A DNA stretch of 64,000 nt from Halobacillus kuroshimensis DSM 18393. Lineage in GTDB: Bacteria > Bacillota > Bacilli > Bacillales > Halobacillaceae. The position numbers and the translations under genes were made by a program. The notes below the pieces were generated by a model. It made no database searches. It was not told the origin of the DNA and was given only the letters and a program-made list of their open reading frames with translations. How positions within the stretch are numbered: position 1 is the stretch's first letter; every line of letters starts with the position of its first letter. The stretch spans positions 124,001-188,000 of the forward strand of contig NZ_AUDY01000013.1 of NCBI RefSeq assembly GCF_000425705.1, read 5' to 3'. Of this stretch, positions 1 to 64,000 are shown piece after piece.

Positions 1-108
1 TGTTTTGCATAAACAAAGCAGACGAGAACAGGAAAAACTCTTTTCGAAAGGATGAGGAGCAATGATATAATAATAGGAGATTCGACACAGGCCGGGAGAA
101 GGATGTAC

Positions 109-744
109 ATGAAACGACTACTAAGAAAACCAAAGCGCACACTCTATGAATTGTTGATGGTCGGCCTTGCCGCGCTGTCCATTGCCACCATATGGCAGCA
201 GACAGGCTACAACAGTGTTATAGTCTGGTCCACGTGGTCGATTTTTTTCCTCGACTTTCTTTATCGATTAATAACCAGTGAAAAGAAGTGGGAGTTCATC
301 AAGAAAAACCCCTTCATCGTTATAGCTACTGTTCCGCTGGATGCAGTCTTCCAAGTGGCACGGGTCGCCCGGATTCTCCACCTGCTCCGCCTGAAATCAA
401 TGACGAAGTACTATACCATGCCTTTTATCCGCTTCCTAAAGCGTCAGCACCTTTCAGGAGTACTTGGAATCACCTTCCTTCTCATCTTCCTGCTGATTAT
501 CCCTCTAAACTTGTACGAAAAGGAGCTGGAAACCTACGCGGATGCGATGCAGAGCGCTATCCTCTCGCTCACTTTTTTCGGAAGGTCTGGATTCGAACCG
601 GAGACAGCTGCCGGTCATACCATCATCGTCATCTTCACTATCCTCGGTGTCATCATTCACGGATTAATCATCAGCACCGCTGTCGATTACATCATGCAGA
701 TCCCATTCATCCAAAACATCAAACAGAAGTTCACCAGCAAATAA
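109..744 (+). CDS. Voltage-gated-channel-like membrane protein with atypical pore loop
   Basis: Predicted 211-residue membrane protein with the layout of a six-segment cation channel: hydrophobic segments near residues 14-32, 38-54, 66-80, 116-134 and 170-195, and an S4-like stretch near 84-94 (VARVARILHLLR) with regularly spaced basic residues. The loop before the last helix aligns with the potassium-channel pore, but the position of the TVGYGD filter reads TFFGRSG (155-161), so potassium selectivity cannot be assumed. The frame is open back to position 52. I chose ATG 109 because GGGAGAAGG lies about 6 bases upstream; ATG 103 is possible. A terminator follows the gene. The ion and the gating stimulus are unknown. 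Confidence 0.75.
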   Translation: MKRLLRKPKRTLYELLMVGLAALSIATIWQQTGYNSVIVWSTWSIFFLDFLYRLITSEKKWEFIKKNPFIVIATVPLDAVFQVARVARILHLLRLKSMTKYYTMPFIRFLKRQHLSGVLGITFLLIFLLIIPLNLYEKELETYADAMQSAILSLTFFGRSGFEPETAAGHTIIVIFTILGVIIHGLIISTAVDYIMQIPFIQNIKQKFTSK

Positions 745-839
745 ACTGCGGGCGGTCAGCCGCTCGTTCCTGTCTGTTAAGCATTTGCCGGCTATGGTGC
801 TTTCCGCATGAAGAGTTTGCGGTGCGCGGGAACATCTTA

Positions 840-878
840 AAAGGGAAGGTCTTCTATTTCACAGGAGAGCTTCCCTTT
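840..878 (+). terminator. Rho-independent terminator of the channel-like gene
   Basis: The arms AAAGGGAAG and CTTCCCTTT pair perfectly across a loop of about 21 bases in which TCT and AGA can also pair. It lies about 95 bases after the stop codon. The U-run is weak. Confidence 0.55.
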
Positions 879-931
879 GTGTCGTTCTAAGCAAAAAACT
901 TACATGCTGAAGAGTCCAGTGTGCGATGGGC

Positions 932-957
932 GTTTAAGGGATGGCAGAAAAAGGAAT
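932..957 (+). promoter_or_regulatory. Candidate sigma-B promoter
   Basis: GTTTAA at 932-937 and AGGAAT at 952-957, 14 bases apart. The general-stress sigma-B consensus is GTTTAA-N12-15-GGGWAT, so only one base differs. It lies 42 bases before the small hydrophilic gene at 999. Two more promoters of this type lie at 3298 and 3829. Confidence 0.5.
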
Positions 958-998
958 AGAAAAGCAGACTACTATCATCGATGGAGGTGGACAGCTGT

Positions 999-1214
999 AT
1001 GGCTGAAAAGAACAAAAAACAGAACAACCGTCTGGCAGAGGATGATCAGAGCTTCAAGGAAAAGCTGGAGAAAGAAAAATTGATAGATAATGTCCCTGAC
1101 GAAGAAATGCGTCAAAAACTCGCTCACGACGAAAAGAAACATAAAAAATCCAAGAACGACTCACTTACGGAAGAAGAATTCGATGAGGACATGAAGCCTG
1201 ACCAGAAGGACTAG
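999..1214 (+). CDS. Small charged hypothetical protein, stress-like
   Basis: A 71-residue protein made almost wholly of Lys, Glu, Asp, Asn and Gln, with no hydrophobic segment and no recognised domain. It is probably soluble and partly disordered. An upstream in-frame ATG lies at 981, but the ribosome site GGAGGTGG (983-990) lies inside that extension, so ATG 999 with 8-base spacing is the better start. The sigma-B-like promoter at 932 suggests general stress induction. I do not know its function. Confidence 0.65.
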   Translation: MAEKNKKQNNRLAEDDQSFKEKLEKEKLIDNVPDEEMRQKLAHDEKKHKKSKNDSLTEEEFDEDMKPDQKD

Positions 1215-1317
1215 GTTTATTTTTCAATAAGCTGGGGAATGCTTATTTATGTACCGACGCCGCTGTTCAATCTGTAAATCAAACACACATCATGGTAGAC
1301 GATACTCAAAACGATAT

Positions 1318-1346
1318 TTGACATACATCAACTTCTAATCTATACT
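1318..1346 (+). promoter_or_regulatory. Strong sigma-A promoter of an orphan transcript
   Basis: A perfect TTGACA (1318-1323) is separated by exactly 17 bases from TATACT (1341-1346). It is among the best housekeeping promoter matches in the window, yet no ordinary gene lies between it and the terminator at 1617-1650. Confidence 0.75.
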
Positions 1347-1398
1347 AGGTATTGATGCTCGTTAAAAGAGCAATTCGGAAAAAGAAAGAGTGATTTGT

Positions 1399-1579
1399 AT
1401 GAGACTGGCATTCTGCTACGTTTTGATACGACTTAATCACACTGGATCAGCTTCGGAGCTGTAAGGATGCAATAGAGGTAGGGATTGCGTCGTTTAAGTT
1501 GCTTAAAAACTACCATGTAGAATTAAACAACCGCGGCAATACCGTGGATGAATCGATCCACGAAGACTTGTTTATCTAA
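1399..1579 (+). pseudogene. Possible small gene split by a +1 frameshift
   Basis: ATG 1399 opens a 21-codon frame ending at 1464. The next frame is open without a start from 1427 to a TAA at 1577-1579 and reads like a real protein (for example KDAIEVGIASFKLLKNYH). Joining the two in the overlap near 1427-1464 would give a product of about 60 residues. This could be a frameshifted pseudogene, a programmed frameshift or chance. The ribosome site before 1399 is weak (AAAGAAAGAG). I do not recognise the family. Confidence 0.3.
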
Positions 1580-1616
1580 CACAAGGTGAAAAACTTCAGA
1601 TATTTTCCGAAAGTAC

Positions 1617-1650
1617 AAAAGCGCACCGGGCTATTCCCCGGTGCGCTTTT
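1617..1650 (+). terminator. Strong Rho-independent terminator
   Basis: A perfect 10-bp stem, GCGCACCGGG and CCCGGTGCGC, closes a six-base loop and is followed by TTTTT; flanking A and T runs extend the pairing. Confidence 0.85.
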
Positions 1651-1718
1651 TCCATAGGAGTACGTTTAACCTTTTTTCTCTCATGGTAATATAGCCATAG
1701 AGGGAAGGAGTTTTGATG

Positions 1719-2114
1719 ATGAACGACTACTTAAGCCGTATAGAGCCTGAAGAAGTGCGCTTTTTTATGGATGTTTCAGAATTTAAATCGATCGTATTGG
1801 AAATGCTTGGTGAAGCACGGCACATTGTGCAGGTGGAAGTGAGCTATGAGATTGTGGAAAATCCCGGCACATCTCCCTTGATTCGTCCCATGATCCAATT
1901 GACGGAAATCAGCCGCTTTACAGAAGAAGACCGCCACAAGGTTCTGCAGTCCGGCTTCTCTATTGATCGTGAGCCTTTTGATAACGGGGATTATGCGATG
2001 GAACAGATTTTTGGAACAGAATACACGATTGCTCATGCTGAAGAGGATGATGACGGCGCTTTTTTCACCATAGAAATGCCTTATCGATATTATTCTGCAT
2101 TGGCAAATCCATAA
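1719..2114 (+). CDS. Hypothetical protein
   Basis: A soluble acidic protein of about 131 residues with no signal peptide or membrane segment and no domain I recognise. The ribosome site AAGGAG (1705-1710) lies 8 bases before ATG 1719 and 5 before the adjacent ATG 1716, so either may be used. A terminator follows directly. The gene converges on the YwbE-family gene, with repeat copy A between them. Confidence 0.65.
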   Translation: MNDYLSRIEPEEVRFFMDVSEFKSIVLEMLGEARHIVQVEVSYEIVENPGTSPLIRPMIQLTEISRFTEEDRHKVLQSGFSIDREPFDNGDYAMEQIFGTEYTIAHAEEDDDGAFFTIEMPYRYYSALANP

Positions 2115-2143
2115 AAAAGGTGCCGTCTATAAACGGCACCTTT
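2115..2143 (+). terminator. Terminator bracketing repeat copy A, left
   Basis: AAAAGGTGCCGT pairs with ACGGCACCTTT across a six-base loop, starting at the stop codon of the preceding gene. It is nearly the same sequence as the hairpin at 2711-2740 on the other side of the repeat. Confidence 0.8.
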
Positions 2144-2710
2144 CTGCTTGTATAGAAACCCCAGTTTCTTTACAAGCTTCTTTCTTTCTTACCGCCAGGA
2201 GCGAAAGCCCCTTCCCTTTCCGCGGACGAGCGCCCGAGCTTCCTCGCAAAAACCACACTCGGCGATCTCGGACCACTCGCTCTTCCGCAGGAGTGGAAGG
2301 GGCACCGCTCCTTGGGAGTTCTTTAACATCGAAAAAGACTCTCCTTCACCCAGCTCACCCTTGCTGGATGGAGGACAATCTTTTCCATATTCCGGCCGAC
2401 AGCCTTCATCAGCGCCTGTTCTTTCCCTTTTTCTTTTCCACGCAAGCGGCCATAGCGCAGCCCATGCCGTTCTTTTTAATCTGCGGAGGGCACACACTCT
2501 CTCCTCTATATTCTAACGTCGGCACGAGGAGCGTTCGGTGGTGATGCCTGCGGGAACAGCACGGACCGAAGATCCACTTGGGCAGATGATCTTCCTGACC
2601 AAGTCAGCTGAGGGCGTGCCCGCGGCATTCATCCACCAATAAGCGGAATGTGACGCTTTACACGACAAAGGGACAACTCTAACTGGTTAACGCAGGCTTT
2701 TTCTACAGCC
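2144..2710 (+). repeat. Dispersed intergenic repeat, copy A (MITE-like)
   Basis: About 565 bp, related along most of its length to copies at 19391-19819, 49228-49645 and 61180-61643 and to the relic at 51926-52055. One end is a hairpin, GCTTGTATAGAAAC pairing with GTTTCTTTACAAGC (2146-2177). The other ends in CTTTTTCTACAGCC. Read inward, the two ends share an imperfect inverted repeat of the type GCTTGTAGAGAAA and GCTGTAGAAAAA. No transposase is present. Reading frames inside it (for example 2189-2497, minus) recur only because the DNA recurs. Confidence 0.8.
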
Positions 2711-2740
2711 AAAAGGTGCCGTCTTTTAGACGGCACCTTT
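2711..2740 (-). terminator. Terminator bracketing repeat copy A, right
   Basis: AAAAGGTGCCGT and ACGGCACCTTT form a hairpin downstream of the minus-strand YwbE-family gene. Stem and 3-prime flank (CTGTTTGT versus CTGCTTGT) are near-identical to 2115-2150. Confidence 0.8.
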
Positions 2741-2755
2741 CTGTTTGTCAGCTTT

Positions 2756-2950
2756 TTATTCGTGTATATGCTTGACTCTTCCAACCTGCCCATCCTGCAG
2801 ACGCACTTTAATGCCGTGCGGATGAGACGGAGATTTAGTAAGAATGTCCTTCACTTTCCCTCTTGTCAGCTTCCCTGTCCGCTGATCCTGCTTCAAAACG
2901 ATATCCACCTCTGCTCCAGTCTGAATATCACTGCGTTTTTGTCCACTCAT
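2756..2950 (-). CDS. ywbE: YwbE family protein
   Basis: A 64-residue protein matching the YwbE family, a small conserved protein of unknown function. The family's signature is visible: KQDQRTGKLTRGKVKDILT followed by SPSHPHGIKVRL and DGQVGRV, probably a small beta-barrel fold. The frame extends to 2983, but ATG 2950 has AAGGAAGG at suitable spacing and matches the usual family length. It stands alone between repeat copy A and the DUF2188 genes. Confidence 0.85.
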   Translation of the reverse strand: MSGQKRSDIQTGAEVDIVLKQDQRTGKLTRGKVKDILTKSPSHPHGIKVRLQDGQVGRVKHIHE

Positions 2951-3018
2951 CGGAATCCTTCCTTCCATCTGACCATTATCCATTTATCTTACCACAGGCC
3001 TTGGAAAGAAAACATAGC

Positions 3019-3044
3019 AAAAGCACCCGGATCCGGGTGCTTTT
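3019..3044 (-). terminator. Terminator of the first DUF2188 gene
   Basis: A perfect hairpin, AAAAGCACCCGG with CCGGGTGCTTTT, a few bases after the stop codon of the gene at 3051. Confidence 0.85.
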
Positions 3045-3050
3045 CACTGA

Positions 3051-3263
3051 TCAGCTGGAATAATTGTATTGATTCTGAATGGTCCCTTTTTCCGTATGAA
3101 TGATGGCTGACGTCCCTTTGTTCTGTGCAATCTCCTTCGCACGATCAATCGCATCCTGCTTGTTCTCATAGATTTTCGTCGGTTGTTCGGCTCCTTCTGC
3201 CTTGACAGCCCAGCCGTCCTCATGAGGAACAACGTGTTCTGCCTGGTTCTTAGATTCAGCCAC
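3051..3263 (-). CDS. DUF2188 domain protein
   Basis: A 70-residue hydrophilic protein that is essentially one DUF2188 domain: a HVVPHEDGWAVKAEGAE strand region, then a helix of the type NKQDAIDRAKEIAQNKGT and a final IIH strand. The start is GTG 3263 behind AAAGGAGG. The neighbour at 3337-3795 carries a second copy, so the pair looks like a local duplication. The sigma-B-like promoter at 3298-3323 suggests stress induction. The molecular function of the family is unknown. Confidence 0.85.
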   Translation of the reverse strand: MAESKNQAEHVVPHEDGWAVKAEGAEQPTKIYENKQDAIDRAKEIAQNKGTSAIIHTEKGTIQNQYNYSS

Positions 3264-3297
3264 TATGAATTCCTCCTTTATATAATGTATAAAAACA

Positions 3298-3323
3298 ATA
3301 TCCTGTTTCCACCCATTTTAAAC
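3298..3323 (-). promoter_or_regulatory. Candidate sigma-B promoter
   Basis: On the minus strand GTTTAA (3318-3323) and GGATAT (3298-3303) are 14 bases apart, 35 bases before the GTG start of the DUF2188 gene. One base differs from the sigma-B consensus. Confidence 0.55.
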
Positions 3324-3336
3324 ATAAAATTCCATC

Positions 3337-3795
3337 TCAAAAAGATTGTTTATTCTGAATGGACCCGTCTTTCTTATGAATAATCACCTGAGTCCCTTTA
3401 TTTTCAGCGATTTCTTTTGCACGACTGACTGCTTCTTGTTTGGTTTCGTAAACATTGGACGGCTTTTCTGCATCCTCCGCTTTGACAGCCCATCCCTGCT
3501 CGTGAGAAAGGACATGTTCGCCTTTGTCCATCAATTCCGGACGCGATTCTGACTCCCCATCCTGATCTTCTCCCCTGCTCCTCAGTGCCTTGTCACTCAT
3601 CTGCTTCACTTTTTTCCGTTCTTCCTCGCCCGCATGGCTGCTCCATTCCTTCGCCTGTTCAATGGCAATCGGAATGGCTCTTCCTTCCTCATACCCTTCA
3701 TCCAGCATAGCATTGGCGATGTCTATGGCCTTTTTCCGGACAGCTGCATTCAGATTCTTCAATGAACTTGGGTAATCGTCGTTATCCCATGGCAT
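3337..3795 (-). CDS. DUF2188 protein with extra N-terminal helical domain
   Basis: A 152-residue hydrophilic protein. Residues 1-65 form a helical region beginning MPWDNDDYPSSLKNL and containing AIPIAIEQAKEW, as in small ChaB-like or stress proteins. A charged linker follows, and the last 60 residues are a DUF2188 domain (HVLSHEQGWAVKAEDAE, then KQEAVSRAKEIAENKGT) closely resembling the 70-residue neighbour. ATG 3795 is preferred over the upstream ATG 3810 because GGAGGGG lies just before it. A sigma-B-like promoter lies at 3829-3854. Confidence 0.8.
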   Translation of the reverse strand: MPWDNDDYPSSLKNLNAAVRKKAIDIANAMLDEGYEEGRAIPIAIEQAKEWSSHAGEEERKKVKQMSDKALRSRGEDQDGESESRPELMDKGEHVLSHEQGWAVKAEDAEKPSNVYETKQEAVSRAKEIAENKGTQVIIHKKDGSIQNKQSF

Positions 3796-3828
3796 CCTTG
3801 ACCCCTCCATTTCCTTGTTTATTCCTTT

Positions 3829-3854
3829 ATTCCCTTCAAGCCCTATCCTTTAAC
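3829..3854 (-). promoter_or_regulatory. Candidate sigma-B promoter
   Basis: On the minus strand GTTAAA (3849-3854) and a perfect GGGAAT (3829-3834) are 14 bases apart, 34 bases before the start at 3795. Confidence 0.55.
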
Positions 3855-3878
3855 CCTTTGCTGTAATGGATTCTTAAA

Positions 3879-3907
3879 TTGAAAGCGGCCTTAAAATAGG
3901 CTACGAT
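3879..3907 (+). promoter_or_regulatory. Promoter of the 5-oxoprolinase operon
   Basis: TTGAAA (3879-3884) and TACGAT (3902-3907) are 17 bases apart. A small inverted repeat, GTAAGG and CCTTAC (3913-3933), covers the expected transcription start and could be an operator. No regulator gene accompanies the operon here. Confidence 0.6.
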
Positions 3908-3965
3908 AAGAGGTAAGGATTTTTCAGCCTTACGACAAAACTCAAGGAATAAAGGAGGTTATTGT

Positions 3966-4685
3966 ATGGATTGGTCCCTGCATCCCTTAGGTGATCAGGC
4001 GGTGTTGATTGAATTCGGAAACGAAATCAGTGAAGAAATCAATCAGACTGTGCAGGCGGCAGCGAGCAGCCTCGACGAATGGCAGCCGGAATGGATGATC
4101 GAGTACATCCCCGCTTTTACGACGGTGACGCTTTTTTATGATCCTCTTTACATAGCCAATCATAAAACCTCACGGAACCAGCTCCCCTACGATTGGGTTC
4201 ACCATCAGGTATCTCAATTTTTGTCCACTTTAACAATCAAGGAATCCGGGTCTGCCCGGACGGTGGAAATCCCTGTCTGTTACGGTGGCGAGCTCGGCCC
4301 GGATCTGTCTTATGTGGCTGAGAAGAATGGGTTGACAGAAGAAGAAGTCATTGAAAAACATATGAACGGAGACTACTTGGTTTATATGATCGGTTTTGCA
4401 CCCGGTTTCCCCTATATCGGCGGTATGGACCCAGCCATTGCAACACCCAGGAGAAAAGATCCTCGTTTGAAGATCCCATCCGGTACGGTCGGAATAGCCG
4501 GCGCCCAGACAGGCGTCTATCCTTTGGAAACACCAGGAGGATGGCAGTTGATCGGTCGAACACCATCAAAGATGTTTGATCCATCAAACGAAGAATCTCC
4601 CACTCTTCTACAGGCGGGAGACCGGATCCAATTTAAAAGGATTACCCAAGAAGAGTATGAAAACCTGAAGGAGGGCGGAGAATGA
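3966..4685 (+). CDS. pxpB: 5-oxoprolinase subunit PxpB
   Basis: A 239-residue PxpB/KipI protein. With PxpC and PxpA it forms the ATP-dependent enzyme that opens 5-oxoproline (pyroglutamate) to glutamate. The family hallmark FAPGFPYIGGMDP is near residues 138-150, followed by PRRKDPRLKIPSGTVGIAG. The start has a clear AAAGGAGG site. It is the first gene of the operon and overlaps pxpC by 4 bases (ATGA), so the subunits are likely co-translated. In Bacillus subtilis the homologue was first described as a histidine kinase inhibitor (KipI). Confidence 0.93.
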   Translation: MDWSLHPLGDQAVLIEFGNEISEEINQTVQAAASSLDEWQPEWMIEYIPAFTTVTLFYDPLYIANHKTSRNQLPYDWVHHQVSQFLSTLTIKESGSARTVEIPVCYGGELGPDLSYVAEKNGLTEEEVIEKHMNGDYLVYMIGFAPGFPYIGGMDPAIATPRRKDPRLKIPSGTVGIAGAQTGVYPLETPGGWQLIGRTPSKMFDPSNEESPTLLQAGDRIQFKRITQEEYENLKEGGE

Positions 4686-5683
4686 TACATGTATTGAAAC
4701 CCGGACTCCTTACGACCATTCAGGACTTTGGCAGGTACGGACATCAAAAGCACGGCGTCATTGCCAGCGGAGTGATGGATCAGGAAGCTTACCGGATTGC
4801 CAATCTTCTGGTTGGCAATGAACAGCACGCCCCTGTTCTTGAAGTTACGTTAATGGGCCCTGTACTGGAATTCCAGCAGGACGTCTGCCTATCCATCTGC
4901 GGCGGCGATTTGACTCCGATGGTTAACGGAGAACGTGTAGGGACATGGAAACCTCTTTACATAAAACAAGGCAGTGAACTTCGTTTCGGAAAACCGAAAA
5001 CCGGCTTCCGTGCCTATTTGGCTGTGGCAGGCGGATTTGATATCCCTCTTACAATGAACAGCGCATCGACTTATATCCGCGCGGGTATCGGCGGACATCA
5101 AGGACGACCGCTCGAGAAAGGGGATGTTCTTGAACCTTCTGATTTTTCTCACCTCTCCAATCGTGTGATGGAGCAGCTGAAAGCAGACACCGGCGACTCC
5201 AGCTTCCATGAGGCTTCCTGGTACGTCGGACATGACTTCAACCACAATGGATATACAAAGGATCCAATCCGGATTATGCCGGGGCGGGAATATGATTGGT
5301 TTGATGAAGAAAGCCGGGGCCGCTTGACGAGTGAGACATTCAACATTAATTCCAAGTCGGACCGGATGGGCTATCGGTTGACCGGGTGTCGGTTATCGGC
5401 TGTGGAAGAACGTGATCTTCTCTCAGAGGCTGTAACCTTCGGGACCATCCAGGTGCCTGCCGAGGGAAATCCGATTATTCTTCTCGCAGACCGTCAGACG
5501 ACCGGCGGCTATCCAAAAATCGCACAAGTCGCTTCTGTCGATCTTCCAAGGCTTGCACAGATGCGTCCTGGAGAATCCTTTTCGTTTACGATGATCACTC
5601 ATGAGGAAGCTCAGCGGTTGTATCTGCAGCAGGAGAAGGATATTAAGCTGTTAGCGCGGGGCATTGAAATGAAATTAAAATAA
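4682..5683 (+). CDS. pxpC: 5-oxoprolinase subunit PxpC
   Basis: A 333-residue PxpC/KipA (biotin-dependent carboxyltransferase-like) protein, partner of PxpB. Family motifs visible are LTTIQDFGRYGHQKHGVIASG near the N terminus, LEVTLMGP, FRAYLAVAGGFD in the middle and RQTTGGYPKIAQV near the C terminus. Length is normal for the family. The start overlaps the pxpB stop, and pxpA follows after 12 bases. Confidence 0.93.
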   Translation: MIHVLKPGLLTTIQDFGRYGHQKHGVIASGVMDQEAYRIANLLVGNEQHAPVLEVTLMGPVLEFQQDVCLSICGGDLTPMVNGERVGTWKPLYIKQGSELRFGKPKTGFRAYLAVAGGFDIPLTMNSASTYIRAGIGGHQGRPLEKGDVLEPSDFSHLSNRVMEQLKADTGDSSFHEASWYVGHDFNHNGYTKDPIRIMPGREYDWFDEESRGRLTSETFNINSKSDRMGYRLTGCRLSAVEERDLLSEAVTFGTIQVPAEGNPIILLADRQTTGGYPKIAQVASVDLPRLAQMRPGESFSFTMITHEEAQRLYLQQEKDIKLLARGIEMKLK

Positions 5684-5695
5684 GGGGGAATACGC

Positions 5696-6469
5696 ATGTA
5701 CGTTGTTGATTTGAACTGTGATATGGGAGAAAGCTTCGGGTCCTACACAATCGGACGGGACGAAGAAATGATGAACTATGTGACTTCCGTAAATATCGCC
5801 TGCGGCTATCACGCTGGTGATCCATCCATTATGAAGAAAACTGTACGCATGGCCATCCAGTATGGTGTAGGAATCGGTGCACACCCGGGCCTTCCGGATT
5901 TGGCTGGTTTCGGCCGCCGACCGATGGAGATTTCACCAGAAGAAGCGTATGATATGGTCGTTTACCAGGTCGGTGCGCTTCAAGGGTTTGTCCAGGCGGA
6001 AGGCGGTCAGCTCCAGCACGTCAAACCACATGGCGCCCTTTTCAACATGGCCGCTAAAAACCGCCCGTTGGCTGACGCTGTTGCCAAAGCAGTTTATGAC
6101 GTGGATGCCTCACTCATCCTGTTTGGGCTGGCTGGCAGTGAATTAATCCACGCAGGTAAGGCTGTCGGATTAAAAACAGCAAGTGAAGTCTTTTCTGACC
6201 GTACCTATCAGCAGGATGGCTCTCTCACTTCACGCCGGGAACCGAATGCTCTGATTACCGATCATGAAGAAGCGGTTAATCAGGTGATTCGTATGGTCAA
6301 AGAAAGAAAAGTATCAACGCTTCAAGATGTCGATATCGATATCGATGCAGAAACGATTTGTATCCACGGAGACGGCGCAAGCGCTGTTGACTTCGCAAAA
6401 TACATACGGGAGGCTTTCAAGGAATCAGGCATCCAGCTTGAAGCTATTGGATCGGTCTTATCACGGTAA
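5696..6469 (+). CDS. pxpA: 5-oxoprolinase subunit PxpA (LamB/YcsF family)
   Basis: A 257-residue LamB/YcsF-family protein, the third 5-oxoprolinase subunit. It begins [12 protein letters not shown] and contains [26 protein letters not shown] and [10 protein letters not shown], all diagnostic; conserved Asp and His residues in these motifs are likely catalytic or metal ligands. The site AAGGGGGA precedes ATG 5696. The next gene starts 17 bases downstream. Confidence 0.93.
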
Positions 6470-6486
6470 GTAGAAAGGAGAACAAC

Positions 6487-7677
6487 ATGAAACAACAATC
6501 GACCAGAAGTCTCCTCTTAGGGGCCGCTTTCCTTATGGCGACCTCCGCCATCGGTCCGGGATTTCTAACACAAACCACACACTTTACCGAACAGCTTGCT
6601 GCGAGTTTCGGTTTTGTCATCCTCATATCCATCATCATTGATATTGGTGCGCAGTTGAACATCTGGCGGATCATCGCCGTTTCGGAAAAACCGGCGCAGG
6701 ATATAGCGAACAGCCTCCTGCCGGGTCTCGGCGTTTTCTTATCCATCCTCATTGTAGCCGGAGGTCTCGCTTTTAATATCGGGAACATTGCCGGTGCCGG
6801 ACTGGGGACCAATGTCCTTTTCGGCATCTCCCCTGAGATGGGTGCTCTGTTCAGCGGTATTGTAGCCGTCGCCGTCTTCCTCGTTCGGGAGGCTGGTAAA
6901 GTGATGGACCGGTTCGCTCAGATTGCCGGTTTTATCATGATCGCTCTTACAATCTTTGTTATGTTTTCAGCCAACCCGCCTATCGGGGAGGCGGCTGCCA
7001 AAACATTCGCCCCGGATACGATTGATTTCCTGGCGATTGTCACGCTAGTCGGTGGAACCGTCGGTGGATATATCACCTTCGCAGGGGGCCACCGTCTTCT
7101 GGACGCTGGTGTAAAGGGACAGGAATCCCTGGGGCAGGTAACGAAAAGCTCCGTATCGGCGATCGGAATCGCTTCCGTTATGAGGATTTTCCTTTTCCTC
7201 GCCTCTCTTGGGGTGGTCGCTTCCGGTGTGACCCTCGACCCATCCAACCCGCCGGCCTCTGTATTCCAGGCTGCAGCAGGAAATATCGGATATAAGATTT
7301 TCGGCATTATCATGTGGGCGGCCGCTGTTACTTCTGTTGTCGGTGCAGCCTACACATCTGTCTCTTTCATCCGTACATTCAGTAAAACCATCGAGAAGTA
7401 CCACAAGTGGTTTATCGTCGGGTTTATTGTCATTTCCACCACGGTCTTTGTTTCCATCGGGAAACCTGTCAAAGTTCTGATTCTTGTCGGGTCTTTAAAC
7501 GGATTAATCCTTCCGATTGCTCTCGGGGTCATGCTTGTGGCCGCTTATAAAACGAAGATCGTCGGAGATTACAAACATCCGCTATGGCTTACAATCTTCG
7601 GAGCCCTCATTGTCATTGCAATGGCTTATATGGGCGGTGTATCCTTGATTCAAGGTATTCCACAGCTTTTTGAATAA
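6487..7677 (+). CDS. ycsG: YcsG-like NRAMP-related transporter lacking metal motifs
   Basis: A 396-residue membrane protein with about 11 hydrophobic segments, distantly related to NRAMP divalent-metal transporters and matching YcsG, the neighbour of pxpA in B. subtilis. The TM1 metal-binding DPGN of true NRAMPs is absent: after AIGPGFL the sequence reads TQTTHFTEQ. The TM6 MPHN motif is also missing (GGTVGGYITFAGGH). With its place as the last gene of a 5-oxoprolinase operon, I infer uptake of 5-oxoproline or a related organic substrate rather than a metal. AAAGGAG precedes the start and a terminator follows. Confidence 0.85.
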   Translation: MKQQSTRSLLLGAAFLMATSAIGPGFLTQTTHFTEQLAASFGFVILISIIIDIGAQLNIWRIIAVSEKPAQDIANSLLPGLGVFLSILIVAGGLAFNIGNIAGAGLGTNVLFGISPEMGALFSGIVAVAVFLVREAGKVMDRFAQIAGFIMIALTIFVMFSANPPIGEAAAKTFAPDTIDFLAIVTLVGGTVGGYITFAGGHRLLDAGVKGQESLGQVTKSSVSAIGIASVMRIFLFLASLGVVASGVTLDPSNPPASVFQAAAGNIGYKIFGIIMWAAAVTSVVGAAYTSVSFIRTFSKTIEKYHKWFIVGFIVISTTVFVSIGKPVKVLILVGSLNGLILPIALGVMLVAAYKTKIVGDYKHPLWLTIFGALIVIAMAYMGGVSLIQGIPQLFE

Positions 7678-7684
7678 ATAGAAA

Positions 7685-7717
7685 AACGGGCGGTCCGCTG
7701 GGTTCCGCCCGTTCTTT
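7685..7717 (+). terminator. Terminator of the pxp operon
   Basis: AACGGGCGG and CCGCCCGTT pair perfectly and are followed by CTTTG, just after the ycsG stop. Confidence 0.75.
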
Positions 7718-7782
7718 GTATCACTCATCTTTCCAGCTGCTGGGTGGTAAACGGCATCAAAAAAAGAAAAGGAGAGGATTTT

Positions 7783-8445
7783 ATGAGCGAACGTGAAACG
7801 TGGGCAAAAGTAGATGAATACGTCATCGACCGGCTGATTCCGGAGGATGAGACAATGGCTTCGATCACAGCGCTGAATGAAAAAGAAGGCCTGCCTTCCA
7901 TCGGTGTCTCCGCTGCGCAGGGGAAAATGCTCTACCTTTATGTCAAGATGAAAGCAGCCCGGAGAGTTTTGGAAATCGGAACGCTTGGCGGATACAGCTC
8001 AATCTGGATGGCTAATGCACTGCCGGAAAATGGAGCGCTGACCACTCTTGAGTTTAATCCAAAGCATGCTGAAACAGCCGCCATCAACATGGAAAACGCT
8101 GGTGTGAAGGATAAAATATCCATTCACGTCGGGCCTGCTCTCGAAACGCTTCCTATGCTCGAGAATGACGATCCCTTCGACTTTATTTTCATCGATGCCG
8201 ATAAGGAGAACAATCCCCACTATATCGAACACGTATTGAAACTGTCCAAACCAGGAACAACCATTCTGGTCGACAACGTCATTCGGAACGGTAAAATCAT
8301 CGAGGAAGACAGCGGATCCGAAAGTATCCATGGAATCCGGCAGATGTTCGACCTTCTCCATAATCACCCTCGTCTGGAGAGCACCGTCTTCCAGACAGTT
8401 GGGAACAAAGGTTATGACGGTTTTCTACTTGCGGTTGTCGAATAA
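7783..8445 (+). CDS. Class I SAM-dependent O-methyltransferase
   Basis: A 220-residue protein of the caffeoyl-CoA/catechol O-methyltransferase type (YrrM-like). The SAM site is VLEIGTLGGYSSIWMA near residues 64-79; the metal and substrate region includes FIDADKENNPHY near 142 and DNVIRNGK near 165. It is probably cytosolic and Mg-dependent; the substrate is unknown. The frame extends to 7744, but GGAGAGG just before ATG 7783 fixes the start. It is a single-gene unit with its own terminator. Confidence 0.88.
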   Translation: MSERETWAKVDEYVIDRLIPEDETMASITALNEKEGLPSIGVSAAQGKMLYLYVKMKAARRVLEIGTLGGYSSIWMANALPENGALTTLEFNPKHAETAAINMENAGVKDKISIHVGPALETLPMLENDDPFDFIFIDADKENNPHYIEHVLKLSKPGTTILVDNVIRNGKIIEEDSGSESIHGIRQMFDLLHNHPRLESTVFQTVGNKGYDGFLLAVVE

Positions 8446-8470
8446 TAACGGAATTTATCCTAACTATAAA

Positions 8471-8516
8471 ACCTGCGGGATGATCGATTGACAGCGGTCG
8501 TCCTGCAGGTTTTTTT
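8471..8516 (+). terminator. Terminator of the methyltransferase gene
   Basis: ACCTGCGGGA and TCCTGCAGGT pair with one mismatch and are followed by TTTTTTT. Confidence 0.7.
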
Positions 8517-8535
8517 CGTTTCATCAACAAGCAGG

Positions 8536-9348
8536 TTATGAAAAACGCAGGTGAATAACGGTCCGGTCATCAATCGGAAGCCGGTGTTTCTCTAAATAGG
8601 AAGTAAGATCGCTGATATAGGAGCGTATCCCCTCCTGCTTCATTCGTCTGCATGTCTCTTCCAAAGAAAGTTCAGGGTGGAATAAACCGTCACTTACAAG
8701 CCATAGATCTTCAAGCTCTTCAACTGGGTAGGAGCCTGAATCAAGATGGGTCATCACCTCCGGCATACCGTTGGCTACCGTATAACCTCCTGGTATGTTG
8801 GCCAGGCTCCGGTTATACTGAAGCTTATGTAGAAGCAGGTCGTAATACGGCTCTTCCTTGATCTGCAGCCCCTTTTCTCTGTCTTTCTCTCTTTTCATTT
8901 TTGCGCGGGCGCTGATTCCTGCGACTGTATCTGTCGTGAGCACATGAACAGCACCCTTTTTATCACCGGCCATAATCATACAATCTCCCAGATGAGCATA
9001 GTGGAAATGCCTGTGTTCCAATTTAATCGCAGCCACACACGTCGACCACCGCTCCTCTCCTTTGGACGTATCCACTCCGGCTGAAACCATCTCTTCAAAC
9101 AAATCGATGTTGGCCTCCTCCACTGTTCTGATCAAGGAATCTACTCCGTCCATGTTCTGCATGTGTTCTCTGAAACGATGGGCAGCAAGATAGGCGCCGT
9201 TATGACCATCCTGATCTTCAAACGAAACAAGCGGCGTAGCTCCATCAAACACGCCGTAAACACCGGCACCTTCATGAAGAACATACGCATCTTCGCTTTC
9301 TTTTTTGGCGGGACTTTTCAACTGGACAACTTCTACCTGGTACTTCAT
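8536..9348 (-). CDS. PP2C-like serine/threonine phosphatase domain protein
   Basis: A 270-residue soluble protein with the pattern of PP2C-type metal-dependent phosphatases: VYGVFDGATPL near residues 30-40 (first metal Asp), AHLGDCMIMAG near 137 and LWLVSDGLFHPE near 217. The usual DGHGG after the first Asp is not conserved, so it is a divergent member; activity is inferred. The start overlaps the stop of the upstream acetyltransferase gene (ATGA), so the two are probably translationally coupled. Confidence 0.7.
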   Translation of the reverse strand: MKYQVEVVQLKSPAKKESEDAYVLHEGAGVYGVFDGATPLVSFEDQDGHNGAYLAAHRFREHMQNMDGVDSLIRTVEEANIDLFEEMVSAGVDTSKGEERWSTCVAAIKLEHRHFHYAHLGDCMIMAGDKKGAVHVLTTDTVAGISARAKMKREKDREKGLQIKEEPYYDLLLHKLQYNRSLANIPGGYTVANGMPEVMTHLDSGSYPVEELEDLWLVSDGLFHPELSLEETCRRMKQEGIRSYISDLTSYLEKHRLPIDDRTVIHLRFS

Positions 9349-9902
9349 ATATCCACCGTCCGTTTGATCCAGTCTTTTTTAAGCATGCCGTAAACCACAT
9401 GATCTGTATACTCATCATAGAGGAGGGCGGCGCTGCGGATGAGCCCTTCCTCTACAAAACCGAGACGCTCAGGGACAGCCCTGCTTTTTTCATTCTGCTC
9501 CGCCGCACGGATTTCGATCCGGTTCATCCCAAGCGTATGAAAGGCATAATCAAATAATTCCCGGCAGGCGCGTGTCAACAGACCTTTCCCTTTAAATTCC
9601 TCTCCCATCCAGTAACCGATGCTGGTCTTTTTGTTGTTGTAATCGAGTTCGTGAAAATCAACAATCCCGGCGATCCGCCCTTCCCAAAGGATACAGACCG
9701 TCCAGCCATTATTTTCAGCATATCTCTTTAGACTGCTTTGGATAAAACCCCGGGTGTCCTCCACCGTCTTCGTGAAATCAATCCACGGAAGCCACGTTCG
9801 AAGGTGATCCCTGGATTGGTCCGATAATTGAAAGAGTTCTTCTGCGTCTTCGTGGCCAATTAATTTCAATGACAACTGATCATCAACTGTATAGGTAAAC
9901 AA
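9345..9902 (-). CDS. GNAT N-acetyltransferase (RimL-like)
   Basis: A 185-residue GNAT-family acetyltransferase resembling RimL/YdaF. The acetyl-CoA site is GEEFKGKGLLTRACRELFDYA, in the expected place after GYWM, followed by GMNRIEIRA and ERLGFVEEG. The frame is open to 9986, but AAAGGAGG lies 8 bases before a TTG at 9902, which gives the usual family length (MFTYTVDDQL). The substrate may be a ribosomal protein N terminus or a small amine. It is coupled to the downstream PP2C-like gene. Confidence 0.82.
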   Translation of the reverse strand: MFTYTVDDQLSLKLIGHEDAEELFQLSDQSRDHLRTWLPWIDFTKTVEDTRGFIQSSLKRYAENNGWTVCILWEGRIAGIVDFHELDYNNKKTSIGYWMGEEFKGKGLLTRACRELFDYAFHTLGMNRIEIRAAEQNEKSRAVPERLGFVEEGLIRSAALLYDEYTDHVVYGMLKKDWIKRTVDI

Positions 9903-10037
9903 GATAAAAGCCTCCTTTATTTCTGCGTGTCCTGTGTATTCGACAAGTTTCCAATTGATTCCTCCCTGTCCTTGGATCCCCTTCAAGAAAGGGACAGATT
10001 CTCAGACGCACCGTTGAAGATCCATAAACATAGAAAA

Positions 10038-10061
10038 GCTGCCGGGAAATTCCCCGACAGC
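10038..10061 (-). terminator. Terminator of the fatty-acid degradation operon
   Basis: On the minus strand GCTGTCGGG pairs with CCCGGCAGC (one G-U) and is followed by TTTTCT. It lies shortly after the oxidoreductase stop codon. Confidence 0.65.
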
Positions 10062-10073
10062 CCTAAAGCAGCA

Positions 10074-11048
10074 TTATGGCTTAAGCACCAGCTTTCCTTT
10101 CGTTTTTCTCCCCTGCATCAGTTCATGAACTTTGGCCGCTTCTTCCAATGAATAAACGCCGCCTACCGTCAAGTTTACATCGCCGGTATTCACTAGTTCC
10201 AATAAGTGGTGAAGGCTTCGTTTAAACATTTCCGGCTTTTTCATAATCTGCGGGAGGAAAAAACCGATGACGGATAAGTTTCGGTTCATCAACCCGGAAG
10301 GATACATTTTTGCCGGATCTCCACTGGCTACCCCATACACGACAACACGACCGAAGGACCGCATACACTTCACCGTTTCGTGAAAAATGTCTCCTCCTGC
10401 CATTTCCAGAGCAACATCGACCCCGCGGCCGCCCGTCATTTCAAGAACATCGTCCCGCCAGTTTTCCTTCGTATAGTCCACCGCTTCATCGGCTCCAAGT
10501 TCAAGAGCCAGCTGCCGCTTCTCTTCTGTACTTGCCGTTGCAATGACTTTCCCTGCACCAAACTGTTTCGCCAGCTGCACCGCAAGCGATCCTACTCCTC
10601 CTGCTGCTGCATGAACAAGGACCGTTTCTCCGTGCTCCATCCGGCCCATCGTCGTTAGAATGTGATAAGCGGTCAGTCCCTGTAGAGGAATGGCCACTGC
10701 TGTTTCATCGTCCACCTCATCAGGAATCGGAATGAGCGAGGCGGCCTTCGCTTTCGCATACTCCGCATACCCACCGGATTCAATCAAAGTCACGACACGG
10801 TCCCCTTCGTTCACATCCTGGACGTCGGATCCGACAGCCTCCACAACACCAGCCACTTCAGCACCAGGTATAAAGGGTAGTGGTGTCGGAACCACATAGG
10901 CCCCTTCTCTCCGGGCGGTATCGGCATAGTTGACACCGACAGCCGATACTTTGACAAGCACTTCATCCTTAGCCAGAGACGGCTTTTCAACATCCACTTT
11001 TTCAAGGACGGATGGACTTCCATATTCTTTAAATTGAATAGCTTTCAT
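10074..11048 (-). CDS. Quinone oxidoreductase-like MDR/zinc-independent dehydrogenase
   Basis: A 324-residue medium-chain dehydrogenase/reductase of the NADPH:quinone reductase type: N-terminal GroES-like domain, then the nucleotide-binding domain with VLVHAAAGGVGSLAVQLAK near 140-158. The structural-zinc cysteine cluster of alcohol dehydrogenases is not seen. It is the last gene of the operon at 10.0-17.6 kb, 11 bases after the enoyl-CoA hydratase gene. Two adjacent ATGs exist; the second (11048) is better spaced from GAGGGG. A role in reducing enoyl or quinone-like substrates is plausible but unproven. Confidence 0.85.
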   Translation of the reverse strand: MKAIQFKEYGSPSVLEKVDVEKPSLAKDEVLVKVSAVGVNYADTARREGAYVVPTPLPFIPGAEVAGVVEAVGSDVQDVNEGDRVVTLIESGGYAEYAKAKAASLIPIPDEVDDETAVAIPLQGLTAYHILTTMGRMEHGETVLVHAAAGGVGSLAVQLAKQFGAGKVIATASTEEKRQLALELGADEAVDYTKENWRDDVLEMTGGRGVDVALEMAGGDIFHETVKCMRSFGRVVVYGVASGDPAKMYPSGLMNRNLSVIGFFLPQIMKKPEMFKRSLHHLLELVNTGDVNLTVGGVYSLEEAAKVHELMQGRKTKGKLVLKP

Positions 11049-11058
11049 CATTTGCCCC

Positions 11059-11844
11059 TCACTTCCCTGTAAACTGCGGTTTCCGCTTTTCCTTAAATGC
11101 AGCTACACCTTCTTTATGATCCATTGTTTCAGCCATCATTGTTTGAGAGATCCGCTCCTGCTCCAGGATAGCGGCAAGGTCGGATTGATCGGATTGATCA
11201 ACAATTTTCTTCATCATACCGATGGCCCTCCCCGGCCCTTTGGCCAGACGAAGCGCATAATTCATCGCTTCCTCTTCCAGCTCGCCAGCTGGAATCACTC
11301 TGTTGACGAGGCCCCACTCTGATGCTGTCTCAACCGGAATCGGTTCGGCAGTAAACAGCAGCTCTTTCGTCCGGTACGGCCCGATGAGACGGGAAAGGAA
11401 ATAGTGACCGCCGCCATCGGAAATCAAGCCGACCTGCGCAAAGCTCAAAACAAACCGGCTTTCTTCAGCTGCTAGAATCTGATCACAGGCAAGAGCAAGA
11501 TTGAATCCTGCTCCGGCCGCATACCCATGAACGACCGCTACGACCGGCTTCGGTACATCTTTGATCTTCAGAATCAGTTTATTCAACTCACCGACATGAT
11601 CATACAAATGCTGGGCCGAGGCTTCGCCCATGCTTTTCACATCGCCGCCTGCAGAAAAAGACCGACCTGCTCCGGACAGCGTAATCACTTTCACTTCCTC
11701 ATTCCTGGAGGCCTCTTCCAAAGCTTCCATCAAACCACCGATCATTTGATCAGAAAATGCGTTCAGACTGTCCGGGCGGTTCAGTACACAGGACATGACG
11801 GGTCCATTGATATCCACAGCTACATGATCATTACCTAATTTCAT
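11059..11844 (-). CDS. Enoyl-CoA hydratase/isomerase family protein
   Basis: A 261-residue crotonase-family enzyme, probably adding water to 2-enoyl-CoA in beta-oxidation. Motifs are LSGAGRSFSAGGDVKSM near 60-75 (first oxyanion hole), VHGYAAGAGFNLALACD near 105-121 (second) and the C-terminal AFKEKRKPQF. The start is taken at the second ATG (11844), 8 bases from GGAG; the first ATG directly abuts it. It lies just after the acyl-CoA dehydrogenase gene. Confidence 0.9.
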   Translation of the reverse strand: MKLGNDHVAVDINGPVMSCVLNRPDSLNAFSDQMIGGLMEALEEASRNEEVKVITLSGAGRSFSAGGDVKSMGEASAQHLYDHVGELNKLILKIKDVPKPVVAVVHGYAAGAGFNLALACDQILAAEESRFVLSFAQVGLISDGGGHYFLSRLIGPYRTKELLFTAEPIPVETASEWGLVNRVIPAGELEEEAMNYALRLAKGPGRAIGMMKKIVDQSDQSDLAAILEQERISQTMMAETMDHKEGVAAFKEKRKPQFTGK

Positions 11845-11858
11845 CTTCATCTCTCCTT

Positions 11859-13619
11859 TTAAACTTTATAGTGACCGGATTCTACCATCTGTTCAGCAAG
11901 GCGGCGGTTCCGATCCAGGCTTCCTTCAAAGGAATACGCACTCAACAGGGCTGCAGCACTTCTCAATGCCTTCGTCCGTTCTTCTCCTCTAAGGAGAGAA
12001 GAAAACAAGCGGCCTACAGACCGGCGGACGTTTTCAACGGAGCGCTCGATGACGGTCTCTGCCAGCTGCAGGTGAAGACTTGAGCTCCCACTGCCTTTTT
12101 TGGCACGAAGAACGCTGGACTCGGAGCGGTAGATTTCAATGGCTATGTCTGCCAGCTCCATCAATGTTTCCTGCTCATCTTTAATGGCGGATCCATAAAT
12201 TTTATAAGCAGCTCCAGCGGAAACAAGATATAAATCTTTACACAACGCGACCGCCTCTTCGAGCTTCGGCACAGGGCCCTGCTCCCGTTTGTAACCACCT
12301 GTTTTCAAGGAATCATCGGCCTGTTTCACTAAGGCATGTGTATCTATTTCCGCTTTTCCGGCTGTTTGGAAAAAGGCCCCCGGGATAAGCAGACGATTAA
12401 TCTCGTTAGTTCCTTCAAAAATGCGGTTGATCCGCGCATCACGATAAGCTTGTTCAACCGGATATTCCTTGATGAAACCCGCCCCTCCGTGAAGCTGCAC
12501 CGCTTCATCTACGACACGATCCAATGTTTCAGATCCGACAACCTTGCAGATGGCTGCTTCCATACGATGCTCGTTCATCGCTTTGGCCACAGCCTGTTTG
12601 TCTTCTGTATCATAGTGACCCGCGAGTGCTGATTCAATATGCCCTGCTGTCCGGTACATGACCGATTCAGCCGCATATAAGTCCGCGGCCATCCAGGCCA
12701 GTTTCTGCTTACTTGCCCTGAAATCCGTGATCGCTTTTCCAAACTGCCGCCGCTCGGAAGCATGAGCAAGAGCGAGCTGAAAGCTGTACTTCGCGGCACC
12801 AAGCGTCGCAAACCCTAAGTTAAACCGACCGAGATTCAACACATTCAAAGCAATCAAATGCCCCCGGCCGACGTCCCCCAGAAGATTCTCCGCCGGGACC
12901 TGACAGTCTTCCATAACGACCGAGCAGGTGGAGGATCCTTTGATTCCCATTTTGTCTTCCTCCGGCCCGATCGACAGCCCCGGCAAATCCTTTTCTACGA
13001 TAAAAGCTGTAAAATGCTCTCCATCCACTTTCGCATATACGATGAACGTATCGGAAAACGCGGCATTTGTTATATAGATTTTCGTTCCATTAAGCACATA
13101 GTGCGATCCGCTCTCGTTCATGACAGCTGTCGTTTTTGCGGATAAAGCGTCCGACCCTGCTTCCGGTTCTGTCAGGCAGTAGGCACCTATAAAAGCTCCG
13201 GAGGCAAGTTTCGGCAGGTATTTCTTCTTCTGTTCCTCCGAACCGAAGTAAGTAATCGGCAGAGTGGCGATACACGTATGATTGGAATGGGCCACACTGT
13301 AGCCGCCGGCGCTCCCCAGCGCCTCCCCCACGATGCCTTTGCTGATTTTATCAAGCCCGAGACCACCGTACTTTTCCGGAATGCTGTGAGCCAGGAGCCC
13401 CAGGTCCCCTGCTTTTTTCATCTTCCGGGCAACGAAGTCATAATCGCCTCGTTCGATGCGCCCCCTGTGTGGACGCACCTCCCCTTCAATATACTGCCGG
13501 GCGGTCCGTCGAATCATCCGGTGCTCTTCCGTCTGATCCTCCGGGGTGAAAACCGCCTCTGGATCCACATCAGAAGTGAGGAATCGACCACCTTTCCATT
13601 CATGTTTAACTGGATGCAT
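11859..13619 (-). CDS. fadE: Acyl-CoA dehydrogenase (FadE-like, with C-terminal extension)
   Basis: A 586-residue acyl-CoA dehydrogenase catalysing the first FAD-dependent step of beta-oxidation. Recognisable are AYCLTEPEAGSDA near 152-164, KIYITNAAFSDTF, the ERRQFGKAITDF segment and QLHGGAGFIKEYPVEQAYRDARI near 373-395. About 170 residues beyond the usual 380-residue core form an extra helical domain, as in long Bacillus FadE proteins. The start overlaps the preceding phosphatase-like gene by 14 bases, indicating a tight operon. Confidence 0.88.
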   Translation of the reverse strand: MHPVKHEWKGGRFLTSDVDPEAVFTPEDQTEEHRMIRRTARQYIEGEVRPHRGRIERGDYDFVARKMKKAGDLGLLAHSIPEKYGGLGLDKISKGIVGEALGSAGGYSVAHSNHTCIATLPITYFGSEEQKKKYLPKLASGAFIGAYCLTEPEAGSDALSAKTTAVMNESGSHYVLNGTKIYITNAAFSDTFIVYAKVDGEHFTAFIVEKDLPGLSIGPEEDKMGIKGSSTCSVVMEDCQVPAENLLGDVGRGHLIALNVLNLGRFNLGFATLGAAKYSFQLALAHASERRQFGKAITDFRASKQKLAWMAADLYAAESVMYRTAGHIESALAGHYDTEDKQAVAKAMNEHRMEAAICKVVGSETLDRVVDEAVQLHGGAGFIKEYPVEQAYRDARINRIFEGTNEINRLLIPGAFFQTAGKAEIDTHALVKQADDSLKTGGYKREQGPVPKLEEAVALCKDLYLVSAGAAYKIYGSAIKDEQETLMELADIAIEIYRSESSVLRAKKGSGSSSLHLQLAETVIERSVENVRRSVGRLFSSLLRGEERTKALRSAAALLSAYSFEGSLDRNRRLAEQMVESGHYKV

Positions 13620-14343
13620 AATGCCCCTCCTTGACTTGTCCTGTTATTTTGTCGTAAGCAAGAACCGCTTCAACCACTCCTTCCTGTGCAGCGAAGTCGA
13701 TCTCCGCAGGATCAAGACCATGTTTCATTAACCAGTTTCCAATCCGGCAGGAACGAAGCAATTCCCGGGCCTCACCACCGCCTTTATAAAAATGCAGGGA
13801 TGTTAACGCCCCATCTGAAAGCTCCCAATTTCCATCCTGCTGCATATGATGGACAAGACTTCCTGCTCCATAAAAATCCTCCATTGTAAACAGACCGCTT
13901 GAACCAGAACAGATGATCACAATGGTTTCCCCGCTGTGAGATTCGTTCAGATGCCTGGCCGTTGACGGGTTGTTGAGCAGCGATGAGGCATAAAGATCTG
14001 CCGCTTTTTGAGCCTTGTGAAGTGCGACCGTACCATTCGTAGTCGTCAAAATAAGATGTTTACCTGCAACAAATTTTTTCAGTTGATTTCGTAAAGGCGG
14101 ATAAAACCCCTCAATCGTACGACCTTGATCCTCCCCGGCAAGAAGGAAGGGCTGGTCAAATGCCTCTGCCGTTTTCCGAGCTAGCTCAGGACTGTAAACA
14201 GGGAGCACAGACAGCGCCCCATCAGCTATCGCGGCCGTCATTGTCGAGGTTGCAAAAAGCACGTCAAAAACCACAGCTGTTTTCCCGGTCAGCTTTTCAG
14301 GTTGTATGTCTTCCTTTTTGAAAATGACTTCGATTTTCCCCAT
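13606..14343 (-). CDS. comB: 2-phosphosulfolactate phosphatase family protein
   Basis: A 245-residue protein of the ComB/YitC family, which removes phosphate from 2-phosphosulfolactate in coenzyme M or sulfolactate synthesis. Family blocks are visible: AVVFDVLFATSTMTAAIADGA near 23-43, LLAGEDQGRTIEGF near 87 and LILTTTNGTVALHKA near 117-131. The companion synthase gene is not in the window; it lies inside a fatty-acid degradation operon, overlapping the acyl-CoA dehydrogenase gene, so it may act on another phosphorylated hydroxy acid. The symbol is the enzyme family's, not the competence gene of the same name. Confidence 0.75.
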   Translation of the reverse strand: MGKIEVIFKKEDIQPEKLTGKTAVVFDVLFATSTMTAAIADGALSVLPVYSPELARKTAEAFDQPFLLAGEDQGRTIEGFYPPLRNQLKKFVAGKHLILTTTNGTVALHKAQKAADLYASSLLNNPSTARHLNESHSGETIVIICSGSSGLFTMEDFYGAGSLVHHMQQDGNWELSDGALTSLHFYKGGGEARELLRSCRIGNWLMKHGLDPAEIDFAAQEGVVEAVLAYDKITGQVKEGHYASS

Positions 14344-14345
14344 AC

Positions 14346-15407
14346 CTACAGCCCCGCCGTTTCTTCCGCATGATGAATCAAGTTATTGACAAAATGATTC
14401 ATTTGGGCAAATCTTAGATCCTCTGTCTGACCATTTTTATACCGGAAGTAAATCTGCTGGATAATTCCAGCCAGCTTAAAGTAAGCAAATGTCAAATAGA
14501 CATGGATGTCGTCAACATTCCGGCCGCTCTTTAAAGAGTAAGCGTTTACAAATTCATCCCTGGTAAAAAAACCATCCTTTACAGTGACCGGCGGTCTGCC
14601 CAGCCCTTCCTGCAGCATCGGTGGATCATCGGATTGGATCCAATAGCTGAGCGCTGCTCCCAGGTCTGCAAGCGGGTCTCCGACGGTTGTCATTTCCCAG
14701 TCAAACAGCCCGACCATTTCAGCATGATTCCGCTTACTGAACATGGCATTGTTCAACTTGTAATCATAATGAATAACAGAAGCTGCTCCGGATAAAGGGA
14801 TATGATCCACCAGCCACTTCTTCAGCCGTTCTCCTGAAACAACATCGTCCGTCCGCGAACGGTCGTACCGTTTAATCCATCCGTGTACTTGACGCTCCAT
14901 AAATCCATCAGGCTTCACCATATGGGCGAGTTCTGTTCTCGAATAATCCACAGCATGAAGTTCGGCAAGCTTGTCCACCATCGTCTGTGAAATCCGCCTT
15001 CCGAGCTCCGCATTCCCTTCTACTCCCTCTGGAAAGTGTTTATCATAGACGATTCCTTCTCTACGTTCCATAATGAAAAAAGGGGATCCGAGCAAATCAC
15101 CAGATTCAAAGAGAAAAGGTCTCGGGGCCAGTGGATAAACTGGATGAAGCGCCTGGAGTACGGTATATTCCCGCTCCATATCATGGGCCTTTGGAGCAAC
15201 CGGTCCAAGCGGCGGACGCCTCAGCACAACCTTCCAGTCTTCTCCCGCAGAAAGCTCATACGTTAAGTTGGAGTGTCCGGCACCGAACTGTCTGATGGTA
15301 AGCTCCTCGTCCGGCATATTCAAGCGTTCTTTCAAAAAAGGAATCAAGATCTCATAATCCAGCTCTTCACCTTTACGCACTGCCTGCGTATCTTTCGTAT
15401 CGGCCAT
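14346..15407 (-). CDS. APH-like phosphotransferase family protein (ACAD10/11 kinase-like)
   Basis: A 353-residue member of the aminoglycoside phosphotransferase-like kinase fold found next to acyl-CoA dehydrogenases. N-lobe GAGHSNLTYEL near 42-52 and VVLRRPP with the ATP-binding Lys/Arg region; catalytic loop VIHYDYKLNNAMF near 213-225 and the metal motif LFDWEMTTVGDPLADL near 234-249. The eukaryotic ACAD10/11 kinase domains phosphorylate 4-hydroxyacyl-CoAs, so with the neighbouring phosphatase-like gene a phospho-hydroxyacyl step is an attractive inference. It sits 2 bases before the phosphatase-like gene. Confidence 0.85.
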   Translation of the reverse strand: MADTKDTQAVRKGEELDYEILIPFLKERLNMPDEELTIRQFGAGHSNLTYELSAGEDWKVVLRRPPLGPVAPKAHDMEREYTVLQALHPVYPLAPRPFLFESGDLLGSPFFIMERREGIVYDKHFPEGVEGNAELGRRISQTMVDKLAELHAVDYSRTELAHMVKPDGFMERQVHGWIKRYDRSRTDDVVSGERLKKWLVDHIPLSGAASVIHYDYKLNNAMFSKRNHAEMVGLFDWEMTTVGDPLADLGAALSYWIQSDDPPMLQEGLGRPPVTVKDGFFTRDEFVNAYSLKSGRNVDDIHVYLTFAYFKLAGIIQQIYFRYKNGQTEDLRFAQMNHFVNNLIHHAEETAGL

Positions 15408-15417
15408 CCGACCCCTC

Positions 15418-15816
15418 CTATTTCACAACGGGCTTATGCTCCTCCAGACGCTTTCTCATTTCCTCTGTAAATGGAAGGCTTCTCTGTTTTTCAAAATCAA
15501 ACTGCACGATGACTGAACTTCCCTCAGCCACGACTTCCTGTGAATCTTTCTCCACCATCTCCTGGATCAGATGAAAACTGGAGTTTCCGATTTTTGCTAC
15601 GCTGCTCTTTATGATCAGGGTCTGATTGAAGTACACCTGCTTAAGAAAATCACATTTGGCAGAAGCCAGAATGAAATTCCACTCCTCCCCGACAAGCTTC
15701 AGTTCTTCGAAAAATCGAATGCGGGAATCTTCCATGTAAACAAAGAAATTGCTGTTGTTCACATGGCCGAGCATATCCGTCTCACAAAATCGTACTGTTA
15801 CCTCTATCTCGTGCAT
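15418..15816 (-). CDS. Acyl-CoA thioesterase (hotdog fold)
   Basis: A 132-residue 4HBT-type thioesterase. The family start VRFCETDMLGHVNNSNFFVYMEDSR is obvious, with the catalytic acid region in CETDMLGHVNN. It would hydrolyse acyl-CoA to free acid and CoA, perhaps relieving CoA sequestration in the pathway. It lies 10 bases before the APH-like gene. Confidence 0.87.
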   Translation of the reverse strand: MHEIEVTVRFCETDMLGHVNNSNFFVYMEDSRIRFFEELKLVGEEWNFILASAKCDFLKQVYFNQTLIIKSSVAKIGNSSFHLIQEMVEKDSQEVVAEGSSVIVQFDFEKQRSLPFTEEMRKRLEEHKPVVK

Positions 15817-15828
15817 GCCCTACTCCTC

Positions 15829-16701
15829 CTACTGATTCACCTTCGTTTCATACGTATAAAAGCCCTTCCCTGTCTTCCGGCCCAGGTCACCCGCTTCCAC
15901 TTTCTCCGTCATCGTTCTTGGTGGAAGGTTGGCAGGATCACCAGTTTCGTTGTACTGCTGCTGCATCACATAACAACCGACATCGATGCCTGACAAGTCC
16001 ATGAGCTCGAAAGGACCGATCGGATGACTCAATGCCTTGCGGGTGATTTTATCGATATCCTTGAAGTCTGCGTACCCACCTTCATACAGGCTCACCGCCT
16101 CTTTCTGGATCGCAAAAAGAATGCGGTTAGCGATAAAACCTGAAATCTCTTTCTCCAGTAAAACAGCCGTACGGTTCAACGCCCGGCAGACGTCCATAGC
16201 GGAATCTGCTGTCTCCTGTGATGTATGCTCCCCTTTGACCACTTCCACACAGTCCATAACAAGGGGAGGATAAAAGAAGTGCATGTTACAGACCTTTTCT
16301 GGACGTGAAACCACATCAGCGATTAACGAACTGACAATTGTAGAAGAGTTGGTAGCCAGCACTGTATGAGAAGGGACAATCTCATTAAGCTGGGCAAATA
16401 CTTCCCGCTTCACATCCAGCTTTTCCACAACGGCTTCGATGACAAGGTCAGCCTCCCCCGCCGCTTCCCGCAAGTCGGTCGTAAAGGAAAGACGCTCAAA
16501 GGCTTCAGCTTTTTCCTGTTCAGAAATTTTGTCCTTGTTCACCCATTTCGCCATGATCTGCTCCAGCTTGTCCTTCGCTTCCCCTAAAGCATTGGGACGG
16601 ACATCCTGCACATACGTATCAAAACCGGCAAGCGCTGACAGCATGGCGATTTGATGCCCCATACTCCCCGCTCCAATTACTGCGATCTGTTTCATCTTCA
16701 T
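15829..16701 (-). CDS. 3-hydroxyacyl-CoA dehydrogenase
   Basis: A 290-residue 3-hydroxyacyl-CoA dehydrogenase of the HBD type. The NAD site is IAVIGAGSMGHQIA near 5-18; catalytic His is in CNMHFFYPPLVMDCVEVVKG near 137-156; the C-terminal domain has GFIANRILF and GRKTGKGFYTY. It oxidises 3-hydroxyacyl-CoA to 3-oxoacyl-CoA. GGAGG precedes ATG 16701. A thiolase, the remaining core step, is not in the window. Confidence 0.92.
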   Translation of the reverse strand: MKMKQIAVIGAGSMGHQIAMLSALAGFDTYVQDVRPNALGEAKDKLEQIMAKWVNKDKISEQEKAEAFERLSFTTDLREAAGEADLVIEAVVEKLDVKREVFAQLNEIVPSHTVLATNSSTIVSSLIADVVSRPEKVCNMHFFYPPLVMDCVEVVKGEHTSQETADSAMDVCRALNRTAVLLEKEISGFIANRILFAIQKEAVSLYEGGYADFKDIDKITRKALSHPIGPFELMDLSGIDVGCYVMQQQYNETGDPANLPPRTMTEKVEAGDLGRKTGKGFYTYETKVNQ

Positions 16702-16776
16702 GCGATTCCTCCTCTAAAAACTTGAAAATCAGCCCTTTTATCCCGTGTAAGTCTGCCCTTTACCAAGCCGTTCTTA

Positions 16777-17556
16777 TCAGCACGAAGCATGCATACCGCC
16801 ATCAACGACAAGCACATCCCCTGTCACATAATCAGACGCACGGGAAGCCAGGAAAAGAGCCGCTCCTTTCAAATCCTCATCCGACCCGAAGCGGTTGAGA
16901 GGGGTGCGGTCCAGAATGAATTCTCCTCCCTGTTCCAGTAGTCCTTTCGACATTTTGGTAGGGAAAAATCCAGGAGCAAGGGCATTCACTTGAATATTGT
17001 GGGCTCCCCACTTTACAGCAAGGTCCTTCGTGAAGGTGATGACCGCCCCTTTACTCGCGTTATAGCCGATCGTATCCATGAATCGAGGGTCTGCTCCGCC
17101 AAGCCCCGCTACAGAAGCGATGTTAATAATCTTGCCTGACTTTTGATTCACCATGATCTCTCCGACCTTCTGAGACATTAAGAACGTCCCTGTCACGTTG
17201 ACATTCATCACTTTTTGGAAGGCTTCCAGCGGCATTTCCAACGTCGGCGCCCCCCAGCTTGCCCCGCTGTTATTGACGAGAATATCAATGGTGCCGAACT
17301 TTTCCACCGTTTTTTGAACGACATGCTCAATGTCTTCTACGTTTGTTACATCACAACCATAAGCGGCTGTCCTGACTCCGTATTCTGCTTCAAGCTGCCG
17401 GGCGGTTTCCTCACATGCCTCTCGTTTCCGGGAGCAAAGGACGAGATTCGCGCCCGCCTCTGCAAATCCTTCAGCCATCTGTTTTCCAAGCCCTCGTCCC
17501 CCGCCGGTTACGAGCGCCGTCTTCCCCGATAGATCGAACAACTCCTTCACATGCAT
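16777..17556 (-). CDS. SDR family oxidoreductase (3-oxoacyl reductase-like)
   Basis: A 259-residue short-chain dehydrogenase: cofactor motif TALVTGGGRGLGKQMAE near 12-28, LVNNSGASWGAP near 90-101, catalytic Ser-Tyr-Lys including the YNASKGA motif near 160, and the C-terminal DVLVVDGGM. It is the first gene of the fatty-acid degradation operon. ATG 17556 has AAGGAG 7 bases upstream; the frame's extension to 17625 would cross the operator and promoter and is rejected. Confidence 0.87.
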   Translation of the reverse strand: MHVKELFDLSGKTALVTGGGRGLGKQMAEGFAEAGANLVLCSRKREACEETARQLEAEYGVRTAAYGCDVTNVEDIEHVVQKTVEKFGTIDILVNNSGASWGAPTLEMPLEAFQKVMNVNVTGTFLMSQKVGEIMVNQKSGKIINIASVAGLGGADPRFMDTIGYNASKGAVITFTKDLAVKWGAHNIQVNALAPGFFPTKMSKGLLEQGGEFILDRTPLNRFGSDEDLKGAALFLASRASDYVTGDVLVVDGGMHASC

Positions 17557-17585
17557 CAGCTCACTCCTTAAAAGTTCAGTTATGT

Positions 17586-17609
17586 AACATACCAAACGGT
17601 TAGTATGTT
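17586..17609 (-). promoter_or_regulatory. Palindromic operator, TetR/FadR type
   Basis: A 24-bp near-perfect palindrome with half-sites AACATACCAAAC and AACATACTAACC overlaps the transcription start expected from the promoter at 17613-17641. The form is typical of TetR-family operators. No regulator gene lies nearby. Confidence 0.6.
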
Positions 17610-17612
17610 TCC

Positions 17613-17641
17613 ATTCTACTCCCATTATTCTGAAAATTCAA
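17613..17641 (-). promoter_or_regulatory. Promoter of the fatty-acid degradation operon
   Basis: On the minus strand TTGAAT (17636-17641) and TAGAAT (17613-17618) are 17 bases apart. A second palindrome, TGAATGAACATTCA (17650-17663), lies just upstream of the -35 box. It resembles the half-sites of the B. subtilis FadR box, but with shorter spacing. Confidence 0.65.
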
Positions 17642-17721
17642 CCAGAAAATGAATGAACATTCACCTTTTACAGATGCAATCAAGAAGGGTGCTGTCCCAT
17701 TTTTTATAGAAGAAAAACACA

Positions 17722-17752
17722 AAAAGAATGCCAGTGTACGCTGGCATTCTTT
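17722..17752. terminator. Isolated hairpin terminator in the 17.6-17.9 kb gap
   Basis: AAGAATGCCAG and CTGGCATTCTT pair perfectly across a six-base loop with A and T tails on both sides, so it can work in either direction. It does not follow any recognised gene and may insulate the divergent units. I see nothing else in 17664-17929. Confidence 0.6.
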
Positions 17753-17945
17753 AAACGGAAGGTCTTCCTTGTATATGCAGGCTACAGCTGCCGCTTTTCC
17801 TCCCGCTGTCCTATACCTTATGCATCCACCTCTCCCCCCGGATTGGCCTTTGTCCTATATCAGGCTCTAACAGGACGGAAGCACAGCCCTTTTTTCCTGT
17901 CCGGAATAGAATATAAGAGATCGAATAGAAAGGAGGATACTGCCT

Positions 17946-18389
17946 TTGAAACACAATTCTTACAGTTGCTGTTCCGTAACAAGGACGGTGGCAGCCATCA
18001 TAAAAGCCCAGAAAATAGTGGCCGGTCGTCACTCTGAAACGAGCTGCCGCACATCAATCGCAGCTCTGCGCGGTGATTATCAGCACCGACAAGGAAATAC
18101 GACCATTCCATTTATGTTGTACTGCAAAGATGGACAACGCTTCTGCGGTAATGGGATCAAAGAAGAGGAGGGCAGATTTGTATGCTTTACATCTTGTATA
18201 TTCAAAGCGGTCAGTCTCTCCCCCGACCACTCCTGTGCTGTTCTGGAGCTGCTGATTCAGCACGAAAGTCCTTCCTGTCACAGCTCTTCCCACTCCTATA
18301 CAGCATCCGGAACATGTATGACAGTCGACCTTTCCTGCTTCTGCTCCATCCGATGTTTAGGAACCACTACTCCAAGGAAAACATGGTAG
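17946..18389 (+). CDS. CotY/CotZ-family spore coat protein
   Basis: A 147-residue cysteine-rich protein (about 13 Cys). TTIPFMLYCKDGQRFCGNG, CFTSCIFKAVSLSPDHSCAVLELL and the terminal VDLSCFCSIRCL match the CotY/CotZ family of the spore outer coat or crust, which self-assembles through disulfide-linked layers. The start is TTG 17946 behind AAAGGAGG (17930-17937). A gene finder without TTG starts would miss it. Sporulation-specific expression is expected from the family, but I could not identify a convincing sigma-K promoter. Confidence 0.8.
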   Translation: MKHNSYSCCSVTRTVAAIIKAQKIVAGRHSETSCRTSIAALRGDYQHRQGNTTIPFMLYCKDGQRFCGNGIKEEEGRFVCFTSCIFKAVSLSPDHSCAVLELLIQHESPSCHSSSHSYTASGTCMTVDLSCFCSIRCLGTTTPRKTW

Positions 18390-18546
18390 ACGTGGATGAA
18401 TAGATCTGCACCAGTCCTGAGGTTGTTTTATTTCCTTACTCAGCCGCCTAAAGATGGAAAATACAAGGGATACCTTATATAATAAAATTATCTATGATGC
18501 TCTCCGGATTTTATGAGAGGCTCAAGTAGAGAGAGGAGCTTCCCCA

Positions 18547-19383
18547 TTGAAAGCCAACTTAGCATTTCGCGAATTTCTATTGAAGAAAGCGTCGATTCTA
18601 ACAGAAGAATGGTATAATTCCCTCGATCAAAGTTCGGTTTCCGGCGTCTACGCCTCCCGTGATCAGGCAACCATTGAAAACTTGAAATCCCAAAACTTTG
18701 CATTTCACAAACACCTGGCCGAAATCTTCACTCTGGATAAAGAGGCATTTCTCGCTCACATGAACGACTGGATCGTGGAAATTGGACGGGACCCCCACCA
18801 TCTTGAGACCCCTACACACGAAATCATGCGGGAATTCATGCGTGTCCGTATCCAATACCTGGATTTCCTCAAGGAATTCATTGAAACCCAGAATGTCAAC
18901 GTAGACAGGGATAGAGAAACACGCTGGACCCGTCTCCTGGTGGATGCCTTCGATCAGATCATGTACCAGGTGGTCGAGGAAAAATCCAATTACTTGAACC
19001 GTACGATTGAAAAACAGCAGTCGACCATCAATGAATTGAGTTCTCCATTGATTCAACTGTCGAATGACCAGGCACTCCTGCCTCTTGTCGGGAACATTGA
19101 TACCGACCGGGCCGCTGCCATCCAGGAGAATATACTGAGAAAATGCACCGACCAGGATGTAGACTTGCTGTACATAGATTTGTCAGGAGTCTATCTCGTG
19201 GACACGATGGTTGCCCAGCAGATTTTCCAGCTGATTGACAGCCTCCGCTTGATCGGAGTATCCTCAACGGTCGTCGGCATCCGTCCGGAAATTGCACAGA
19301 CCGCTGTTTCCCTCGGCCTCGACTTCAGTCACGTGACGACGACAGCGACGTTATCGCAGGCAATGGCCGGTCAAACCTTTTAA
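18547..19383 (+). CDS. RsbR-type STAS domain protein (stressosome co-antagonist)
   Basis: A 278-residue RsbR paralogue. Residues 1-150 are a helical non-haem-globin-like sensor region. The C-terminal STAS domain begins near 165 (SSPLIQLSNDQALLPLVGNID) and includes LLYIDLSGVYLVDTMVAQQIFQLIDSL, where Thr residues of this type are phosphorylated by RsbT. These proteins build the stressosome that feeds the sigma-B cascade. The start is a TTG at 18547 behind GAGGAG. The other rsb genes are not here. Repeat copy B begins right after the stop, and its first hairpin doubles as terminator. Confidence 0.87.
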   Translation: MKANLAFREFLLKKASILTEEWYNSLDQSSVSGVYASRDQATIENLKSQNFAFHKHLAEIFTLDKEAFLAHMNDWIVEIGRDPHHLETPTHEIMREFMRVRIQYLDFLKEFIETQNVNVDRDRETRWTRLLVDAFDQIMYQVVEEKSNYLNRTIEKQQSTINELSSPLIQLSNDQALLPLVGNIDTDRAAAIQENILRKCTDQDVDLLYIDLSGVYLVDTMVAQQIFQLIDSLRLIGVSSTVVGIRPEIAQTAVSLGLDFSHVTTTATLSQAMAGQTF

Positions 19384-19390
19384 AAAACCA

Positions 19391-19819
19391 GCTTGTAGAG
19401 AAACTTATGTTTCTCTACAAGCTTTTTTTCTTTCTTAACGACAGAAGCGAAAGCCCCTTGGGAGTTCTTTAACATCGAAAAAGACTCTTCTTCCCCCCCC
19501 CCGCTCACCCTTGCTGGATGGAGGACATTCTTTTTCATATTCCGGCAGGCAGCCGTCATCAGCGGCTGTTCCTTTACCTTTTCTTTTCCACGCAAGCGGC
19601 CACAGCTCAGCCCATGCCGTTCTTTTGAATCTGCGAACCTGTGCACACGAGGAGCGTTCGGTGGTAATGCCTGCGGGAACAGCACCGGCCGAAGACCCAC
19701 TTGGGCAGGCGACCTTCCTGACCAGGTCAGCTGAGGGCTTGCCCGCGGCATTCATCCACCGATAAACGGAAAGTGAAATGGACAACTCTAACTGGGTAAC
19801 ACAGGCTTTTTCTACAGCC
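19391..19819 (+). repeat. Dispersed intergenic repeat, copy B (MITE-like)
   Basis: About 430 bp in the same orientation as copy A, with an internal deletion relative to A near the purine-rich arm. It begins with hairpin AGCTTGTAGAGAAAC and GTTTCTCTACAAGCT (19390-19423) followed by TTTTTTT, a good terminator for the RsbR-like gene, and ends CTTTTTCTACAGCC. The flanks share the 12-base direct repeat AAAAACCAGCTT (left 19383-19394, right 19820-19831), and the right copy is the arm of the next terminator. Confidence 0.8.
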
Positions 19820-19858
19820 AAAAACCAGCTTCCTGATCAAACAGGATGCTGGTTTTTT
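19820..19858 (-). terminator. Terminator of the nucleotidyltransferase gene
   Basis: AAAAACCAGC and GCTGGTTTTTT pair, with an inner CCTG and CAGG stem, overlapping the stop codon region of the minus-strand gene. Confidence 0.75.
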
Positions 19859-20616
19859 AATTCGAAGATCATGCGCTCCAAAAACGGAAGGGTATCGTTC
19901 TTCCCTTTCCACACCTTTTGAAGCCACACAGACTCCTCTTCTATTAAGTGAATAAGAACATTTACAGCTGTAGGATGCTCCCTCAGAGACAAGTGCTGGT
20001 ACACCTTTTGCAGCTTCTTTTTAACCCCGGCAGGAAGGGATTGATCTGCCGTTTTCAATCCAAGCTGCGCACGATCGGGAGCATAATGCTGGAGAAGGAC
20101 CTTCGCTGCATTCAAAGCCAGATCATTCAACACTTTACATGCCCACATATCATTCCCGCGATCGGAAGCTTTTTTATACTGCAGTAAAAAAAAGGTGACA
20201 TCATCAACCGCATCCTGAAAATCATGTTCATCTAAATAAAGCTGCTGTTCCTGTTGATGCTTTTCCATTCGTCCTTCAGGATCGTACAGCACCCGAATGT
20301 AATCCTTATGGATAAGCGTTTCTTCTGTAACTGTAAATAGATCCACGTGCAGGAGGTTATCATAAACCGCAATCACCTGTGGAGCAATGATGAAAATTTC
20401 ATCATAAAACAAAAGGGGTTGATAACATAAAAGATGTGTTCTTCTCTTCTTTAGAAATGCATGCTGTTCCTCTTCATCCACAAGGACGTAAAGATCCACA
20501 TCTGAATGGACATCTTCTTCCCTTCTGCCCATGGATCCTTTTAAAAAGACAGCCTTAACGAGTGAATCCCCTTTTAAGCTTTCCAGCAATACCTCTACAG
20601 CCTCTCCCTGCCTCAT
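19837..20616 (-). CDS. Nucleotidyltransferase domain protein
   Basis: A 259-residue protein with an N-terminal Pol-beta-type nucleotidyltransferase domain: FLKGSMGRREEDVHSDVDLYV near 25-45 has the GSxxR and DxD metal ligands, with a third Asp probably in HVDLF near 91. The C-terminal half is helical and resembles the HEPN-like half of kanamycin-nucleotidyltransferase-type proteins. The target is unknown. ATG 20616 has GGAGG 7 bases upstream; GTG 20622 abuts the ribosome site. Confidence 0.72.
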   Translation of the reverse strand: MRQGEAVEVLLESLKGDSLVKAVFLKGSMGRREEDVHSDVDLYVLVDEEEQHAFLKKRRTHLLCYQPLLFYDEIFIIAPQVIAVYDNLLHVDLFTVTEETLIHKDYIRVLYDPEGRMEKHQQEQQLYLDEHDFQDAVDDVTFFLLQYKKASDRGNDMWACKVLNDLALNAAKVLLQHYAPDRAQLGLKTADQSLPAGVKKKLQKVYQHLSLREHPTAVNVLIHLIEEESVWLQKVWKGKNDTLPFLERMIFELKNQHPV

Positions 20617-20849
20617 CGCCACCCCTCCTGTAAAAATATGATTCCAACATCATACAATGATTGGGGATTAAAGTAAATGACCACAGGAGATGGGAGAAAT
20701 AAAAAGTGAGTCCCCTTTCCTATGCGCCTCCTTGATCAAAAAGAATCTTCTTTATTCAGTCATCCGAGCCACAAAGTGTTTCGTCCTTAAGCGCAACGTT
20801 TCTTCGTTATCCCTGCTGTTCCAACCCATTTTTCAGTTACATAAAAAAA

Positions 20850-20881
20850 CAGGCTGTCGAGAGAATATTCTCGACAGCCTG
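20850..20881 (-). terminator. Terminator of the proline operon
   Basis: CAGGCTGTCGAGA and TCTCGACAGCCTG pair perfectly; a run of seven T follows on the minus strand. Confidence 0.88.
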
Positions 20882-20899
20882 AAAAATGCTGATCTCCGT

Positions 20900-22159
20900 T
20901 TATCGGATTTGACCGTTTCCTTTCATGAGGAACTTAATCGTTGTCAATGCCGGCAGTCCCATTGGTCCGCGGGCATGAAGTTTTTGCGTGGAAATACCGA
21001 TTTCCGCTCCAAATCCAAGTGCCCCGCCATCTGTAAAGCGTGTGGACGCATTGTGATAGAGAGCCGCTGCATCAACAAGCGCAAAGAAGTGATCGGCAGC
21101 TTTTTGGTCTTCTGTGACAATGGCTTCAGAGTGCTTCGTTCCATACGTTTCAATATGCGCGATTGCATCTGTCAGATTGTCTACAGCTTTCACCGCTAGA
21201 TCTGTGCTCAAATATTCATTAGCCCAGTCTTCTTCTCCAGCTGGAACAGCGCCTGGAATCGTATCAACGATGTGCTCATCGCCATGAACAGCAATGTTGT
21301 GCTCTTTCAATGCAGCGATTAAGGCATCTTGATGCTCTTTCAACCAGCTTTTGTGAACAACCAGCGTTTCTGCTGCGTTACAAACAGCCGGACGGTCGGT
21401 TTTTGCGTTGATCAAAATGTTCAGTGCCTTTTCCACATCCGCCTGTTCATCGATATAGATATGGCAGTTGCCGACACCTGTTTCAAGAACAGGAACCGTG
21501 GCGTTTTCCACGACAGCCTGAATCAAACGTCCGCCTCCACGTGGAATCAATACGTCGATATGCTCTTTCATTGTAAACAGTTCGTTCGTAGCTGCACGAT
21601 CTGTAGAAGCGATGAACTGTACAGCTTCCTTAGGCATCTTCGTCTCTTCAAGTCCTTTGTGAATGACTTTTACAATAGCCTCGTTTGAGTGAATAGCAGA
21701 CGAGCCGCCTTTCAGCACAATCGCATTGCCTGATTTCAAAGCGAGTCCTGTAGCATCGACGGTCACGTTCGGACGTGCTTCATAAATCATACCGATCACA
21801 CCGAGGGGAACGGTCACTTTCTCTACCTGCAGTCCATTATCCAGCGTCCAGTCTGTCAGGACCTGCCCCGTTGGATCTTCCAGTTCTGCGACGTCACGAA
21901 GCCCCTGGGCAAAATCCTGCACTCGTTCTTTGGACAAGGAAAGACGGTCCATGAACGCATCCGTAAAGCCTTGCTCGCGTCCATTGGCCAGATCTTTTTC
22001 GTTGGCCTGCAGAATGCTTTCGTATTCACGTTCAAGTACATCAGCCAGATGAAGCAGCGCTTCATTCTTTTCTTCTTTTGAAAGGATCATCAGCTGTTTG
22101 GATGCTTTTTTCGCTTCTATTGCCTGAGCTTCCACATTTACATTCATAGTTACAGTCAT
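20900..22159 (-). CDS. proA: Glutamate-5-semialdehyde dehydrogenase (gamma-glutamyl phosphate reductase)
   Basis: A 419-residue ProA, which reduces gamma-glutamyl phosphate to glutamate semialdehyde in proline synthesis. Motifs are GVIGMIYEARPNVTVDA near 115-131, NAIVLKGGSSAIHSN, LIPRGGGRLI and the catalytic region PAVCNAAETLVVH near 280-292. The frame extends to 22216, but AAGGAGG lies 6 bases before ATG 22159. It is the last gene of the operon, 20 bases after the kinase gene. Confidence 0.94.
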   Translation of the reverse strand: MTVTMNVNVEAQAIEAKKASKQLMILSKEEKNEALLHLADVLEREYESILQANEKDLANGREQGFTDAFMDRLSLSKERVQDFAQGLRDVAELEDPTGQVLTDWTLDNGLQVEKVTVPLGVIGMIYEARPNVTVDATGLALKSGNAIVLKGGSSAIHSNEAIVKVIHKGLEETKMPKEAVQFIASTDRAATNELFTMKEHIDVLIPRGGGRLIQAVVENATVPVLETGVGNCHIYIDEQADVEKALNILINAKTDRPAVCNAAETLVVHKSWLKEHQDALIAALKEHNIAVHGDEHIVDTIPGAVPAGEEDWANEYLSTDLAVKAVDNLTDAIAHIETYGTKHSEAIVTEDQKAADHFFALVDAAALYHNASTRFTDGGALGFGAEIGISTQKLHARGPMGLPALTTIKFLMKGNGQIR

Positions 22160-22179
22160 CAAAGACCTCCTTGAGTATT

Positions 22180-23310
22180 TTAAACGCCTACGGGCATGGA
22201 TACTTCGAGATGGCACACAAAATCTTTCTGTTCAACGGCAGCCTTATCATAAGACTCGAGTTCAGGTTGTGTCAGATTGATCATGTTCTTCATTTGTTCA
22301 GAAGAATAGTTGACTACGCCTAAGCCGATTTCTTCACCGTCCAGATCATGGATTCGTACCACAGCACCTTTTTCAAAGCGCCCTGTGACATGGTGAACAT
22401 TCGCCGGCATCAAGCTCTGTTTCATGTCGACAACCGTTTCTTTTGCACGGTGGTCAATGATTACTGTGCCTTCCGGTCCGGAGTTAAAAGCAATCCACTG
22501 TTTCTTCTGATCGAGGTTCTCAGCATCGGTCGTAATTTCAAAGTACGTGCCTACAGCATCCCCGTAAACCGCATCATAGACGATGTTCGGTGTATTGGCC
22601 TTTCCTAGGAAAGAAGCGATACCGGAAGCCATGGAAATTTTGAAGGCATCAATTTTCGATTTCATGCCGCCTGTTCCGACCGCGCTTCCCGGATCACCTG
22701 CTGCAGCTTCAATTTCAGGGGTAATCTCGTGGACTTTATCAAGCAGTTTTGCATCGGAGTTTTTTCTAGGATCAGCATCATAAAGTCCATCAATATCTGA
22801 TAGGATAATCAGCTGATCAGCGTCGACAAGGCCGGCGACCTTTGCTGAAAGGGTGTCGTTATCTCCGAACTTCAGTCTGTCGATCGTAATGGTGTCATTT
22901 TCGTTTACAATAGGGATAATTCCGCGTTCTAGTAGGACATTGATGGTGTTACGTGCGTTGTTGTAGCGGTTTTCATCAGAGAAATCACTGCGCGTGATGA
23001 GGATTTGGGATCCCATATACCCGTGGGATAGGAATAGATCAGAGTACGATTCCATTAAGAGTCCCTGACCGATGGATGCGGCTGCCTGTTTTTCCGGCAG
23101 GGTGCTTGGACGCTCCAGGCATCCCAGCTTCCGGTAACCCGCGGCTACCGCGCCTGAGGAGACAAGGAGGACTTCATGGCCGTCGTCCTTCAAACGGACA
23201 ACTTCATCGACAAGTTTTTCAAGTTTACGACGGCTGATTTCACCGTGTGCACTGGTTAATGAACTGCTTCCAATTTTTATAACGATTCGTTTCTTAGTTT
23301 GACTCAACAT
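22180..23310 (-). CDS. proJ: Glutamate 5-kinase with C-terminal PUA domain
   Basis: A 376-residue glutamate 5-kinase: amino-acid kinase domain with RIVIKIGSSSLTS at the N terminus, LLVSSGAVAAGYRKL near 50, IPIVNENDTITIDRLKFGDNDTLSA near 135-159, then a PUA domain in the last 100 residues. ATG 23310 with AGGAG upstream is chosen over TTG 23328. I use the symbol proJ because this gene order matches osmostress-regulated proline operons; proB describes the same activity. Confidence 0.92.
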   Translation of the reverse strand: MLSQTKKRIVIKIGSSSLTSAHGEISRRKLEKLVDEVVRLKDDGHEVLLVSSGAVAAGYRKLGCLERPSTLPEKQAAASIGQGLLMESYSDLFLSHGYMGSQILITRSDFSDENRYNNARNTINVLLERGIIPIVNENDTITIDRLKFGDNDTLSAKVAGLVDADQLIILSDIDGLYDADPRKNSDAKLLDKVHEITPEIEAAAGDPGSAVGTGGMKSKIDAFKISMASGIASFLGKANTPNIVYDAVYGDAVGTYFEITTDAENLDQKKQWIAFNSGPEGTVIIDHRAKETVVDMKQSLMPANVHHVTGRFEKGAVVRIHDLDGEEIGLGVVNYSSEQMKNMINLTQPELESYDKAAVEQKDFVCHLEVSMPVGV

Positions 23311-23349
23311 ATCACTCCTGTTTAACAATTTTGCGTCAGTCAGCTGTAT

Positions 23350-24192
23350 TTATCTACTGCCTACGAGAAGTCCTTCAAGTTCTGCACTTAGTTCTTTGGA
23401 TCGGGAAGCTGCACCGCGTACGGCCTCTGAAATCGCTTGACCGCCACCGCTGGCTGCAAGCGCATCGAGTCCTGCTGCCGTTGTACCATTCGGTGAAGTT
23501 ACGTTCTCCCGAAGCTCTGCCGGGGACTCATCACGTTCCAACATCATCTTGGCGGCACCAAGCAGTGTCTGTGCTCCAATTTCACGAAGCGTTTCCGGAT
23601 CCATACCTTCTGAACGGCCTGTTTCTTCAATATGCTCCATCAAATAGTAGAAGTAAGCAGGTCCGCTTCCGGCGATTCCAGTGAAGACATCCATCTTCTC
23701 TTCTTCTATGACGAAGACTTCACCAATTGAACGAAGCAGCGCTTTCGTAACTTCGACGTTCTCCATGTCGGCAAACTGCCCGGGGCACACGGCCGTGGCT
23801 GATTCACGCAGCATGCTGGAAGTGTTCGGCATCACGCGGACCACCTCCTGGCGGTCATTCAGACGATCTTCCATATAAGAAGTAGAAATACCGGCAAGAA
23901 CAGATACAAGAACTTGGTCCGGGTTCAATTTATTTTTCAAGTCTTCCAAAACAGCGTCAATATCTTTCGGCTTCATCGCCAGAATGAACTGATCCACTTC
24001 AGCGAAATTCAATTCATCTTTTAATACTGTACGGACGCCGTATTTATATTGAATGTGGTTTAAACGTTCCTGATTACTTCGGTTGGTTACAATGATCTGT
24101 TCAGCTGGAATATTACCCGATTCCACCATTCCTGAAATCATCGCTTCTGCCATAGATCCTGCACCTAGAAAAGCAATCGTTTGTTTAATCAT
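23350..24192 (-). CDS. proH: Pyrroline-5-carboxylate reductase
   Basis: A 280-residue P5C reductase, the last step of proline synthesis, first gene of the operon. The NAD(P) site is IAFLGAGSMAEAM near 6-18; the C-terminal signature ELRENVTSPNGTTAAGLDAL is near 233-252. The order reductase, kinase, dehydrogenase is that of the proHJA operon described for Halobacillus halophilus, where proline is the main solute at high salt; the match here is by gene order only. Confidence 0.92.
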   Translation of the reverse strand: MIKQTIAFLGAGSMAEAMISGMVESGNIPAEQIIVTNRSNQERLNHIQYKYGVRTVLKDELNFAEVDQFILAMKPKDIDAVLEDLKNKLNPDQVLVSVLAGISTSYMEDRLNDRQEVVRVMPNTSSMLRESATAVCPGQFADMENVEVTKALLRSIGEVFVIEEEKMDVFTGIAGSGPAYFYYLMEHIEETGRSEGMDPETLREIGAQTLLGAAKMMLERDESPAELRENVTSPNGTTAAGLDALAASGGGQAISEAVRGAASRSKELSAELEGLLVGSR

Positions 24193-24248
24193 TTGGGTTA
24201 ATCTCTCCCGTTCGCATTTTTGTTCGCTTTTTCTCTAAGACGTTTTTC

Positions 24249-24276
24249 ATCATAACACTGGCAAAAACAGATTCAA
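24249..24276 (-). promoter_or_regulatory. Promoter of the proline operon
   Basis: On the minus strand TTGAAT (24271-24276) and TATGAT (24249-24254) are 16 bases apart, and TG one base before the -10 makes it an extended -10 promoter. Confidence 0.6.
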
Positions 24277-24318
24277 GGGCTTTTCTACAAGTCGGGTCTA
24301 TATTCGTCAATTAGTCCG

Positions 24319-24332
24319 TGTAAACGGTTTCA
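24319..24332. promoter_or_regulatory. Candidate CcpA (cre) site
   Basis: TGTAAACGGTTTCA fits the catabolite-response consensus TGWNANCGNTNWCA at every position. It lies about 43 bases upstream of the -35 box of the proline operon, where an activator rather than a repressor would sit. Nothing else stands out in the gap 24333-24508. Confidence 0.4.
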
Positions 24333-24516
24333 AAGAGAGATATTTCGCAGTCATCGCTTCTCATCGGAAATAATCTCGTCTCATGGATGTATTTGCGCCT
24401 TGAATTTTTAAGAAATGCTCGACAAAACCGAATTGTTGGAATAATCATTTATTTTCTCTTTTTCTTTCCCCACTCATCTGAAAAACCGCCCATTCCTTTT
24501 TTATGCATAAAAAAAG

Positions 24517-24544
24517 CTGCTTCTGGTCAAAGGACCAGAAGCAG
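24517..24544 (-). terminator. Terminator of the thioredoxin-like gene
   Basis: CTGCTTCTGGTC and GACCAGAAGCAG pair perfectly across four bases, with a run of T on the minus strand. Confidence 0.88.
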
Positions 24545-24548
24545 GCGT

Positions 24549-24878
24549 TCAGCTTTCGTTTATAAAATGATTTAATTTAGCGAGCTGCTGATTGAGTTCA
24601 CCGATCGGCACGAAGCGGGCTTTCCGGAAGAGCTCTTTCCCTTCCGAATAGACAAGAACGGCCGGTACAGTCATCACAGAGTAATGACCGGCAACCTGGG
24701 GTACTTCATCTGCATTCACGTGGCGGGCCTTTATGCTCGGATAATCAGCCAGCAGATCCTCCACTTGAGGTAGAAGACCATGACAAACGGAGCAGCCCGG
24801 TCTGGATACATAAACAATCGAGAGCATTTCCTCATTTACAAAAGCATCTAAATCTTCAATGGAGTGTATATAATCCAT
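24549..24878 (-). CDS. Thioredoxin family protein
   Basis: A 109-residue thioredoxin-fold protein with the redox motif CSVC (RPGCSVCHGLLPQVE near 27-41) and the cis-Pro loop VMTVPAVLVYSEGKE near 68. The CSVC pair differs from the CGPC of housekeeping thioredoxin, so it is a YtpP-like side-branch member. The ribosome site GAGGTGAG supports ATG 24878; GTG 24887 lies inside that site. It is a cytosolic single-gene unit. Confidence 0.82.
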   Translation of the reverse strand: MDYIHSIEDLDAFVNEEMLSIVYVSRPGCSVCHGLLPQVEDLLADYPSIKARHVNADEVPQVAGHYSVMTVPAVLVYSEGKELFRKARFVPIGELNQQLAKLNHFINES

Positions 24879-24940
24879 TTGTCTCACCTCGAGTTCATTA
24901 TATCAGCTTCTAAACCAAAATTCCTTTCACACGCCTCTTT

Positions 24941-25555
24941 CTACTGAAGACGTGGAGGGAAAGGCTGCTCATGATACTTGTTTTCGACTTCCTTAAATAA
25001 ATCCTCACCGGACGGGCTTTCTGAGGAAGGCTGGACTGCTTGATCCGGATGCAGCTTGGAAGCCAGCAGATGAAGCTGCTGCTTTAAGTCTTCCACGTCC
25101 TGCTTGGTCGCAGGCTGCTTACTTTCTTTCAGCTCAAAACCGAGCTGGCCGTTCGGCTCAAGGGTGGCCGATTTCAAATCTTGAATACAGGAAACACTCG
25201 ACTGACGGAGTTTCATTTCCAATTGGTCCACAGTGAAACGAAGCTTCTTCAAATTCTTTTCGTTCAGCTGGCCATTTTCAATAATGGAGACCGATCTTCC
25301 TGTTAGAAAACGTTCCATAAAATCAAATTTCACCTGGGAATATTCCATCGCCATCAGGGTTAGGACAAGCACACCTCCGACACCAAACGTCACCCAGATG
25401 TTTTTTCCTGCTACCGGCTGAATCAATAACGACCCGATGGCAATCATAATGACCGTCTGGGACAAGGTCATCTGGGAAATCGACTTCCGGCCGGCGATGC
25501 GCAGAATAATCGTACCTGCAAGAATGATTAATACAGCTTTCCATATCCAATCCAT
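24941..25555 (-). CDS. DUF421 (YetF-like) membrane protein
   Basis: A 204-residue DUF421 protein: three N-terminal membrane segments (about 4-22, 33-50 and 55-73), LRIAGRKSISQMT near 22, then the cytosolic domain with TGRSVSIIENGQLNEKNLKKLRFTVDQL. Members are linked to spore and membrane functions, but the biochemical role is unknown. The last 60 residues are a hydrophilic tail with a short coiled coil. ATG 25555 follows GAGGTG; the upstream GTG is rejected. Confidence 0.85.
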   Translation of the reverse strand: MDWIWKAVLIILAGTIILRIAGRKSISQMTLSQTVIMIAIGSLLIQPVAGKNIWVTFGVGGVLVLTLMAMEYSQVKFDFMERFLTGRSVSIIENGQLNEKNLKKLRFTVDQLEMKLRQSSVSCIQDLKSATLEPNGQLGFELKESKQPATKQDVEDLKQQLHLLASKLHPDQAVQPSSESPSGEDLFKEVENKYHEQPFPPRLQ

Positions 25556-25728
25556 AAAAGACACCTCGATTCCATACGAAGGCTGAAAACCTGATTTAAA
25601 ACCCGAACCAGCTTCTCAAACCGTCCGCTTATGTACCCAATCGTTTCCTATCTCCTTCATACGTTGTCCTGAACAGATGAAAATATCCCCTTCCGCTCCA
25701 CGGCATCCAAGATTCGGGAGATAAAAAA

Positions 25729-25759
25729 GCTTATAGAAAAACAAGGTTTCTCTACAAGC
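25729..25759 (-). terminator. Lone repeat-end hairpin acting as terminator
   Basis: On the minus strand GCTTGTAGAGAAAC pairs with the near-complement GTTTTTCTATAAGC and is followed by TTTTTT, 15 bases after the stop of the gene at 25774. The arm is identical to the end hairpin of repeat copy B, so this is probably a solo end of the same repeat family. Confidence 0.65.
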
Positions 25760-25773
25760 AGAACATCGTTCCC

Positions 25774-26643
25774 CTATTCTTTGTTCCGGTAAAGCTTCCA
25801 ATAGCTGTAGTCATGGACAGCGATCCCCGCATAGCCGGGGTGTCCGGAAAAGCTTTGGTTCAATCCGTTCAACTCCTGTTCCATCTGACCAGGTGCGCTG
25901 TCATAGAAAGTGGTATAACTGCCTTCATCCGTCTTGATGACATTCACAGCAATAACCACCGATTTATCTTGATTGGCTGCCTGTTCGATGAGAGGGGAAG
26001 CAATATGTTTAATTCCGTTTTTTCCTTCCGTATAATCCCTGTAAGCCATAATCGTCATGGAATCCAATTGAGACAGCATCCATGAGCTGAGCGATTCACT
26101 TTCCCCCGGCACTTGTAAATCATTCACCCAAAATGGAAAATCTCCACTCAATTGAAGATCCTGGCCTGTTTTTTCAACTTCTTGTCTTAGGAACGTGACA
26201 TTACCCATCCATTGAGCAATCACTTCATCCCTGGCCGCATCCCACTCAGGCAGAAGGTAAGGCTCGATATCCATATGGATCCCTTTGAATCCTGCTTCAT
26301 TTGGAACGTCTTGATTATAATTCCTGACCAAAGAAATAAAGGTAGAGAGACTATCCTGATGTTTGTCCAGCGCCCAATTAGGATCACCACCAAGGGCATA
26401 CACTTGGATATTATGGGCGGAAGCTTCTTCTATAAACGCCTTTACACGCTCCCTGTCCAATCCTTTTATACTGATGTGCAGATAGATTAAATTCACTTCC
26501 TGCTCTTCAGCGAATTCTATATTATCCTCTATGCTTCCTTCCATCTCGTCCAAATCCCAGATCCAGGTAGCCTTCACTTTTGATGGCTGACTCATGTATA
26601 TGCCCACCCCAACGATGAGAAGAAACAGCATGACCGATCCCAT
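25774..26643 (-). CDS. Membrane-anchored TIM-barrel-like putative glycosidase, single domain
   Basis: A 289-residue protein with an N-terminal signal anchor (residues 3-18) and one extracellular domain of about 260 residues. Related domains occur twice in the 560-residue protein at 37152. The likely active-site strand is GFKGIHMDIEPYLLPEW, with Asp125 and Glu127; other shared blocks are VYALGGDPNWAL and MTIMAYRDYTEGKNGI. A glycoside hydrolase role is inferred from this pattern and the polysaccharide cluster. The frame is open to 26793, but the hairpin at 26674-26709 lies there, so I take ATG 26643; its ribosome site is poor. Confidence 0.65.
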   Translation of the reverse strand: MGSVMLFLLIVGVGIYMSQPSKVKATWIWDLDEMEGSIEDNIEFAEEQEVNLIYLHISIKGLDRERVKAFIEEASAHNIQVYALGGDPNWALDKHQDSLSTFISLVRNYNQDVPNEAGFKGIHMDIEPYLLPEWDAARDEVIAQWMGNVTFLRQEVEKTGQDLQLSGDFPFWVNDLQVPGESESLSSWMLSQLDSMTIMAYRDYTEGKNGIKHIASPLIEQAANQDKSVVIAVNVIKTDEGSYTTFYDSAPGQMEQELNGLNQSFSGHPGYAGIAVHDYSYWKLYRNKE

Positions 26644-26673
26644 AATGCTTTTTCTTCTGGAGAATTTTTGTTT

Positions 26674-26709
26674 AAAGAAAGACCTTTCAGCATTGAAAGG
26701 TCTTTCTTT
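26674..26709 (-). terminator. Hairpin after the GlmU-like gene
   Basis: A perfect 15-bp inverted repeat, AAAGAAAGACCTTTC and GAAAGGTCTTTCTTT, with a six-base loop starts 8 bases after the stop. The U-run is interrupted, so some read-through into the next gene is possible. Confidence 0.65.
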
Positions 26710-26716
26710 CTGTAAT

Positions 26717-27697
26717 TTAGTTAACATAGGGCAGAGAACTGATATCATTGGTTCTTGAGAAATTTTTAACTTTTGTACGGTCCGCCGCTTCATAATTCTC
26801 CAGATCCACGTCCGGACCGATGATGCAGTTCGTTCCTATTTTCGTTTTTCCTCTTAAATGCGTCCTCGGTTCAATCACCGTATCGATGCCGATAGTTACG
26901 TCAGCACCTATGTAAGTAGAGAAGGGATCAATAATCGTTACTCCATTTTCCATATGAAATTCAATGATGCGTTTCTGTAATATCTTCTCCGCCTTCGCAA
27001 GCTGGGTTCGATCATTAATGCCGAGTCCTTCTTCAACGTCCGGCATCCGGGCTGCTGAGATTCGCTCCCCTTTTCGCTGCAGGACCTCAACGACGTCCGG
27101 CAGATAATATTCCCCCTGCTCATTGTCCGTTGACACAAGATCCAAGGCTTCGAATAACAGCTGGTTATCGAAACAGAAAATACCTGAATTCACCTCGTTG
27201 ACGGCACGCTCCTGCTCGGAAGCATCCTTTTCTTCAACAATCCGTTCCACCTGTCCCTGTTCATTACGAATAATCCTTCCATAGCCCGCGGGGTCGTCCG
27301 GCTGCATTGTCAGAATGGTAGCGGCTGCGTTTGTCTCCTGATGAAGTTCCAGACAATCAGCTAACGTTCCGCTGGATATGAGCGGCGTATCTCCTGTAAT
27401 GATCAGCGTACTGCCTTCACGATGACCCAGCTGCTCATGAGACATTTTCACGGCATGAGCTGTGCCGAGCTGTTCCGCTTGATAAGCATAATCTACGGTC
27501 GAACCCAGCTGTTCCTGTATTCGTTCACTCTGATGACCCACGACGGTAACGATCTCATCGATGGAAAGGTGCTTCAGCTGATCAATCACATGTTCGACCA
27601 TAGGTTTTCCACAAACCTTATGAAGAACTTTCGGAAGATCGGATTTCATCCTTGTTCCTTTACCTGCAGCTAATACAACAGCAAACGTTTCACTCAT
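26717..27697 (-). CDS. Truncated GlmU-like UDP-GlcNAc pyrophosphorylase
   Basis: 326 residues, against about 455 for GlmU. The uridylyltransferase domain is complete: VVLAAGKGTRMKSDLPKVLHKVCGKPM near 7-33, GTAHAV near 77 and ITGDTPL near 99. The left-handed beta-helix is cut off after about three hexapeptide turns, so the acetyltransferase active site is missing. It probably makes UDP-GlcNAc from GlcNAc-1-P for the polysaccharide pathway, with acetylation left to a housekeeping GlmU. The ribosome site GGGGGA precedes ATG 27697, and the frame ends cleanly without sign of a recent frameshift. Confidence 0.85.
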   Translation of the reverse strand: MSETFAVVLAAGKGTRMKSDLPKVLHKVCGKPMVEHVIDQLKHLSIDEIVTVVGHQSERIQEQLGSTVDYAYQAEQLGTAHAVKMSHEQLGHREGSTLIITGDTPLISSGTLADCLELHQETNAAATILTMQPDDPAGYGRIIRNEQGQVERIVEEKDASEQERAVNEVNSGIFCFDNQLLFEALDLVSTDNEQGEYYLPDVVEVLQRKGERISAARMPDVEEGLGINDRTQLAKAEKILQKRIIEFHMENGVTIIDPFSTYIGADVTIGIDTVIEPRTHLRGKTKIGTNCIIGPDVDLENYEAADRTKVKNFSRTNDISSLPYVN

Positions 27698-27717
27698 CTT
27701 TTTTCCCCCATTCTTAT

Positions 27718-27888
27718 TTATTCCTCGATTGGCTGGATAATTGGCCTTAACTGCTCCATTACCTCATCAATAATCTGACGGTCGGTTTGGATGCTTTCGT
27801 TTTCCACCTTTTCATATACCCCCAGCATCAGCCCTTCTAAATTACTTTTATTCAGTTTTGTCTGCTGCCGTTCCATGACCTCCATCAT
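27718..27888 (-). CDS. Small ORF between glmS and the GlmU-like gene
   Basis: A 56-codon frame starting ATGATG 8 bases after the glmS stop and ending 20 bases before the next gene. The product is soluble and helical (for example NLEGLMLGVYEKVENESIQ then DRQIIDEVMEQLRP). Its ribosome site is weak (GAGTAGG inside the glmS end), which suggests coupling to glmS. Alternative starts are at 27885 and 27876. I do not recognise the family. Confidence 0.5.
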   Translation of the reverse strand: MMEVMERQQTKLNKSNLEGLMLGVYEKVENESIQTDRQIIDEVMEQLRPIIQPIEE

Positions 27889-27896
27889 TTGGATGC

Positions 27897-29729
27897 CTAC
27901 TCGACCGTAACGCTCTTCGCAAGGTTTCTTGGTTTGTCGACATCGTTACCAAGAGCGAGCGACGTATAATAGGCGATTAATTGTAAAGGAATGACCGTCA
28001 GCAGCGGTGTCAGAATAGATGGAGTGTTCGGAATATAGCACGTTTCATCTACATACTCCCATATATCCAGATTGCCTTCTTCTGCGACCCCCAGTACCTG
28101 CGCTCCACGGGCTTTCACTTCCTTAACATTCCCGAGCATTTTCTCACTCACTTCATCCTGTGTAATTAGAGCAATAACTGGTGTGCCTTCTTCGATCAAG
28201 GCAAGCGTTCCGTGCTTCAATTCCCCTGCTGCATAAGCTTCCGAATGAATATAGGAGATTTCCTTCAGTTTCAAAGATCCTTCCAGCGCTACCGCATGAT
28301 CCAGTCCCCGCCCGAGGAAAAAGACACTTTTGGCATCTTTGATGGAATCACTGTACCAGCGGATTCCCTGAGAGTGCTCCAGCATGCCCTCGATTTTCTC
28401 CGGCAGTTCGATGATGGACTCAATCAGCTGCTTGTATTTTTGTTCCGTGACGGTTTGTTTACTTTCGGCAAGATACAGACCTAATAAGTAAAATGACAGC
28501 ACTTGTGTGGTGTACGCTTTTGTAGAAGCTACAGCAATCTCAGGGCCGGCCATTGTCAGAATCACTTCATCTGCTTCACGGGCGATGGAGCTTCCGACAA
28601 CGTTCGTTATGGCCAGGACATTCGCTCCAAGACGTTGACTTTGACGCAGTGCGGCCAGAGTATCTGCTGTTTCTCCAGATTGGCTGACAACAATGACCAA
28701 TGTCTTCTCGTCTATGATCGGGCGTCGATAGCGGAATTCCGAAGCCACTTCAACATCGACTGGAATACGTGTCAGCTCCTCGATCACATGTTTACCGATC
28801 AATCCTGCATGATAAGCTGTCCCACAGGCTACAATCGTGATTTTGTTCCATTGCTGAATGGTTTCAGGTGACCAATGCAGTTCCTCAAAGTCCACACGTT
28901 TCGCTTCCTGATCAAGACGGCCGGTCATTGTTTTCCGAAGTGCCGTTGGCTGTTCGAAAATCTCTTTCAGCATAAAGTGGTCATACCCATTTTTCTCAGC
29001 CTGTTCCATATCCCAGTCCACACGGAAAATATCGCGCGTCAATTCCTTTCCTGTCTCCGTTTCCATCAGCGTGACCCCTTCTTTTGAAAGGATTGCCATC
29101 TCGCCGTCTTCCAAAATATAAACATCACGTGTATGTTCAAGCAGAGCGGGGATGTCGGAGCTGATCAGGGATTCTCCATCGCCGGATCCGATGATGAGGG
29201 GACTGGCTTCACGCACAGCATACAACCGCTCTGGATCATGCTCAGAAACAATTCCAAGCGCATAGGCTCCTTCCAGTCTATCTACCACTTTCTGGATGGT
29301 CGAGACCATTTCTCCATCATATAAATGAGAGAATAGGTGTGAAATCACTTCGGAATCCGTTTCAGAAGTAAAGGAATAGCCTGCCTCCTTCATTTCCCGC
29401 TTAATTTCCATATAGTTCTCAATAATACCGTTATGGACGACAGCAAATTTGGATTGCTCATCCAGATGCGGATGGGAATTCTCATCTGAAGGACGCCCGT
29501 GTGTAGCCCATCGGGTATGACCGATTCCGATCGACCCAGCAAGCGGAGCCCCCTCCAATTTTTCTTCCAACACTTCGAGTCTTCCTTTAGACTTCTCATG
29601 CTGAAGGGTTTCCCCGTCGTTCAATGCGATACCAACAGAGTCATAGCCGCGATATTCCAGCTTACGCAGTCCTTCTGTTAATACACGCTGTGTTTCTTTA
29701 TCTCCAACATATCCCATGATTCCGCACAT
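27897..29729 (-). CDS. glmS: Glutamine-fructose-6-phosphate aminotransferase
   Basis: A 610-residue GlmS that makes glucosamine-6-phosphate. The N-terminal Ntn glutaminase domain starts MCGIMGYVG with Cys2 as nucleophile; two SIS sugar-isomerase domains follow (VACGTAYHAG and VVSQSGETADT near 300-355), ending DKPRNLAKSVTVE. I see no glmS ribozyme in the 50 bases before it, so this copy is probably controlled with the polysaccharide operon and may be a second glmS in the genome. Confidence 0.93.
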   Translation of the reverse strand: MCGIMGYVGDKETQRVLTEGLRKLEYRGYDSVGIALNDGETLQHEKSKGRLEVLEEKLEGAPLAGSIGIGHTRWATHGRPSDENSHPHLDEQSKFAVVHNGIIENYMEIKREMKEAGYSFTSETDSEVISHLFSHLYDGEMVSTIQKVVDRLEGAYALGIVSEHDPERLYAVREASPLIIGSGDGESLISSDIPALLEHTRDVYILEDGEMAILSKEGVTLMETETGKELTRDIFRVDWDMEQAEKNGYDHFMLKEIFEQPTALRKTMTGRLDQEAKRVDFEELHWSPETIQQWNKITIVACGTAYHAGLIGKHVIEELTRIPVDVEVASEFRYRRPIIDEKTLVIVVSQSGETADTLAALRQSQRLGANVLAITNVVGSSIAREADEVILTMAGPEIAVASTKAYTTQVLSFYLLGLYLAESKQTVTEQKYKQLIESIIELPEKIEGMLEHSQGIRWYSDSIKDAKSVFFLGRGLDHAVALEGSLKLKEISYIHSEAYAAGELKHGTLALIEEGTPVIALITQDEVSEKMLGNVKEVKARGAQVLGVAEEGNLDIWEYVDETCYIPNTPSILTPLLTVIPLQLIAYYTSLALGNDVDKPRNLAKSVTVE

Positions 29730-29778
29730 TGTCGTTCATCCCCTTTATAATAAGTAGTTTTAAGCTTTCTGTGATTGA

Positions 29779-31137
29779 TTACAGAGCAATGGATTCGTGC
29801 TGTTTTTTGTTCACTTTCGAAGCCGTCCCAAGTTTATGAATGTGTGGTTGATCGAAGGCTTGGAAAGCGTTTCTTGTATCTACAATCGGAACTCCTAATT
29901 CCGCCAGTTCATGATAATCAAAGTCGCTGTGGTTCGTGACCATAACGAGGCAGTCGTACTCTTTCAACTGTTCTTTATCATAAGGAACCGAGTGGACGAC
30001 TTCTCCATCATCATCCAGGAAGCTGTGGGCATGAGGGTCATGATACTCCACGTTCGCTCCGTTTTCTTTGTATAGTTCATAGAGATACAGCCCCGGCGAT
30101 TCACGGAGATCACTGATATTCGGTTTATAGGCCATACCGAGAATAAGGATTTTAGAATCATTGATGGACTTCCCATGAATATTCAATACCTGTGACGTCT
30201 TTCCAACGACGACGTCCGGCATATTGCTGTTGATCGACTGGGCCAGATCGATGAACTTGCTATAGAATCGGAATCCTTTGGCTTTCCAGGACAAGTACAT
30301 CGGATCCAGAGGGATACAGTGACCGCCGATTCCCGGTCCCGGTTGGAACTTCATAAAGCCGAATGGTTTCGTTGCCGCTGCATCAATTACCTCCCACACA
30401 TCGATATCCATACGTTCACACATCATTGCAATCTCGTTGACAAAAGCAATATTGACGCTTCGGAACGTATTTTCAAGAAGCTTGGACATCTCTGCAACTT
30501 TTGGTGATGTCACAGGAACAACGTTTGGAATGTAATTTCTATAGAGAAGCCCTCCGACTGTATTACATTTCTCTGTCATACCGCCCATAACTTTCGGCAT
30601 GTTATGCGTGTTGAAGGACTGATTCCCAGGATCCACTCGTTCAGGTGAATAACAAAGGAAGATATCTTCGCCTTCCACGTACCCCATACGATTGAATTCC
30701 TTCAAAATCAGCTCTTCGGTCGTCCCCGGATATGTGGTACTTTCCAGCGTCACGAGCATCCCTTTTTTCATAAAAGGCTTCATGCTGTTGATCACGCCTG
30801 TAATATAGGAGGTATCCGGATCCTGGTTCTCACTTAATGGGGTAGGTACACAAATGCTGACAGCATCCAGGTCTTTAACGACTTCATAGTCACTTGTTGG
30901 AAAGAACCGATCCGTGGCAAGCGCCTGCTGCAAATCGTCATCCGCAATATCGTTGATGTAGGAATGCCCCTCACGCAGCGACTCAATCTTCTTCTGGTCC
31001 AAATCGATGCCACATACGTTGAATCCTGCTTTCACCATTTCGACAGCCAGTGGCAGCCCGACATACCCCATACCGACGACTCCGATGTTTGCTTTCTTCA
31101 TTTCAATCTTCTGAGACAGCTGTTCAAAATATCCCAT
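29779..31137 (-). CDS. UDP-N-acetylglucosamine 6-dehydrogenase (WbpA/TviB-like)
   Basis: A 452-residue nucleotide-sugar dehydrogenase oxidising C6 of a UDP-N-acetylhexosamine to the uronate. The NAD site is VVGMGYVGLPLAVEM near 20-34; the catalytic Cys is Cys274 in GPGIGGHCIPLDPMYLSWKAK, a pattern typical of WbpA/VipA enzymes acting on UDP-GlcNAc rather than of WecC. It implies a uronic-acid amino sugar in the polymer. It lies between the receiver-like gene and glmS. Confidence 0.88.
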   Translation of the reverse strand: MGYFEQLSQKIEMKKANIGVVGMGYVGLPLAVEMVKAGFNVCGIDLDQKKIESLREGHSYINDIADDDLQQALATDRFFPTSDYEVVKDLDAVSICVPTPLSENQDPDTSYITGVINSMKPFMKKGMLVTLESTTYPGTTEELILKEFNRMGYVEGEDIFLCYSPERVDPGNQSFNTHNMPKVMGGMTEKCNTVGGLLYRNYIPNVVPVTSPKVAEMSKLLENTFRSVNIAFVNEIAMMCERMDIDVWEVIDAAATKPFGFMKFQPGPGIGGHCIPLDPMYLSWKAKGFRFYSKFIDLAQSINSNMPDVVVGKTSQVLNIHGKSINDSKILILGMAYKPNISDLRESPGLYLYELYKENGANVEYHDPHAHSFLDDDGEVVHSVPYDKEQLKEYDCLVMVTNHSDFDYHELAELGVPIVDTRNAFQAFDQPHIHKLGTASKVNKKQHESIAL

Positions 31138-31163
31138 TCCTGATCCCTCTCTTTTTATAAGAT

Positions 31164-31982
31164 TTATTTAGAAACGCTCACGAGTCTTTTCATCCGTGCT
31201 TCAAGCTCTACAAGTGAAAAGGGCTTGGTCATATAATCGGAGACACCATAATCAAACGTGCGCCTCACGTCTTCTTCTAATTGTTTATTTGTAAGAACTA
31301 TGATTTCTGTCGACTTTTTGGAATCTTCGTCGATGTTCTTGATTTGATTGATGAACTGATAGCCTCCCAGAGCGGACAGATTGATTTCCGTAATAACAAG
31401 ATCCGGCAGGACATTTTGATAAACATCCACACCCGTTTTCCCGTCTTCTGCTGTATGGACGACATACCCTTTCCCCTGCAAGTAGTTTGTCAGCAACTGG
31501 ACTAAGCTTTGATCACTATCGACAAGCAGCACGGATTTCGTTGATTGATCCTTTTCCTTCTGTCCTTGATAAACATGGATATCGTTCGTTTGGTGATTTC
31601 CATCAATGATTTTCCAAAGCATATCAAACATCATTTGTTCTGCGTGGTCGCTGTTTTCAGGAAAGCTCCCCACCCATAAATCTCCGGTAAGCTGGCGGTT
31701 CCGGCTTAACACATCTTTCACGTGCAGCGATAGAAAATGGGTATATGCCAAGGCACAGCCATCTAGCAGTATGCCAAGAATCTTTTCCTGTGGATCGTAA
31801 CTGACTTGAAAGGCGGTACCCGGCTCTTCCTTTTCCAAATACGCTTCCATTTCCCTGACCCCTGCTTCATTCATATCTGCACGGGCCAGAATCATCCCGC
31901 ATGATAATTGGCTGCTCTGATAATAGTGAAGAAAATGATTAAACGATTGAATGATCCGGGAACCAATATGAGTCGCTGCCAT
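31164..31982 (-). CDS. Receiver-like protein with Glu at the phospho-acceptor position
   Basis: A 272-residue soluble protein. Residues 149-270 are a receiver domain (VLLVDSD, VITEINLSALGGYQF, VLTNK, MTKPF), but the acceptor Asp is Glu199 and the acidic pair is Asp155-Ser156. Thr231 and Lys253 remain. It is therefore either locked on or a phosphorylation-independent adaptor. The first 130 residues have a beta-alpha pattern that could be a degenerate GGDEF-like domain; I see no GGDEF or I-site motif. It sits directly after the glycosyltransferase gene. Confidence 0.75.
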   Translation of the reverse strand: MAATHIGSRIIQSFNHFLHYYQSSQLSCGMILARADMNEAGVREMEAYLEKEEPGTAFQVSYDPQEKILGILLDGCALAYTHFLSLHVKDVLSRNRQLTGDLWVGSFPENSDHAEQMMFDMLWKIIDGNHQTNDIHVYQGQKEKDQSTKSVLLVDSDQSLVQLLTNYLQGKGYVVHTAEDGKTGVDVYQNVLPDLVITEINLSALGGYQFINQIKNIDEDSKKSTEIIVLTNKQLEEDVRRTFDYGVSDYMTKPFSLVELEARMKRLVSVSK

Positions 31983-32008
31983 TTTCCACCCTCCTTTTTT
32001 TAGTTCGG

Positions 32009-33436
32009 CTATGCGGCCTTTTCCTTGTCTTCGTCCTCATTCCAACTGGTTCGTACCATCGTTCCCCAGGAGTTGTTTTTCCGCATAAAGTCGATATGAC
32101 CGAGGAACCTCCATAAAATCCCCAGTTGACGGTATCCGAAGAACATCAAAACCGTGTACAAAATCATCTTGAAATAATCGCGTACTCTCGGGTAGCGCTG
32201 AAAGGCCATTTCCTCCAAAAGCAGCGAACCTAAGCCAAGCAGTGTCCCGTACAGAACATTAATCAGCATGAAGATTCCCATGAGCTTCCATCCGGTCATG
32301 TCCATGAAGCTGTAGCCGAGAATGGCGAGAAAACCTGTAATTCGGAAATAAGGGCTCAAAGTTTCAAAAATAATGTTATATGGGATCGTTAACATACCCA
32401 TGATCTTGTATTTCGGACGCATGAACATGAAGCGCCCTTCTTCAATCATATTTTTCAAATTTCCACGGCCCCAGCGTTTACGCTGACTGCCGAGAATCTT
32501 GAACGTGTCGGGAGCCTGCGTCCAACAGACCGCATCCGGACAAAAATCGATTTTGTAGGGAAGCTTGTGATCCAGCATGTAGCGGTGAAGCTTAATGATA
32601 ATGTTCATATCCTCCCCTGGGTAACCCCCGCGGTAGCCTCCGACTTTTACAACGTATTCCTTCTTAAAGACACCGAAAGCACCGGAAACGATAATCAGGC
32701 CATTCACGTCACTCCAGCCGATCCGTCCGCCGAGAAACGCTTTTAAGTACTCCACCGTCTGGAACATCGGCAGCAATTTTTTCGGAAGATTGACCTGCTT
32801 CACCATCCCGTTTTGGATGCGGCAGCCGTTGGCAATCCGGACGTTACCCCCAATCGCCACATTCTCCTCAGGATTTTCCATATATTTTCTGGCAATCCGG
32901 ATCAGCGCATCTTCTTCGAGTAAAGAATCGGCATCGATTGATGAAATCAATGAGTAATTCGATAAGTTGATGCCGGCATTCAGGGAATCTGCTTTTCCAC
33001 CATTCTCTTTATCTACAAGATAGAGGGTTGGATAATCCGGATTGTAGTAAACCCCTTTGACCTCAGCTGTAGCAATCGTATCTTTGATCATATTCGGGGG
33101 ATGATATTTTAATTGGAACTCCTCGATTAAGGTATCGAGAGTTTTGTCTCCCGACCCGTCATTCACCACAATCACTTCAAACTCCGGGTAGTGGAGCGCC
33201 AGCAGGGATCTGACATTTTCCTTAATGGTCAGCTCTTCATTGAATGCAGGCACAAGAATGGAGATCGGCGGGACATGCTTCGATCCGGACAGGGCCTCAT
33301 ACTTTGAGTAGAAGGTTTCCTTCATAATTCCAAGTATTCTCCGGAAGGAAAATAAGATAATTCCGAAGTAAATGGTGTTGATCGTAACTACGTAATACAT
33401 GGCAAAAATTCCATAGAACAATAAAATTTCCCGCAT
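32009..33436 (-). CDS. Processive family 2 glycosyltransferase, membrane synthase
   Basis: A 475-residue inner-membrane synthase of the IcaA/hyaluronan-synthase/BcsA type. TM near 10-32; GT2 domain with ISILVPAFNEE (58-68), VVNDGSGDKT (90-99), DAD (168-170), GED (274-276) and QRKRW (318-322), the QxxRW mark of processive enzymes; more TM segments from about 340. It should polymerise a UDP-sugar and pass the chain across the membrane. UDP-GlcNAc or its uronate is the likely donor, from the neighbouring genes. No PilZ domain is seen. Confidence 0.9.
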   Translation of the reverse strand: MREILLFYGIFAMYYVVTINTIYFGIILFSFRRILGIMKETFYSKYEALSGSKHVPPISILVPAFNEELTIKENVRSLLALHYPEFEVIVVNDGSGDKTLDTLIEEFQLKYHPPNMIKDTIATAEVKGVYYNPDYPTLYLVDKENGGKADSLNAGINLSNYSLISSIDADSLLEEDALIRIARKYMENPEENVAIGGNVRIANGCRIQNGMVKQVNLPKKLLPMFQTVEYLKAFLGGRIGWSDVNGLIIVSGAFGVFKKEYVVKVGGYRGGYPGEDMNIIIKLHRYMLDHKLPYKIDFCPDAVCWTQAPDTFKILGSQRKRWGRGNLKNMIEEGRFMFMRPKYKIMGMLTIPYNIIFETLSPYFRITGFLAILGYSFMDMTGWKLMGIFMLINVLYGTLLGLGSLLLEEMAFQRYPRVRDYFKMILYTVLMFFGYRQLGILWRFLGHIDFMRKNNSWGTMVRTSWNEDEDKEKAA

Positions 33437-33452
33437 CCTTCATCCTCCTTTC

Positions 33453-34619
33453 TTACATGACGTTTGTTAATGTCTGGTGATTTTCAAAATACTTCTTGTA
33501 TAGAAACTCTTTATGGTTGTGACTCATAATATCCTCGACATGAGAAGATGCGGCTGCTGACTGCTTCAAATCTTCTTCGATGAATTCTCTGGCCAAAGCC
33601 CTTCCATGCTCACTTCCATTTCCAACAGCCAATTGACACAGGGCTTCAAACCCTTCGTCTCCCATACGTACTAAACTGGCTGCACTCGCACGAGCGACCA
33701 TCCAGTTTACATCTTCCATCCGTGTTGATAACAAGGGAATGTATTGGATGAGACCAGACCTCCCAATCCATTCAGCAAAAAGTCTGCGAACCTCCCAATC
33801 CGGGAAAGCAAGATAAAATTGAACATCCTCTTCGGATAAATCGACTGAGGAAATCAGCAATTTGGCCGCATTCATACGAATGTCACGATCATCCGACTTC
33901 GTCAGTTCCTGAATACGATCAGGCAGATCAGCCTTCACGCTGTTCTGAAGACCAATAAGCCCCAGCTTCACATATTTTGGATTCTTTTCATGCAGGAATG
34001 TGATAAATAACTGTGTTAAATCAAGTTCGGATTCCCTAGTGATGTCTGCTGTCAAATGAACATCCTGCTTCCCATTCTCAATAAGGAAACGCAGCAGATC
34101 ACCCATTTCACTTAACTGTGTAGCCGTTTGGGCAGCCGCCCGTGCATAAATGAAGGAGGAAGAATCCACACGCTTCTTATACAGCAGGGAAAGCAGAGAA
34201 GATGTAGCTTCCGGAGCCCTCAATGCTCCAAGGTGATACGCGGCATCCAACCGGACAAGCGGCCGATGACTGCCCAAGCGTTTTAAGTTGTGTTCGACCA
34301 GCCCGAGATCCCCGCACAGCCTTAACAACCGGTGCCGGTAAACCCCATCCAGGCGATTGATCCATTGGACAAGCTCGCTCTGCAGCACTCGGCGTTCAAA
34401 GGTTGTCAGAGAGCCGCCGGGGGTTCTTAACCGATCTTCTTCTCCTAAGTGCATTTGCACATAATCCAAATAATCTTTATGTCGAACCAGACATTGCACT
34501 CTCCGCTTTTCTACACGTTTTTTATTCCATTTCAAACTCAACGTCGCCATAATGAATATAGTCATGAGAATGAGTAAAACCCCAATCATGTAGTAAGCGA
34601 TTTGAACGTTGATATACAT
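33453..34619 (-). CDS. Membrane-anchored HEAT-repeat protein
   Basis: A 388-residue protein with one N-terminal TM segment (about 8-27) and then a mostly helical cytosolic part with HEAT-like repeats, for example HRPLVRLDAAYHLGAL, DDRDIRMNAAKLLISS and VNWMVARASAASLVRMG. HEAT repeats are protein-interaction scaffolds, so I infer an assembly or regulatory partner of the adjacent synthase. It lies 16 bases before the glycosyltransferase gene. Alternative role unknown. Confidence 0.8.
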   Translation of the reverse strand: MYINVQIAYYMIGVLLILMTIFIMATLSLKWNKKRVEKRRVQCLVRHKDYLDYVQMHLGEEDRLRTPGGSLTTFERRVLQSELVQWINRLDGVYRHRLLRLCGDLGLVEHNLKRLGSHRPLVRLDAAYHLGALRAPEATSSLLSLLYKKRVDSSSFIYARAAAQTATQLSEMGDLLRFLIENGKQDVHLTADITRESELDLTQLFITFLHEKNPKYVKLGLIGLQNSVKADLPDRIQELTKSDDRDIRMNAAKLLISSVDLSEEDVQFYLAFPDWEVRRLFAEWIGRSGLIQYIPLLSTRMEDVNWMVARASAASLVRMGDEGFEALCQLAVGNGSEHGRALAREFIEEDLKQSAAASSHVEDIMSHNHKEFLYKKYFENHQTLTNVM

Positions 34620-34634
34620 GGAGAACCTCCTTCC

Positions 34635-36776
34635 TTATTGTTCCAACCCCTGTAAGGCTTCTTTCATCATGTAATAGCTCGCCTTTCTTTTTTCTTCATA
34701 CGCTGTTTCCTGCCATTTCTTCCATTCATAAAGCGGATACGCCTCTGTTGAAACGTGGTTGCTTAACCCAAGGATTTCCTCTCGTTCTTTGTCATAGATC
34801 CAGGGGAGGAGGCGGATGCCATCCACCGTCTCCTTAGGGAGATTCCCTTCCATCTGCTCAGAAGAAGGATAACCGACCGCCTGTTTTGTACTTGGATCTG
34901 AGAAACCTAACAGTCCCCATGGAATTCTCATCTCCAGCACACGGCCTTTGATTTCCCAGTCGGCCTCTTCCTGATTCACAAGGGATGCACGGTTCATCTG
35001 CCCCACCTCTACGTCTTCAAATGGAATTTCCTCCTGTGTCAATGGATGCCTCAATGGTAGACTGACAGCCATTTTCCAAGGTTGGAAGGTTCCCTCCTGA
35101 CCGCTGCCGGAAGCTTCTTCGTAGAGACGCGTATGGAAATCATACGTGGATTCAATCAACACTTCACTTTTTTCCCATTCACTGAGACGTATCATTGTCT
35201 CCAATCCTTCTTCCAGTTGAACGCCTTGGAGGAGTGGAGGAGTATCTGTTCCTCCATCCACACTATCGACACCGATATAAACGGACTGTTTTTCCAAGTC
35301 GATGTCCTCTGGTAATCTGGCGGAAACGTACACATATCCTTCATCATGGGTCAGGTTCAAATCGGTGAGCGGTGTAGAAATTTTCTCCACGTCTTTCTGC
35401 TCCAGCTCCCGCCAATCATCGAGCTCTCCATCAATCTTCACATCATCAGCTTTTCCCGGGTACATGCCTAAAACGCCGTAGGATTCTTCGGCAGATAACG
35501 CGTTAAACCAGAACGCCTCCCTGTGGTCCGTACTCGAAGGCATGGCATTCCACGTTTTCTTAAACCACTCATCCTGCCAGGTGAAAAGCAGGGCCCCCGA
35601 GAATCCTTCGTTGTATATATGGTGAAGCTGATCGACAGCATGTTTTCCCTGTTCTTGTTCACTATGCCCGCCCTGATCACGGCCGAGAGGGCCATTGTGA
35701 GCACTTCCTCTTGATGAAGGAACTCCGAATTCACTGATCATGACAGGAAGCCCATCATGGTAATCTTTCAAATCTTTCAAGTATCCGAGGTATGTATCTA
35801 CCTTTCCATCTTCATTTTTTACGTCGTCGTACTCATCGGTGAACCTTAAAAAGTCCGGATAGTACGGGTAAGCGTGATACGAAGCAAAGTAGCCGGCATC
35901 CCAGTTCGTTTCCTCGATATGTGTGGGATCGACACTCACCATATCCTCTCTTTTCTGGGGTTCCTGCGGATGTTCCAGAGGATCCGTTGTCATCCAATTT
36001 GTAAAGGTCATCGGATGCTGCCACCCTCTTTTACTTTCCTGCTCTGCTGTGTAATCTAAAAGTTCAGCTAACCAGCTTTCAAAGGGGGAGGCATTTTCGG
36101 TGGTTCCAAAATATGTGCCACTGAAAGCTGGATCATCGCTGTGTTTATCATTGGTCTGTTGAACAAGATCTGGACTCCATTCCGTTCCAATATGCCAGGC
36201 AGCCAAATAAGGACCGGCATCCGCCGTATAGTCCCCGCTTGCTTTCCCATCCTGCTCAGGTATCTGGATATCTCCATAAACCGCTCCTGCAGCATGATCA
36301 ATCTCCTGTTTAAAAGCCTGCAGCACACGGTTGGATAAAGCATCTCCCGTGTCATCCATGATATTCACCGGTGACCAGACCCCCTGCATGAAATAAAGAG
36401 GATCCCCTTGGGCAGCTTCGTTGTACTCCACCAGCGCTTCATAGAAAACAGGAGGGTGGATCGTATAAATCCGAATTGTGTTCACTCCCATTTCATCGAT
36501 CATTTCAAACCAGCGGAGGTAGTCGTCTTTAGAAATGGGAAGTTCTCCTGGGAAATGGCCGGGCAAAGTGGCTCCCATGTTTATCCCTTTAATAAAAAGC
36601 GGTGACCAGCTTTCATCCCGATAGACTTCGAATTGATCGTCCTGCGTACGAAATGTCATCTGGCTGCCATTTTGAAGCTGTTCACTTTCTGTCATCTTCG
36701 TTGATCCCACTAAAAACCAGCTGCCAGCCACTGTCATAAAAAAGAGAAAAGCGAGCCCTTTCCCCTTCCATCTCAT
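34635..36776 (-). CDS. Extracytoplasmic glycosidase-like protein with CBM9-like domain
   Basis: A 713-residue protein with an N-terminal signal or anchor (8-25). Residues 45-430 are a TIM-barrel like GH2/GH5-type enzymes: IKGINMGA, MGVNTIRIYTIHPP, the probable acid/base Glu199 in AAWHIGTEWSP and the probable nucleophile Glu349 in PVMISEFGVPSSRG. The C-terminal part has IDGELDDW (448-455), the usual start of a CBM9-type carbohydrate-binding domain. It is the first gene of the operon and may trim or remodel the polymer outside the cell. The start follows GGAGGGAG. Confidence 0.82.
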   Translation of the reverse strand: MRWKGKGLAFLFFMTVAGSWFLVGSTKMTESEQLQNGSQMTFRTQDDQFEVYRDESWSPLFIKGINMGATLPGHFPGELPISKDDYLRWFEMIDEMGVNTIRIYTIHPPVFYEALVEYNEAAQGDPLYFMQGVWSPVNIMDDTGDALSNRVLQAFKQEIDHAAGAVYGDIQIPEQDGKASGDYTADAGPYLAAWHIGTEWSPDLVQQTNDKHSDDPAFSGTYFGTTENASPFESWLAELLDYTAEQESKRGWQHPMTFTNWMTTDPLEHPQEPQKREDMVSVDPTHIEETNWDAGYFASYHAYPYYPDFLRFTDEYDDVKNEDGKVDTYLGYLKDLKDYHDGLPVMISEFGVPSSRGSAHNGPLGRDQGGHSEQEQGKHAVDQLHHIYNEGFSGALLFTWQDEWFKKTWNAMPSSTDHREAFWFNALSAEESYGVLGMYPGKADDVKIDGELDDWRELEQKDVEKISTPLTDLNLTHDEGYVYVSARLPEDIDLEKQSVYIGVDSVDGGTDTPPLLQGVQLEEGLETMIRLSEWEKSEVLIESTYDFHTRLYEEASGSGQEGTFQPWKMAVSLPLRHPLTQEEIPFEDVEVGQMNRASLVNQEEADWEIKGRVLEMRIPWGLLGFSDPSTKQAVGYPSSEQMEGNLPKETVDGIRLLPWIYDKEREEILGLSNHVSTEAYPLYEWKKWQETAYEEKRKASYYMMKEALQGLEQ

Positions 36777-37151
36777 TTATCTCCCTCCTTCGTATTTTGC
36801 ATTAGAGAAAAACTTTTTAGTGTTGCAAACTTAATGTAGAGCGTTTAGATTGTTAGTGTATTGCCTCGCTACGTTTATAACGCTAACACGGGGGTCCGGA
36901 CACTTCATCGAAAACCCAGTTTCGGAACAGCGAATTTCTATTTCGGCACCCCCCCGCAAAAATCCGACAAAATCCGATCTTTTTTCATCAGGGGGGTGAA
37001 CTCCGGGTTCAGAAGCGGGGATAGATGAACCGCTTTCAATAATACCCGGTTCAACAGTTGCGGGACCCCCGGATTAAGAGAGAAAAACAGAAGAGCACAT
37101 TTGGCAGAAGTCCGGTTAAAAACTCATCACTTACACACTTGGAGGTAAACA
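36777..37151. promoter_or_regulatory. Divergent intergenic region with a structured leader
   Basis: This 375-base gap separates the polysaccharide operon (minus) from the two-domain gene (plus). A weak minus-strand promoter (TTGCAA, 16 bases, TCTAAT) is possible about 60 bases before the operon. At 37011-37053 nested arms CCGGGTT/ACCCGG and AAGCGG/CCGCTT can fold a leader of the plus-strand gene. G- and C-homopolymer runs are frequent. I identified no known riboswitch. Confidence 0.35.
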
Positions 37152-38834
37152 ATGAATCGAATCCTATGTCTATCTTTAATGCTCACCGCCCTCTCGCTCC
37201 CTCTCTTCGGCTTTTCAGAATCAGAAGAATACACAAGGGCCATGTGGGTGGAAAAAACGGAACTAGGCGAAGAGGAAGAATCCATTCTGGAGACCGCCCA
37301 GCAGAACAGCATCAATGTTTTATATGTGAAAGGAATAGAAGAAGATCCACAGGTTACGGCAGACTTCATTCAGGAAGCAGACAGCAAAGGGATCCAGGTC
37401 CATGCTCTTGGCGGAGAACCTTCGTGGGCCTTGGAGGAAAATCAGGATAAATATAAAGCCTTTGTGGATGAGGTTATGGAATACAACCAATCCGTCTCAC
37501 CGGACCAGCAGTTTGCTGGTATTCATTTCAAAGTACAGCCCCAATACTTGGAGGAATGGTATGATGACCAGCCCCGTGTCCTTCGTGAATGGAAAGCGAA
37601 TATCACAGCAGGGATTCAATCGGTCCCGGAAGACAGTACACTTGAAATCAGTCATTCCATCCCTTTTTGGCTGGATGAAATGGAAACACCCGGACAATCT
37701 GACGTTCCTTTTAATCATTGGTTGATTCAACAATTTGACCATACGACAATTCTTGCCTTCCGGGATACGCTGGAAACGACCAACGGGATCGTATCCTTGA
37801 CCGAGAATGAATTAGAGGCGGCAGACCAGGCCGGAAAACAGATCCTCGTCGGCATAACGACAGCAGAAACCGGAAGGAATTGGACGACCTTCTTTGAAGA
37901 GGGGCCGGAAAGTATGCATCTGCACCTCAATCTGATGGATAAACACCTTGGGGAGCACAGCTCCTATGCAGGTTATGCCATCGATGATTATGCGAATTTA
38001 AAGCAGCAGGAAGAAACACCTTCTGAAGAAGACATGGAAAAACAACAGAAACGAGGAACATACGTATGGGAAGCCGAAACCCTCATCAATGAAAAAGATA
38101 AAATTCTGGATTTTGCAAAAGAAAATAACATTAATCTGCTCTATACACGTCTGGATCTAACCCAGCCCTACAGCGCCTATTCCCACTTCGTGGAAGCTGC
38201 GGATGCAGCCGGAATCGAAGTACATGCCATGGGTGGACACCCTTCCTGGGCCCTGAAGGAAGAAGAACACCGGATTTTAAAACTTGTGGATTATGTGAAA
38301 TCCTACAATCAGGATGTAAACGAAAACCAATCCTTTGATGGTATCCACCTGGATATCGAGCCCTATGTAGAACCCTCATGGTCCACCGATCAGGCATCTG
38401 TATTGAAACAATGGATGGGTAATTTGGAACGCTTTGTAGAGGAAACGAAAGAAAATTCGGATTTGGAGGCCAGTATGGATATGGCCATGTGGTTTGATGA
38501 CATTGAAACCCCGGGCTCCCCGGAAACGCCTTTTAATGAATGGGTGATCGGATTGATGGATCACACCTCGGTTATGGCCTTCCGTGATCAAGCAGAGGGC
38601 ATCATTCAAGCTGCGGAAAATGAAGTCAACTTTTCTGAAAAACTTGGGAAAGATATTCTTATTTCCGTAGAAATCAAAGAAAATCCTTCCCACCCACATA
38701 TTTCGTTCTATGAGGAAGGAAAAGAGGTGATGGAGAATCAGCTTTCCCTCGTCGATGAGGCATTCCAATCCTATTCCTCCTACCAGGGCTATACTGTCCA
38801 TGCCTATCGATATTGGGATGGTGCCAAAGAATAA
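37152..38834 (+). CDS. Secreted protein with two TIM-barrel-like putative glycosidase domains, one degenerate
   Basis: A 560-residue protein with a signal peptide (about 1-22). It has two domains of one family, about 25-285 and 302-558, each resembling the protein at 25774. Domain 2 keeps the acidic strand motif GIHLDIEPYVEPSW (Asp401, Glu403). Domain 1 reads GIHFKVQPQYLEEW, with Lys127 and Gln129 instead, so it is probably inactive and may bind ligand. Other repeated blocks are HALGGEPSWAL and HAMGGHPSWAL, and LAFRDT and MAFRDQ. AGGAGG-like GGAGGT precedes ATG 37152. Confidence 0.75.
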   Translation: MNRILCLSLMLTALSLPLFGFSESEEYTRAMWVEKTELGEEEESILETAQQNSINVLYVKGIEEDPQVTADFIQEADSKGIQVHALGGEPSWALEENQDKYKAFVDEVMEYNQSVSPDQQFAGIHFKVQPQYLEEWYDDQPRVLREWKANITAGIQSVPEDSTLEISHSIPFWLDEMETPGQSDVPFNHWLIQQFDHTTILAFRDTLETTNGIVSLTENELEAADQAGKQILVGITTAETGRNWTTFFEEGPESMHLHLNLMDKHLGEHSSYAGYAIDDYANLKQQEETPSEEDMEKQQKRGTYVWEAETLINEKDKILDFAKENNINLLYTRLDLTQPYSAYSHFVEAADAAGIEVHAMGGHPSWALKEEEHRILKLVDYVKSYNQDVNENQSFDGIHLDIEPYVEPSWSTDQASVLKQWMGNLERFVEETKENSDLEASMDMAMWFDDIETPGSPETPFNEWVIGLMDHTSVMAFRDQAEGIIQAAENEVNFSEKLGKDILISVEIKENPSHPHISFYEEGKEVMENQLSLVDEAFQSYSSYQGYTVHAYRYWDGAKE

Positions 38835-38906
38835 GTGAAGAATGCAACTGAAAATCCGGACGAGCATCTAAGCGTCCTCGGGAAAAACGACAGGCTATGA
38901 AAAATA

Positions 38907-38943
38907 AAAGGGGGATCTTCTATATATAGAAGATCCCCCTTTT
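38907..38943. terminator. Bidirectional terminator between the polysaccharide and com regions
   Basis: AAAGGGGGATCTTCTA and AGAAGATCCCCCTTT pair across a short AT loop, with A and T tails on both sides; genes converge on it. Confidence 0.88.
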
Positions 38944-38998
38944 CAACATTTGGTAAAGCTACACCCATAGGTCCATAGATGCCGATTCTTGAGCCCGT

Positions 38999-39658
38999 TC
39001 AATCCATATCATCCGTGATAATCCCCCACTGCTTGGATTTCAACACAGCTTCCGCTCTTGTCTTCACCTTCAGTTTTTTGAAGATTTCCGTTAAGTTGTA
39101 CTCAATCGTCCGTGGACTCTTAAAGTAAATCTGAGCGATTTCTCTGTTGCTTTTCCCCTTGGCAACCTCTTTGAGGATTTCCTGTTCTTTCGGCGTAACC
39201 GAAACGTCACGTTCAGGCAGCTCATGTTCAGGCGTTTCTTCAACACGGACCTCATTTTTTCTTAGTTGTTCGAGGAGGGAGACGGGAACAATCGCTTTTC
39301 CCTTCACCCCGTAACGGATCGCTTCAATCAATTCTTCCCGCGGAGCCGTCTTGCTGATAAACCCCGACGCTCCAGACTCCACTAATGTATTGAAATAAGG
39401 ACCCACATCATGACCTGTATAGATGAGTACCGGCGAAGTATGTCCTTCAGACCGTACATGTTTGGTCAGCTCGATGCCATTCATCCCTTTCATACGCAGA
39501 TCGAACAGCAGAATCGAAAAGCTCTGCTCCTTTAAAATCTCCAAAGCCTTCCCAGGGCTGTCTGCAATGGTTACAACCATATCACTCTCTCTTTCGATGA
39601 TTAATTTGGACCCTTCACCAATAGCCGGATGATCATCCACCAATAATATTGAAACCAT
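38999..39658 (-). CDS. comA: ComA-like response regulator (NarL/LuxR family)
   Basis: A 219-residue response regulator. The receiver has Asp8/Asp9, phospho-acceptor Asp53 (LLFDLRMKGMNG), Thr81 and Lys103, all canonical. The C-terminal LuxR-type HTH runs about 152-205 (VTPKEQEILKEVAKGKSNREIA). The position directly after comP and the comQ-comX-comP order identify it as ComA by synteny. Its targets cannot be read from the window; the adjacent polysaccharide region is a candidate. Confidence 0.88.
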   Translation of the reverse strand: MVSILLVDDHPAIGEGSKLIIERESDMVVTIADSPGKALEILKEQSFSILLFDLRMKGMNGIELTKHVRSEGHTSPVLIYTGHDVGPYFNTLVESGASGFISKTAPREELIEAIRYGVKGKAIVPVSLLEQLRKNEVRVEETPEHELPERDVSVTPKEQEILKEVAKGKSNREIAQIYFKSPRTIEYNLTEIFKKLKVKTRAEAVLKSKQWGIITDDMD

Positions 39659-39699
39659 TCAACCTCTCCTCTTCTCCAACCTTTTTCCAATCGTTTCCT

Positions 39700-42006
39700 T
39701 TATCCATCCGCCTGAATCAAGATGGCGGCTTCAACTCCTGAACCTTCCTGTGAAAAGAATTCCATACTCCCTCCGAGGCTGTTGACTCTCTGTCTGATTC
39801 CCGTTAAGCCCATGCTTTTTGCTGGCGACTTCTGTTGATTATTCTGAACACCCACTCCATCATCCTTATACGATAACATCACCATATCCCCATCATTCTT
39901 CAGTTCAAATTCAATCAAACTGGCCTTCGAATGCTTGGACGCATTATTCAACAGTTCCTGAGCAATGCGATAAAGCGTAAGCGCTTGTTCATCCCCAAGG
40001 TCAGCTGTGAAATAGTTATAATGATAGTCAATACGAAAGTCCTCCCGCTGACGGTAATGCTCAATCAAATAGGATAGTGCTTCCACAAAACCTGTTTCCT
40101 TTAAAAAAGGAGGGCGCAGAAAGGTGCACGTTTCCCTGATCTGACTGACAACCCCGAGCAAACCTTCCTGTACGTCAGAGAGCTCAACTTTTACATGACG
40201 ATCCAAGTGATCCAAGGCTGCTATGTCTTCCAATTTCCGATACCACACCAGCTGTTCCTGAAGAGCAGAATCATGCAGATCGGCGGAAAGTCTTGCTCTT
40301 TCCTCTTCCGAAAGCTTAAACATGAACCGGAGCATCCACGAAGGTACACGACGTTCGTCCTGGATCGAACTTTTTAAATCTTCGGTCACCCCTTCGATCA
40401 ATTGAAAATTTTCATATACGATGCTTGTATATTGAACGATGGTTTTCAGCCAACGCTGCTCATCCTGATTGAACGGCGTCCGGTTGACTTTTTGTTCAAT
40501 CCATAAAATATCGACCGTATCATGCTTTTCACTAAGCACATACCCTAATCCATCTTCCAATAGAAACGGCATTCCTATGGACAACGACTTTCCTTTATAG
40601 GAGATATAAGTCTGAATCAATTGGTAGGGGATGGACTCATCTCCCGCAATCAGATTCATCTCATTTTCTATTTTGTCATAAGAGAAAAGACAGGCATGCT
40701 CTACTGGAAGCACCTCTTTGATTTCACGCAGCAGTCTGTCATCCAATTCTTCTTTTTTCAATATTTTTGCTACATCATAGGAAAATCGATCAAGACTTAC
40801 CTGATAGTTAAACTTGTCTCCAAACAATTTGGAACGGAGAGAAAACTTTTCTTCAAAATAGAAAAACATTATCAATAACCCGTAGGTTAGAATCCCCAGC
40901 CTGATCCACTGCAGATCATCCAGATTCGTAAAGAAGACGAGCAGAATCATAACCACAGCCGTTAATAGGAAAGAAATAACCGCGTAGTAACGTAAACGGC
41001 TGTTAATAAAGTCGATATCAAATATCCGATCAGTCAGCACGAGGTAAAGAAAAAAGATCGGCAGAAAGATAAGAAATACCGCGGTTACAGGCGCAGGAAT
41101 CAATTCAACTCCGACAACCGCATTAGGCAGCGCTGTCAGAAAGATAAAAGGAAAAAACGAGACGATGATTCCGAAAATCGCATTTTGAAAAATCGACTTA
41201 TGTAAGGTTTTCCGAAAAGTCATATAGGAATACAGGAGAACACTCAAACCGAAAAGAATCTCCATGGAAAAAAGAATCAACTGTGTATTGCGGATCACTT
41301 CATAGTGCCCCAGCGACATCCAGAAAATGGATAGAGCATCCATAAGAACGACGACCAGATTAATAGAGTAGACCGCAGCCAATAGGCGCTTTTTGATCAA
41401 GTGAATCTCGTATTTCAGGAAATATTGATAATGAAAATGCAGAAACAGCACAGGAACCATCATCAAGCTAAAGCTGTTGATTATCCTCGCAAGACTATCC
41501 GTTCTCGCTGAGGCGCCGGCACTCAAATACCCAATACCAACAGCCAGAAGAAAGGCGATCAGATAAAACGCAATCGGGTCCTCCCGTTTTTTTACATAAA
41601 CCTGTAAAGAAAACGAAAATAAAACGAAAAATACAACCGTCGGCAGTATGGTATGATAAAGTAGCGTATTATAGTTCACCGGGTTTTGGACCTTATATTC
41701 CAACTCCGTTCCTTCTCTCATGACCTTCATCTGGTTAAGGTTACCGATCACCCCGTAGTTTTGAATGGAGTGGTACGTGTCCGCCTCCTGGTGGTTGACT
41801 TCAATAACATGATCTCCCGCTTTTATTTTCCGTTGAGCAGCCCAGCCGATTGAATCCACTTTCGTCACGATCAAAGCGCCTTCTTCATTCTTACTGACGT
41901 CAATACCTACATACGTTTTCGTCATCGTCACGAAAACTAAATAAAGAGCAACAACAAAGATAAAACTAAAATAAAAGATAAATCTCTTACTTTTTATTCG
42001 AGCCAT
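39700..42006 (-). CDS. comP: ComP-like sensor histidine kinase
   Basis: 768 residues with the ComP layout: TM1 near 10-28, an extracytoplasmic PDZ-like loop (about 35-110, VDSIGWAAQRKIKAGDHVIEVN), about seven further TM segments (115-375), then the kinase. The phospho-His is near 578 in LSADLHDSALQEQ (HisKA_3), and the N box is RIAQELLNNASKHSK near 680. It should sense the ComX pheromone and phosphorylate ComA. ATG 42006 has AAAGGGA 6 bases upstream; the earlier ATG 42012 abuts it. Confidence 0.9.
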   Translation of the reverse strand: MARIKSKRFIFYFSFIFVVALYLVFVTMTKTYVGIDVSKNEEGALIVTKVDSIGWAAQRKIKAGDHVIEVNHQEADTYHSIQNYGVIGNLNQMKVMREGTELEYKVQNPVNYNTLLYHTILPTVVFFVLFSFSLQVYVKKREDPIAFYLIAFLLAVGIGYLSAGASARTDSLARIINSFSLMMVPVLFLHFHYQYFLKYEIHLIKKRLLAAVYSINLVVVLMDALSIFWMSLGHYEVIRNTQLILFSMEILFGLSVLLYSYMTFRKTLHKSIFQNAIFGIIVSFFPFIFLTALPNAVVGVELIPAPVTAVFLIFLPIFFLYLVLTDRIFDIDFINSRLRYYAVISFLLTAVVMILLVFFTNLDDLQWIRLGILTYGLLIMFFYFEEKFSLRSKLFGDKFNYQVSLDRFSYDVAKILKKEELDDRLLREIKEVLPVEHACLFSYDKIENEMNLIAGDESIPYQLIQTYISYKGKSLSIGMPFLLEDGLGYVLSEKHDTVDILWIEQKVNRTPFNQDEQRWLKTIVQYTSIVYENFQLIEGVTEDLKSSIQDERRVPSWMLRFMFKLSEEERARLSADLHDSALQEQLVWYRKLEDIAALDHLDRHVKVELSDVQEGLLGVVSQIRETCTFLRPPFLKETGFVEALSYLIEHYRQREDFRIDYHYNYFTADLGDEQALTLYRIAQELLNNASKHSKASLIEFELKNDGDMVMLSYKDDGVGVQNNQQKSPAKSMGLTGIRQRVNSLGGSMEFFSQEGSGVEAAILIQADG

Positions 42007-42036
42007 TCCCATTCCCTTTCTTTTATAACGTCAAAA

Positions 42037-42059
42037 AAAGCCAGAGCATCTCTGGCTTT
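42037..42059 (-). terminator. Terminator or attenuator between comX and comP
   Basis: On the minus strand GCCAGAG and CTCTGGC pair across three bases with A/T extensions and are followed by a run of seven T. It would end most comQX transcripts before comP. Confidence 0.8.
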
Positions 42060-42077
42060 CAGGATCTCTATCATGGA

Positions 42078-42251
42078 TTACTTCCAGTAACACATTCTCC
42101 ACTCTATGCCCTGGAGATCATCTGATGCGAATACATCAATAAGGGCTTCCTTTTCCACTTCAGAAACACCTGGGAGGTCGGCTTTTCCCTCTTTTACAGC
42201 ATTCATAAGCGTTGGATTTTGTACAATCTTCTGAACCAATTCAAATAGCAT
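42078..42251 (-). CDS. comX: ComX-like pheromone precursor
   Basis: A 57-residue peptide between comQ and comP, as ComX requires. The leader (MLFELVQKIVQNPTLMNAVKEG) resembles the ComX leader; the C terminus is GIEWRMCYWK with Trp51 and Trp56. In known ComX peptides ComQ prenylates a Trp near the C terminus of the mature peptide; here either Trp could be modified. AAGGAGG lies 8 bases before ATG 42251; the extension to 42296 would overlap comQ and is rejected. Confidence 0.87.
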   Translation of the reverse strand: MLFELVQKIVQNPTLMNAVKEGKADLPGVSEVEKEALIDVFASDDLQGIEWRMCYWK

Positions 42252-42282
42252 GATTGTTTCCTCCTTATGCAAGATCCATCTT

Positions 42283-43221
42283 TTATAAATCTTCAATCCT
42301 CTTCCTCATTTGTTCCTTCCATTCCTGGCCTGCCTGGAACATGTCCAGCTTCCGGGACGCCTGCCTTTGATGTTTGCGGATCAGCACCTGGATATAGGGT
42401 ATGACAGCTGACCGGGATACCCACTCAAATAACGGCTGCTTCCTATCTGTGATAAACGATCCATCGACGCGGCCTTCATAGTAATCACGTATCCACCCTG
42501 CTTCCTCACTCCTTTCCTGTAAGAGCAGAAAAACAGGAAGCGTCCACTTCTTGTTAATGAGATCATTCTTAGAGTCAAAACGCACAATGTCCTGCAGGTC
42601 ATTCACTAATTGAGCCGCAATTCCAAAACTCTCAGCATACAACCGAATTCCTGAAAGGTCTTCATTCTCGCAAAAAGCTGCTCCGGCCATACAGGCACAA
42701 GCCATCAGCGAACCGGATTTCCGCTTGATCATCCTCAGAAACTCTTCCTCCGTAGAAGCTGATTCATTCAGGTCTGCGTGCTGGCCATTCACCGCCTGCA
42801 GGACCTGCTGATGCATGGCCTGAAGAGCATCCGAAGATGTTTCTTTTTGAAAAGGGGACGCTTGCATCAGCTGCATGCTCAGCATTAAAAACCCCGTCGA
42901 AATATTCATGGACGAGGCACTAGAGACCTGACTCCAAGGTTTATCTCCAGCATCTTCATCCTGAAGATCATCCAGGATATCGAGAGCCAGAATTAAAAAC
43001 TCGATAGCTGCCGATAAAACATACACACCTTCCTGCTTCTCCCTGCTATGGATGTGAAAGTGCAGCTGTGTCAACGGCGAAAAGGAAAACCCTTCTGCTT
43101 TCTTATAGGAGATAAAACGCTCGGCCAGTCGGGCAAGGCCGGCTTCGTTCATATGAGTCTTCACCGCTTGAACCATCATGCTGTATAAATGGTCGGGTGA
43201 ATAACCCGGAAACATTCCCAT
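42283..43221 (-). CDS. comQ: ComQ-like isoprenyl transferase
   Basis: A 312-residue member of the polyprenyl synthase fold specialised as ComQ. The first Asp-rich motif is ILDDLQDEDAG near 90-100, and the second is LVNDLQDIVRFD near 205-216. It should attach a geranyl or farnesyl group to ComX and assist its maturation. GGGAGG precedes ATG 43221. comX follows after 31 bases. Confidence 0.88.
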   Translation of the reverse strand: MGMFPGYSPDHLYSMMVQAVKTHMNEAGLARLAERFISYKKAEGFSFSPLTQLHFHIHSREKQEGVYVLSAAIEFLILALDILDDLQDEDAGDKPWSQVSSASSMNISTGFLMLSMQLMQASPFQKETSSDALQAMHQQVLQAVNGQHADLNESASTEEEFLRMIKRKSGSLMACACMAGAAFCENEDLSGIRLYAESFGIAAQLVNDLQDIVRFDSKNDLINKKWTLPVFLLLQERSEEAGWIRDYYEGRVDGSFITDRKQPLFEWVSRSAVIPYIQVLIRKHQRQASRKLDMFQAGQEWKEQMRKRIEDL

Positions 43222-43269
43222 ACGCCACCTCCCTTTCCAAAAAATGTGTCGATATCTGATTGCAAAACA

Positions 43270-43297
43270 ACACTATCACATCCAGAATAAACGTCAA
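43270..43297 (-). promoter_or_regulatory. Candidate promoter of comQX
   Basis: On the minus strand TTGACG (43292-43297) and TAGTGT (43270-43275) are 16 bases apart. The -10 box is poor. In the gap 43298-43870 I see only AT-rich sequence and short frames without ribosome sites. Confidence 0.35.
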
Positions 43298-43878
43298 AAG
43301 GTAGTAAAGTATTATGTAATTAGATAGAAAATTCTTCCCCCATCTTCCCTTGTGTACGTCCTCCACTCGTTTGTGACGGATTTACTCTCTCATAGGCTTG
43401 TGAGGAAATGTTACCTTTTTGTCATATAAATGTTATCTTTTCGTTATAATCAGAGTTTCCTATTCATGCTTGAAAGATGTTTTTCAAATACTCCTTAAAC
43501 AGCACAGCAGACGTACATCAGTGCCCCACACCTTTAAGCATTCATGAGTGTTTTGTATAGACAAATGATAAGCCGCCTTTACTTATCAGGCCGTCTTTGC
43601 TTAACACCATCGAAAGGTTCATTTTCTGACCGTACAAAAGAAACCGCTCTCATTCATATGCGTCTTTTTACACACGCTATTTTCCGTGAACAGGGCTATT
43701 ATAAATTTATGGGAATTAAAAGGGTTTAAATACCCAGCTTGTAATGTGACAATTTATGAAATTTTTTCTAGGACCACCCGTTTTGAAGGCCTATTTACTG
43801 TATTTTTACAAAGCACGACTTCTCACATTGACGTGTATCCCGGACAGCCCTCAACATAGACCATTCATAAATGAAGCA

Positions 43879-43907
43879 TTGCATCATCGCAGGAAATCCG
43901 ATATAAT
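43879..43907 (+). promoter_or_regulatory. Promoter of the argS T-box leader
   Basis: TTGCAT (43879-43884) and a perfect TATAAT (43902-43907) are 17 bases apart, giving a transcript start near 43914. Confidence 0.8.
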
Positions 43908-43919
43908 CTTTTCAACTAT

Positions 43920-44155
43920 TCAAAATCAATGACAAAGAGAGTAGCCGGCAGGAAGGTCACAGCGAACCGGGGGTGGTGGAAGCCCGGATGTCCTTCTGTC
44001 GGTGAACCGGACTTTGGAGATGTTCTTCTGAAACAGAAGTAGGAAGATCCGGGGGCACCCCGTTATCAAATTCAAGCGGCTGATTTATATTCAGCTATAA
44101 GAGTGGCACCGCGAGCCCAGGCCTCGTCTCTTTTTTTAGAGACGGGGCCTTTTTA
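43920..44155 (+). promoter_or_regulatory. T-box riboswitch of argS
   Basis: A classic T-box leader. Stem I is built on CCGGCAGGAAGG and CCTTCTGTCGG, with AGTA on its 5-prime side. The specifier region GGTGAACCGGA contains CGG (44008-44010), an Arg codon. The T-box GTGGCACCGCGAG is at about 44104-44116. The terminator GGCCTCGTCTC and GAGACGGGGCC lies at 44119-44150, followed by TTTTT. Uncharged tRNA-Arg should stabilise the antiterminator and turn on argS. Confidence 0.9.
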
Positions 44156-44176
44156 TATGGAAAAGGAGGAGTATAG

Positions 44177-45856
44177 ATGGAAAAGCAGATGACAGCACTT
44201 CAAATATCTCACATACTCGGAGAGGAATATCCACGCGAATGGGTGGAGTCATTGATAGAGGTCCCGAAAAAAGCATACTTTGGTGATGTCTCCTTCCCCT
44301 GCTTCGCTTTAGCCAAGTCGATGCGTAAAAAACCAGCCATCATTGCCGGCGAAATCGCCACCAGACTGAAACACCCTGTCTTTGATCAGGTGGAGGTCCA
44401 GGGTGGTTATATCAACATCTTTTTTGACCGCTCGTTCATTACCGAACATACGTTGAATCAAGTCCTTGAGGACCCTGAAGCTTATGGCAGCCACACCTTT
44501 GGGGAGGGGAAAAACGTAGTCTTTGATATGTCCTCTCCGAACATTGCCAAACCCTTCTCCATGGGTCACCTCCGCTCCACCGTCATTGGAAATGCCCTGG
44601 CCAATCTTATGGAAAAGTGCGGCTATACTCCCGTAAAGGTCAACTACATCGGAGATTACGGGACACAGTTCGGAAAACTACTGGCCGCCTACACCCGCTG
44701 GGGCGATCCAGATGTCGTCGAAGCTGATCCAATCAAGGAACTGACTAAGCTATATGTGACGTTCCACGAAGCTGCCGAGAAAGAACCTTCCCTCATTGAA
44801 GAAGGCAGAGAATGGTTCAAGAAGCTGGAAACTCAGGACCCGGAGGCTCTCACCCTTTGGAACTGGTTCCGCGAAGCCTCCCTGAACGAATTCAACACGT
44901 TATATGAAATGCTTGGAGTGGATTTTGATTGGACTCGTGGAGAGGCTTATTATACAGACAAAATGGAGCCTGTCATCAAACTTTTGGATGAAAAGGGTCT
45001 GTTGGAAACATCAGAAGGAGCGGATGTGGTTCAACTGGGAGATACGATGCCACCATGTCTAATCCGTAAAAGCAACGGTACCACTACCTATGCCACCCGT
45101 GATCTCGCTGCCGCCATCGACCGCTACCAGTCTTATCCTTTTGAAAAAAGTCTGTATGTTGTTGGCAGTGAACAATCGCTCCACTTTCAGCAGATGAAGC
45201 TTGTATTGAAAAAGGCGGGATTTGAGTGGGCAGACCGATTGGAGCATGTCTCGTTCGGGATGATTCTGCAGGATGGAAAAAAGATGTCTACGAGAAAAGG
45301 GAAGACGATTTTGTTGGAACAAGCCCTGGAGGAAGCCGTAGACCAGGCGCTCTTGAATATGAAAGAGAAAAATCCGAACCTCACGAACCCTGAAGAAACA
45401 GCACGCCAGGTCGGAGTTGGAGCCGTGATTTTTCACGATTTAAAGCAGGATCGACGTCATGACATTGAATTTTCTCTCGAGGATATGCTTACCTTTGAAG
45501 GAAATACCGGTCCTTATCTGCAGTACACCCATGCCCGCGCATGCTCGCTTTTACGTAAAGGCAGCTTTTCGGCAGAAACTCCGCAGCCGGCTGGTGACGA
45601 CCCTGAAGCCTGGCCTTTAGTGAAAGCGGTCCGTGCATTTCCGGAAATGACTCAAACGGCCTGCTCGACCAATGATCCGTCTAAAATTGCCCGTTACCTG
45701 CTGGACCTTGCCCGAACGTTCAATCACTATTATGCCAAATCAAAAATTCTCGGCTCCCCTTCCCAACAGGAACGCCTGACGCTCGTTTATGCATTTGCCG
45801 TCGTGCTGAAGGAAGGGCTGCGTCTGCTTGGAATGGCTGCACCAGAACATATGTAA
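44177..45856 (+). CDS. argS: Arginyl-tRNA synthetase
   Basis: A 559-residue class I ArgRS. N-terminal tRNA D-loop-binding domain, SPNIAKPFSMGHLRSTVIGNAL near 117-138 with the HIGH-equivalent GHL, YIGDYGTQFGKLL near 158, KKMSTRKGK near 374 as the KMSKS equivalent, and the C-terminal DALR anticodon domain (YLQYTHARACSLL onward). AAAAGGAGG precedes the start. The T-box leader makes it amino-acid-responsive; whether the genome holds a second argS cannot be seen here. Confidence 0.94.
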   Translation: MEKQMTALQISHILGEEYPREWVESLIEVPKKAYFGDVSFPCFALAKSMRKKPAIIAGEIATRLKHPVFDQVEVQGGYINIFFDRSFITEHTLNQVLEDPEAYGSHTFGEGKNVVFDMSSPNIAKPFSMGHLRSTVIGNALANLMEKCGYTPVKVNYIGDYGTQFGKLLAAYTRWGDPDVVEADPIKELTKLYVTFHEAAEKEPSLIEEGREWFKKLETQDPEALTLWNWFREASLNEFNTLYEMLGVDFDWTRGEAYYTDKMEPVIKLLDEKGLLETSEGADVVQLGDTMPPCLIRKSNGTTTYATRDLAAAIDRYQSYPFEKSLYVVGSEQSLHFQQMKLVLKKAGFEWADRLEHVSFGMILQDGKKMSTRKGKTILLEQALEEAVDQALLNMKEKNPNLTNPEETARQVGVGAVIFHDLKQDRRHDIEFSLEDMLTFEGNTGPYLQYTHARACSLLRKGSFSAETPQPAGDDPEAWPLVKAVRAFPEMTQTACSTNDPSKIARYLLDLARTFNHYYAKSKILGSPSQQERLTLVYAFAVVLKEGLRLLGMAAPEHM

Positions 45857-45871
45857 ATCAGGAACATTTCC

Positions 45872-45929
45872 AACATCCGCCCGCTTTCTATTATAATGAA
45901 GGTAAGACTTTAATCAGGGGGCGGATGTT
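45872..45929 (+). promoter_or_regulatory. Promoter inside an inverted repeat that covers the ribosome site
   Basis: AACATCCGCCC (45872-45882) is the exact complement of GGGCGGATGTT (45919-45929), and the right arm contains the only ribosome site of the next gene. TATAAT (45892-45897) lies between the arms. Confidence 0.5.
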
Positions 45930-45931
45930 CA

Positions 45932-46162
45932 ATGTATCCTTTGTACTATGCCATCATCATTGTTTTGTCGATTACCGCTTTGGTCGGTACGGTTGTCATT
46001 GCCAAAAACATGGACAAGTCAGAAAACCAGCTGACCCCGGAAGAGGATCTGCAGCACTTGAAATCCGATAATAAAGATCAAGGCAGCATTCCTTTACTTT
46101 CCACGATCTACGCGATCACTTTTGTAATCACTATTATTCTTATCTGGATTTTTATTTTCTAG
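45932..46162 (+). CDS. Small two-TM membrane protein
   Basis: A 76-residue protein with membrane segments near 5-24 and 55-75 and a charged central loop (DKSENQLTPEEDLQHLKSDNKDQ), probably with both ends on the same side. I recognise no family. The ribosome site GGGGGCGG can be masked by the inverted repeat described separately. It is a single gene 75 bases after argS. Confidence 0.65.
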   Translation: MYPLYYAIIIVLSITALVGTVVIAKNMDKSENQLTPEEDLQHLKSDNKDQGSIPLLSTIYAITFVITIILIWIFIF

Positions 46163-46518
46163 GGCCTGTTCCACTCACCATCAGGTCCTTTTTCCAGCGC
46201 CAGGCTTTTCCTAATCCCCGTTATCCACTGCCTACGCATTATCTCCATCGGAAATGATATGGCCCCAAGCTTTGCAGTCCTTGTATTCCCCTTCCTCTGC
46301 ACATTGACTATTTTTTACATAATTTGCGTAGAATGCACACATACTCTATTTAAAAACATGTTATCTTTCAAGCAGGTCTATGAATATCCTAATAACAGAA
46401 TGGTCACAGCTGCTTGGATGGAGAACGGTTTCACGGCAGGACAATCAGGGATTACCCAAGGAGGAAAAAGGGAATACACTTATCCCCCACACTCCACTGC
46501 CTAGAAATAAAAAAGGAG
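46163..46518 (+). other. Gene-poor gap before the ykuK-like gene
   Basis: A weak hairpin (AGGGCCTG and CAGGTCCT with TTTTT, 46162-46193) may terminate the preceding gene. TTGACT at 46304 and TAGAAT at 46329 are 19 bases apart, a poor promoter. The frame at 46259-46504 has no ribosome site and looks accidental. Confidence 0.4.
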
Positions 46519-46527
46519 ATGGCAAAT

Positions 46528-47052
46528 GTGCACCAGCCCGATTTGTTTCAAAACCTCACGCATAAAAAAATGGGATTTCCAGAAGTGTTCTCACATATTT
46601 TAACATTTATGAAACGGGAGCCTGTCGGGAATTACCGTTTGATGGTAGGAACAGATTCACAAGTCCACCCTTCCCGCACGCTGTTTATTACCGGAGTTGT
46701 CATTCAACGGGTAGGAAAAGGAGCCTGGGCCTGTTATCGCAAAGAAGTCATAACCAGGGAAATGACTACCCTGCATGAGCGGATTTCCTATGAAACGTCT
46801 TTAACAGAGCGGGTCGCCTCCCTTTTTACAGAAGAACGAAAAAATGAGTTAATTGATATCGTCCTTCCCCACATCTACAAAGGTGCGACATTTACAATGG
46901 AAGGACACATTGATATAGGTTCCGGTGACCGGAACCGGACAAGAGTCTATGTAAATGAAATGGTGGCGAGGATTGAATCCCTTGGTATGGAACCAAAAAT
47001 CAAGCCGGACTCGATTGCCGCCAGCAGCTATGCGAACCGATATACCAAATAA
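46528..47052 (+). CDS. ykuK: YkuK-family RNase H-like protein (DUF458)
   Basis: A 174-residue YkuK-type protein. LMVGTDSQVHPSRTLFITGVVIQR near 39-62 is the RNase H-like first strand with an acidic residue, ERISYETSLTERVASLF is a helix, and MEGHIDIGSGDRNRTRVYVNEMVARI near 129-154 carries further acidic positions. A nuclease-like fold is inferred; function is not established. The start is taken as GTG 46528, 9 bases from AAAAGGAG; ATG 46519 directly abuts that site, and starts further upstream lack a ribosome site. Confidence 0.82.
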   Translation: MHQPDLFQNLTHKKMGFPEVFSHILTFMKREPVGNYRLMVGTDSQVHPSRTLFITGVVIQRVGKGAWACYRKEVITREMTTLHERISYETSLTERVASLFTEERKNELIDIVLPHIYKGATFTMEGHIDIGSGDRNRTRVYVNEMVARIESLGMEPKIKPDSIAASSYANRYTK

Positions 47053-47087
47053 CCTCCCTAAGGTTGTTTGAAGGAGAGGAGCATTCT

Positions 47088-47342
47088 ATGTATCAAAAGG
47101 CTGTGACATCCCTCGTACTGGGCATCATGTCCATCTTCCTCCCTCTAGCCGGATTAATTACAGGCATCATCGGCATCGTGATGGCCAATGCCTTCTTACG
47201 CAGCGAAGAGGAGGAAAAAGAAAGCGGCCGTCACTTTGCGACAGCAGGAAAAATCTGTTCCATCATTGGGATCTGCATCCAGGTCAGTGTCCTGCTGATG
47301 CTGGCAGCCGGCTTCTACCTTTTCGGATTTTTCCACTCATAA
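47088..47342 (+). CDS. Small two-TM protein, DUF4190-like
   Basis: An 84-residue membrane protein: SLVLGIMSIFLPLAGLITGIIGIVMA near 7-32, a charged loop (RSEEEEKESGRHFATAGKI), and a second hydrophobic stretch near 53-82. The pattern is like the small DUF4190-type proteins common in Firmicutes. GGAGAGGAG precedes ATG 47088; the frame's extension to 47064 is rejected. It probably shares a transcript with ykuK. Confidence 0.72.
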   Translation: MYQKAVTSLVLGIMSIFLPLAGLITGIIGIVMANAFLRSEEEEKESGRHFATAGKICSIIGICIQVSVLLMLAAGFYLFGFFHS

Positions 47343-47345
47343 AAA

Positions 47346-47377
47346 ACGCCCTCCACATACATGGAGGACGTCTTTTT
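47346..47377. terminator. Bidirectional terminator
   Basis: ACGCCCTCCA and TGGAGGACGT pair with one mismatch, with A-rich and T-rich flanks, between converging genes. Confidence 0.75.
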
Positions 47378-47381
47378 GGAC

Positions 47382-48035
47382 TTATGCGTTTACTTTTTTC
47401 AGCTCTTGGAGAACTTCAGAAGGTTCCGCACGGTCTTTATAGTCAGATTTTGTATATTCGTATACAACCGTACCATCTGTATCAATGATGTAGGTAGCGG
47501 ATACTGGAAGCGTCCAGGAATCGTCTCCATTATGCTTGTCTACATTCAATCCTTTATCCTTATACACATCTACAAGATAATCCGGAAGCTCATAAACAAG
47601 GTTGAACTGCTGAGCAACTTTGTTTCCAACATCACTCAATACGTGATAATCCAGGTCGTTTTTCTCCTGAGTAGTCATGGATTGATCCGGCGTCTGCGGG
47701 CTGATGGCAATCAGCTGAGCTCCTTCATTGTGGATATCATCCATGATTTCCTGATACGCACGCAGCTCCATGTTGCAGTAAGGGCACCAGCCGCCGCGGT
47801 AGAAAGTTACGATAGCAGGACCCTGCTTCAGCTGTTCGGACAGCTGAACCTGACCGCCTTTGGCATCTGGAAGGATGAAGTCCGGGGCTTTTTCTCCTTT
47901 GGAAAGACCGTTCCCCTCTTCAGAGGCTTCCAATTCATTAATGGCGTCGCTCATTTTGTCCTGAACTTCCTGGGAAGCATTCTGTTTGAATTTCTCGATG
48001 TATTGGTCAAATTGTCTGCGCATATCTGTCGTCAT
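47382..48035 (-). CDS. Peroxiredoxin-like protein (AhpC/TSA family, CPYC type)
   Basis: A 217-residue thioredoxin-fold protein. The redox motif is FYRGGWCPYCNMELRAYQ near 80-97 (CxxC with both cysteines), in the AhpC/TSA context APDFILPDAKGGQVQLSE and AISPQTPDQS. The N-terminal 50 residues are a charged helix. It probably reduces peroxides or acts as a thiol oxidoreductase in the cytosol. AAAGGAG 8 bases before ATG 48035 decides the start; a longer start would overlap eutH. Confidence 0.85.
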   Translation of the reverse strand: MTTDMRRQFDQYIEKFKQNASQEVQDKMSDAINELEASEEGNGLSKGEKAPDFILPDAKGGQVQLSEQLKQGPAIVTFYRGGWCPYCNMELRAYQEIMDDIHNEGAQLIAISPQTPDQSMTTQEKNDLDYHVLSDVGNKVAQQFNLVYELPDYLVDVYKDKGLNVDKHNGDDSWTLPVSATYIIDTDGTVVYEYTKSDYKDRAEPSEVLQELKKVNA

Positions 48036-48060
48036 TTGAAAAACTCCTTTATAATCAATT

Positions 48061-49176
48061 TCACTCTTCATTATACGAAGAATCCTCTTCTTCATAAAAT
48101 GAAACGTCTTGTCTCGTTAGAATTAGGGCTAAACTCACAGCAAGAATACCTGCACTTAATTTGCCCACGATCACCGGAAGTATCATATCCGGCTGGACGC
48201 CGGCCACAAAAGCGAAGTGGCTTCCGAATACAAATGCCCCGCTGACTGCAAAGGCCGCATTGACCGTCTTCCCTCTATCGTCCATGTCCTTCATGACGGC
48301 AAGCATCGGCAAATGATGGGCAAGCGATGCGATGAACCCTGTCATCGATACTGCATTCATCCCGAGACGTCTTCCCGCACGGGTGAGCACTTTTTCGCCG
48401 TGCCTGCTGATAAACGCCACCAGCGGATAAGCCCCTGCAAGTGTGACAGTAATTTTACCGACGATGAGGATCCCTTCCGATAAGGGAGCCATGCCGGGGA
48501 GAACTGTTATGCCTGTTAACGTTTCAATAATGATAAGAGCAAGCCCTGAAATAATAATGATTTCGACCGCTTTGCCGAAGTAGGAAAACAGACGAATGGT
48601 CAAGGCTGTGAAGAGCCAGAGACCGGCGGCGATAAAAAGGGATAGAACCATGGCCGGAAGCAGATTTCTAAGCATCCACCCCGTTTCATAGCCGGCTGTC
48701 CACCCGCCGATGAAACAGCCGATCGGAATCGTCACCATTCCTGCGAGAATTCCCTTCGCGAAAAAAGGATGGTCCTTTTTCGCTACAACGGTCAAGGCAA
48801 CTGGAATGGTAAACACAAGCGTAGGGCCCATCATCGTCCCAAGCAGAGCCCACGAAAAAACAGCCGCTTCTTTGTCTGCCGCGAGCGATTCCGCCAAAGG
48901 GTAAGCCCCCATGTCAATCGCAAGCAGCATAGAAGCAAACATAGAAGGATCCGCTCCAACAGCCTGGAACAAGGGAGTGACGACCGGCGCGAGCCATCTG
49001 GACAGCACCGGGGCGAGAGAGATGATCCCCACCATAGACAAGGCCAGTGGGCCCATCATCATAAAGGCTTCATAAAACCGCCATCCTAAGGCAAGGCGGT
49101 GATTCAATATGTAGTAATCAAGAGCTCCAAGAACCATAAAGGCGCACATAACTATAAGAATGATGTCATTCAACAC
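48061..49176 (-). CDS. eutH: EutH-like ethanolamine transporter
   Basis: A 371-residue protein with about 10-11 membrane segments, matching EutH: LGALDYYILNHRLALGWRFYEAFMMMGPLAL near 17-47, LAIDMGAYPLAESLA near 85-99 and SLAHHLPMLAVMKDMDDRGK near 285-304. It is thought to take up ethanolamine. No other eut gene is nearby, so use of ethanolamine in lipid or nitrogen metabolism rather than in a microcompartment is likely. GGAGGGGGAG precedes ATG 49176. Confidence 0.88.
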   Translation of the reverse strand: MLNDIILIVMCAFMVLGALDYYILNHRLALGWRFYEAFMMMGPLALSMVGIISLAPVLSRWLAPVVTPLFQAVGADPSMFASMLLAIDMGAYPLAESLAADKEAAVFSWALLGTMMGPTLVFTIPVALTVVAKKDHPFFAKGILAGMVTIPIGCFIGGWTAGYETGWMLRNLLPAMVLSLFIAAGLWLFTALTIRLFSYFGKAVEIIIISGLALIIIETLTGITVLPGMAPLSEGILIVGKITVTLAGAYPLVAFISRHGEKVLTRAGRRLGMNAVSMTGFIASLAHHLPMLAVMKDMDDRGKTVNAAFAVSGAFVFGSHFAFVAGVQPDMILPVIVGKLSAGILAVSLALILTRQDVSFYEEEDSSYNEE

Positions 49177-49227
49177 AGGCTCCCCCTCCTCTCTCCATCT
49201 CCTTCATTCTAGTGAACTTTCTCCCAT

Positions 49228-49645
49228 AAAAAAAGCCTGTGTTAACCAGTTAGAGTTGTCCATTTGTCGTGTAAAGGGTCACATTCCGCTTATCTGTGGA
49301 TGAATGCCGCGGGCATCACCATCGAACGCTTCTCGTGTACGCAGGTTCGCAGATTCAAAAGAACGGCATGGGCTGCGCTACTGCCGCTTGCGTGAAAAAA
49401 AAGGGGAAGGAACAGTCGCGGATGACGGCTGGCTGCCGGAATATGAAAAAGACTCTCCTCCATCCAGCAAGGATAAGCTGGGTGAAGGAGAGTCTTTTTC
49501 GATGTTAAAGAACGCCCAAGGAGCGGGGCCCCTTCCACTCCTGCGGAAAGCTCGGGCGCTCGTCCACGGAAAGGGAAGGGGCTTTCGCTCCTGGCGGTAA
49601 AAAAGAAAAAAAGCTTGTAAAGAAACAGAGGTTTCTCTACAAGCT
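49228..49645 (-). repeat. Dispersed intergenic repeat, copy C (MITE-like)
   Basis: About 420 bp, inverted relative to copies A and B, between eutH and msrA. The left end reads AAAAAAAGCCTGTGTTAACC and lacks the outermost GGCTGTAGA bases. The right end is hairpin AGCTTGTAAAGAAAC and GTTTCTCTACAAGCT (49612-49645). A hairpin, CCCTCA and TGAGGG (49650-49662), lies on the msrA side only. Confidence 0.8.
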
Positions 49646-49670
49646 GATCCCCTCAGTGAGGGACTTTTCA

Positions 49671-50144
49671 TCAGCCGATGGAGCAGGCCGCAGAGCCATG
49701 TTTTTGAATGTATTTCTGGTGATGCTCTTCCGCTTCAAAGAAGGAAGAAGCCTCTTCCACTTGCGTAGCGATCGGACGCTTAAAGACCCCCTTGGCACTC
49801 CATTCACTGATTTTCTCTTCTGCAATGTACTTCTGGCTTGCATCTGTATAGAAGATCACTGAACGGTATTGATGTCCTACATCAATACCCTGACGGTTTA
49901 CCTGTGTCGGGTCATGGGCTTCAAAAAAGATATTGACCAGTTTTGCATACGTAATCACAGCAGGGTTGTATTCGATGCGGACGGCTTCCGCATGACCGGT
50001 ATCCCCCTGCTTCACTTCTTCATAAGAAGGATTTTCGAGATGCCCTCCGATATAACCAACGGTTGTGCCCGTTACCCCTTCGAATTTCTCAAAAAATGCT
50101 TCTACTCCCCAAAAACACCCTGCGCCGAAAATTGCTGTTGCCAT
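49671..50144 (-). CDS. msrA: Peptide methionine sulfoxide reductase A
   Basis: A 157-residue MsrA that repairs methionine-S-sulfoxide in proteins. The active site is FGAGCFWGVEAFFEKFEGV near 6-24 with the nucleophilic Cys10, followed by GYIGGHLENPSYEEV and GHAEAVRIEYNP. The resolving Cys is probably in the C-terminal SAACSIG. ATG 50144 is chosen by the family start ATAIFGAGCFWG, with GGGAAG upstream. It lies directly behind a SAM-I riboswitch and its terminator. Confidence 0.93.
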   Translation of the reverse strand: MATAIFGAGCFWGVEAFFEKFEGVTGTTVGYIGGHLENPSYEEVKQGDTGHAEAVRIEYNPAVITYAKLVNIFFEAHDPTQVNRQGIDVGHQYRSVIFYTDASQKYIAEEKISEWSAKGVFKRPIATQVEEASSFFEAEEHHQKYIQKHGSAACSIG

Positions 50145-50213
50145 ATCTACATCTTCCCTTTCCTTTAACGCAACTTCTATCGAGAGCCATGACGGGCATG
50201 CTGATATGCAAAA

Positions 50214-50247
50214 AACCCCTTTTCTTATCCACATAAGAAAAGGGGTT
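50214..50247 (-). terminator. Expression-platform terminator of the SAM-I riboswitch
   Basis: AACCCCTTTTCTTAT and ATAAGAAAAGGGGTT pair perfectly with a four-base loop and a T run on the minus strand. Confidence 0.88.
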
Positions 50248-50266
50248 CGTATCAATCCGTACGATC

Positions 50267-50390
50267 CTCTCATCTCTTAGGATGGTATTCATCCTACAGG
50301 AATTGGCACCGTTCTCGTCAATCCGTGGATTGATTCGATGGTTGCCGGGCATCAAAGGGCCAGTCCCTCCGCCTCTCTGGATAAGAAGTT
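50267..50390 (-). promoter_or_regulatory. SAM-I (S-box) riboswitch upstream of msrA
   Basis: On the minus strand the S-box core is near-perfect: CTTATCCAGAGAGGCGGAGG followed by GACTGGCCC, TTTGATGCCCGGCAACC, the P3/P4 arms and a closing GATGAGAG that pairs with the 5-prime end. Bound SAM should allow the terminator at 50214-50247 and shut off msrA. Confidence 0.93.
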
Positions 50391-50417
50391 TCCGTTATTT
50401 ATTTAATGTTGGTTATC

Positions 50418-50446
50418 ATCATACTACGTTTCAGTAACGAAGTAAA
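50418..50446 (-). promoter_or_regulatory. Promoter of the SAM-I riboswitch and msrA
   Basis: On the minus strand TTTACT (50441-50446) and TATGAT (50418-50423) are 17 bases apart, about 28 bases before the aptamer. Confidence 0.65.
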
Positions 50447-50526
50447 GAATGAATGATGATCCTTTTTGTATCATCATTGTATTCACACTTTAGCATGACT
50501 ATGCCAGTCCACGCAAAAGAAAAGAC

Positions 50527-51219
50527 TTACTGGCTGCCTGTTGTATCTATTTCTTCATACGGCTGGACGATGACAAAACCTTCTCCTTCGAACTGCATTT
50601 GAATAGATTCCCCGCTCCCCCGTCCAATAAACGTTTTGAAGCTCACATCCGTCTTGAAATTCGGTTCCAAATGTCCGGACCAGGCCACGGTTGCATGCGG
50701 GTCTGTAATGACCGGCTCTCCGGGGCGTACGAGCAGTGTCAGTGGTTCGTAATGGGAGGTGATAGCCACACGTCCGCTGCCATTCAAGGTCACGTTAAAC
50801 AGACCGCCGGAAACCATCCCGGCCACTTTTTTCATCAGCTTGATATCCCAGTCGATGCTCGGCTCAAAGGCGAGAAGATCGTTACCGTTGACTGTGATGG
50901 TTTCATTATCCAAGTCAAAAATCGTAATCTTTTTCCCCTGATCAGCGAGGTACAAACGCCCGCGCCCTGTCGCTTTCATCAGTGAACTGCCTTCTCCCGT
51001 CAACGCTTTCTTGAACATTTTTCCTACGCCGTGCTCCAGAATCCCTTCCCTCTCAAACTTGATATCCCCATTATAGGAAATCATGGCCCCGGATTTCGCC
51101 CAGACCTGATCCAACAGGTTCACCTCGAGAATACGCGGGGTTTCCAGCTCGAAATAATCATTTTCTGAATCATCCTGTTTCGTGGCCCTGATAAACTCTT
51201 CAATCGAATAATCTGCCAT
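50527..51219 (-). CDS. AIM24 family protein
   Basis: A 230-residue protein of the AIM24/DUF124 family, a trimeric all-beta fold related to tryptophan RNA-binding attenuation protein-like barrels. Typical blocks are VWAKSGAMISYNGDIKFE near 39-56, GRLYLADQGKKITIFDL and MKKVAGMVSGGLFNVTLNGSG. No signal peptide. The biochemical role is unknown. AGGAGG lies before ATG 51219. Confidence 0.87.
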   Translation of the reverse strand: MADYSIEEFIRATKQDDSENDYFELETPRILEVNLLDQVWAKSGAMISYNGDIKFEREGILEHGVGKMFKKALTGEGSSLMKATGRGRLYLADQGKKITIFDLDNETITVNGNDLLAFEPSIDWDIKLMKKVAGMVSGGLFNVTLNGSGRVAITSHYEPLTLLVRPGEPVITDPHATVAWSGHLEPNFKTDVSFKTFIGRGSGESIQMQFEGEGFVIVQPYEEIDTTGSQ

Positions 51220-51276
51220 GACAGATTCCTCCTTTTATGTAGGTTATAGTTCTATACCACACCACGGGGTGGGTTA

Positions 51277-51357
51277 GACCATTCATGAAACCTTTGTCTA
51301 TGGTTTTACGTTTACGAAGGAGGAAAGGTTTCATCACCACCTGCCAGGGGAATGGTC
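51277..51357 (+). repeat. Nested inverted repeats upstream of the DinB-like gene
   Basis: ATGAAACCTTT (51285-51295) is the exact complement of AAAGGTTTCAT (51324-51334), and GACCATTC (51277-51284) of GAATGGTC (51350-51357). They form two nested stems between the divergent AIM24 and DinB genes. Confidence 0.5.
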
Positions 51358-51405
51358 ATTTTATTTGATCTATGCAAACAACCTAAGGACGAGGAGGACC
51401 TGTTT

Positions 51406-51888
51406 ATGTATGGTCTTGATGAGAAAAGAAAACAGCTGCTGGAGTATGCTCATTCCATCTCTGACGAAAAGGCAGCACGAAAGCCCGGGGAAGGAAAATG
51501 GTCGGTCCTGGAAATTCTGGAGCACCTGTACCTGATGGAGCAACTTGTCGTCTACCAGATCAAGCAGGCAATAAAGCAGGGAGATATCCAGCAGACTTCC
51601 GAAAAACCGATCCACCGGACGACGGAAAGGCATTACAAGGTGGAAGCCCCTGAGTCCGTCCGGCCTGAAGGTACGTTCCAAACGATTGCAGAAGCCGAGG
51701 ATGGATTGAAAAAAACAAGGGAAGCCACGTTATTCCTCATCCATAACAAAGATGAAGAAACATTGAAAAACCGCGTGTTTCCACACCCCGCTTTCGGAGA
51801 CATGGACTTGACCCAGTGGATTGAATTCATTGGCTGGCACGAACTCCGCCACCTTGATCAAATGAAAGAAACAGTGGAAGCTTTATAA
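51406..51888 (+). CDS. DinB family protein
   Basis: A 160-residue four-helix-bundle protein of the DinB/YfiT metal-dependent superfamily. Likely metal-binding His residues are in WSVLEILEHLYLMEQL near 36 and GWHELRHLDQM near 143-152 (two His). Many members are bacillithiol transferases; the exact role is open. The frame starts at 51352, but GAGGAGG 8 bases before ATG 51406 decides the start. Confidence 0.83.
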   Translation: MYGLDEKRKQLLEYAHSISDEKAARKPGEGKWSVLEILEHLYLMEQLVVYQIKQAIKQGDIQQTSEKPIHRTTERHYKVEAPESVRPEGTFQTIAEAEDGLKKTREATLFLIHNKDEETLKNRVFPHPAFGDMDLTQWIEFIGWHELRHLDQMKETVEAL

Positions 51889-51902
51889 ACCTGAAAAAAA
51901 GA

Positions 51903-51926
51903 CAGAGAAGTAAATCTCTGAGCTTT
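51903..51926 (+). terminator. Hairpin bracketing repeat relic E, left
   Basis: CAGAGA and TCTCTG pair across a six-base loop, followed by AGCTTTC, 15 bases after the DinB-like stop. It resembles the hairpin on the other side of the relic. Confidence 0.55.
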
Positions 51927-52055
51927 CAGTTGCAAGAAATCCTGTTTTTTATCGTGCCTCCAGGAACGCAGGCCACTCCCTTTCGGCGGATAAGTGGAAC
52001 GTGACCAAGCACACAACGTACAGGTCTACTGGATGACAAGTCCTTGTCTACAGTT
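51926..52055 (+). repeat. Short relic (copy E) of the dispersed repeat
   Basis: About 130 bp keeping both ends of the repeat family and none of the middle. It has CCTCCAGGAACGCAGG and CCCTTTCGGCGGA (compare CGCCAGGAGCGAAAG and CCCTTTCCGCGGA in copy A), then GATAAGTGGAACGTGAC (compare AATAAGCGGAATGTGAC) and GTCTACAG at the end. Confidence 0.6.
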
Positions 52056-52056
52056 G

Positions 52057-52085
52057 AAAAGCGCAGAGACGAATCTCTGCGCTTT
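52057..52085 (-). terminator. Terminator of the NhaC-type gene, right bracket of relic E
   Basis: AAAAGCGCAGAGA and TCTCTGCGCTTTT form a strong hairpin before the minus-strand antiporter stop; the stem core repeats that at 51903-51920. Confidence 0.75.
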
Positions 52086-52105
52086 TTCTATCTTTGGTTT
52101 TCCTA

Positions 52106-53587
52106 TTATTTTTCAGGTTTCATTTCTTCGCCGTTTTTTCCGGTGTAACGGAGACCCCATCCCGTCCATGCTGCAATAAGCATAACAATCAGCAGGAGCC
52201 ATCCTTGGAAGACATAAGGGAATACTTCACCAGGGGAAACGACTGGTAGGAAGTCATACTTGTCTGCCGCTCCCTGAACCGTGGCCCAGGCAAGCAGGAC
52301 ACCACCACTCCAAGGGAAAATATAACCTAAGGAAGAGGTCACTGTATCCAGGAAGTTGGCACGCCGGTATGGATGGATATTCAATTCCTTCCCGATTTTC
52401 CTCACAAACGGAGCCGCTGCAATTTCAGCTGCTGTGTTGATTGTGATGAAGACATTCAAGAAAGCCACGATACCAAAAATGGCCAGTTCAGCTCTGCGGA
52501 CTACACCATTGATGATGCGGAGGAAGAAGTTCTTAATCACTTCCATCGTCCCCCCTACTTCAAGCATGTAAGCCGCCGCAAGAATGAACAAGATTAAAAT
52601 AGCCATATTGAAATATCCGCTGATTCCATCAATAAGGGCCCCTTCAATAACAGGGTCCCCCGCTTCATTAAAATGAATATACAGCACTTCCTTTAAGGAT
52701 ATGCCACTCAAATATATGAAAACAACAGATGCAAGGATCCCCCATGATAAGGAGGTCAGAAGATGCTGGCCTCTCAGCGCCAGTACAAGAACGAGTACAA
52801 ATGGCACCAGCATCAACAGACCGTTGGGAGACACCTGGCTCTGCAGGTCATTGACTACCTGCTGGCTCCCATGTTCCCCACCGCCGCCGAAAACAGTGAA
52901 AAGAATCATTGCCGGAATAGCAGCCGCCATGGAGTATTTAAAACGGGAACGGACCACTCCAGGTACATCCGCTTCCTGTGTCGTTGCAGAAACGATCGTT
53001 GTGTCAGAAACAGGCGCCAGGTTATCGCCGAACACGGCTCCACTTAAAATTGCTGCAACAAGCAGCACAGGATCCGCTCCTAAAATGACACCAGCTGGAT
53101 ACATAAGCACACCGAACGTGGCTACCGTACCGTACCCGGTTCCTACAGCTGTGGAAAATAAGCCGGCAAGCAGGAACGTAATACCGACAAAAGCTCCGCC
53201 TTCCAGCCCGGTTTGAAAGCCGAACCATATCAGACCATCCACCAGTCCTCCGGCAGACAGCATATTTGCAAACATGCCGGCCCAGAACCAGGCAATGATC
53301 GAAACGATCCCCACTGGCTGAGCCATCCCTGTAATCAGACTCTGCGCATAATCTGACCATTTCGATTTAGTAAAGAACAGCCCGAGGCCGATTCCAATCA
53401 CAATGCCTAAAACTAGTCCCTGCTCTGTAACAAGACCTGCCACACTTAAGACAATCGCCCATATGATAAAGAAGACCAAAGGAATCGTTGCAGCAAATAC
53501 CCCGCCATGGAATTCCAGGCGTTTGATTTCTTTTTCCCCTAAGGCTTCATCGATGACTTCTTCATTTCTTCCCTCTTGATCTGCCAT
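52106..53587 (-). CDS. NhaC-family Na+/H+ antiporter-like transporter
   Basis: A 493-residue protein with about 11-12 membrane segments of the NhaC family. Hallmarks are STAVGTGYGTVATFGVLMYPAG near 164-185 and GAVFGDNLAPVSDTTIVSATTQEADV near 201-226. It probably exchanges Na+ for H+, or a carboxylate together with these ions, as in MleN. In a halophile, sodium export is the obvious role, but substrate cannot be settled from sequence. GGAGGG precedes ATG 53587. Confidence 0.85.
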   Translation of the reverse strand: MADQEGRNEEVIDEALGEKEIKRLEFHGGVFAATIPLVFFIIWAIVLSVAGLVTEQGLVLGIVIGIGLGLFFTKSKWSDYAQSLITGMAQPVGIVSIIAWFWAGMFANMLSAGGLVDGLIWFGFQTGLEGGAFVGITFLLAGLFSTAVGTGYGTVATFGVLMYPAGVILGADPVLLVAAILSGAVFGDNLAPVSDTTIVSATTQEADVPGVVRSRFKYSMAAAIPAMILFTVFGGGGEHGSQQVVNDLQSQVSPNGLLMLVPFVLVLVLALRGQHLLTSLSWGILASVVFIYLSGISLKEVLYIHFNEAGDPVIEGALIDGISGYFNMAILILFILAAAYMLEVGGTMEVIKNFFLRIINGVVRRAELAIFGIVAFLNVFITINTAAEIAAAPFVRKIGKELNIHPYRRANFLDTVTSSLGYIFPWSGGVLLAWATVQGAADKYDFLPVVSPGEVFPYVFQGWLLLIVMLIAAWTGWGLRYTGKNGEEMKPEK

Positions 53588-53763
53588 CTGATTCCCTCCT
53601 CAAAAATTACTTAACCTTGTATAGTTTACCACCTGATATGATGGAATATAAACAGCTGAATTGTTACCACTTTAAAGCAGGGCAGGGAATGTACTGGAAA
53701 GCACAGAAACCTCTTTTCCCTAATAAAATTTAAACGGACCATTGTTTATAAAGGAGTTTATTT

Positions 53764-54258
53764 ATGAAATTAAGGCATGCAAGGTTGGAAGATTTTGAAA
53801 CGATCAGTCAATGGATTGGAACAAAGGACGAGCTCAAACAATGGAGCGGCTCTGGTTTTGAGCACCCTCTCTCCTTGAAGCAGTGGGAGAAATACTTGAA
53901 TGAGGAGGACCGTCAATCGTTCACAGCCTTGTTGGAGGACAGCCCGGCCGGACACATTTCCATCGGCCGCATCGAACGTCTTAAAACAGGAAGAATCGGT
54001 CGTGTGATTACGAATCCCGATCACCGCGGAAAAAAGGTTGCCACCCAGATGCTGCGTGAAGTCACAACCTACGCCTTCGACCGACTTCATCTGAAGACCG
54101 TCACCTTAGGCGTTTTCGCCTTCAACACCCCGGCTATCCGCGTATATGAAAAAGCGGGATTCTCATTCAAAGAACAAGATAAAAATAAGGAAATGGAGGA
54201 CACCCATCCCTGGCACACACTGGAAATGGTCCTCTCCAAAAATGAATGGAAAAATTAG
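53764..54258 (+). CDS. GNAT N-acetyltransferase
   Basis: A 164-residue GNAT-family protein. The acetyl-CoA loop is VITNPDHRGKKVATQMLREV near 80-99, followed by VTLGVFAFNTPAIRVYEKAGF near 119-139, the usual C-terminal half of the fold. The N-terminal half has RLEDFETISQWIG. Substrate unknown. AAAGGAG precedes ATG 53764. It is divergent from the NhaC-type gene. Confidence 0.87.
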   Translation: MKLRHARLEDFETISQWIGTKDELKQWSGSGFEHPLSLKQWEKYLNEEDRQSFTALLEDSPAGHISIGRIERLKTGRIGRVITNPDHRGKKVATQMLREVTTYAFDRLHLKTVTLGVFAFNTPAIRVYEKAGFSFKEQDKNKEMEDTHPWHTLEMVLSKNEWKN

Positions 54259-54437
54259 CGGATGTTTCCATATCATTTATATCTTTGTTTTCTGCTGCAA
54301 AAAAAATTAAAATAGAAAAGAGGGTTCTTTACTCAGAGCATAAGGCAGCGCTTACATGTCTATAACCAGCACGCTTTACGGAAGCATACCTTCCACCTCG
54401 CTGCTTCCATATAAAAGCACAGGCTCCTGCTGAACAT

Positions 54438-54465
54438 TTGACTATACAAATAATTCTGATAATAT
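54438..54465 (+). promoter_or_regulatory. Candidate promoter of ppc
   Basis: TTGACT (54438-54443) and TAATAT (54460-54465) are 16 bases apart, about 50 bases before the start of ppc. Confidence 0.5.
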
Positions 54466-54515
54466 TATGAAGCACAATACTATCCATTTTACAGATCTGA
54501 CAGGAAGGTGAAATT

Positions 54516-57275
54516 GTGACAACGCTTAACAGTACGAACGACCACACGACTCCCCTGAGGAGAGATATCCGATCCCTTGGACAAATGCTTGGAAACATCC
54601 TTGTCCATCACGGCGGTGAAGAATTATTAAATAAAGTAGAAACCATCCGCCAGTTGACCAAAGACTTACGACAAAACCCTGAACAGCATACTTATAAACA
54701 GCTGAAACAAGAAATCCAGAGCCTCGAGCCGCCTATGCGCTCGCAGGTCATCCGCGCATTCTCCATCTATTTCCATCTTGTGAATATCGCTGAGCAGAAC
54801 CACAGAATCCGCAGAAGAAGAGAATATCAACTCCGTGAAGATCATGGGGCGCAGCCTTTTTCATTGGAAAGTGCCGTGGTTAACTTGAAAAACAACAACT
54901 TTTCGAAAGAGTTGATTCAGGATGTGCTCCACGATCTTTCCCTTGAATTGATCATTACCGCGCACCCGACGGAAGCAACCAAGAGAACCGTGCTTGAAAT
55001 CCAGAAACGGATTGCTGCAATCCTTCAAAAGCTTGATCACCCGCAGCTCACAAAAGGAGAACGCGAAAGTCTTCAGGACAGCCTCCAGAACGAGGTGACG
55101 GTTCTATGGCAGACGGATGAACTCCGTGAACGCAAGCCGACCGTCATGGATGAAGTACGGAATGGATTGTACTACTTCGACCAGACCTTGTTTGATGTTC
55201 TTCCTGATATTCATCAGGAGCTTGAAAATCGACTGGAAGATCATTTCCCGGGAGAAGACTGGGACGTACCGAATTTCCTCAAATTCGGATCCTGGATTGG
55301 TGGAGACCGTGACGGAAACCCCAACGTGACTCCTGAAATCACTTGGGAAACGCTTGAGAAACAACGGCAGCTGGCTTTAAAGAAATATGACCAGGTGCTT
55401 GTGGAGCTGATGAAACGATTCAGCCACTCTTCGACACAGGTGACCGTGACCGAAGCTCTGAAACAATCGATCGAGGAGCAGGAACCTCTTCTTTCTGAAG
55501 AAAAGAGATGGCGGGATGACCGGGAAATTTATCGCCGGAAGTTTGCCATCATCCTTGAACGGCTGCGTCAGGTAGGCCGGTCTGAGATTGGTTACAAAGA
55601 TGCAGATGAACTGCATGAGGACCTCCTCCTTATTCAAGAAAGCGCCCAGACCCATCAGCCGAACCGCGGCGAACTGAAGAAATTGAGAAAGTTGATCCGT
55701 CAGGTGGAAATGTTCGGCTTCCATCTCGCTACCCTGGACATCCGTAATCACAGCGGAGAGCATGAAGCTGCGGTTACCGAGCTGCTCCGCAAGGTTGGAA
55801 TTGAAGAGGACTATTCAGCTCTCTCTGAAGAGCGGAAGCTGGCCGTTCTTCAGGATGTATTGAAGGACCCACGTCCGATTTCCCTGCTGAACGAGGATTA
55901 TTCAGAGTCCACCCAGCAGATGCTGACCGTTTTCCAAATGATCCGTAGAGCTCACCTGGAGTTCGGTAAACGCTCCATTGAAGTTTACTTGATCAGTCAT
56001 ACAGAAGCCGCAAGTGATCTTCTAGAAGTTCTTGTCCTTGCTAAAGAGGCAGGTATTTACAGACTTCACGCCGACGGCACTGTGGAAAGCAACATCAATG
56101 TTGCCCCGCTGCTGGAAACCGTGGACGATCTCGTTGCCGGACCTGAGATTCTTAAAACTGTATTTGATATGGACATATACAGCCGCCACTTGAAAAAGCG
56201 CGGCAGCTCACAGGAAATTATGCTCGGATATTCCGACGGCAGTAAAGATGGTGGAACACTCACGGCCAACTGGCGCCTGTACAAGGCTCAGCAGGAAATC
56301 CGTGAAATGGCCGAGGATTATGGTATCGGTCTCAAGTTCTTCCATGGCCGAGGCGGCTCATTAGGCCGCGGAGGCGGACCATTGAACCGCAGCCTGCTGT
56401 CACAGCCTGCTGAAACCCTTGGTGAAGGAGTGAAAATCACCGAACAAGGAGAAGTGCTTTCTTCCCGTTATCTGCTTCGTGACATTGCTTACCGAAGTCT
56501 GGAACAGGCAGCCTCCACTCTTGTGGAAGGAGCGGCCAATGTCTCGAAGGAATCAGAGCAGGGCCACCATCGTGAAGACACATGGGAACAGGCCATCGAA
56601 GAAATTTCCGAAGTATCTCTTAAAAAATACCAGGACCTTGTCTTCGGTGACCCTGAATTTCTTACGTACTTCAATGAAGCCACACCGCTTCAAGAAATCA
56701 GCGGCCTGAATATAGGTTCACGCCCAATGAAGCGTAAGGACAGCTCCAAGTTTGAAAATCTGCGCGCCATTCCTTGGGTCTTTGCCTGGACACAGAACCG
56801 TCAGCTTCTCCCCGCCTGGTACGCCGCAGGATCTGGTCTCGCTTATTATGCCGATCAGGGCAGCGAACAACTTGAACAACTGCAGCAGATGTATGAAAAC
56901 TGGCCGTTCTTCCGTTCAACCATCAATAACTTACAGATGGCCTTGACGAAAGCCGACATTCAAACGGCTCGTGAGTATACCCAGCTTGTCCAGGATGAAA
57001 AGATCGGAAAACGGATCTTCAATGAAGTCGTTGAAGAATATGAGCGTACGAAAGAAATTCTCCTCCGGATTACAGGGGATGATGAACTGTTGAATCACCA
57101 GCCGACGATCAAGGAATCCGTCCGTCTGAGGAATCCTTACGTCGATCCATTGAACTTCCTGCAGGTGGAGTTGATTAAAGAGCTCCGCAAGGAAGAAGAT
57201 CCAAACGATGAAATTCTAACAGAAGTACTGTTGACGATCAGTGGAATCGCTGCAGGACTTCGTAATACAGGTTGA
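54516..57275 (+). CDS. ppc: Phosphoenolpyruvate carboxylase
   Basis: A 919-residue PEP carboxylase, forming oxaloacetate from PEP and bicarbonate to refill the TCA cycle. The catalytic His motif is LIITAHPTEATKRTVLEIQKR near 146-166; GSWIGGDRDGNPNVT near 262; LGYSDGSKDGG near 570 and the glycine-rich FFHGRGGSLGRGGGP near 609-623. It is full length, ending with the family's C-terminal RNTG. The start is GTG 54516 with GAAGGTG upstream. It feeds aspartate and glutamate families, fitting the solute genes nearby. Confidence 0.94.
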   Translation: MTTLNSTNDHTTPLRRDIRSLGQMLGNILVHHGGEELLNKVETIRQLTKDLRQNPEQHTYKQLKQEIQSLEPPMRSQVIRAFSIYFHLVNIAEQNHRIRRRREYQLREDHGAQPFSLESAVVNLKNNNFSKELIQDVLHDLSLELIITAHPTEATKRTVLEIQKRIAAILQKLDHPQLTKGERESLQDSLQNEVTVLWQTDELRERKPTVMDEVRNGLYYFDQTLFDVLPDIHQELENRLEDHFPGEDWDVPNFLKFGSWIGGDRDGNPNVTPEITWETLEKQRQLALKKYDQVLVELMKRFSHSSTQVTVTEALKQSIEEQEPLLSEEKRWRDDREIYRRKFAIILERLRQVGRSEIGYKDADELHEDLLLIQESAQTHQPNRGELKKLRKLIRQVEMFGFHLATLDIRNHSGEHEAAVTELLRKVGIEEDYSALSEERKLAVLQDVLKDPRPISLLNEDYSESTQQMLTVFQMIRRAHLEFGKRSIEVYLISHTEAASDLLEVLVLAKEAGIYRLHADGTVESNINVAPLLETVDDLVAGPEILKTVFDMDIYSRHLKKRGSSQEIMLGYSDGSKDGGTLTANWRLYKAQQEIREMAEDYGIGLKFFHGRGGSLGRGGGPLNRSLLSQPAETLGEGVKITEQGEVLSSRYLLRDIAYRSLEQAASTLVEGAANVSKESEQGHHREDTWEQAIEEISEVSLKKYQDLVFGDPEFLTYFNEATPLQEISGLNIGSRPMKRKDSSKFENLRAIPWVFAWTQNRQLLPAWYAAGSGLAYYADQGSEQLEQLQQMYENWPFFRSTINNLQMALTKADIQTAREYTQLVQDEKIGKRIFNEVVEEYERTKEILLRITGDDELLNHQPTIKESVRLRNPYVDPLNFLQVELIKELRKEEDPNDEILTEVLLTISGIAAGLRNTG

Positions 57276-57280
57276 TCAAC

Positions 57281-57313
57281 AAAACTGCCGGCCAAGCGCC
57301 GGCAGTTTTTTTT
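57281..57313 (+). terminator. Terminator of ppc
   Basis: AAAACTGCCGGC and GCCGGCAGTTTT pair almost perfectly and are followed by TTTT. Confidence 0.88.
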
Positions 57314-57383
57314 GTGGTTCATCAAATCCGCTGAATTGGACATAGTAAAACAGACATCAACCACATAAAGTGAGGGAATCATC

Positions 57384-58670
57384 ATGATTAGTATCCTATT
57401 AGGACTTGTTTTACTCATGCTTCTCGCCTATCTGGGCTGGTCCATCATCTGGATTGCCCCGCTCGTATCAGGCTTTGTCGCTATTCTAAGCGGAATGGAC
57501 ATCCTCCCTGCCTATACCGACACGTACATGCAGGGATTCGTCGACTTTGCGAAAGACTACTTCCCCATCTTCCTATTCGGTGCGATTTTCGGAAAGCTGA
57601 TGGAGGATACAGGTGCTGCCCAGTCAGTCGCTCATAAAATATCCAGTGTCATTGGGAAAAAACGTGCGATACTGGGGATGCTGCTGTCGGCTGCTATCCT
57701 AACCTACGGCGGTGTCAGTCTGTTCGTCGTCGTTTTCGCTGTTTATCCTCTCGCTGTAGCGATGTTCAGAGAAGCGAATGTTTCAAGAAAGCTGATCCCG
57801 TCCACCTTTGTTCTCGGCGCTTTCACATTTACGATGACCGCTGTTCCGGGTACACCACAGATTCAGAACATCATCCCGATCAATACATTCGAAACCAATA
57901 CGATGGCAGCACCGATCCTGGGCATCGTCGCCGCTTTAATCATGGCTGTCGGCGGATACTTTTATTTAAAATTCCGCGAAGGCCGGCTGACTAAAAATGA
58001 TGAGACCTTTACAGAGCCTGAAGGGGATAACCAGGTGAAAAGTGTCAACGAGGAAGAACTTCCAAACTGGATTCTATCCACCATCCCCCTCATTGCAGTC
58101 GTAGCGACGTTGAATATATTTGATTTGAATATCCTGACCGCCCTGCTCATCGGGATCCTGCTGATTATGGCGTTTAACTGGAAAGATTATAAGGACTTTA
58201 TCAAAGCCATTAACGGTGGTGCCTCCGGATCGGTTATGGCGACCATCAATACGAGTGCGGCTGTTGGTTTCGGGACAGTCGTTACCGCTTCCCCCGGATT
58301 TGATACAGTGAAAGACCTTATTTTCAGTATTCCACTCAGCCCTTATTTTTCAGAAGCTTTCGCTGTCCAGCTGTTAGCGATGATCACCGGCTCTGCTTCC
58401 GGTGGTATGGGAATCGCTTTGGAAGCGCTCGGTCAGGAGTATTATGATATAGCTGTGAATCAGGGACTCAGCCTGGAAGCCTTCCACAGAATTACCTCTG
58501 TAGCTTCAGGCGCTTCCATCCTTCCTCACAACGGGGCACTGCTGACTTTATTCACAGTTACCGGCCTGACCCATAAGGATTCCTACAAAGACGTATTTGT
58601 AGTGGGCTTGGTCATTCCAATGATTGCAACCATAGCCATCATCCTGCTGGCAATGATGGGAATCAATTAA
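57384..58670 (+). CDS. GntP-family permease, probably 3-hydroxybutyrate
   Basis: A 428-residue permease with about 12 membrane segments of the GntP family, closest in appearance to YxjC-type members. Blocks include DFAKDYFPIFLFGAIFGKLMEDTGAA near 51-76, LTYGGVSLFVVVFAVYPLA near 110, PGTPQIQNIIP near 155-165 and GFGTVVTASPGF near 293. The gene faces a 3-hydroxybutyrate dehydrogenase gene across a shared terminator, so 3-hydroxybutyrate is my preferred substrate; gluconate-type acids are the alternative. GTGAGGGA precedes the start. Confidence 0.82.
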   Translation: MISILLGLVLLMLLAYLGWSIIWIAPLVSGFVAILSGMDILPAYTDTYMQGFVDFAKDYFPIFLFGAIFGKLMEDTGAAQSVAHKISSVIGKKRAILGMLLSAAILTYGGVSLFVVVFAVYPLAVAMFREANVSRKLIPSTFVLGAFTFTMTAVPGTPQIQNIIPINTFETNTMAAPILGIVAALIMAVGGYFYLKFREGRLTKNDETFTEPEGDNQVKSVNEEELPNWILSTIPLIAVVATLNIFDLNILTALLIGILLIMAFNWKDYKDFIKAINGGASGSVMATINTSAAVGFGTVVTASPGFDTVKDLIFSIPLSPYFSEAFAVQLLAMITGSASGGMGIALEALGQEYYDIAVNQGLSLEAFHRITSVASGASILPHNGALLTLFTVTGLTHKDSYKDVFVVGLVIPMIATIAIILLAMMGIN

Positions 58671-58706
58671 CCCGGCTGCCGCAAACGTCTCCAAATGATC
58701 ATATAG

Positions 58707-58751
58707 AAAAAAGGGAGGAACTTCTCATATTCAGAAGTTCCTCCCTTTTTT
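58707..58751. terminator. Strong bidirectional terminator
   Basis: AAAAAAGGGAGGAACTTCT and AGAAGTTCCTCCCTTTTTT pair perfectly across seven bases between converging genes. Confidence 0.9.
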
Positions 58752-58766
58752 CATCTAAGTCATTTA

Positions 58767-58793
58767 AAAACCCTGCACAAGGTACAGGGTTTT
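58767..58793 (-). terminator. Second terminator of the 3-hydroxybutyrate dehydrogenase gene
   Basis: AAAACCCTG and CAGGGTTTT pair across nine bases, 12 bases from the stop codon. Confidence 0.7.
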
Positions 58794-58804
58794 CCTTTAT
58801 GGAT

Positions 58805-59581
58805 TTATTGAACGGTATACCCACCGTCAATTACTGCAGCCTGACCAGTAATGCTTTTCGCTTTGTCACTGACAAGGAAAATGGCGTAGTCAGCAACCTC
58901 CTGTACCTGGAGGAGACGTTTCTGCGGGACCAGTGGATAGATAACTTCTTCCAAGGCTTTTTCTTTCTTAATGTTCCGCGTGTTCGCCAGGTCCTCCAAC
59001 TGATTCTGAACAAGCGGCGTATCCACATAGCCCGGGCAGATGGCATTGACGGTAATGCCGTCATCAGCTCCCTCCAGAGCCGTCACTTTCGTCAGTCCGA
59101 TGACCCCGTGCTTGGCACTGTTGTACCCCGCTTTACCGGCAAACCCAATTAAACCGTTGATGGAGGCCATATTCAAGACACGTCCGTACCCTTGCTTTTT
59201 CATATGAGGGAAGGCGTGCTTGATTCCGAAAAATGGGCCTTTGAGCATAATATCAAGAATCAATGCAAACTTCTCAGATGGAAAATCCTCCACTGGAGCC
59301 ACGTGCTGAATCCCGGCATTATTGACAAGAATGTCGATACTGCCGAATTTACTGACCGTCTCTTCAATCGCATTTTTCACATCATCTTCTTTCGCCACGT
59401 TGGCGACAACACCTTCGACAGTAAAGCCTTGAGAACGAAGTTCCTCGACCGATTTGTCCAATGTCTCCTGATTAATGTCATTTAACATAACTTTGGCACC
59501 GGCTTTTGCAAATTCCGTAGCAATTTCCAAACCGATGCCTTGTCCTGATCCTGTAATTAAGGCAGATTTTCCTTCTAACAC
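58805..59581 (-). CDS. 3-hydroxybutyrate dehydrogenase
   Basis: A 258-residue SDR enzyme oxidising 3-hydroxybutyrate to acetoacetate. Cofactor site ALITGSGQGIGLEIA near 7-21, LVNNAGIQHVAPVEDFP near 86-102, catalytic Tyr-Lys in GKAGYNSAKHGVIGLTK near 147-163, and HVAP plus the C-terminal KSITGQAAVIDGGYTVQ, all typical of D-3-hydroxybutyrate dehydrogenases. The start is GTG 59581, 7 bases from AAGGAGG; it gives the standard length. The frame's extension to 59608 is rejected. Confidence 0.88.
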   Translation of the reverse strand: MLEGKSALITGSGQGIGLEIATEFAKAGAKVMLNDINQETLDKSVEELRSQGFTVEGVVANVAKEDDVKNAIEETVSKFGSIDILVNNAGIQHVAPVEDFPSEKFALILDIMLKGPFFGIKHAFPHMKKQGYGRVLNMASINGLIGFAGKAGYNSAKHGVIGLTKVTALEGADDGITVNAICPGYVDTPLVQNQLEDLANTRNIKKEKALEEVIYPLVPQKRLLQVQEVADYAIFLVSDKAKSITGQAAVIDGGYTVQ

Positions 59582-59642
59582 GATAATTCCTCCTTCTAGG
59601 TTCATCACTCCTTACCTTTCCCACTTTTCCGGAAAAATGCAC

Positions 59643-59675
59643 AAAAAACTCAGCCTTTGAAAGGCTGAGTTTTTT
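59643..59675 (-). terminator. Terminator of the glutamate dehydrogenase gene
   Basis: ACTCAGCCT and AGGCTGAGT pair across five bases with A and T runs on each side. Confidence 0.85.
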
Positions 59676-59677
59676 CT

Positions 59678-61054
59678 TCAGTATAGTTTTCCCTGGCGGT
59701 ACATAATGTTGGACAATTTCATAACGGAGTGGATATAGCAGTTTTGACGAAGCGGGAAGGGGTCTCCGAAGAACTGCGGAAGAATCGTATCCATCGTATG
59801 TTTCATTTTATCAAAAAGCCGTTCAAATACTTCGTCTTCGTTCATGAAACGCGCCTCTCTTCCCTGCACCCATTCATAGAAGGAAACGATCACACCACCC
59901 GCATTGGCAAGGATATCCGGAATAATTAAGACACCTTTATCCGCCAAGTGCTTATCTGCTTCCTCTGTTATAGGTCCGTTGGCGCCTTCAACAATAATTT
60001 CCGCCTGGATATCCTTCATATTGCCTTCGTGAATCTGATCTTCCAGCGCAGCAAGGAACAGGACGTCGACATCCATGGTAAGCAGTTCATCCCGATCTCT
60101 GATTTCCGCTTGAATTTCGTGCTCCTCCAGCTGCTGATCTTCGGTTGGAAGGTCTCCATCGTTTTGATTCGTGAATTCCACAAGTGCTTCAATATCCAAT
60201 CCTTCACGGTTGTAAAGCATGACGTTTGCATCGCTTACAGCGACCACTTTGTTGTTTAAGTAATCACATTTCCTGGATTCAAGCGCGGCGACAGATCCCA
60301 GATTTCCGAAGCCCTGGACAGCCATTTTCAATTCTTTATCGGCATGATCCAGAGCCGTTTTGGCAAATATATTATCCGTTCCTTCCAGCCAGTCCTTATT
60401 ATTCTTCAAGAAGTCATGCAGCATATAGCGGAACGTAAAATAGACACCTTTTCCTGTTGATTCCCGGCGTCCCAGCGATCCACCATTCACAATGCTTTTT
60501 CCTGTAAAACTGTTGCGGTAAGGTTCTCCCGGATGAAGCGCCTTGAACTCCCCCATCATCCAGTCCATTTCCCGTTCTCCCGTTCCTACGTCAGGAGCTG
60601 GAATATCCTTATCAGGCCCCAGGATATCGTTAAAATACTGGACATATTTTTTACAGATCAGGTTCAGTTCCTTCACGCTGTAATCTTTCGGATTGATTCC
60701 GACGCCGCCTTTTCCTCCGCCGAACGGCAGCTCATGGAGGGCATTTTTCAACGTCATCAGCTTAGCGAGATTGGCCACTTCGTCTTCATGGACCGATTCA
60801 TGGAAGCGGATCCCGCCTTTATATGGGCCTACTGTATCGCTGTGCTGAATACGAAATGCCGGAATACGAACGATCTGACCGTCCTCCATGGGTACTCTTA
60901 AGTATGATTTATGCACGTGATTCGGTGTGGACAGAAGGGCCACCAGCGATTTATACGCCTGCTCCCTTGACTGGTACTTCAGGTCCGGTAGAAAATCTTC
61001 ATCTTCCATAACTGCTTTCAGTGACTCTTCGATGATTGATTGTTGTCTCTGCAT
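59678..61054 (-). CDS. gdhA: Glutamate dehydrogenase (Glu/Leu/Phe/Val family)
   Basis: A 458-residue glutamate dehydrogenase. Substrate-binding GPYKGGIRFHESVHEDEV near 76-93, catalytic Lys in LPFGGGKGGVGINPKD near 108-123, PAPDVGTGEREMDWM, and the Rossmann motif VQGFGNLGSVAALE near 246-259. In halophilic bacilli glutamate is a major salt-induced solute, which this enzyme could make, but direction and cofactor cannot be told from sequence. GGAGG precedes the start, and a sigma-B-like promoter lies upstream. Confidence 0.9.
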   Translation of the reverse strand: MQRQQSIIEESLKAVMEDEDFLPDLKYQSREQAYKSLVALLSTPNHVHKSYLRVPMEDGQIVRIPAFRIQHSDTVGPYKGGIRFHESVHEDEVANLAKLMTLKNALHELPFGGGKGGVGINPKDYSVKELNLICKKYVQYFNDILGPDKDIPAPDVGTGEREMDWMMGEFKALHPGEPYRNSFTGKSIVNGGSLGRRESTGKGVYFTFRYMLHDFLKNNKDWLEGTDNIFAKTALDHADKELKMAVQGFGNLGSVAALESRKCDYLNNKVVAVSDANVMLYNREGLDIEALVEFTNQNDGDLPTEDQQLEEHEIQAEIRDRDELLTMDVDVLFLAALEDQIHEGNMKDIQAEIIVEGANGPITEEADKHLADKGVLIIPDILANAGGVIVSFYEWVQGREARFMNEDEVFERLFDKMKHTMDTILPQFFGDPFPLRQNCYIHSVMKLSNIMYRQGKLY

Positions 61055-61114
61055 ACGTAAAGCCTCCGATCTAATGATAAGGTCCTGTGCTGATTTTCAC
61101 TCACTAAATTACCC

Positions 61115-61139
61115 ATACCCTAATTTTTCCACGTGAAAC
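61115..61139 (-). promoter_or_regulatory. Candidate sigma-B promoter of glutamate dehydrogenase
   Basis: On the minus strand GTTTCA (61134-61139) and a perfect GGGTAT (61115-61120) are 13 bases apart, 60 bases before the start codon. Confidence 0.4.
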
Positions 61140-61153
61140 GTTTCCTAACCATT

Positions 61154-61179
61154 AAAAAAGCTCCCTAAATAAGGGAGCT
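61154..61179. terminator. Hairpin bracketing repeat copy D, left
   Basis: AGCTCCCT and AGGGAGCT pair across five bases with an A-run. The same hairpin recurs at 61644-61664 with one loop change. Confidence 0.75.
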
Positions 61180-61643
61180 ATTGGCTGTAGAAAAAGTCCG
61201 TGTTAACTAGTTAGAGTTGTCCATTTGTCGTGTGAAGGGCCACAATCCGCTTTTTGGTGGATGGATGCCACGGGCATCACCACCGAACGCTCCTCGTGTA
61301 CGCAGATTCAAAAGAACGGCATGGGCTGCGTTATGGCCGCTTGCGTGGAAAAGAAAAAGGGAAAGAACAGGTGCTGATAACGGCTGCCTGATGGAATATG
61401 AAAAAGATTGTCCTCCATCCAGCAAGGATGAGCTAGGTGGAGGAGAGTCATTTTCGATGTTTAAGAACTCCCAAGGAGCGGCGCCCCTTCCACTCCTGCG
61501 GAAGAACGAGTGGTCCGAGATCGCCGAGCGTGGGTTTTGCGAGGAAGCTCGGGCGCTCGTCCGCGGAAAGGGAAGGGGCTTTCGCTCCTGGCGGCAAGAA
61601 AGAAAAAAGCTTGTAAAGAAACAGAAGTTTCTCTACAAGCTGA
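61180..61643 (-). repeat. Dispersed intergenic repeat, copy D (MITE-like)
   Basis: About 465 bp in the orientation of copy C. It starts GGCTGTAGAAAAAG, runs through the conserved GTTAACTAGTTAGAGTTGTCC segment (longest here and in copy A), and ends in hairpin GCTTGTAAAGAAAC and GTTTCTCTACAAGC (61609-61640). It is intact compared with B and C and gives the family's clearest boundaries. Confidence 0.82.
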
Positions 61644-61664
61644 AGCTCCCTGAATAAGGGAGCT
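61644..61664 (-). terminator. Terminator of fabI, right bracket of repeat copy D
   Basis: AGCTCCCT and AGGGAGCT pair across five bases, next to the minus-strand fabI stop; same hairpin as 61160-61179. Confidence 0.75.
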
Positions 61665-61670
61665 TTTTGT

Positions 61671-62450
61671 TCAACCTAAAATATTATATCCAGAATCTAC
61701 ATAAACGATTTCGCCGGTTACTCCACGGGAGAGATGACTCATCATGGCCAGCGTCATATCGCCGACCTCTTCCTGTGTCACATTTTTTCTAAGCGGAGAC
61801 GTTGCTTCAATCTTGCTGAGAATTTCATTGAAACTTGGTACACCTTTCGCCGCGAGCGTACGGACAGCTCCCGCAGAAATCGCATTTACACGGACCTGCT
61901 GCTGTCCCATATCTTCAGCAAGGTAACGTACAGCCGCTTCAAGGGAAGCTTTTGCTACACCCATCACGTTGTACCCTTTCACCAAGCGCTCCGCACCAAG
62001 ATAGCTCATAGCTATCAATGAACCGCCTTCTGTCATATACGGCCGCGCCGCTTTGGCTACCGCTATGAGGGAATAAGCACTCGTATCATGAGCGAAGGCA
62101 AAGCCGTCGCGGGACGTTTCGATAAAATCGCCTTTCAAGTCTTCCGCATGGGCAAAGGCAATGGAGTGACAGACACCGTGGATCACACCTGCCTGCTCCC
62201 CGATTTTCGCAAAGGCCTCCTGAATGCTCTCATCATTGTTTACATCACACTGAATAACAGCTTTCGCCTCGACGCCTTCTTCTTCAAGAAGCTTCTGCAG
62301 TTTTGTATAGCTGCGGTCTTTTCTATATGTAAAAATGACATTCGCTCCTGCCTTGTAGAGGGACCTCGCTACGCCCCAGGCAAGGCTCCGCTTATTGGCT
62401 ACACCCATCACGACGATGTTCTTATCTTTCAACTGTAAAATGTCTTCCAT
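61671..62450 (-). CDS. fabI: Enoyl-ACP reductase FabI
   Basis: A 259-residue FabI-type NADH/NADPH-dependent enoyl-ACP reductase, last reductive step of fatty acid elongation. It has VVMGVANKRSLAWGVARSL near 13-31 (the divergent cofactor loop of this class), CHSIAFA near 94-100, and catalytic Tyr/Lys in SYLGAERLVKGYNVMGVAKASLE near 149-171. GGAGG precedes the start. I do not see a clear FapR operator in the 45 bases upstream. Confidence 0.93.
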   Translation of the reverse strand: MEDILQLKDKNIVVMGVANKRSLAWGVARSLYKAGANVIFTYRKDRSYTKLQKLLEEEGVEAKAVIQCDVNNDESIQEAFAKIGEQAGVIHGVCHSIAFAHAEDLKGDFIETSRDGFAFAHDTSAYSLIAVAKAARPYMTEGGSLIAMSYLGAERLVKGYNVMGVAKASLEAAVRYLAEDMGQQQVRVNAISAGAVRTLAAKGVPSFNEILSKIEATSPLRKNVTQEEVGDMTLAMMSHLSRGVTGEIVYVDSGYNILG

Positions 62451-62495
62451 AATTACCTCCAGTGAATCTTTTCTCGACTACTTATCTTACCATAT

Positions 62496-63173
62496 TTATT
62501 CGCCGGGCTCCTCTAATTCTACATGAGCAAATCTTCCACCTAAAGAGGTAAAACGAAGGCCCGGGGTGACGGCCAGCGGTTGGATGAAACAGGGACCATC
62601 ATAGACAAAGGTATGGAATTCCCCATGTTCCCCGCACAGATCCACCTCTTCAGGAAGAGCATCCAGAAAATCCATGTCGAACGTCCTTCCAGCATATTCT
62701 GCAGGCAGAACGTCGGTATCCACGGTCGTCACGATGCTTTTAAAGCCAAGCTGGATCAAAGTCTCTACTGTTTGTTTTGCCGGCTGTTTCCACAAAGGAA
62801 ATATTCCTTCCATATCTATTTTATCCATGAGCTGCAGGCGGTAATCTCTGATATCCTCAAGAAAAAGATCGGCGTAGACGATAGCAGAGACACCTTCTTT
62901 CCTCAGCTGCTCCGCTTGTCGTCCTAACGCCTGCTCGTACTGCTCATTGGAGGCCTCTTCCGGAAGTTCCACCTCGTATAAGGGCAGCTGCAGTGCCTTA
63001 GCCTGGCTCCTCATCCATTCCGTTTTCACTTCATGGACCGGAAGCCTCTTCCTTTCCGCAGAAATGGTTGAGATCAGCCCTTTTACAGTATAGGCAGGGT
63101 CATTCAACATCAGATATAAGGCAAGAGCAGAATCCTTCCCGCCGCTCCATGATACAACCAAACGTTCCGTCAT
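62496..63173 (-). CDS. PP-loop ATPase of the diphthine-ammonia ligase-like family
   Basis: A 225-residue adenine-nucleotide alpha hydrolase. The PP-loop is VVSWSGGKDSALALYLM near 6-22; further family blocks are GLISTISAERKRLPVHEVK near 33-51, IVYADLFLEDIRDYRLQ and EVDLCGEHGEFHTFVYDGP near 187-205. Bacterial members are not diphthamide enzymes, and their substrate is unknown. ATG 63173 follows GGGGGAG; a longer start would overlap the next gene and lacks a ribosome site. Confidence 0.85.
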   Translation of the reverse strand: MTERLVVSWSGGKDSALALYLMLNDPAYTVKGLISTISAERKRLPVHEVKTEWMRSQAKALQLPLYEVELPEEASNEQYEQALGRQAEQLRKEGVSAIVYADLFLEDIRDYRLQLMDKIDMEGIFPLWKQPAKQTVETLIQLGFKSIVTTVDTDVLPAEYAGRTFDMDFLDALPEEVDLCGEHGEFHTFVYDGPCFIQPLAVTPGLRFTSLGGRFAHVELEEPGE

Positions 63174-63183
63174 TGTGCTCCCC

Positions 63184-64000
63184 CTATCTCTGTTTTCTTC
63201 CATTCCAGTAAGCCCCGTCTTCCATGTGGACAAAAGGCAGTTCTGTATCCACTTCTCCATAAATCATCGTCCGTGCTTCATCTTTACCTGCAAGCCAATG
63301 ATGAAAGTTCAATTCCACCGGCTCCTGATCCCCCCCTAAGGCAAACCATGCCTTTCCTTCCTTTGGGAGGTAGCCGGCTGTATGAATCGTGCCAGCCCAT
63401 TGGTCATAGAGATCAGAAAATACACCGCCGGCTGTATCATTCATCAGACGGAAAGCATCGTAAGCCTGGGAAAGCTGTTCACGTCCGGTCTGGATAGCCT
63501 CCATCCGCCGTTTAGAATCCACCAAATGGTTCCGGTTTTCCTCTACCATGATTTCAAAATGGTTGGTACACACATCCGCTTCCCTGACAGCCGTTCCACG
63601 CGGAGAAGCTTCCACAACATACGTACGTCCGCTCGGATCAAAGACCGTGTAGCTGAACGAATGACGATGGGGGATTTCTTTCAGCATCGCCACGGCTTCC
63701 TCTACATCCGCACAGGTTTCAAGGATGATTCTTCCAATCATACAGCAGATAAACCCATCTCCCGGCCGCTTCCGATGCATAAAGTTATAGCCGAGAACGA
63801 GTCCCTTTTCATTCATCCCATCCATACGGCCGGTAATTCTCTGGGTCGGCCCGATCGTGCTGTATCCCTGGTCTTCCGGTTGAAACAAGGCGTAACGCCC
63901 CTCATACGTTTTCGGCATATAATCATAATTACGGATAAAATACCCATCTCCTGTCATGATGGAACAGCCGCTTCGTTTATAGTCGACCCGGTAGCCGCCG
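63184..64000 (-). CDS. C45-type (AAT-like) acyltransferase/amidohydrolase, 5-prime end outside window
   Basis: At least 272 residues; the frame is open through the right edge, so the true start lies outside. It resembles the peptidase C45/acyl-CoA:6-aminopenicillanate acyltransferase family of Ntn hydrolases. The probable nucleophile is the Cys in YKRSGCSIMTGDGYFIRNYDY, followed by GMNEKGLVLGYNF and the C-terminal TAGYLPKEGKAWFALGG. The substrate is unknown. The PP-loop ATPase gene follows after 10 bases, suggesting one transcript. Confidence 0.8.
   Translation of the reverse strand, partial: GGYRVDYKRSGCSIMTGDGYFIRNYDYMPKTYEGRYALFQPEDQGYSTIGPTQRITGRMDGMNEKGLVLGYNFMHRKRPGDGFICCMIGRIILETCADVEEAVAMLKEIPHRHSFSYTVFDPSGRTYVVEASPRGTAVREADVCTNHFEIMVEENRNHLVDSKRRMEAIQTGREQLSQAYDAFRLMNDTAGGVFSDLYDQWAGTIHTAGYLPKEGKAWFALGGDQEPVELNFHHWLAGKDEARTMIYGEVDTELPFVHMEDGAYWNGRKQR

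Follow-up and report, generated by a model that had tools for sequence, protein, structure and literature searches.

The window analysed here, 64,000 nucleotides of contig NZ_AUDY01000013.1 of Halobacillus kuroshimensis DSM 18393 (positions 124,001 to 188,000, forward strand), contains four copies of a short repeat, denoted A, B, D and E, as well as a solitary hairpin derived from an element end (Table 1). Copy A, the most closely examined here, is 568 bp long and has a hairpin in the same orientation on each side. The two hairpins are direct copies of each other, with differences confined to the loop region, and align with a score of 21, compared to a maximum of 12 among 306 mismatched pairs of 5' and 3' flanks, in accord with the near-identical terminator hairpins reported in the preliminary description of this DNA. 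The right boundary of copy A is ambiguous because 1-2 A residues are common to the element and the hairpin copy.

Table 1. Features of the window discussed in the text (positions are those of the window)
Feature	Position	Strand	Remarks
BsrC sRNA	1417-1503	-	Rfam match
5' copy of duplicated terminator hairpin	2116-2143	+	AAAGGTGCCGTCTATAAACGGCACCTTT; directly 3' of ORF 1713-2114
Element copy A	2144-2711	- (= transposase sense)	non-autonomous IS1182-family derivative
IS right end	2144-2183	+	terminal repeat, own hairpin, then T-rich run
Transposase C-terminus remnant in copy A	2359-2505	-	in-frame stop; protein match to G044 ORF
Module Y	2523-2648	.	conserved 126-bp separate high-copy repeat within copy A
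IS left end	2698-2710	+	TTTTTCTACAGCC; inverted counterpart of right end
3' copy of duplicated terminator hairpin	2712-2740	+	AAAGGTGCCGTCTTTTAGACGGCACCTTT
Element copy B	19389-19819	-	3' hairpin intact, 19821-19856; 5' hairpin deleted down to AAAACCAGCTT
Solitary element-end hairpin, remnant	25728-25760	.	boundaries approximate
T-box leader	43920-44134	+	Rfam match
Element copy D	49235-49646	+	5' hairpin 49648-49665; 3' end and 3' hairpin gone; low-coordinate boundary approximate
SAM riboswitch	50267-50387	-	Rfam match
Element copy E	61180-61642	+	duplicated hairpins 61643-61664 and 61158-61179 (minus strand)

The copy A insertion is common to a genome of the same genus (G014), where the hairpin is likewise present on both sides. 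The preliminary description had included the 3' flank in the repeat (TTTCTGCTTGT / TTTCTGTTTGT), but this match lies outside the duplication and is mostly coincidental because CTGCTTGTATAG is the element's own 5' end; it reads CAGCTTGTAAAG in the G014 copy, and the G014 3' flank at this insertion does not match the element 5' end.

The bracketing by hairpins that had also been described for copies D and E holds for E but not for D, which keeps the 5' hairpin alone. The 3' end of copy D is truncated into a T run, and we infer that the 3' hairpin and the last bases of the element were lost beside the GGC-T-run of the element and the empty site. At copy B, for which a 12-base direct repeat of the terminator arm had been reported, the 3' hairpin is intact, but the bracket as such is not, the 5' hairpin being eroded. 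At the same site in G014, the 5' hairpin is complete and the 3' hairpin has been eroded in part.

Ancestry of the element and module Y

Judging from its ends and coding remnants, the repeat appears to be a non-autonomous (MITE-like), internally deleted derivative of an ISBspe1-type insertion sequence (IS) of the IS1182 family. The minus-strand remnant in copy A is 61% identical over 51 residues (E 4.5e-12) to a C-terminal transposase ORF from genome G044; this ORF also matches copies B, D and E, and similar remnants are present in many other copies. PF13751 scores above the cut-off twice in the genome (C1:347941-348177 and C2:285041-285202), both times within element copies, and there are nine matches to NF033551, the best with 51.2 bits against a cut-off of 270. 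The terminal inverted repeats of the element consensus (CAGCTTGTAGAGAAAC..CTACAGCC) are shared with the G044 IS (CAGCTTGTAGAGAAA / CAGGCTGTCGAGAAA), the 5' end of the consensus being the same as CAGCTTGTAGAGAAA. No complete transposase was found in the 15-contig assembly, in which an IS could lie in an assembly gap; presumably, the copies were mobilised in trans by a transposase that is no longer found intact in this genome. A search of Rfam with the element yielded no family at the gathering score, the weak matches being to miRNA and sRNA families. With regard to a possible sRNA gene, an identification that was set aside, both strands of the element fold better than 20 shuffled sequences, as expected because of its palindromes.

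Module Y is a repeat in its own right (the best 40 of 100 first-look candidates in this genome were scored), and copies of it, mostly 80-89% identical, occur in genomes of the same genus and of other genera of the family. It has no match in Rfam or in the plasmid collection, RNAalifold yields weak structures, and its outer stems differ in sequence and are complementary by eye. In the window and at L073-L076 and L279-L298, the module sits in short elements with two kinds of ends. Most copies of the Y-holding repeat family L279-L298 (genomes G015, G010, G036 and G027) terminate in a sequence resembling TTTTTCAGTGGCCTC; in reverse complement, this is the end of an IS1182-type IS in G002 and G045. 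L073, a Y-bearing element that lacks the usual 5' portion, also lies between duplicated hairpins (AAGACCTTCTGATT..), and from this case a second type of short element may share the hairpin-duplication mechanism.

Flanking hairpins across the genome and at orthologous sites

The element query produced at least 62 BLAST matches in the whole genome, merged by eye into at least 40 places, a lower bound because the best 40 of 115 first-look candidates were scored. Flanks were taken from 40 places, 36 outside the window and 4 within it; both ends could be called by motif in 18 of these, and 22 lack a recognisable end. Instead of the unrelated flanks in most genomic copies that the preliminary description had named as speaking against its proposal, a direct repeat of a hairpin was detected at the ends of 14 of the 18 copies with both ends called (among the best 40 of 115 candidates, with 22 of the 40 places lacking a called end), each scoring above all 306 mismatched flank pairs. 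With looser end calling, under which some ends are miscalled, 15 of 28 rows score above all 756 mismatched pairs. Among the 14 duplicated copies, the duplicated hairpin differs from site to site, and the gap between the repeat and the called ends is 0-3 bp in 13 of them and 7 bp in L062. The distance between the element ends is 380-615 bp (excluding L060, the end of which is miscalled).

The four copies without a duplication are L048, copy B, L069 and L060. L060 is a truncated element with a miscalled right end. For the missing 5' hairpin of copy B and L069, later loss is the simplest account because G014 has a 5'-side hairpin at the same insertions. The true exception is L048, in which the element lies between two different hairpins that are already adjacent in G014.

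Using as queries the upstream flanks of the 23 copies other than A for which the left end had been called, we located all 23 orthologous sites in G014. The element is present there in the same orientation at six sites (L042, L053, L062, L067, L069 and copy B) and in the opposite orientation at four (L047, L058, L061 and L066); two sites (L057 and copy E) carry another Y-bearing insertion, and at 11 sites neither the element nor Y is matched on either strand within 892-1200 bp. Empty sites with a single hairpin, which had been proposed as the test of duplication, are what was found: exactly one hairpin is present in 9 of the 11 element-free sites (120 nt examined), at L060 the terminator is accompanied by another, weaker hairpin that differs from it, the two hairpins at L048 are unlike each other, and two copies of one hairpin occur at none of the 11. 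At L041, L043, L046 and L055, the lone hairpin of the empty site aligns with both of the hairpin copies that flank the element in the occupied site. At the copy A locus, the element is absent from 15 more distant relatives in which both flanks are present (three further relatives lack a flank); a scripted scan that called hairpins at a threshold found one hairpin in 10 of the 15, none in 5 and two in none. The 14 duplications and the single-hairpin empty sites together support the original proposal that the element inserts into, and duplicates, Rho-independent terminators.

At L058 and L061, the two genomes have the element in the same terminator but in opposite orientations, and in each genome the hairpins on both sides are of that genome's own version. 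Independent insertions into the same terminator are the simplest reading of this pattern, which we prefer to inversion between the palindromic hairpins. At L067, the hairpins on the two sides of the G014 copy differ from each other.

Longer IS1182-family relatives

An IS of about 1.6 kb is present in genome G044 in four copies, each of them flanked by duplicated hairpins according to the printed ends; a fifth, related copy has a duplicated hairpin as well. In the G044 copies (L159-L162) and the G039 loci, the transposase is encoded in two overlapping frames, which may reflect either frameshift expression or shared decay; many relatives have a single ORF of about 450 aa. The ends of the G039 copies L163 and L164 were not found.

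When named genomes were surveyed with the G044 protein as query, 80 of the 138 loci found were kept. Omitting 8 loci near a contig end (L234, L238, L240, L252, L253, L270, L271 and L276), 8 more with an end that was not found and 2 of the remaining 64 that had no flank, 62 loci could be compared. In 43 of the 62, with 29 organism labels among these 43, a direct repeat abuts both IS ends; none of 3706 mismatched pairs reaches the same score. The repeats are 16-33 bp long (median 22), and 38 of the 43 pair from their outermost bases with at least 6 net bp, which is the case for 0.09% of shuffled sequences. Further pairing of at least 1 bp outside the repeat is possible in 33 of the 43 (mean 2.9 bp, mismatched control 1.9), so that the junction does not coincide in every case with the base of the longest stem that could form. 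Of the 43 targets, 38 have an A or T tract on at least one side; because the other 5 have none, the target is the hairpin, usually terminator-like, rather than the terminator as such. The ends of the IS are themselves terminator-like, with a hairpin and a T-rich tail, at the left in 41 of the 43 loci (0.001 for shuffled ends) and at the right in 27 (0.003). Many of these copies are decayed or shorter, given that only 18 of the 43 yielded an ORF of at least 420 aa. The 19 loci without an abutting repeat include some with miscalled ends or runs of N; at L219, L237, L262 and L272, the hairpins on the two sides are different.

The same pattern was observed beyond this survey. A second type of IS, in G046, has a whole-hairpin repeat in 9 of 9 copies with both ends (of ten copies, L135 was omitted for want of a recognisable left end), with a mean repeat score of 23.8 versus 0.1 in the controls. 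One Peribacillus and one Sutcliffiella plasmid copy show whole-hairpin duplication; in a second Peribacillus copy and in one from Exiguobacterium, the hairpins on the two sides are not the same. Among 13 plasmid loci (L299-L311), a whole-hairpin repeat is present in seven (L299, L300, L302, L303, L304, L305 and L307; for L300, L303 and the outer pairs of L304, it was read from the printed flanks), including single copies from Rhizobium, Klebsiella and Vibrio plasmids. L306 and L308 have unlike hairpins on the two sides, L301 is ambiguous, and L309-L311, which belong to a replacement-type clade, have no such repeat. In a further set of 8 loci, a whole-hairpin repeat was found only at L128; L167 and L168 have short repeats, and no convincing hairpin repeat was detected at L104, L111, L131, L158 and L169. 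It had gone unnoticed in the preliminary description that hairpin duplication is a trait of some IS1182-family lineages, that hairpins rather than terminators as such are the target, and that copies B and D are eroded.

Probable insertion mechanism and relation to known systems

Comparison at the sequence level demonstrates the duplication of the hairpins, the single-hairpin empty sites, the IS1182 ancestry, the like behaviour of the longer relatives and the terminator-like ends of the IS. On this basis, we consider it very probable that the repeat is a non-autonomous ISBspe1-type IS1182 derivative that inserts at the foot of a stem-loop, with gap repair duplicating the whole hairpin. Specifically, the site of insertion would be the foot of a sequence able to form a stem-loop, in most cases an intrinsic terminator, where the transposase would join the two element ends to the two feet on opposite strands, one end per foot; gap repair would then copy the whole stem-loop and leave one hairpin on each side. 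The target duplication would be as long as the hairpin (16-33 bp in the survey) because the whole stem-loop is copied, and its size would thus be set by the hairpin rather than by a fixed cut. The putative target is an extruded cruciform or another structure resembling a four-way junction, in which the feet would be close to each other whatever the length of the stem; recognition of structure is suggested because one type of transposase gives repeats of 16-33 bp with ends that track the stem. The reaction would amount to strand transfer of the DDE type at both 5' feet of a pair of extruded stem-loops, corresponding to pathway b in Fig. 13 of PMC5678879, where, in the part of that article available, duplication of the whole loop is drawn only as a possibility. 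The element displaces the host T run, but the IS ends of the relatives are themselves terminator-like; such ends would keep the upstream gene that is hit terminated, so that insertions would be tolerated, and would also shield the transposase gene.

Several alternatives bear on different parts of this scheme. If the element inserted without duplication between two pre-existing hairpins, such as tandem or bidirectional terminators, the pattern at L048 would follow directly, given its exactly two adjacent different hairpins in element-free G014, and the second, weaker hairpin near the terminator at the L060 site would fit as well. As a general account, this is refuted because the empty sites have single hairpins: neither the element-free G014 sites nor the distant relatives at copy A hold two copies of one hairpin, and the flanking hairpins match each other within a duplicated site and differ between sites; we regard it as highly improbable. 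It is also improbable, to a lesser degree, that ordinary target duplication with duplex cuts of variable stagger is at work and that hairpins are what selection leaves, terminators being merely tolerated. Sites downstream of genes are likely cheap to hit, and IS1182 repeats are variable (2-60 bp according to ISfinder, as quoted in the available text of PMC7335449); selection on location alone, however, would not match the length of the repeat to the stem-loop, and here the repeat ends coincide with the hairpin ends over 16-33 bp, the survey repeats for the most part pairing from their ends.

Recognition of the hairpin on single-stranded DNA, in the lagging-strand template or an R-loop, rather than as an extruded cruciform, deserves more weight, although we consider it unlikely. 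Hairpins form readily in single strands, and the sequence data fit both kinds of recognition alike; nevertheless, a two-ended DDE insertion that duplicates the hairpin requires both strands of the site, and single-strand transposition of the IS200/IS605 type is not known to leave a duplication. Group IIC introns insert next to intrinsic terminators, a preference that they have in common with the element, but the notion that the element is such an intron is scarcely credible considering that it has no Rfam match at the gathering threshold and instead possesses inverted ends, a target duplication and an IS1182 transposase remnant. Identification of the element as a group IIC intron or a known RNA was accordingly rejected, with no support in Rfam and the transposase remnant present.

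Returning to insertion at the feet of a stem-loop, we lean slightly towards a broader view, namely that some DDE transposase lineages read the structure of the target, rather than its sequence or length, and attach the two element ends to the two feet of an extruded hairpin, with a duplication length equal to the hairpin size, that they bring their own terminators and thereby keep the gene that is hit terminated, and that the outcome tracks the transposase lineage. Under such recognition of structure, other IS1182 lineages would remove the same kind of target, as in the IS1272 type, or would make short repeats. Whole-hairpin duplication accounts in physical terms for much of the 2-60 bp range of IS1182 repeats quoted from ISfinder, the repeat being the target hairpin in the ISBspe1-type and G046-type sets analysed here, and provides natural cases, across Bacillales and on single Rhizobium, Klebsiella and Vibrio plasmids, of a pathway otherwise drawn only as a possibility. 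Recognition of DNA structure by a DDE transposase becomes testable with a simple plasmid target, and the terminators that the element brings along suggest how a parasite can occupy gene ends cheaply.

The IS1182 family and its preference for palindromes are known: some members target palindromes (Siguier and colleagues, as cited in the available portions of PMC5678879 and PMC4923244), and the family is among those over-represented between convergent genes (PMC9208149, available part). IS1272, a member of the family, and TnSha1 target hairpins or terminators without a sequence consensus, as does the element, but, according to the same portions of PMC5678879 and PMC4923244, the target stem-loop is partly or wholly lost and no target duplication is made, whereas the element duplicates the whole stem-loop. 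In this genome, 14 of the 18 copies with both ends called keep two hairpins, in contrast to the removal of the target hairpin without a direct repeat in the IS1272 type. Nor is hairpin duplication a rule for the family, because ISPse1 and ISCaa15 are each listed with 4-bp repeats (in the available parts of PMC3281130 and PMC3196728, respectively).

Two other groups of the family differ from the element in their outcome. An IS of G048, a genome that matches Terribacillus sp. DMT04 with 100% protein identity, has several copies in terminator-like arms and, unlike the element, shows target duplication in 0 of 14 copies. Its flanking arms pair with each other with a mean of 4.4, compared to a mismatched average of 1.1, which might indicate hairpin replacement as published for IS1272; this reading is tentative because single mismatched pairs reach 9. 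The IS of G002 and G045 (ends GAGGCCACTGAAAA; NF033551 over the cut-off) has apparent direct repeats of 8-9 bp and, in contrast to the element, no hairpin duplication, as judged from only two copies and with an end-choosing scan that also rewards repeats. In a tree built from transposase ORFs only, the Terribacillus, S. haemolyticus, Cytobacillus and Kurthia rows make up one clade with full support and the two short-repeat rows another, each on a very long branch, the deep order not being resolved; the assignment of S. haemolyticus to the replacement type comes from the IS1272 literature, its ends not having been found here.

In the literature searched, which left most subscription journals and the ISfinder pages uncovered, no IS was described as duplicating an entire hairpin, nor was such duplication reported there to be what usually happens in whole groups of IS and in their non-autonomous derivatives. 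The ISBspe1-type IS on a plasmid of Alkalihalophilus pseudofirmus OF4 (WP_049779884.1) belongs to the same transposase group as the element, has similar ends, and is flanked by a duplicated hairpin, as the element copies are; the copies in the window differ from it in having no complete transposase and in carrying the 126-bp module Y.
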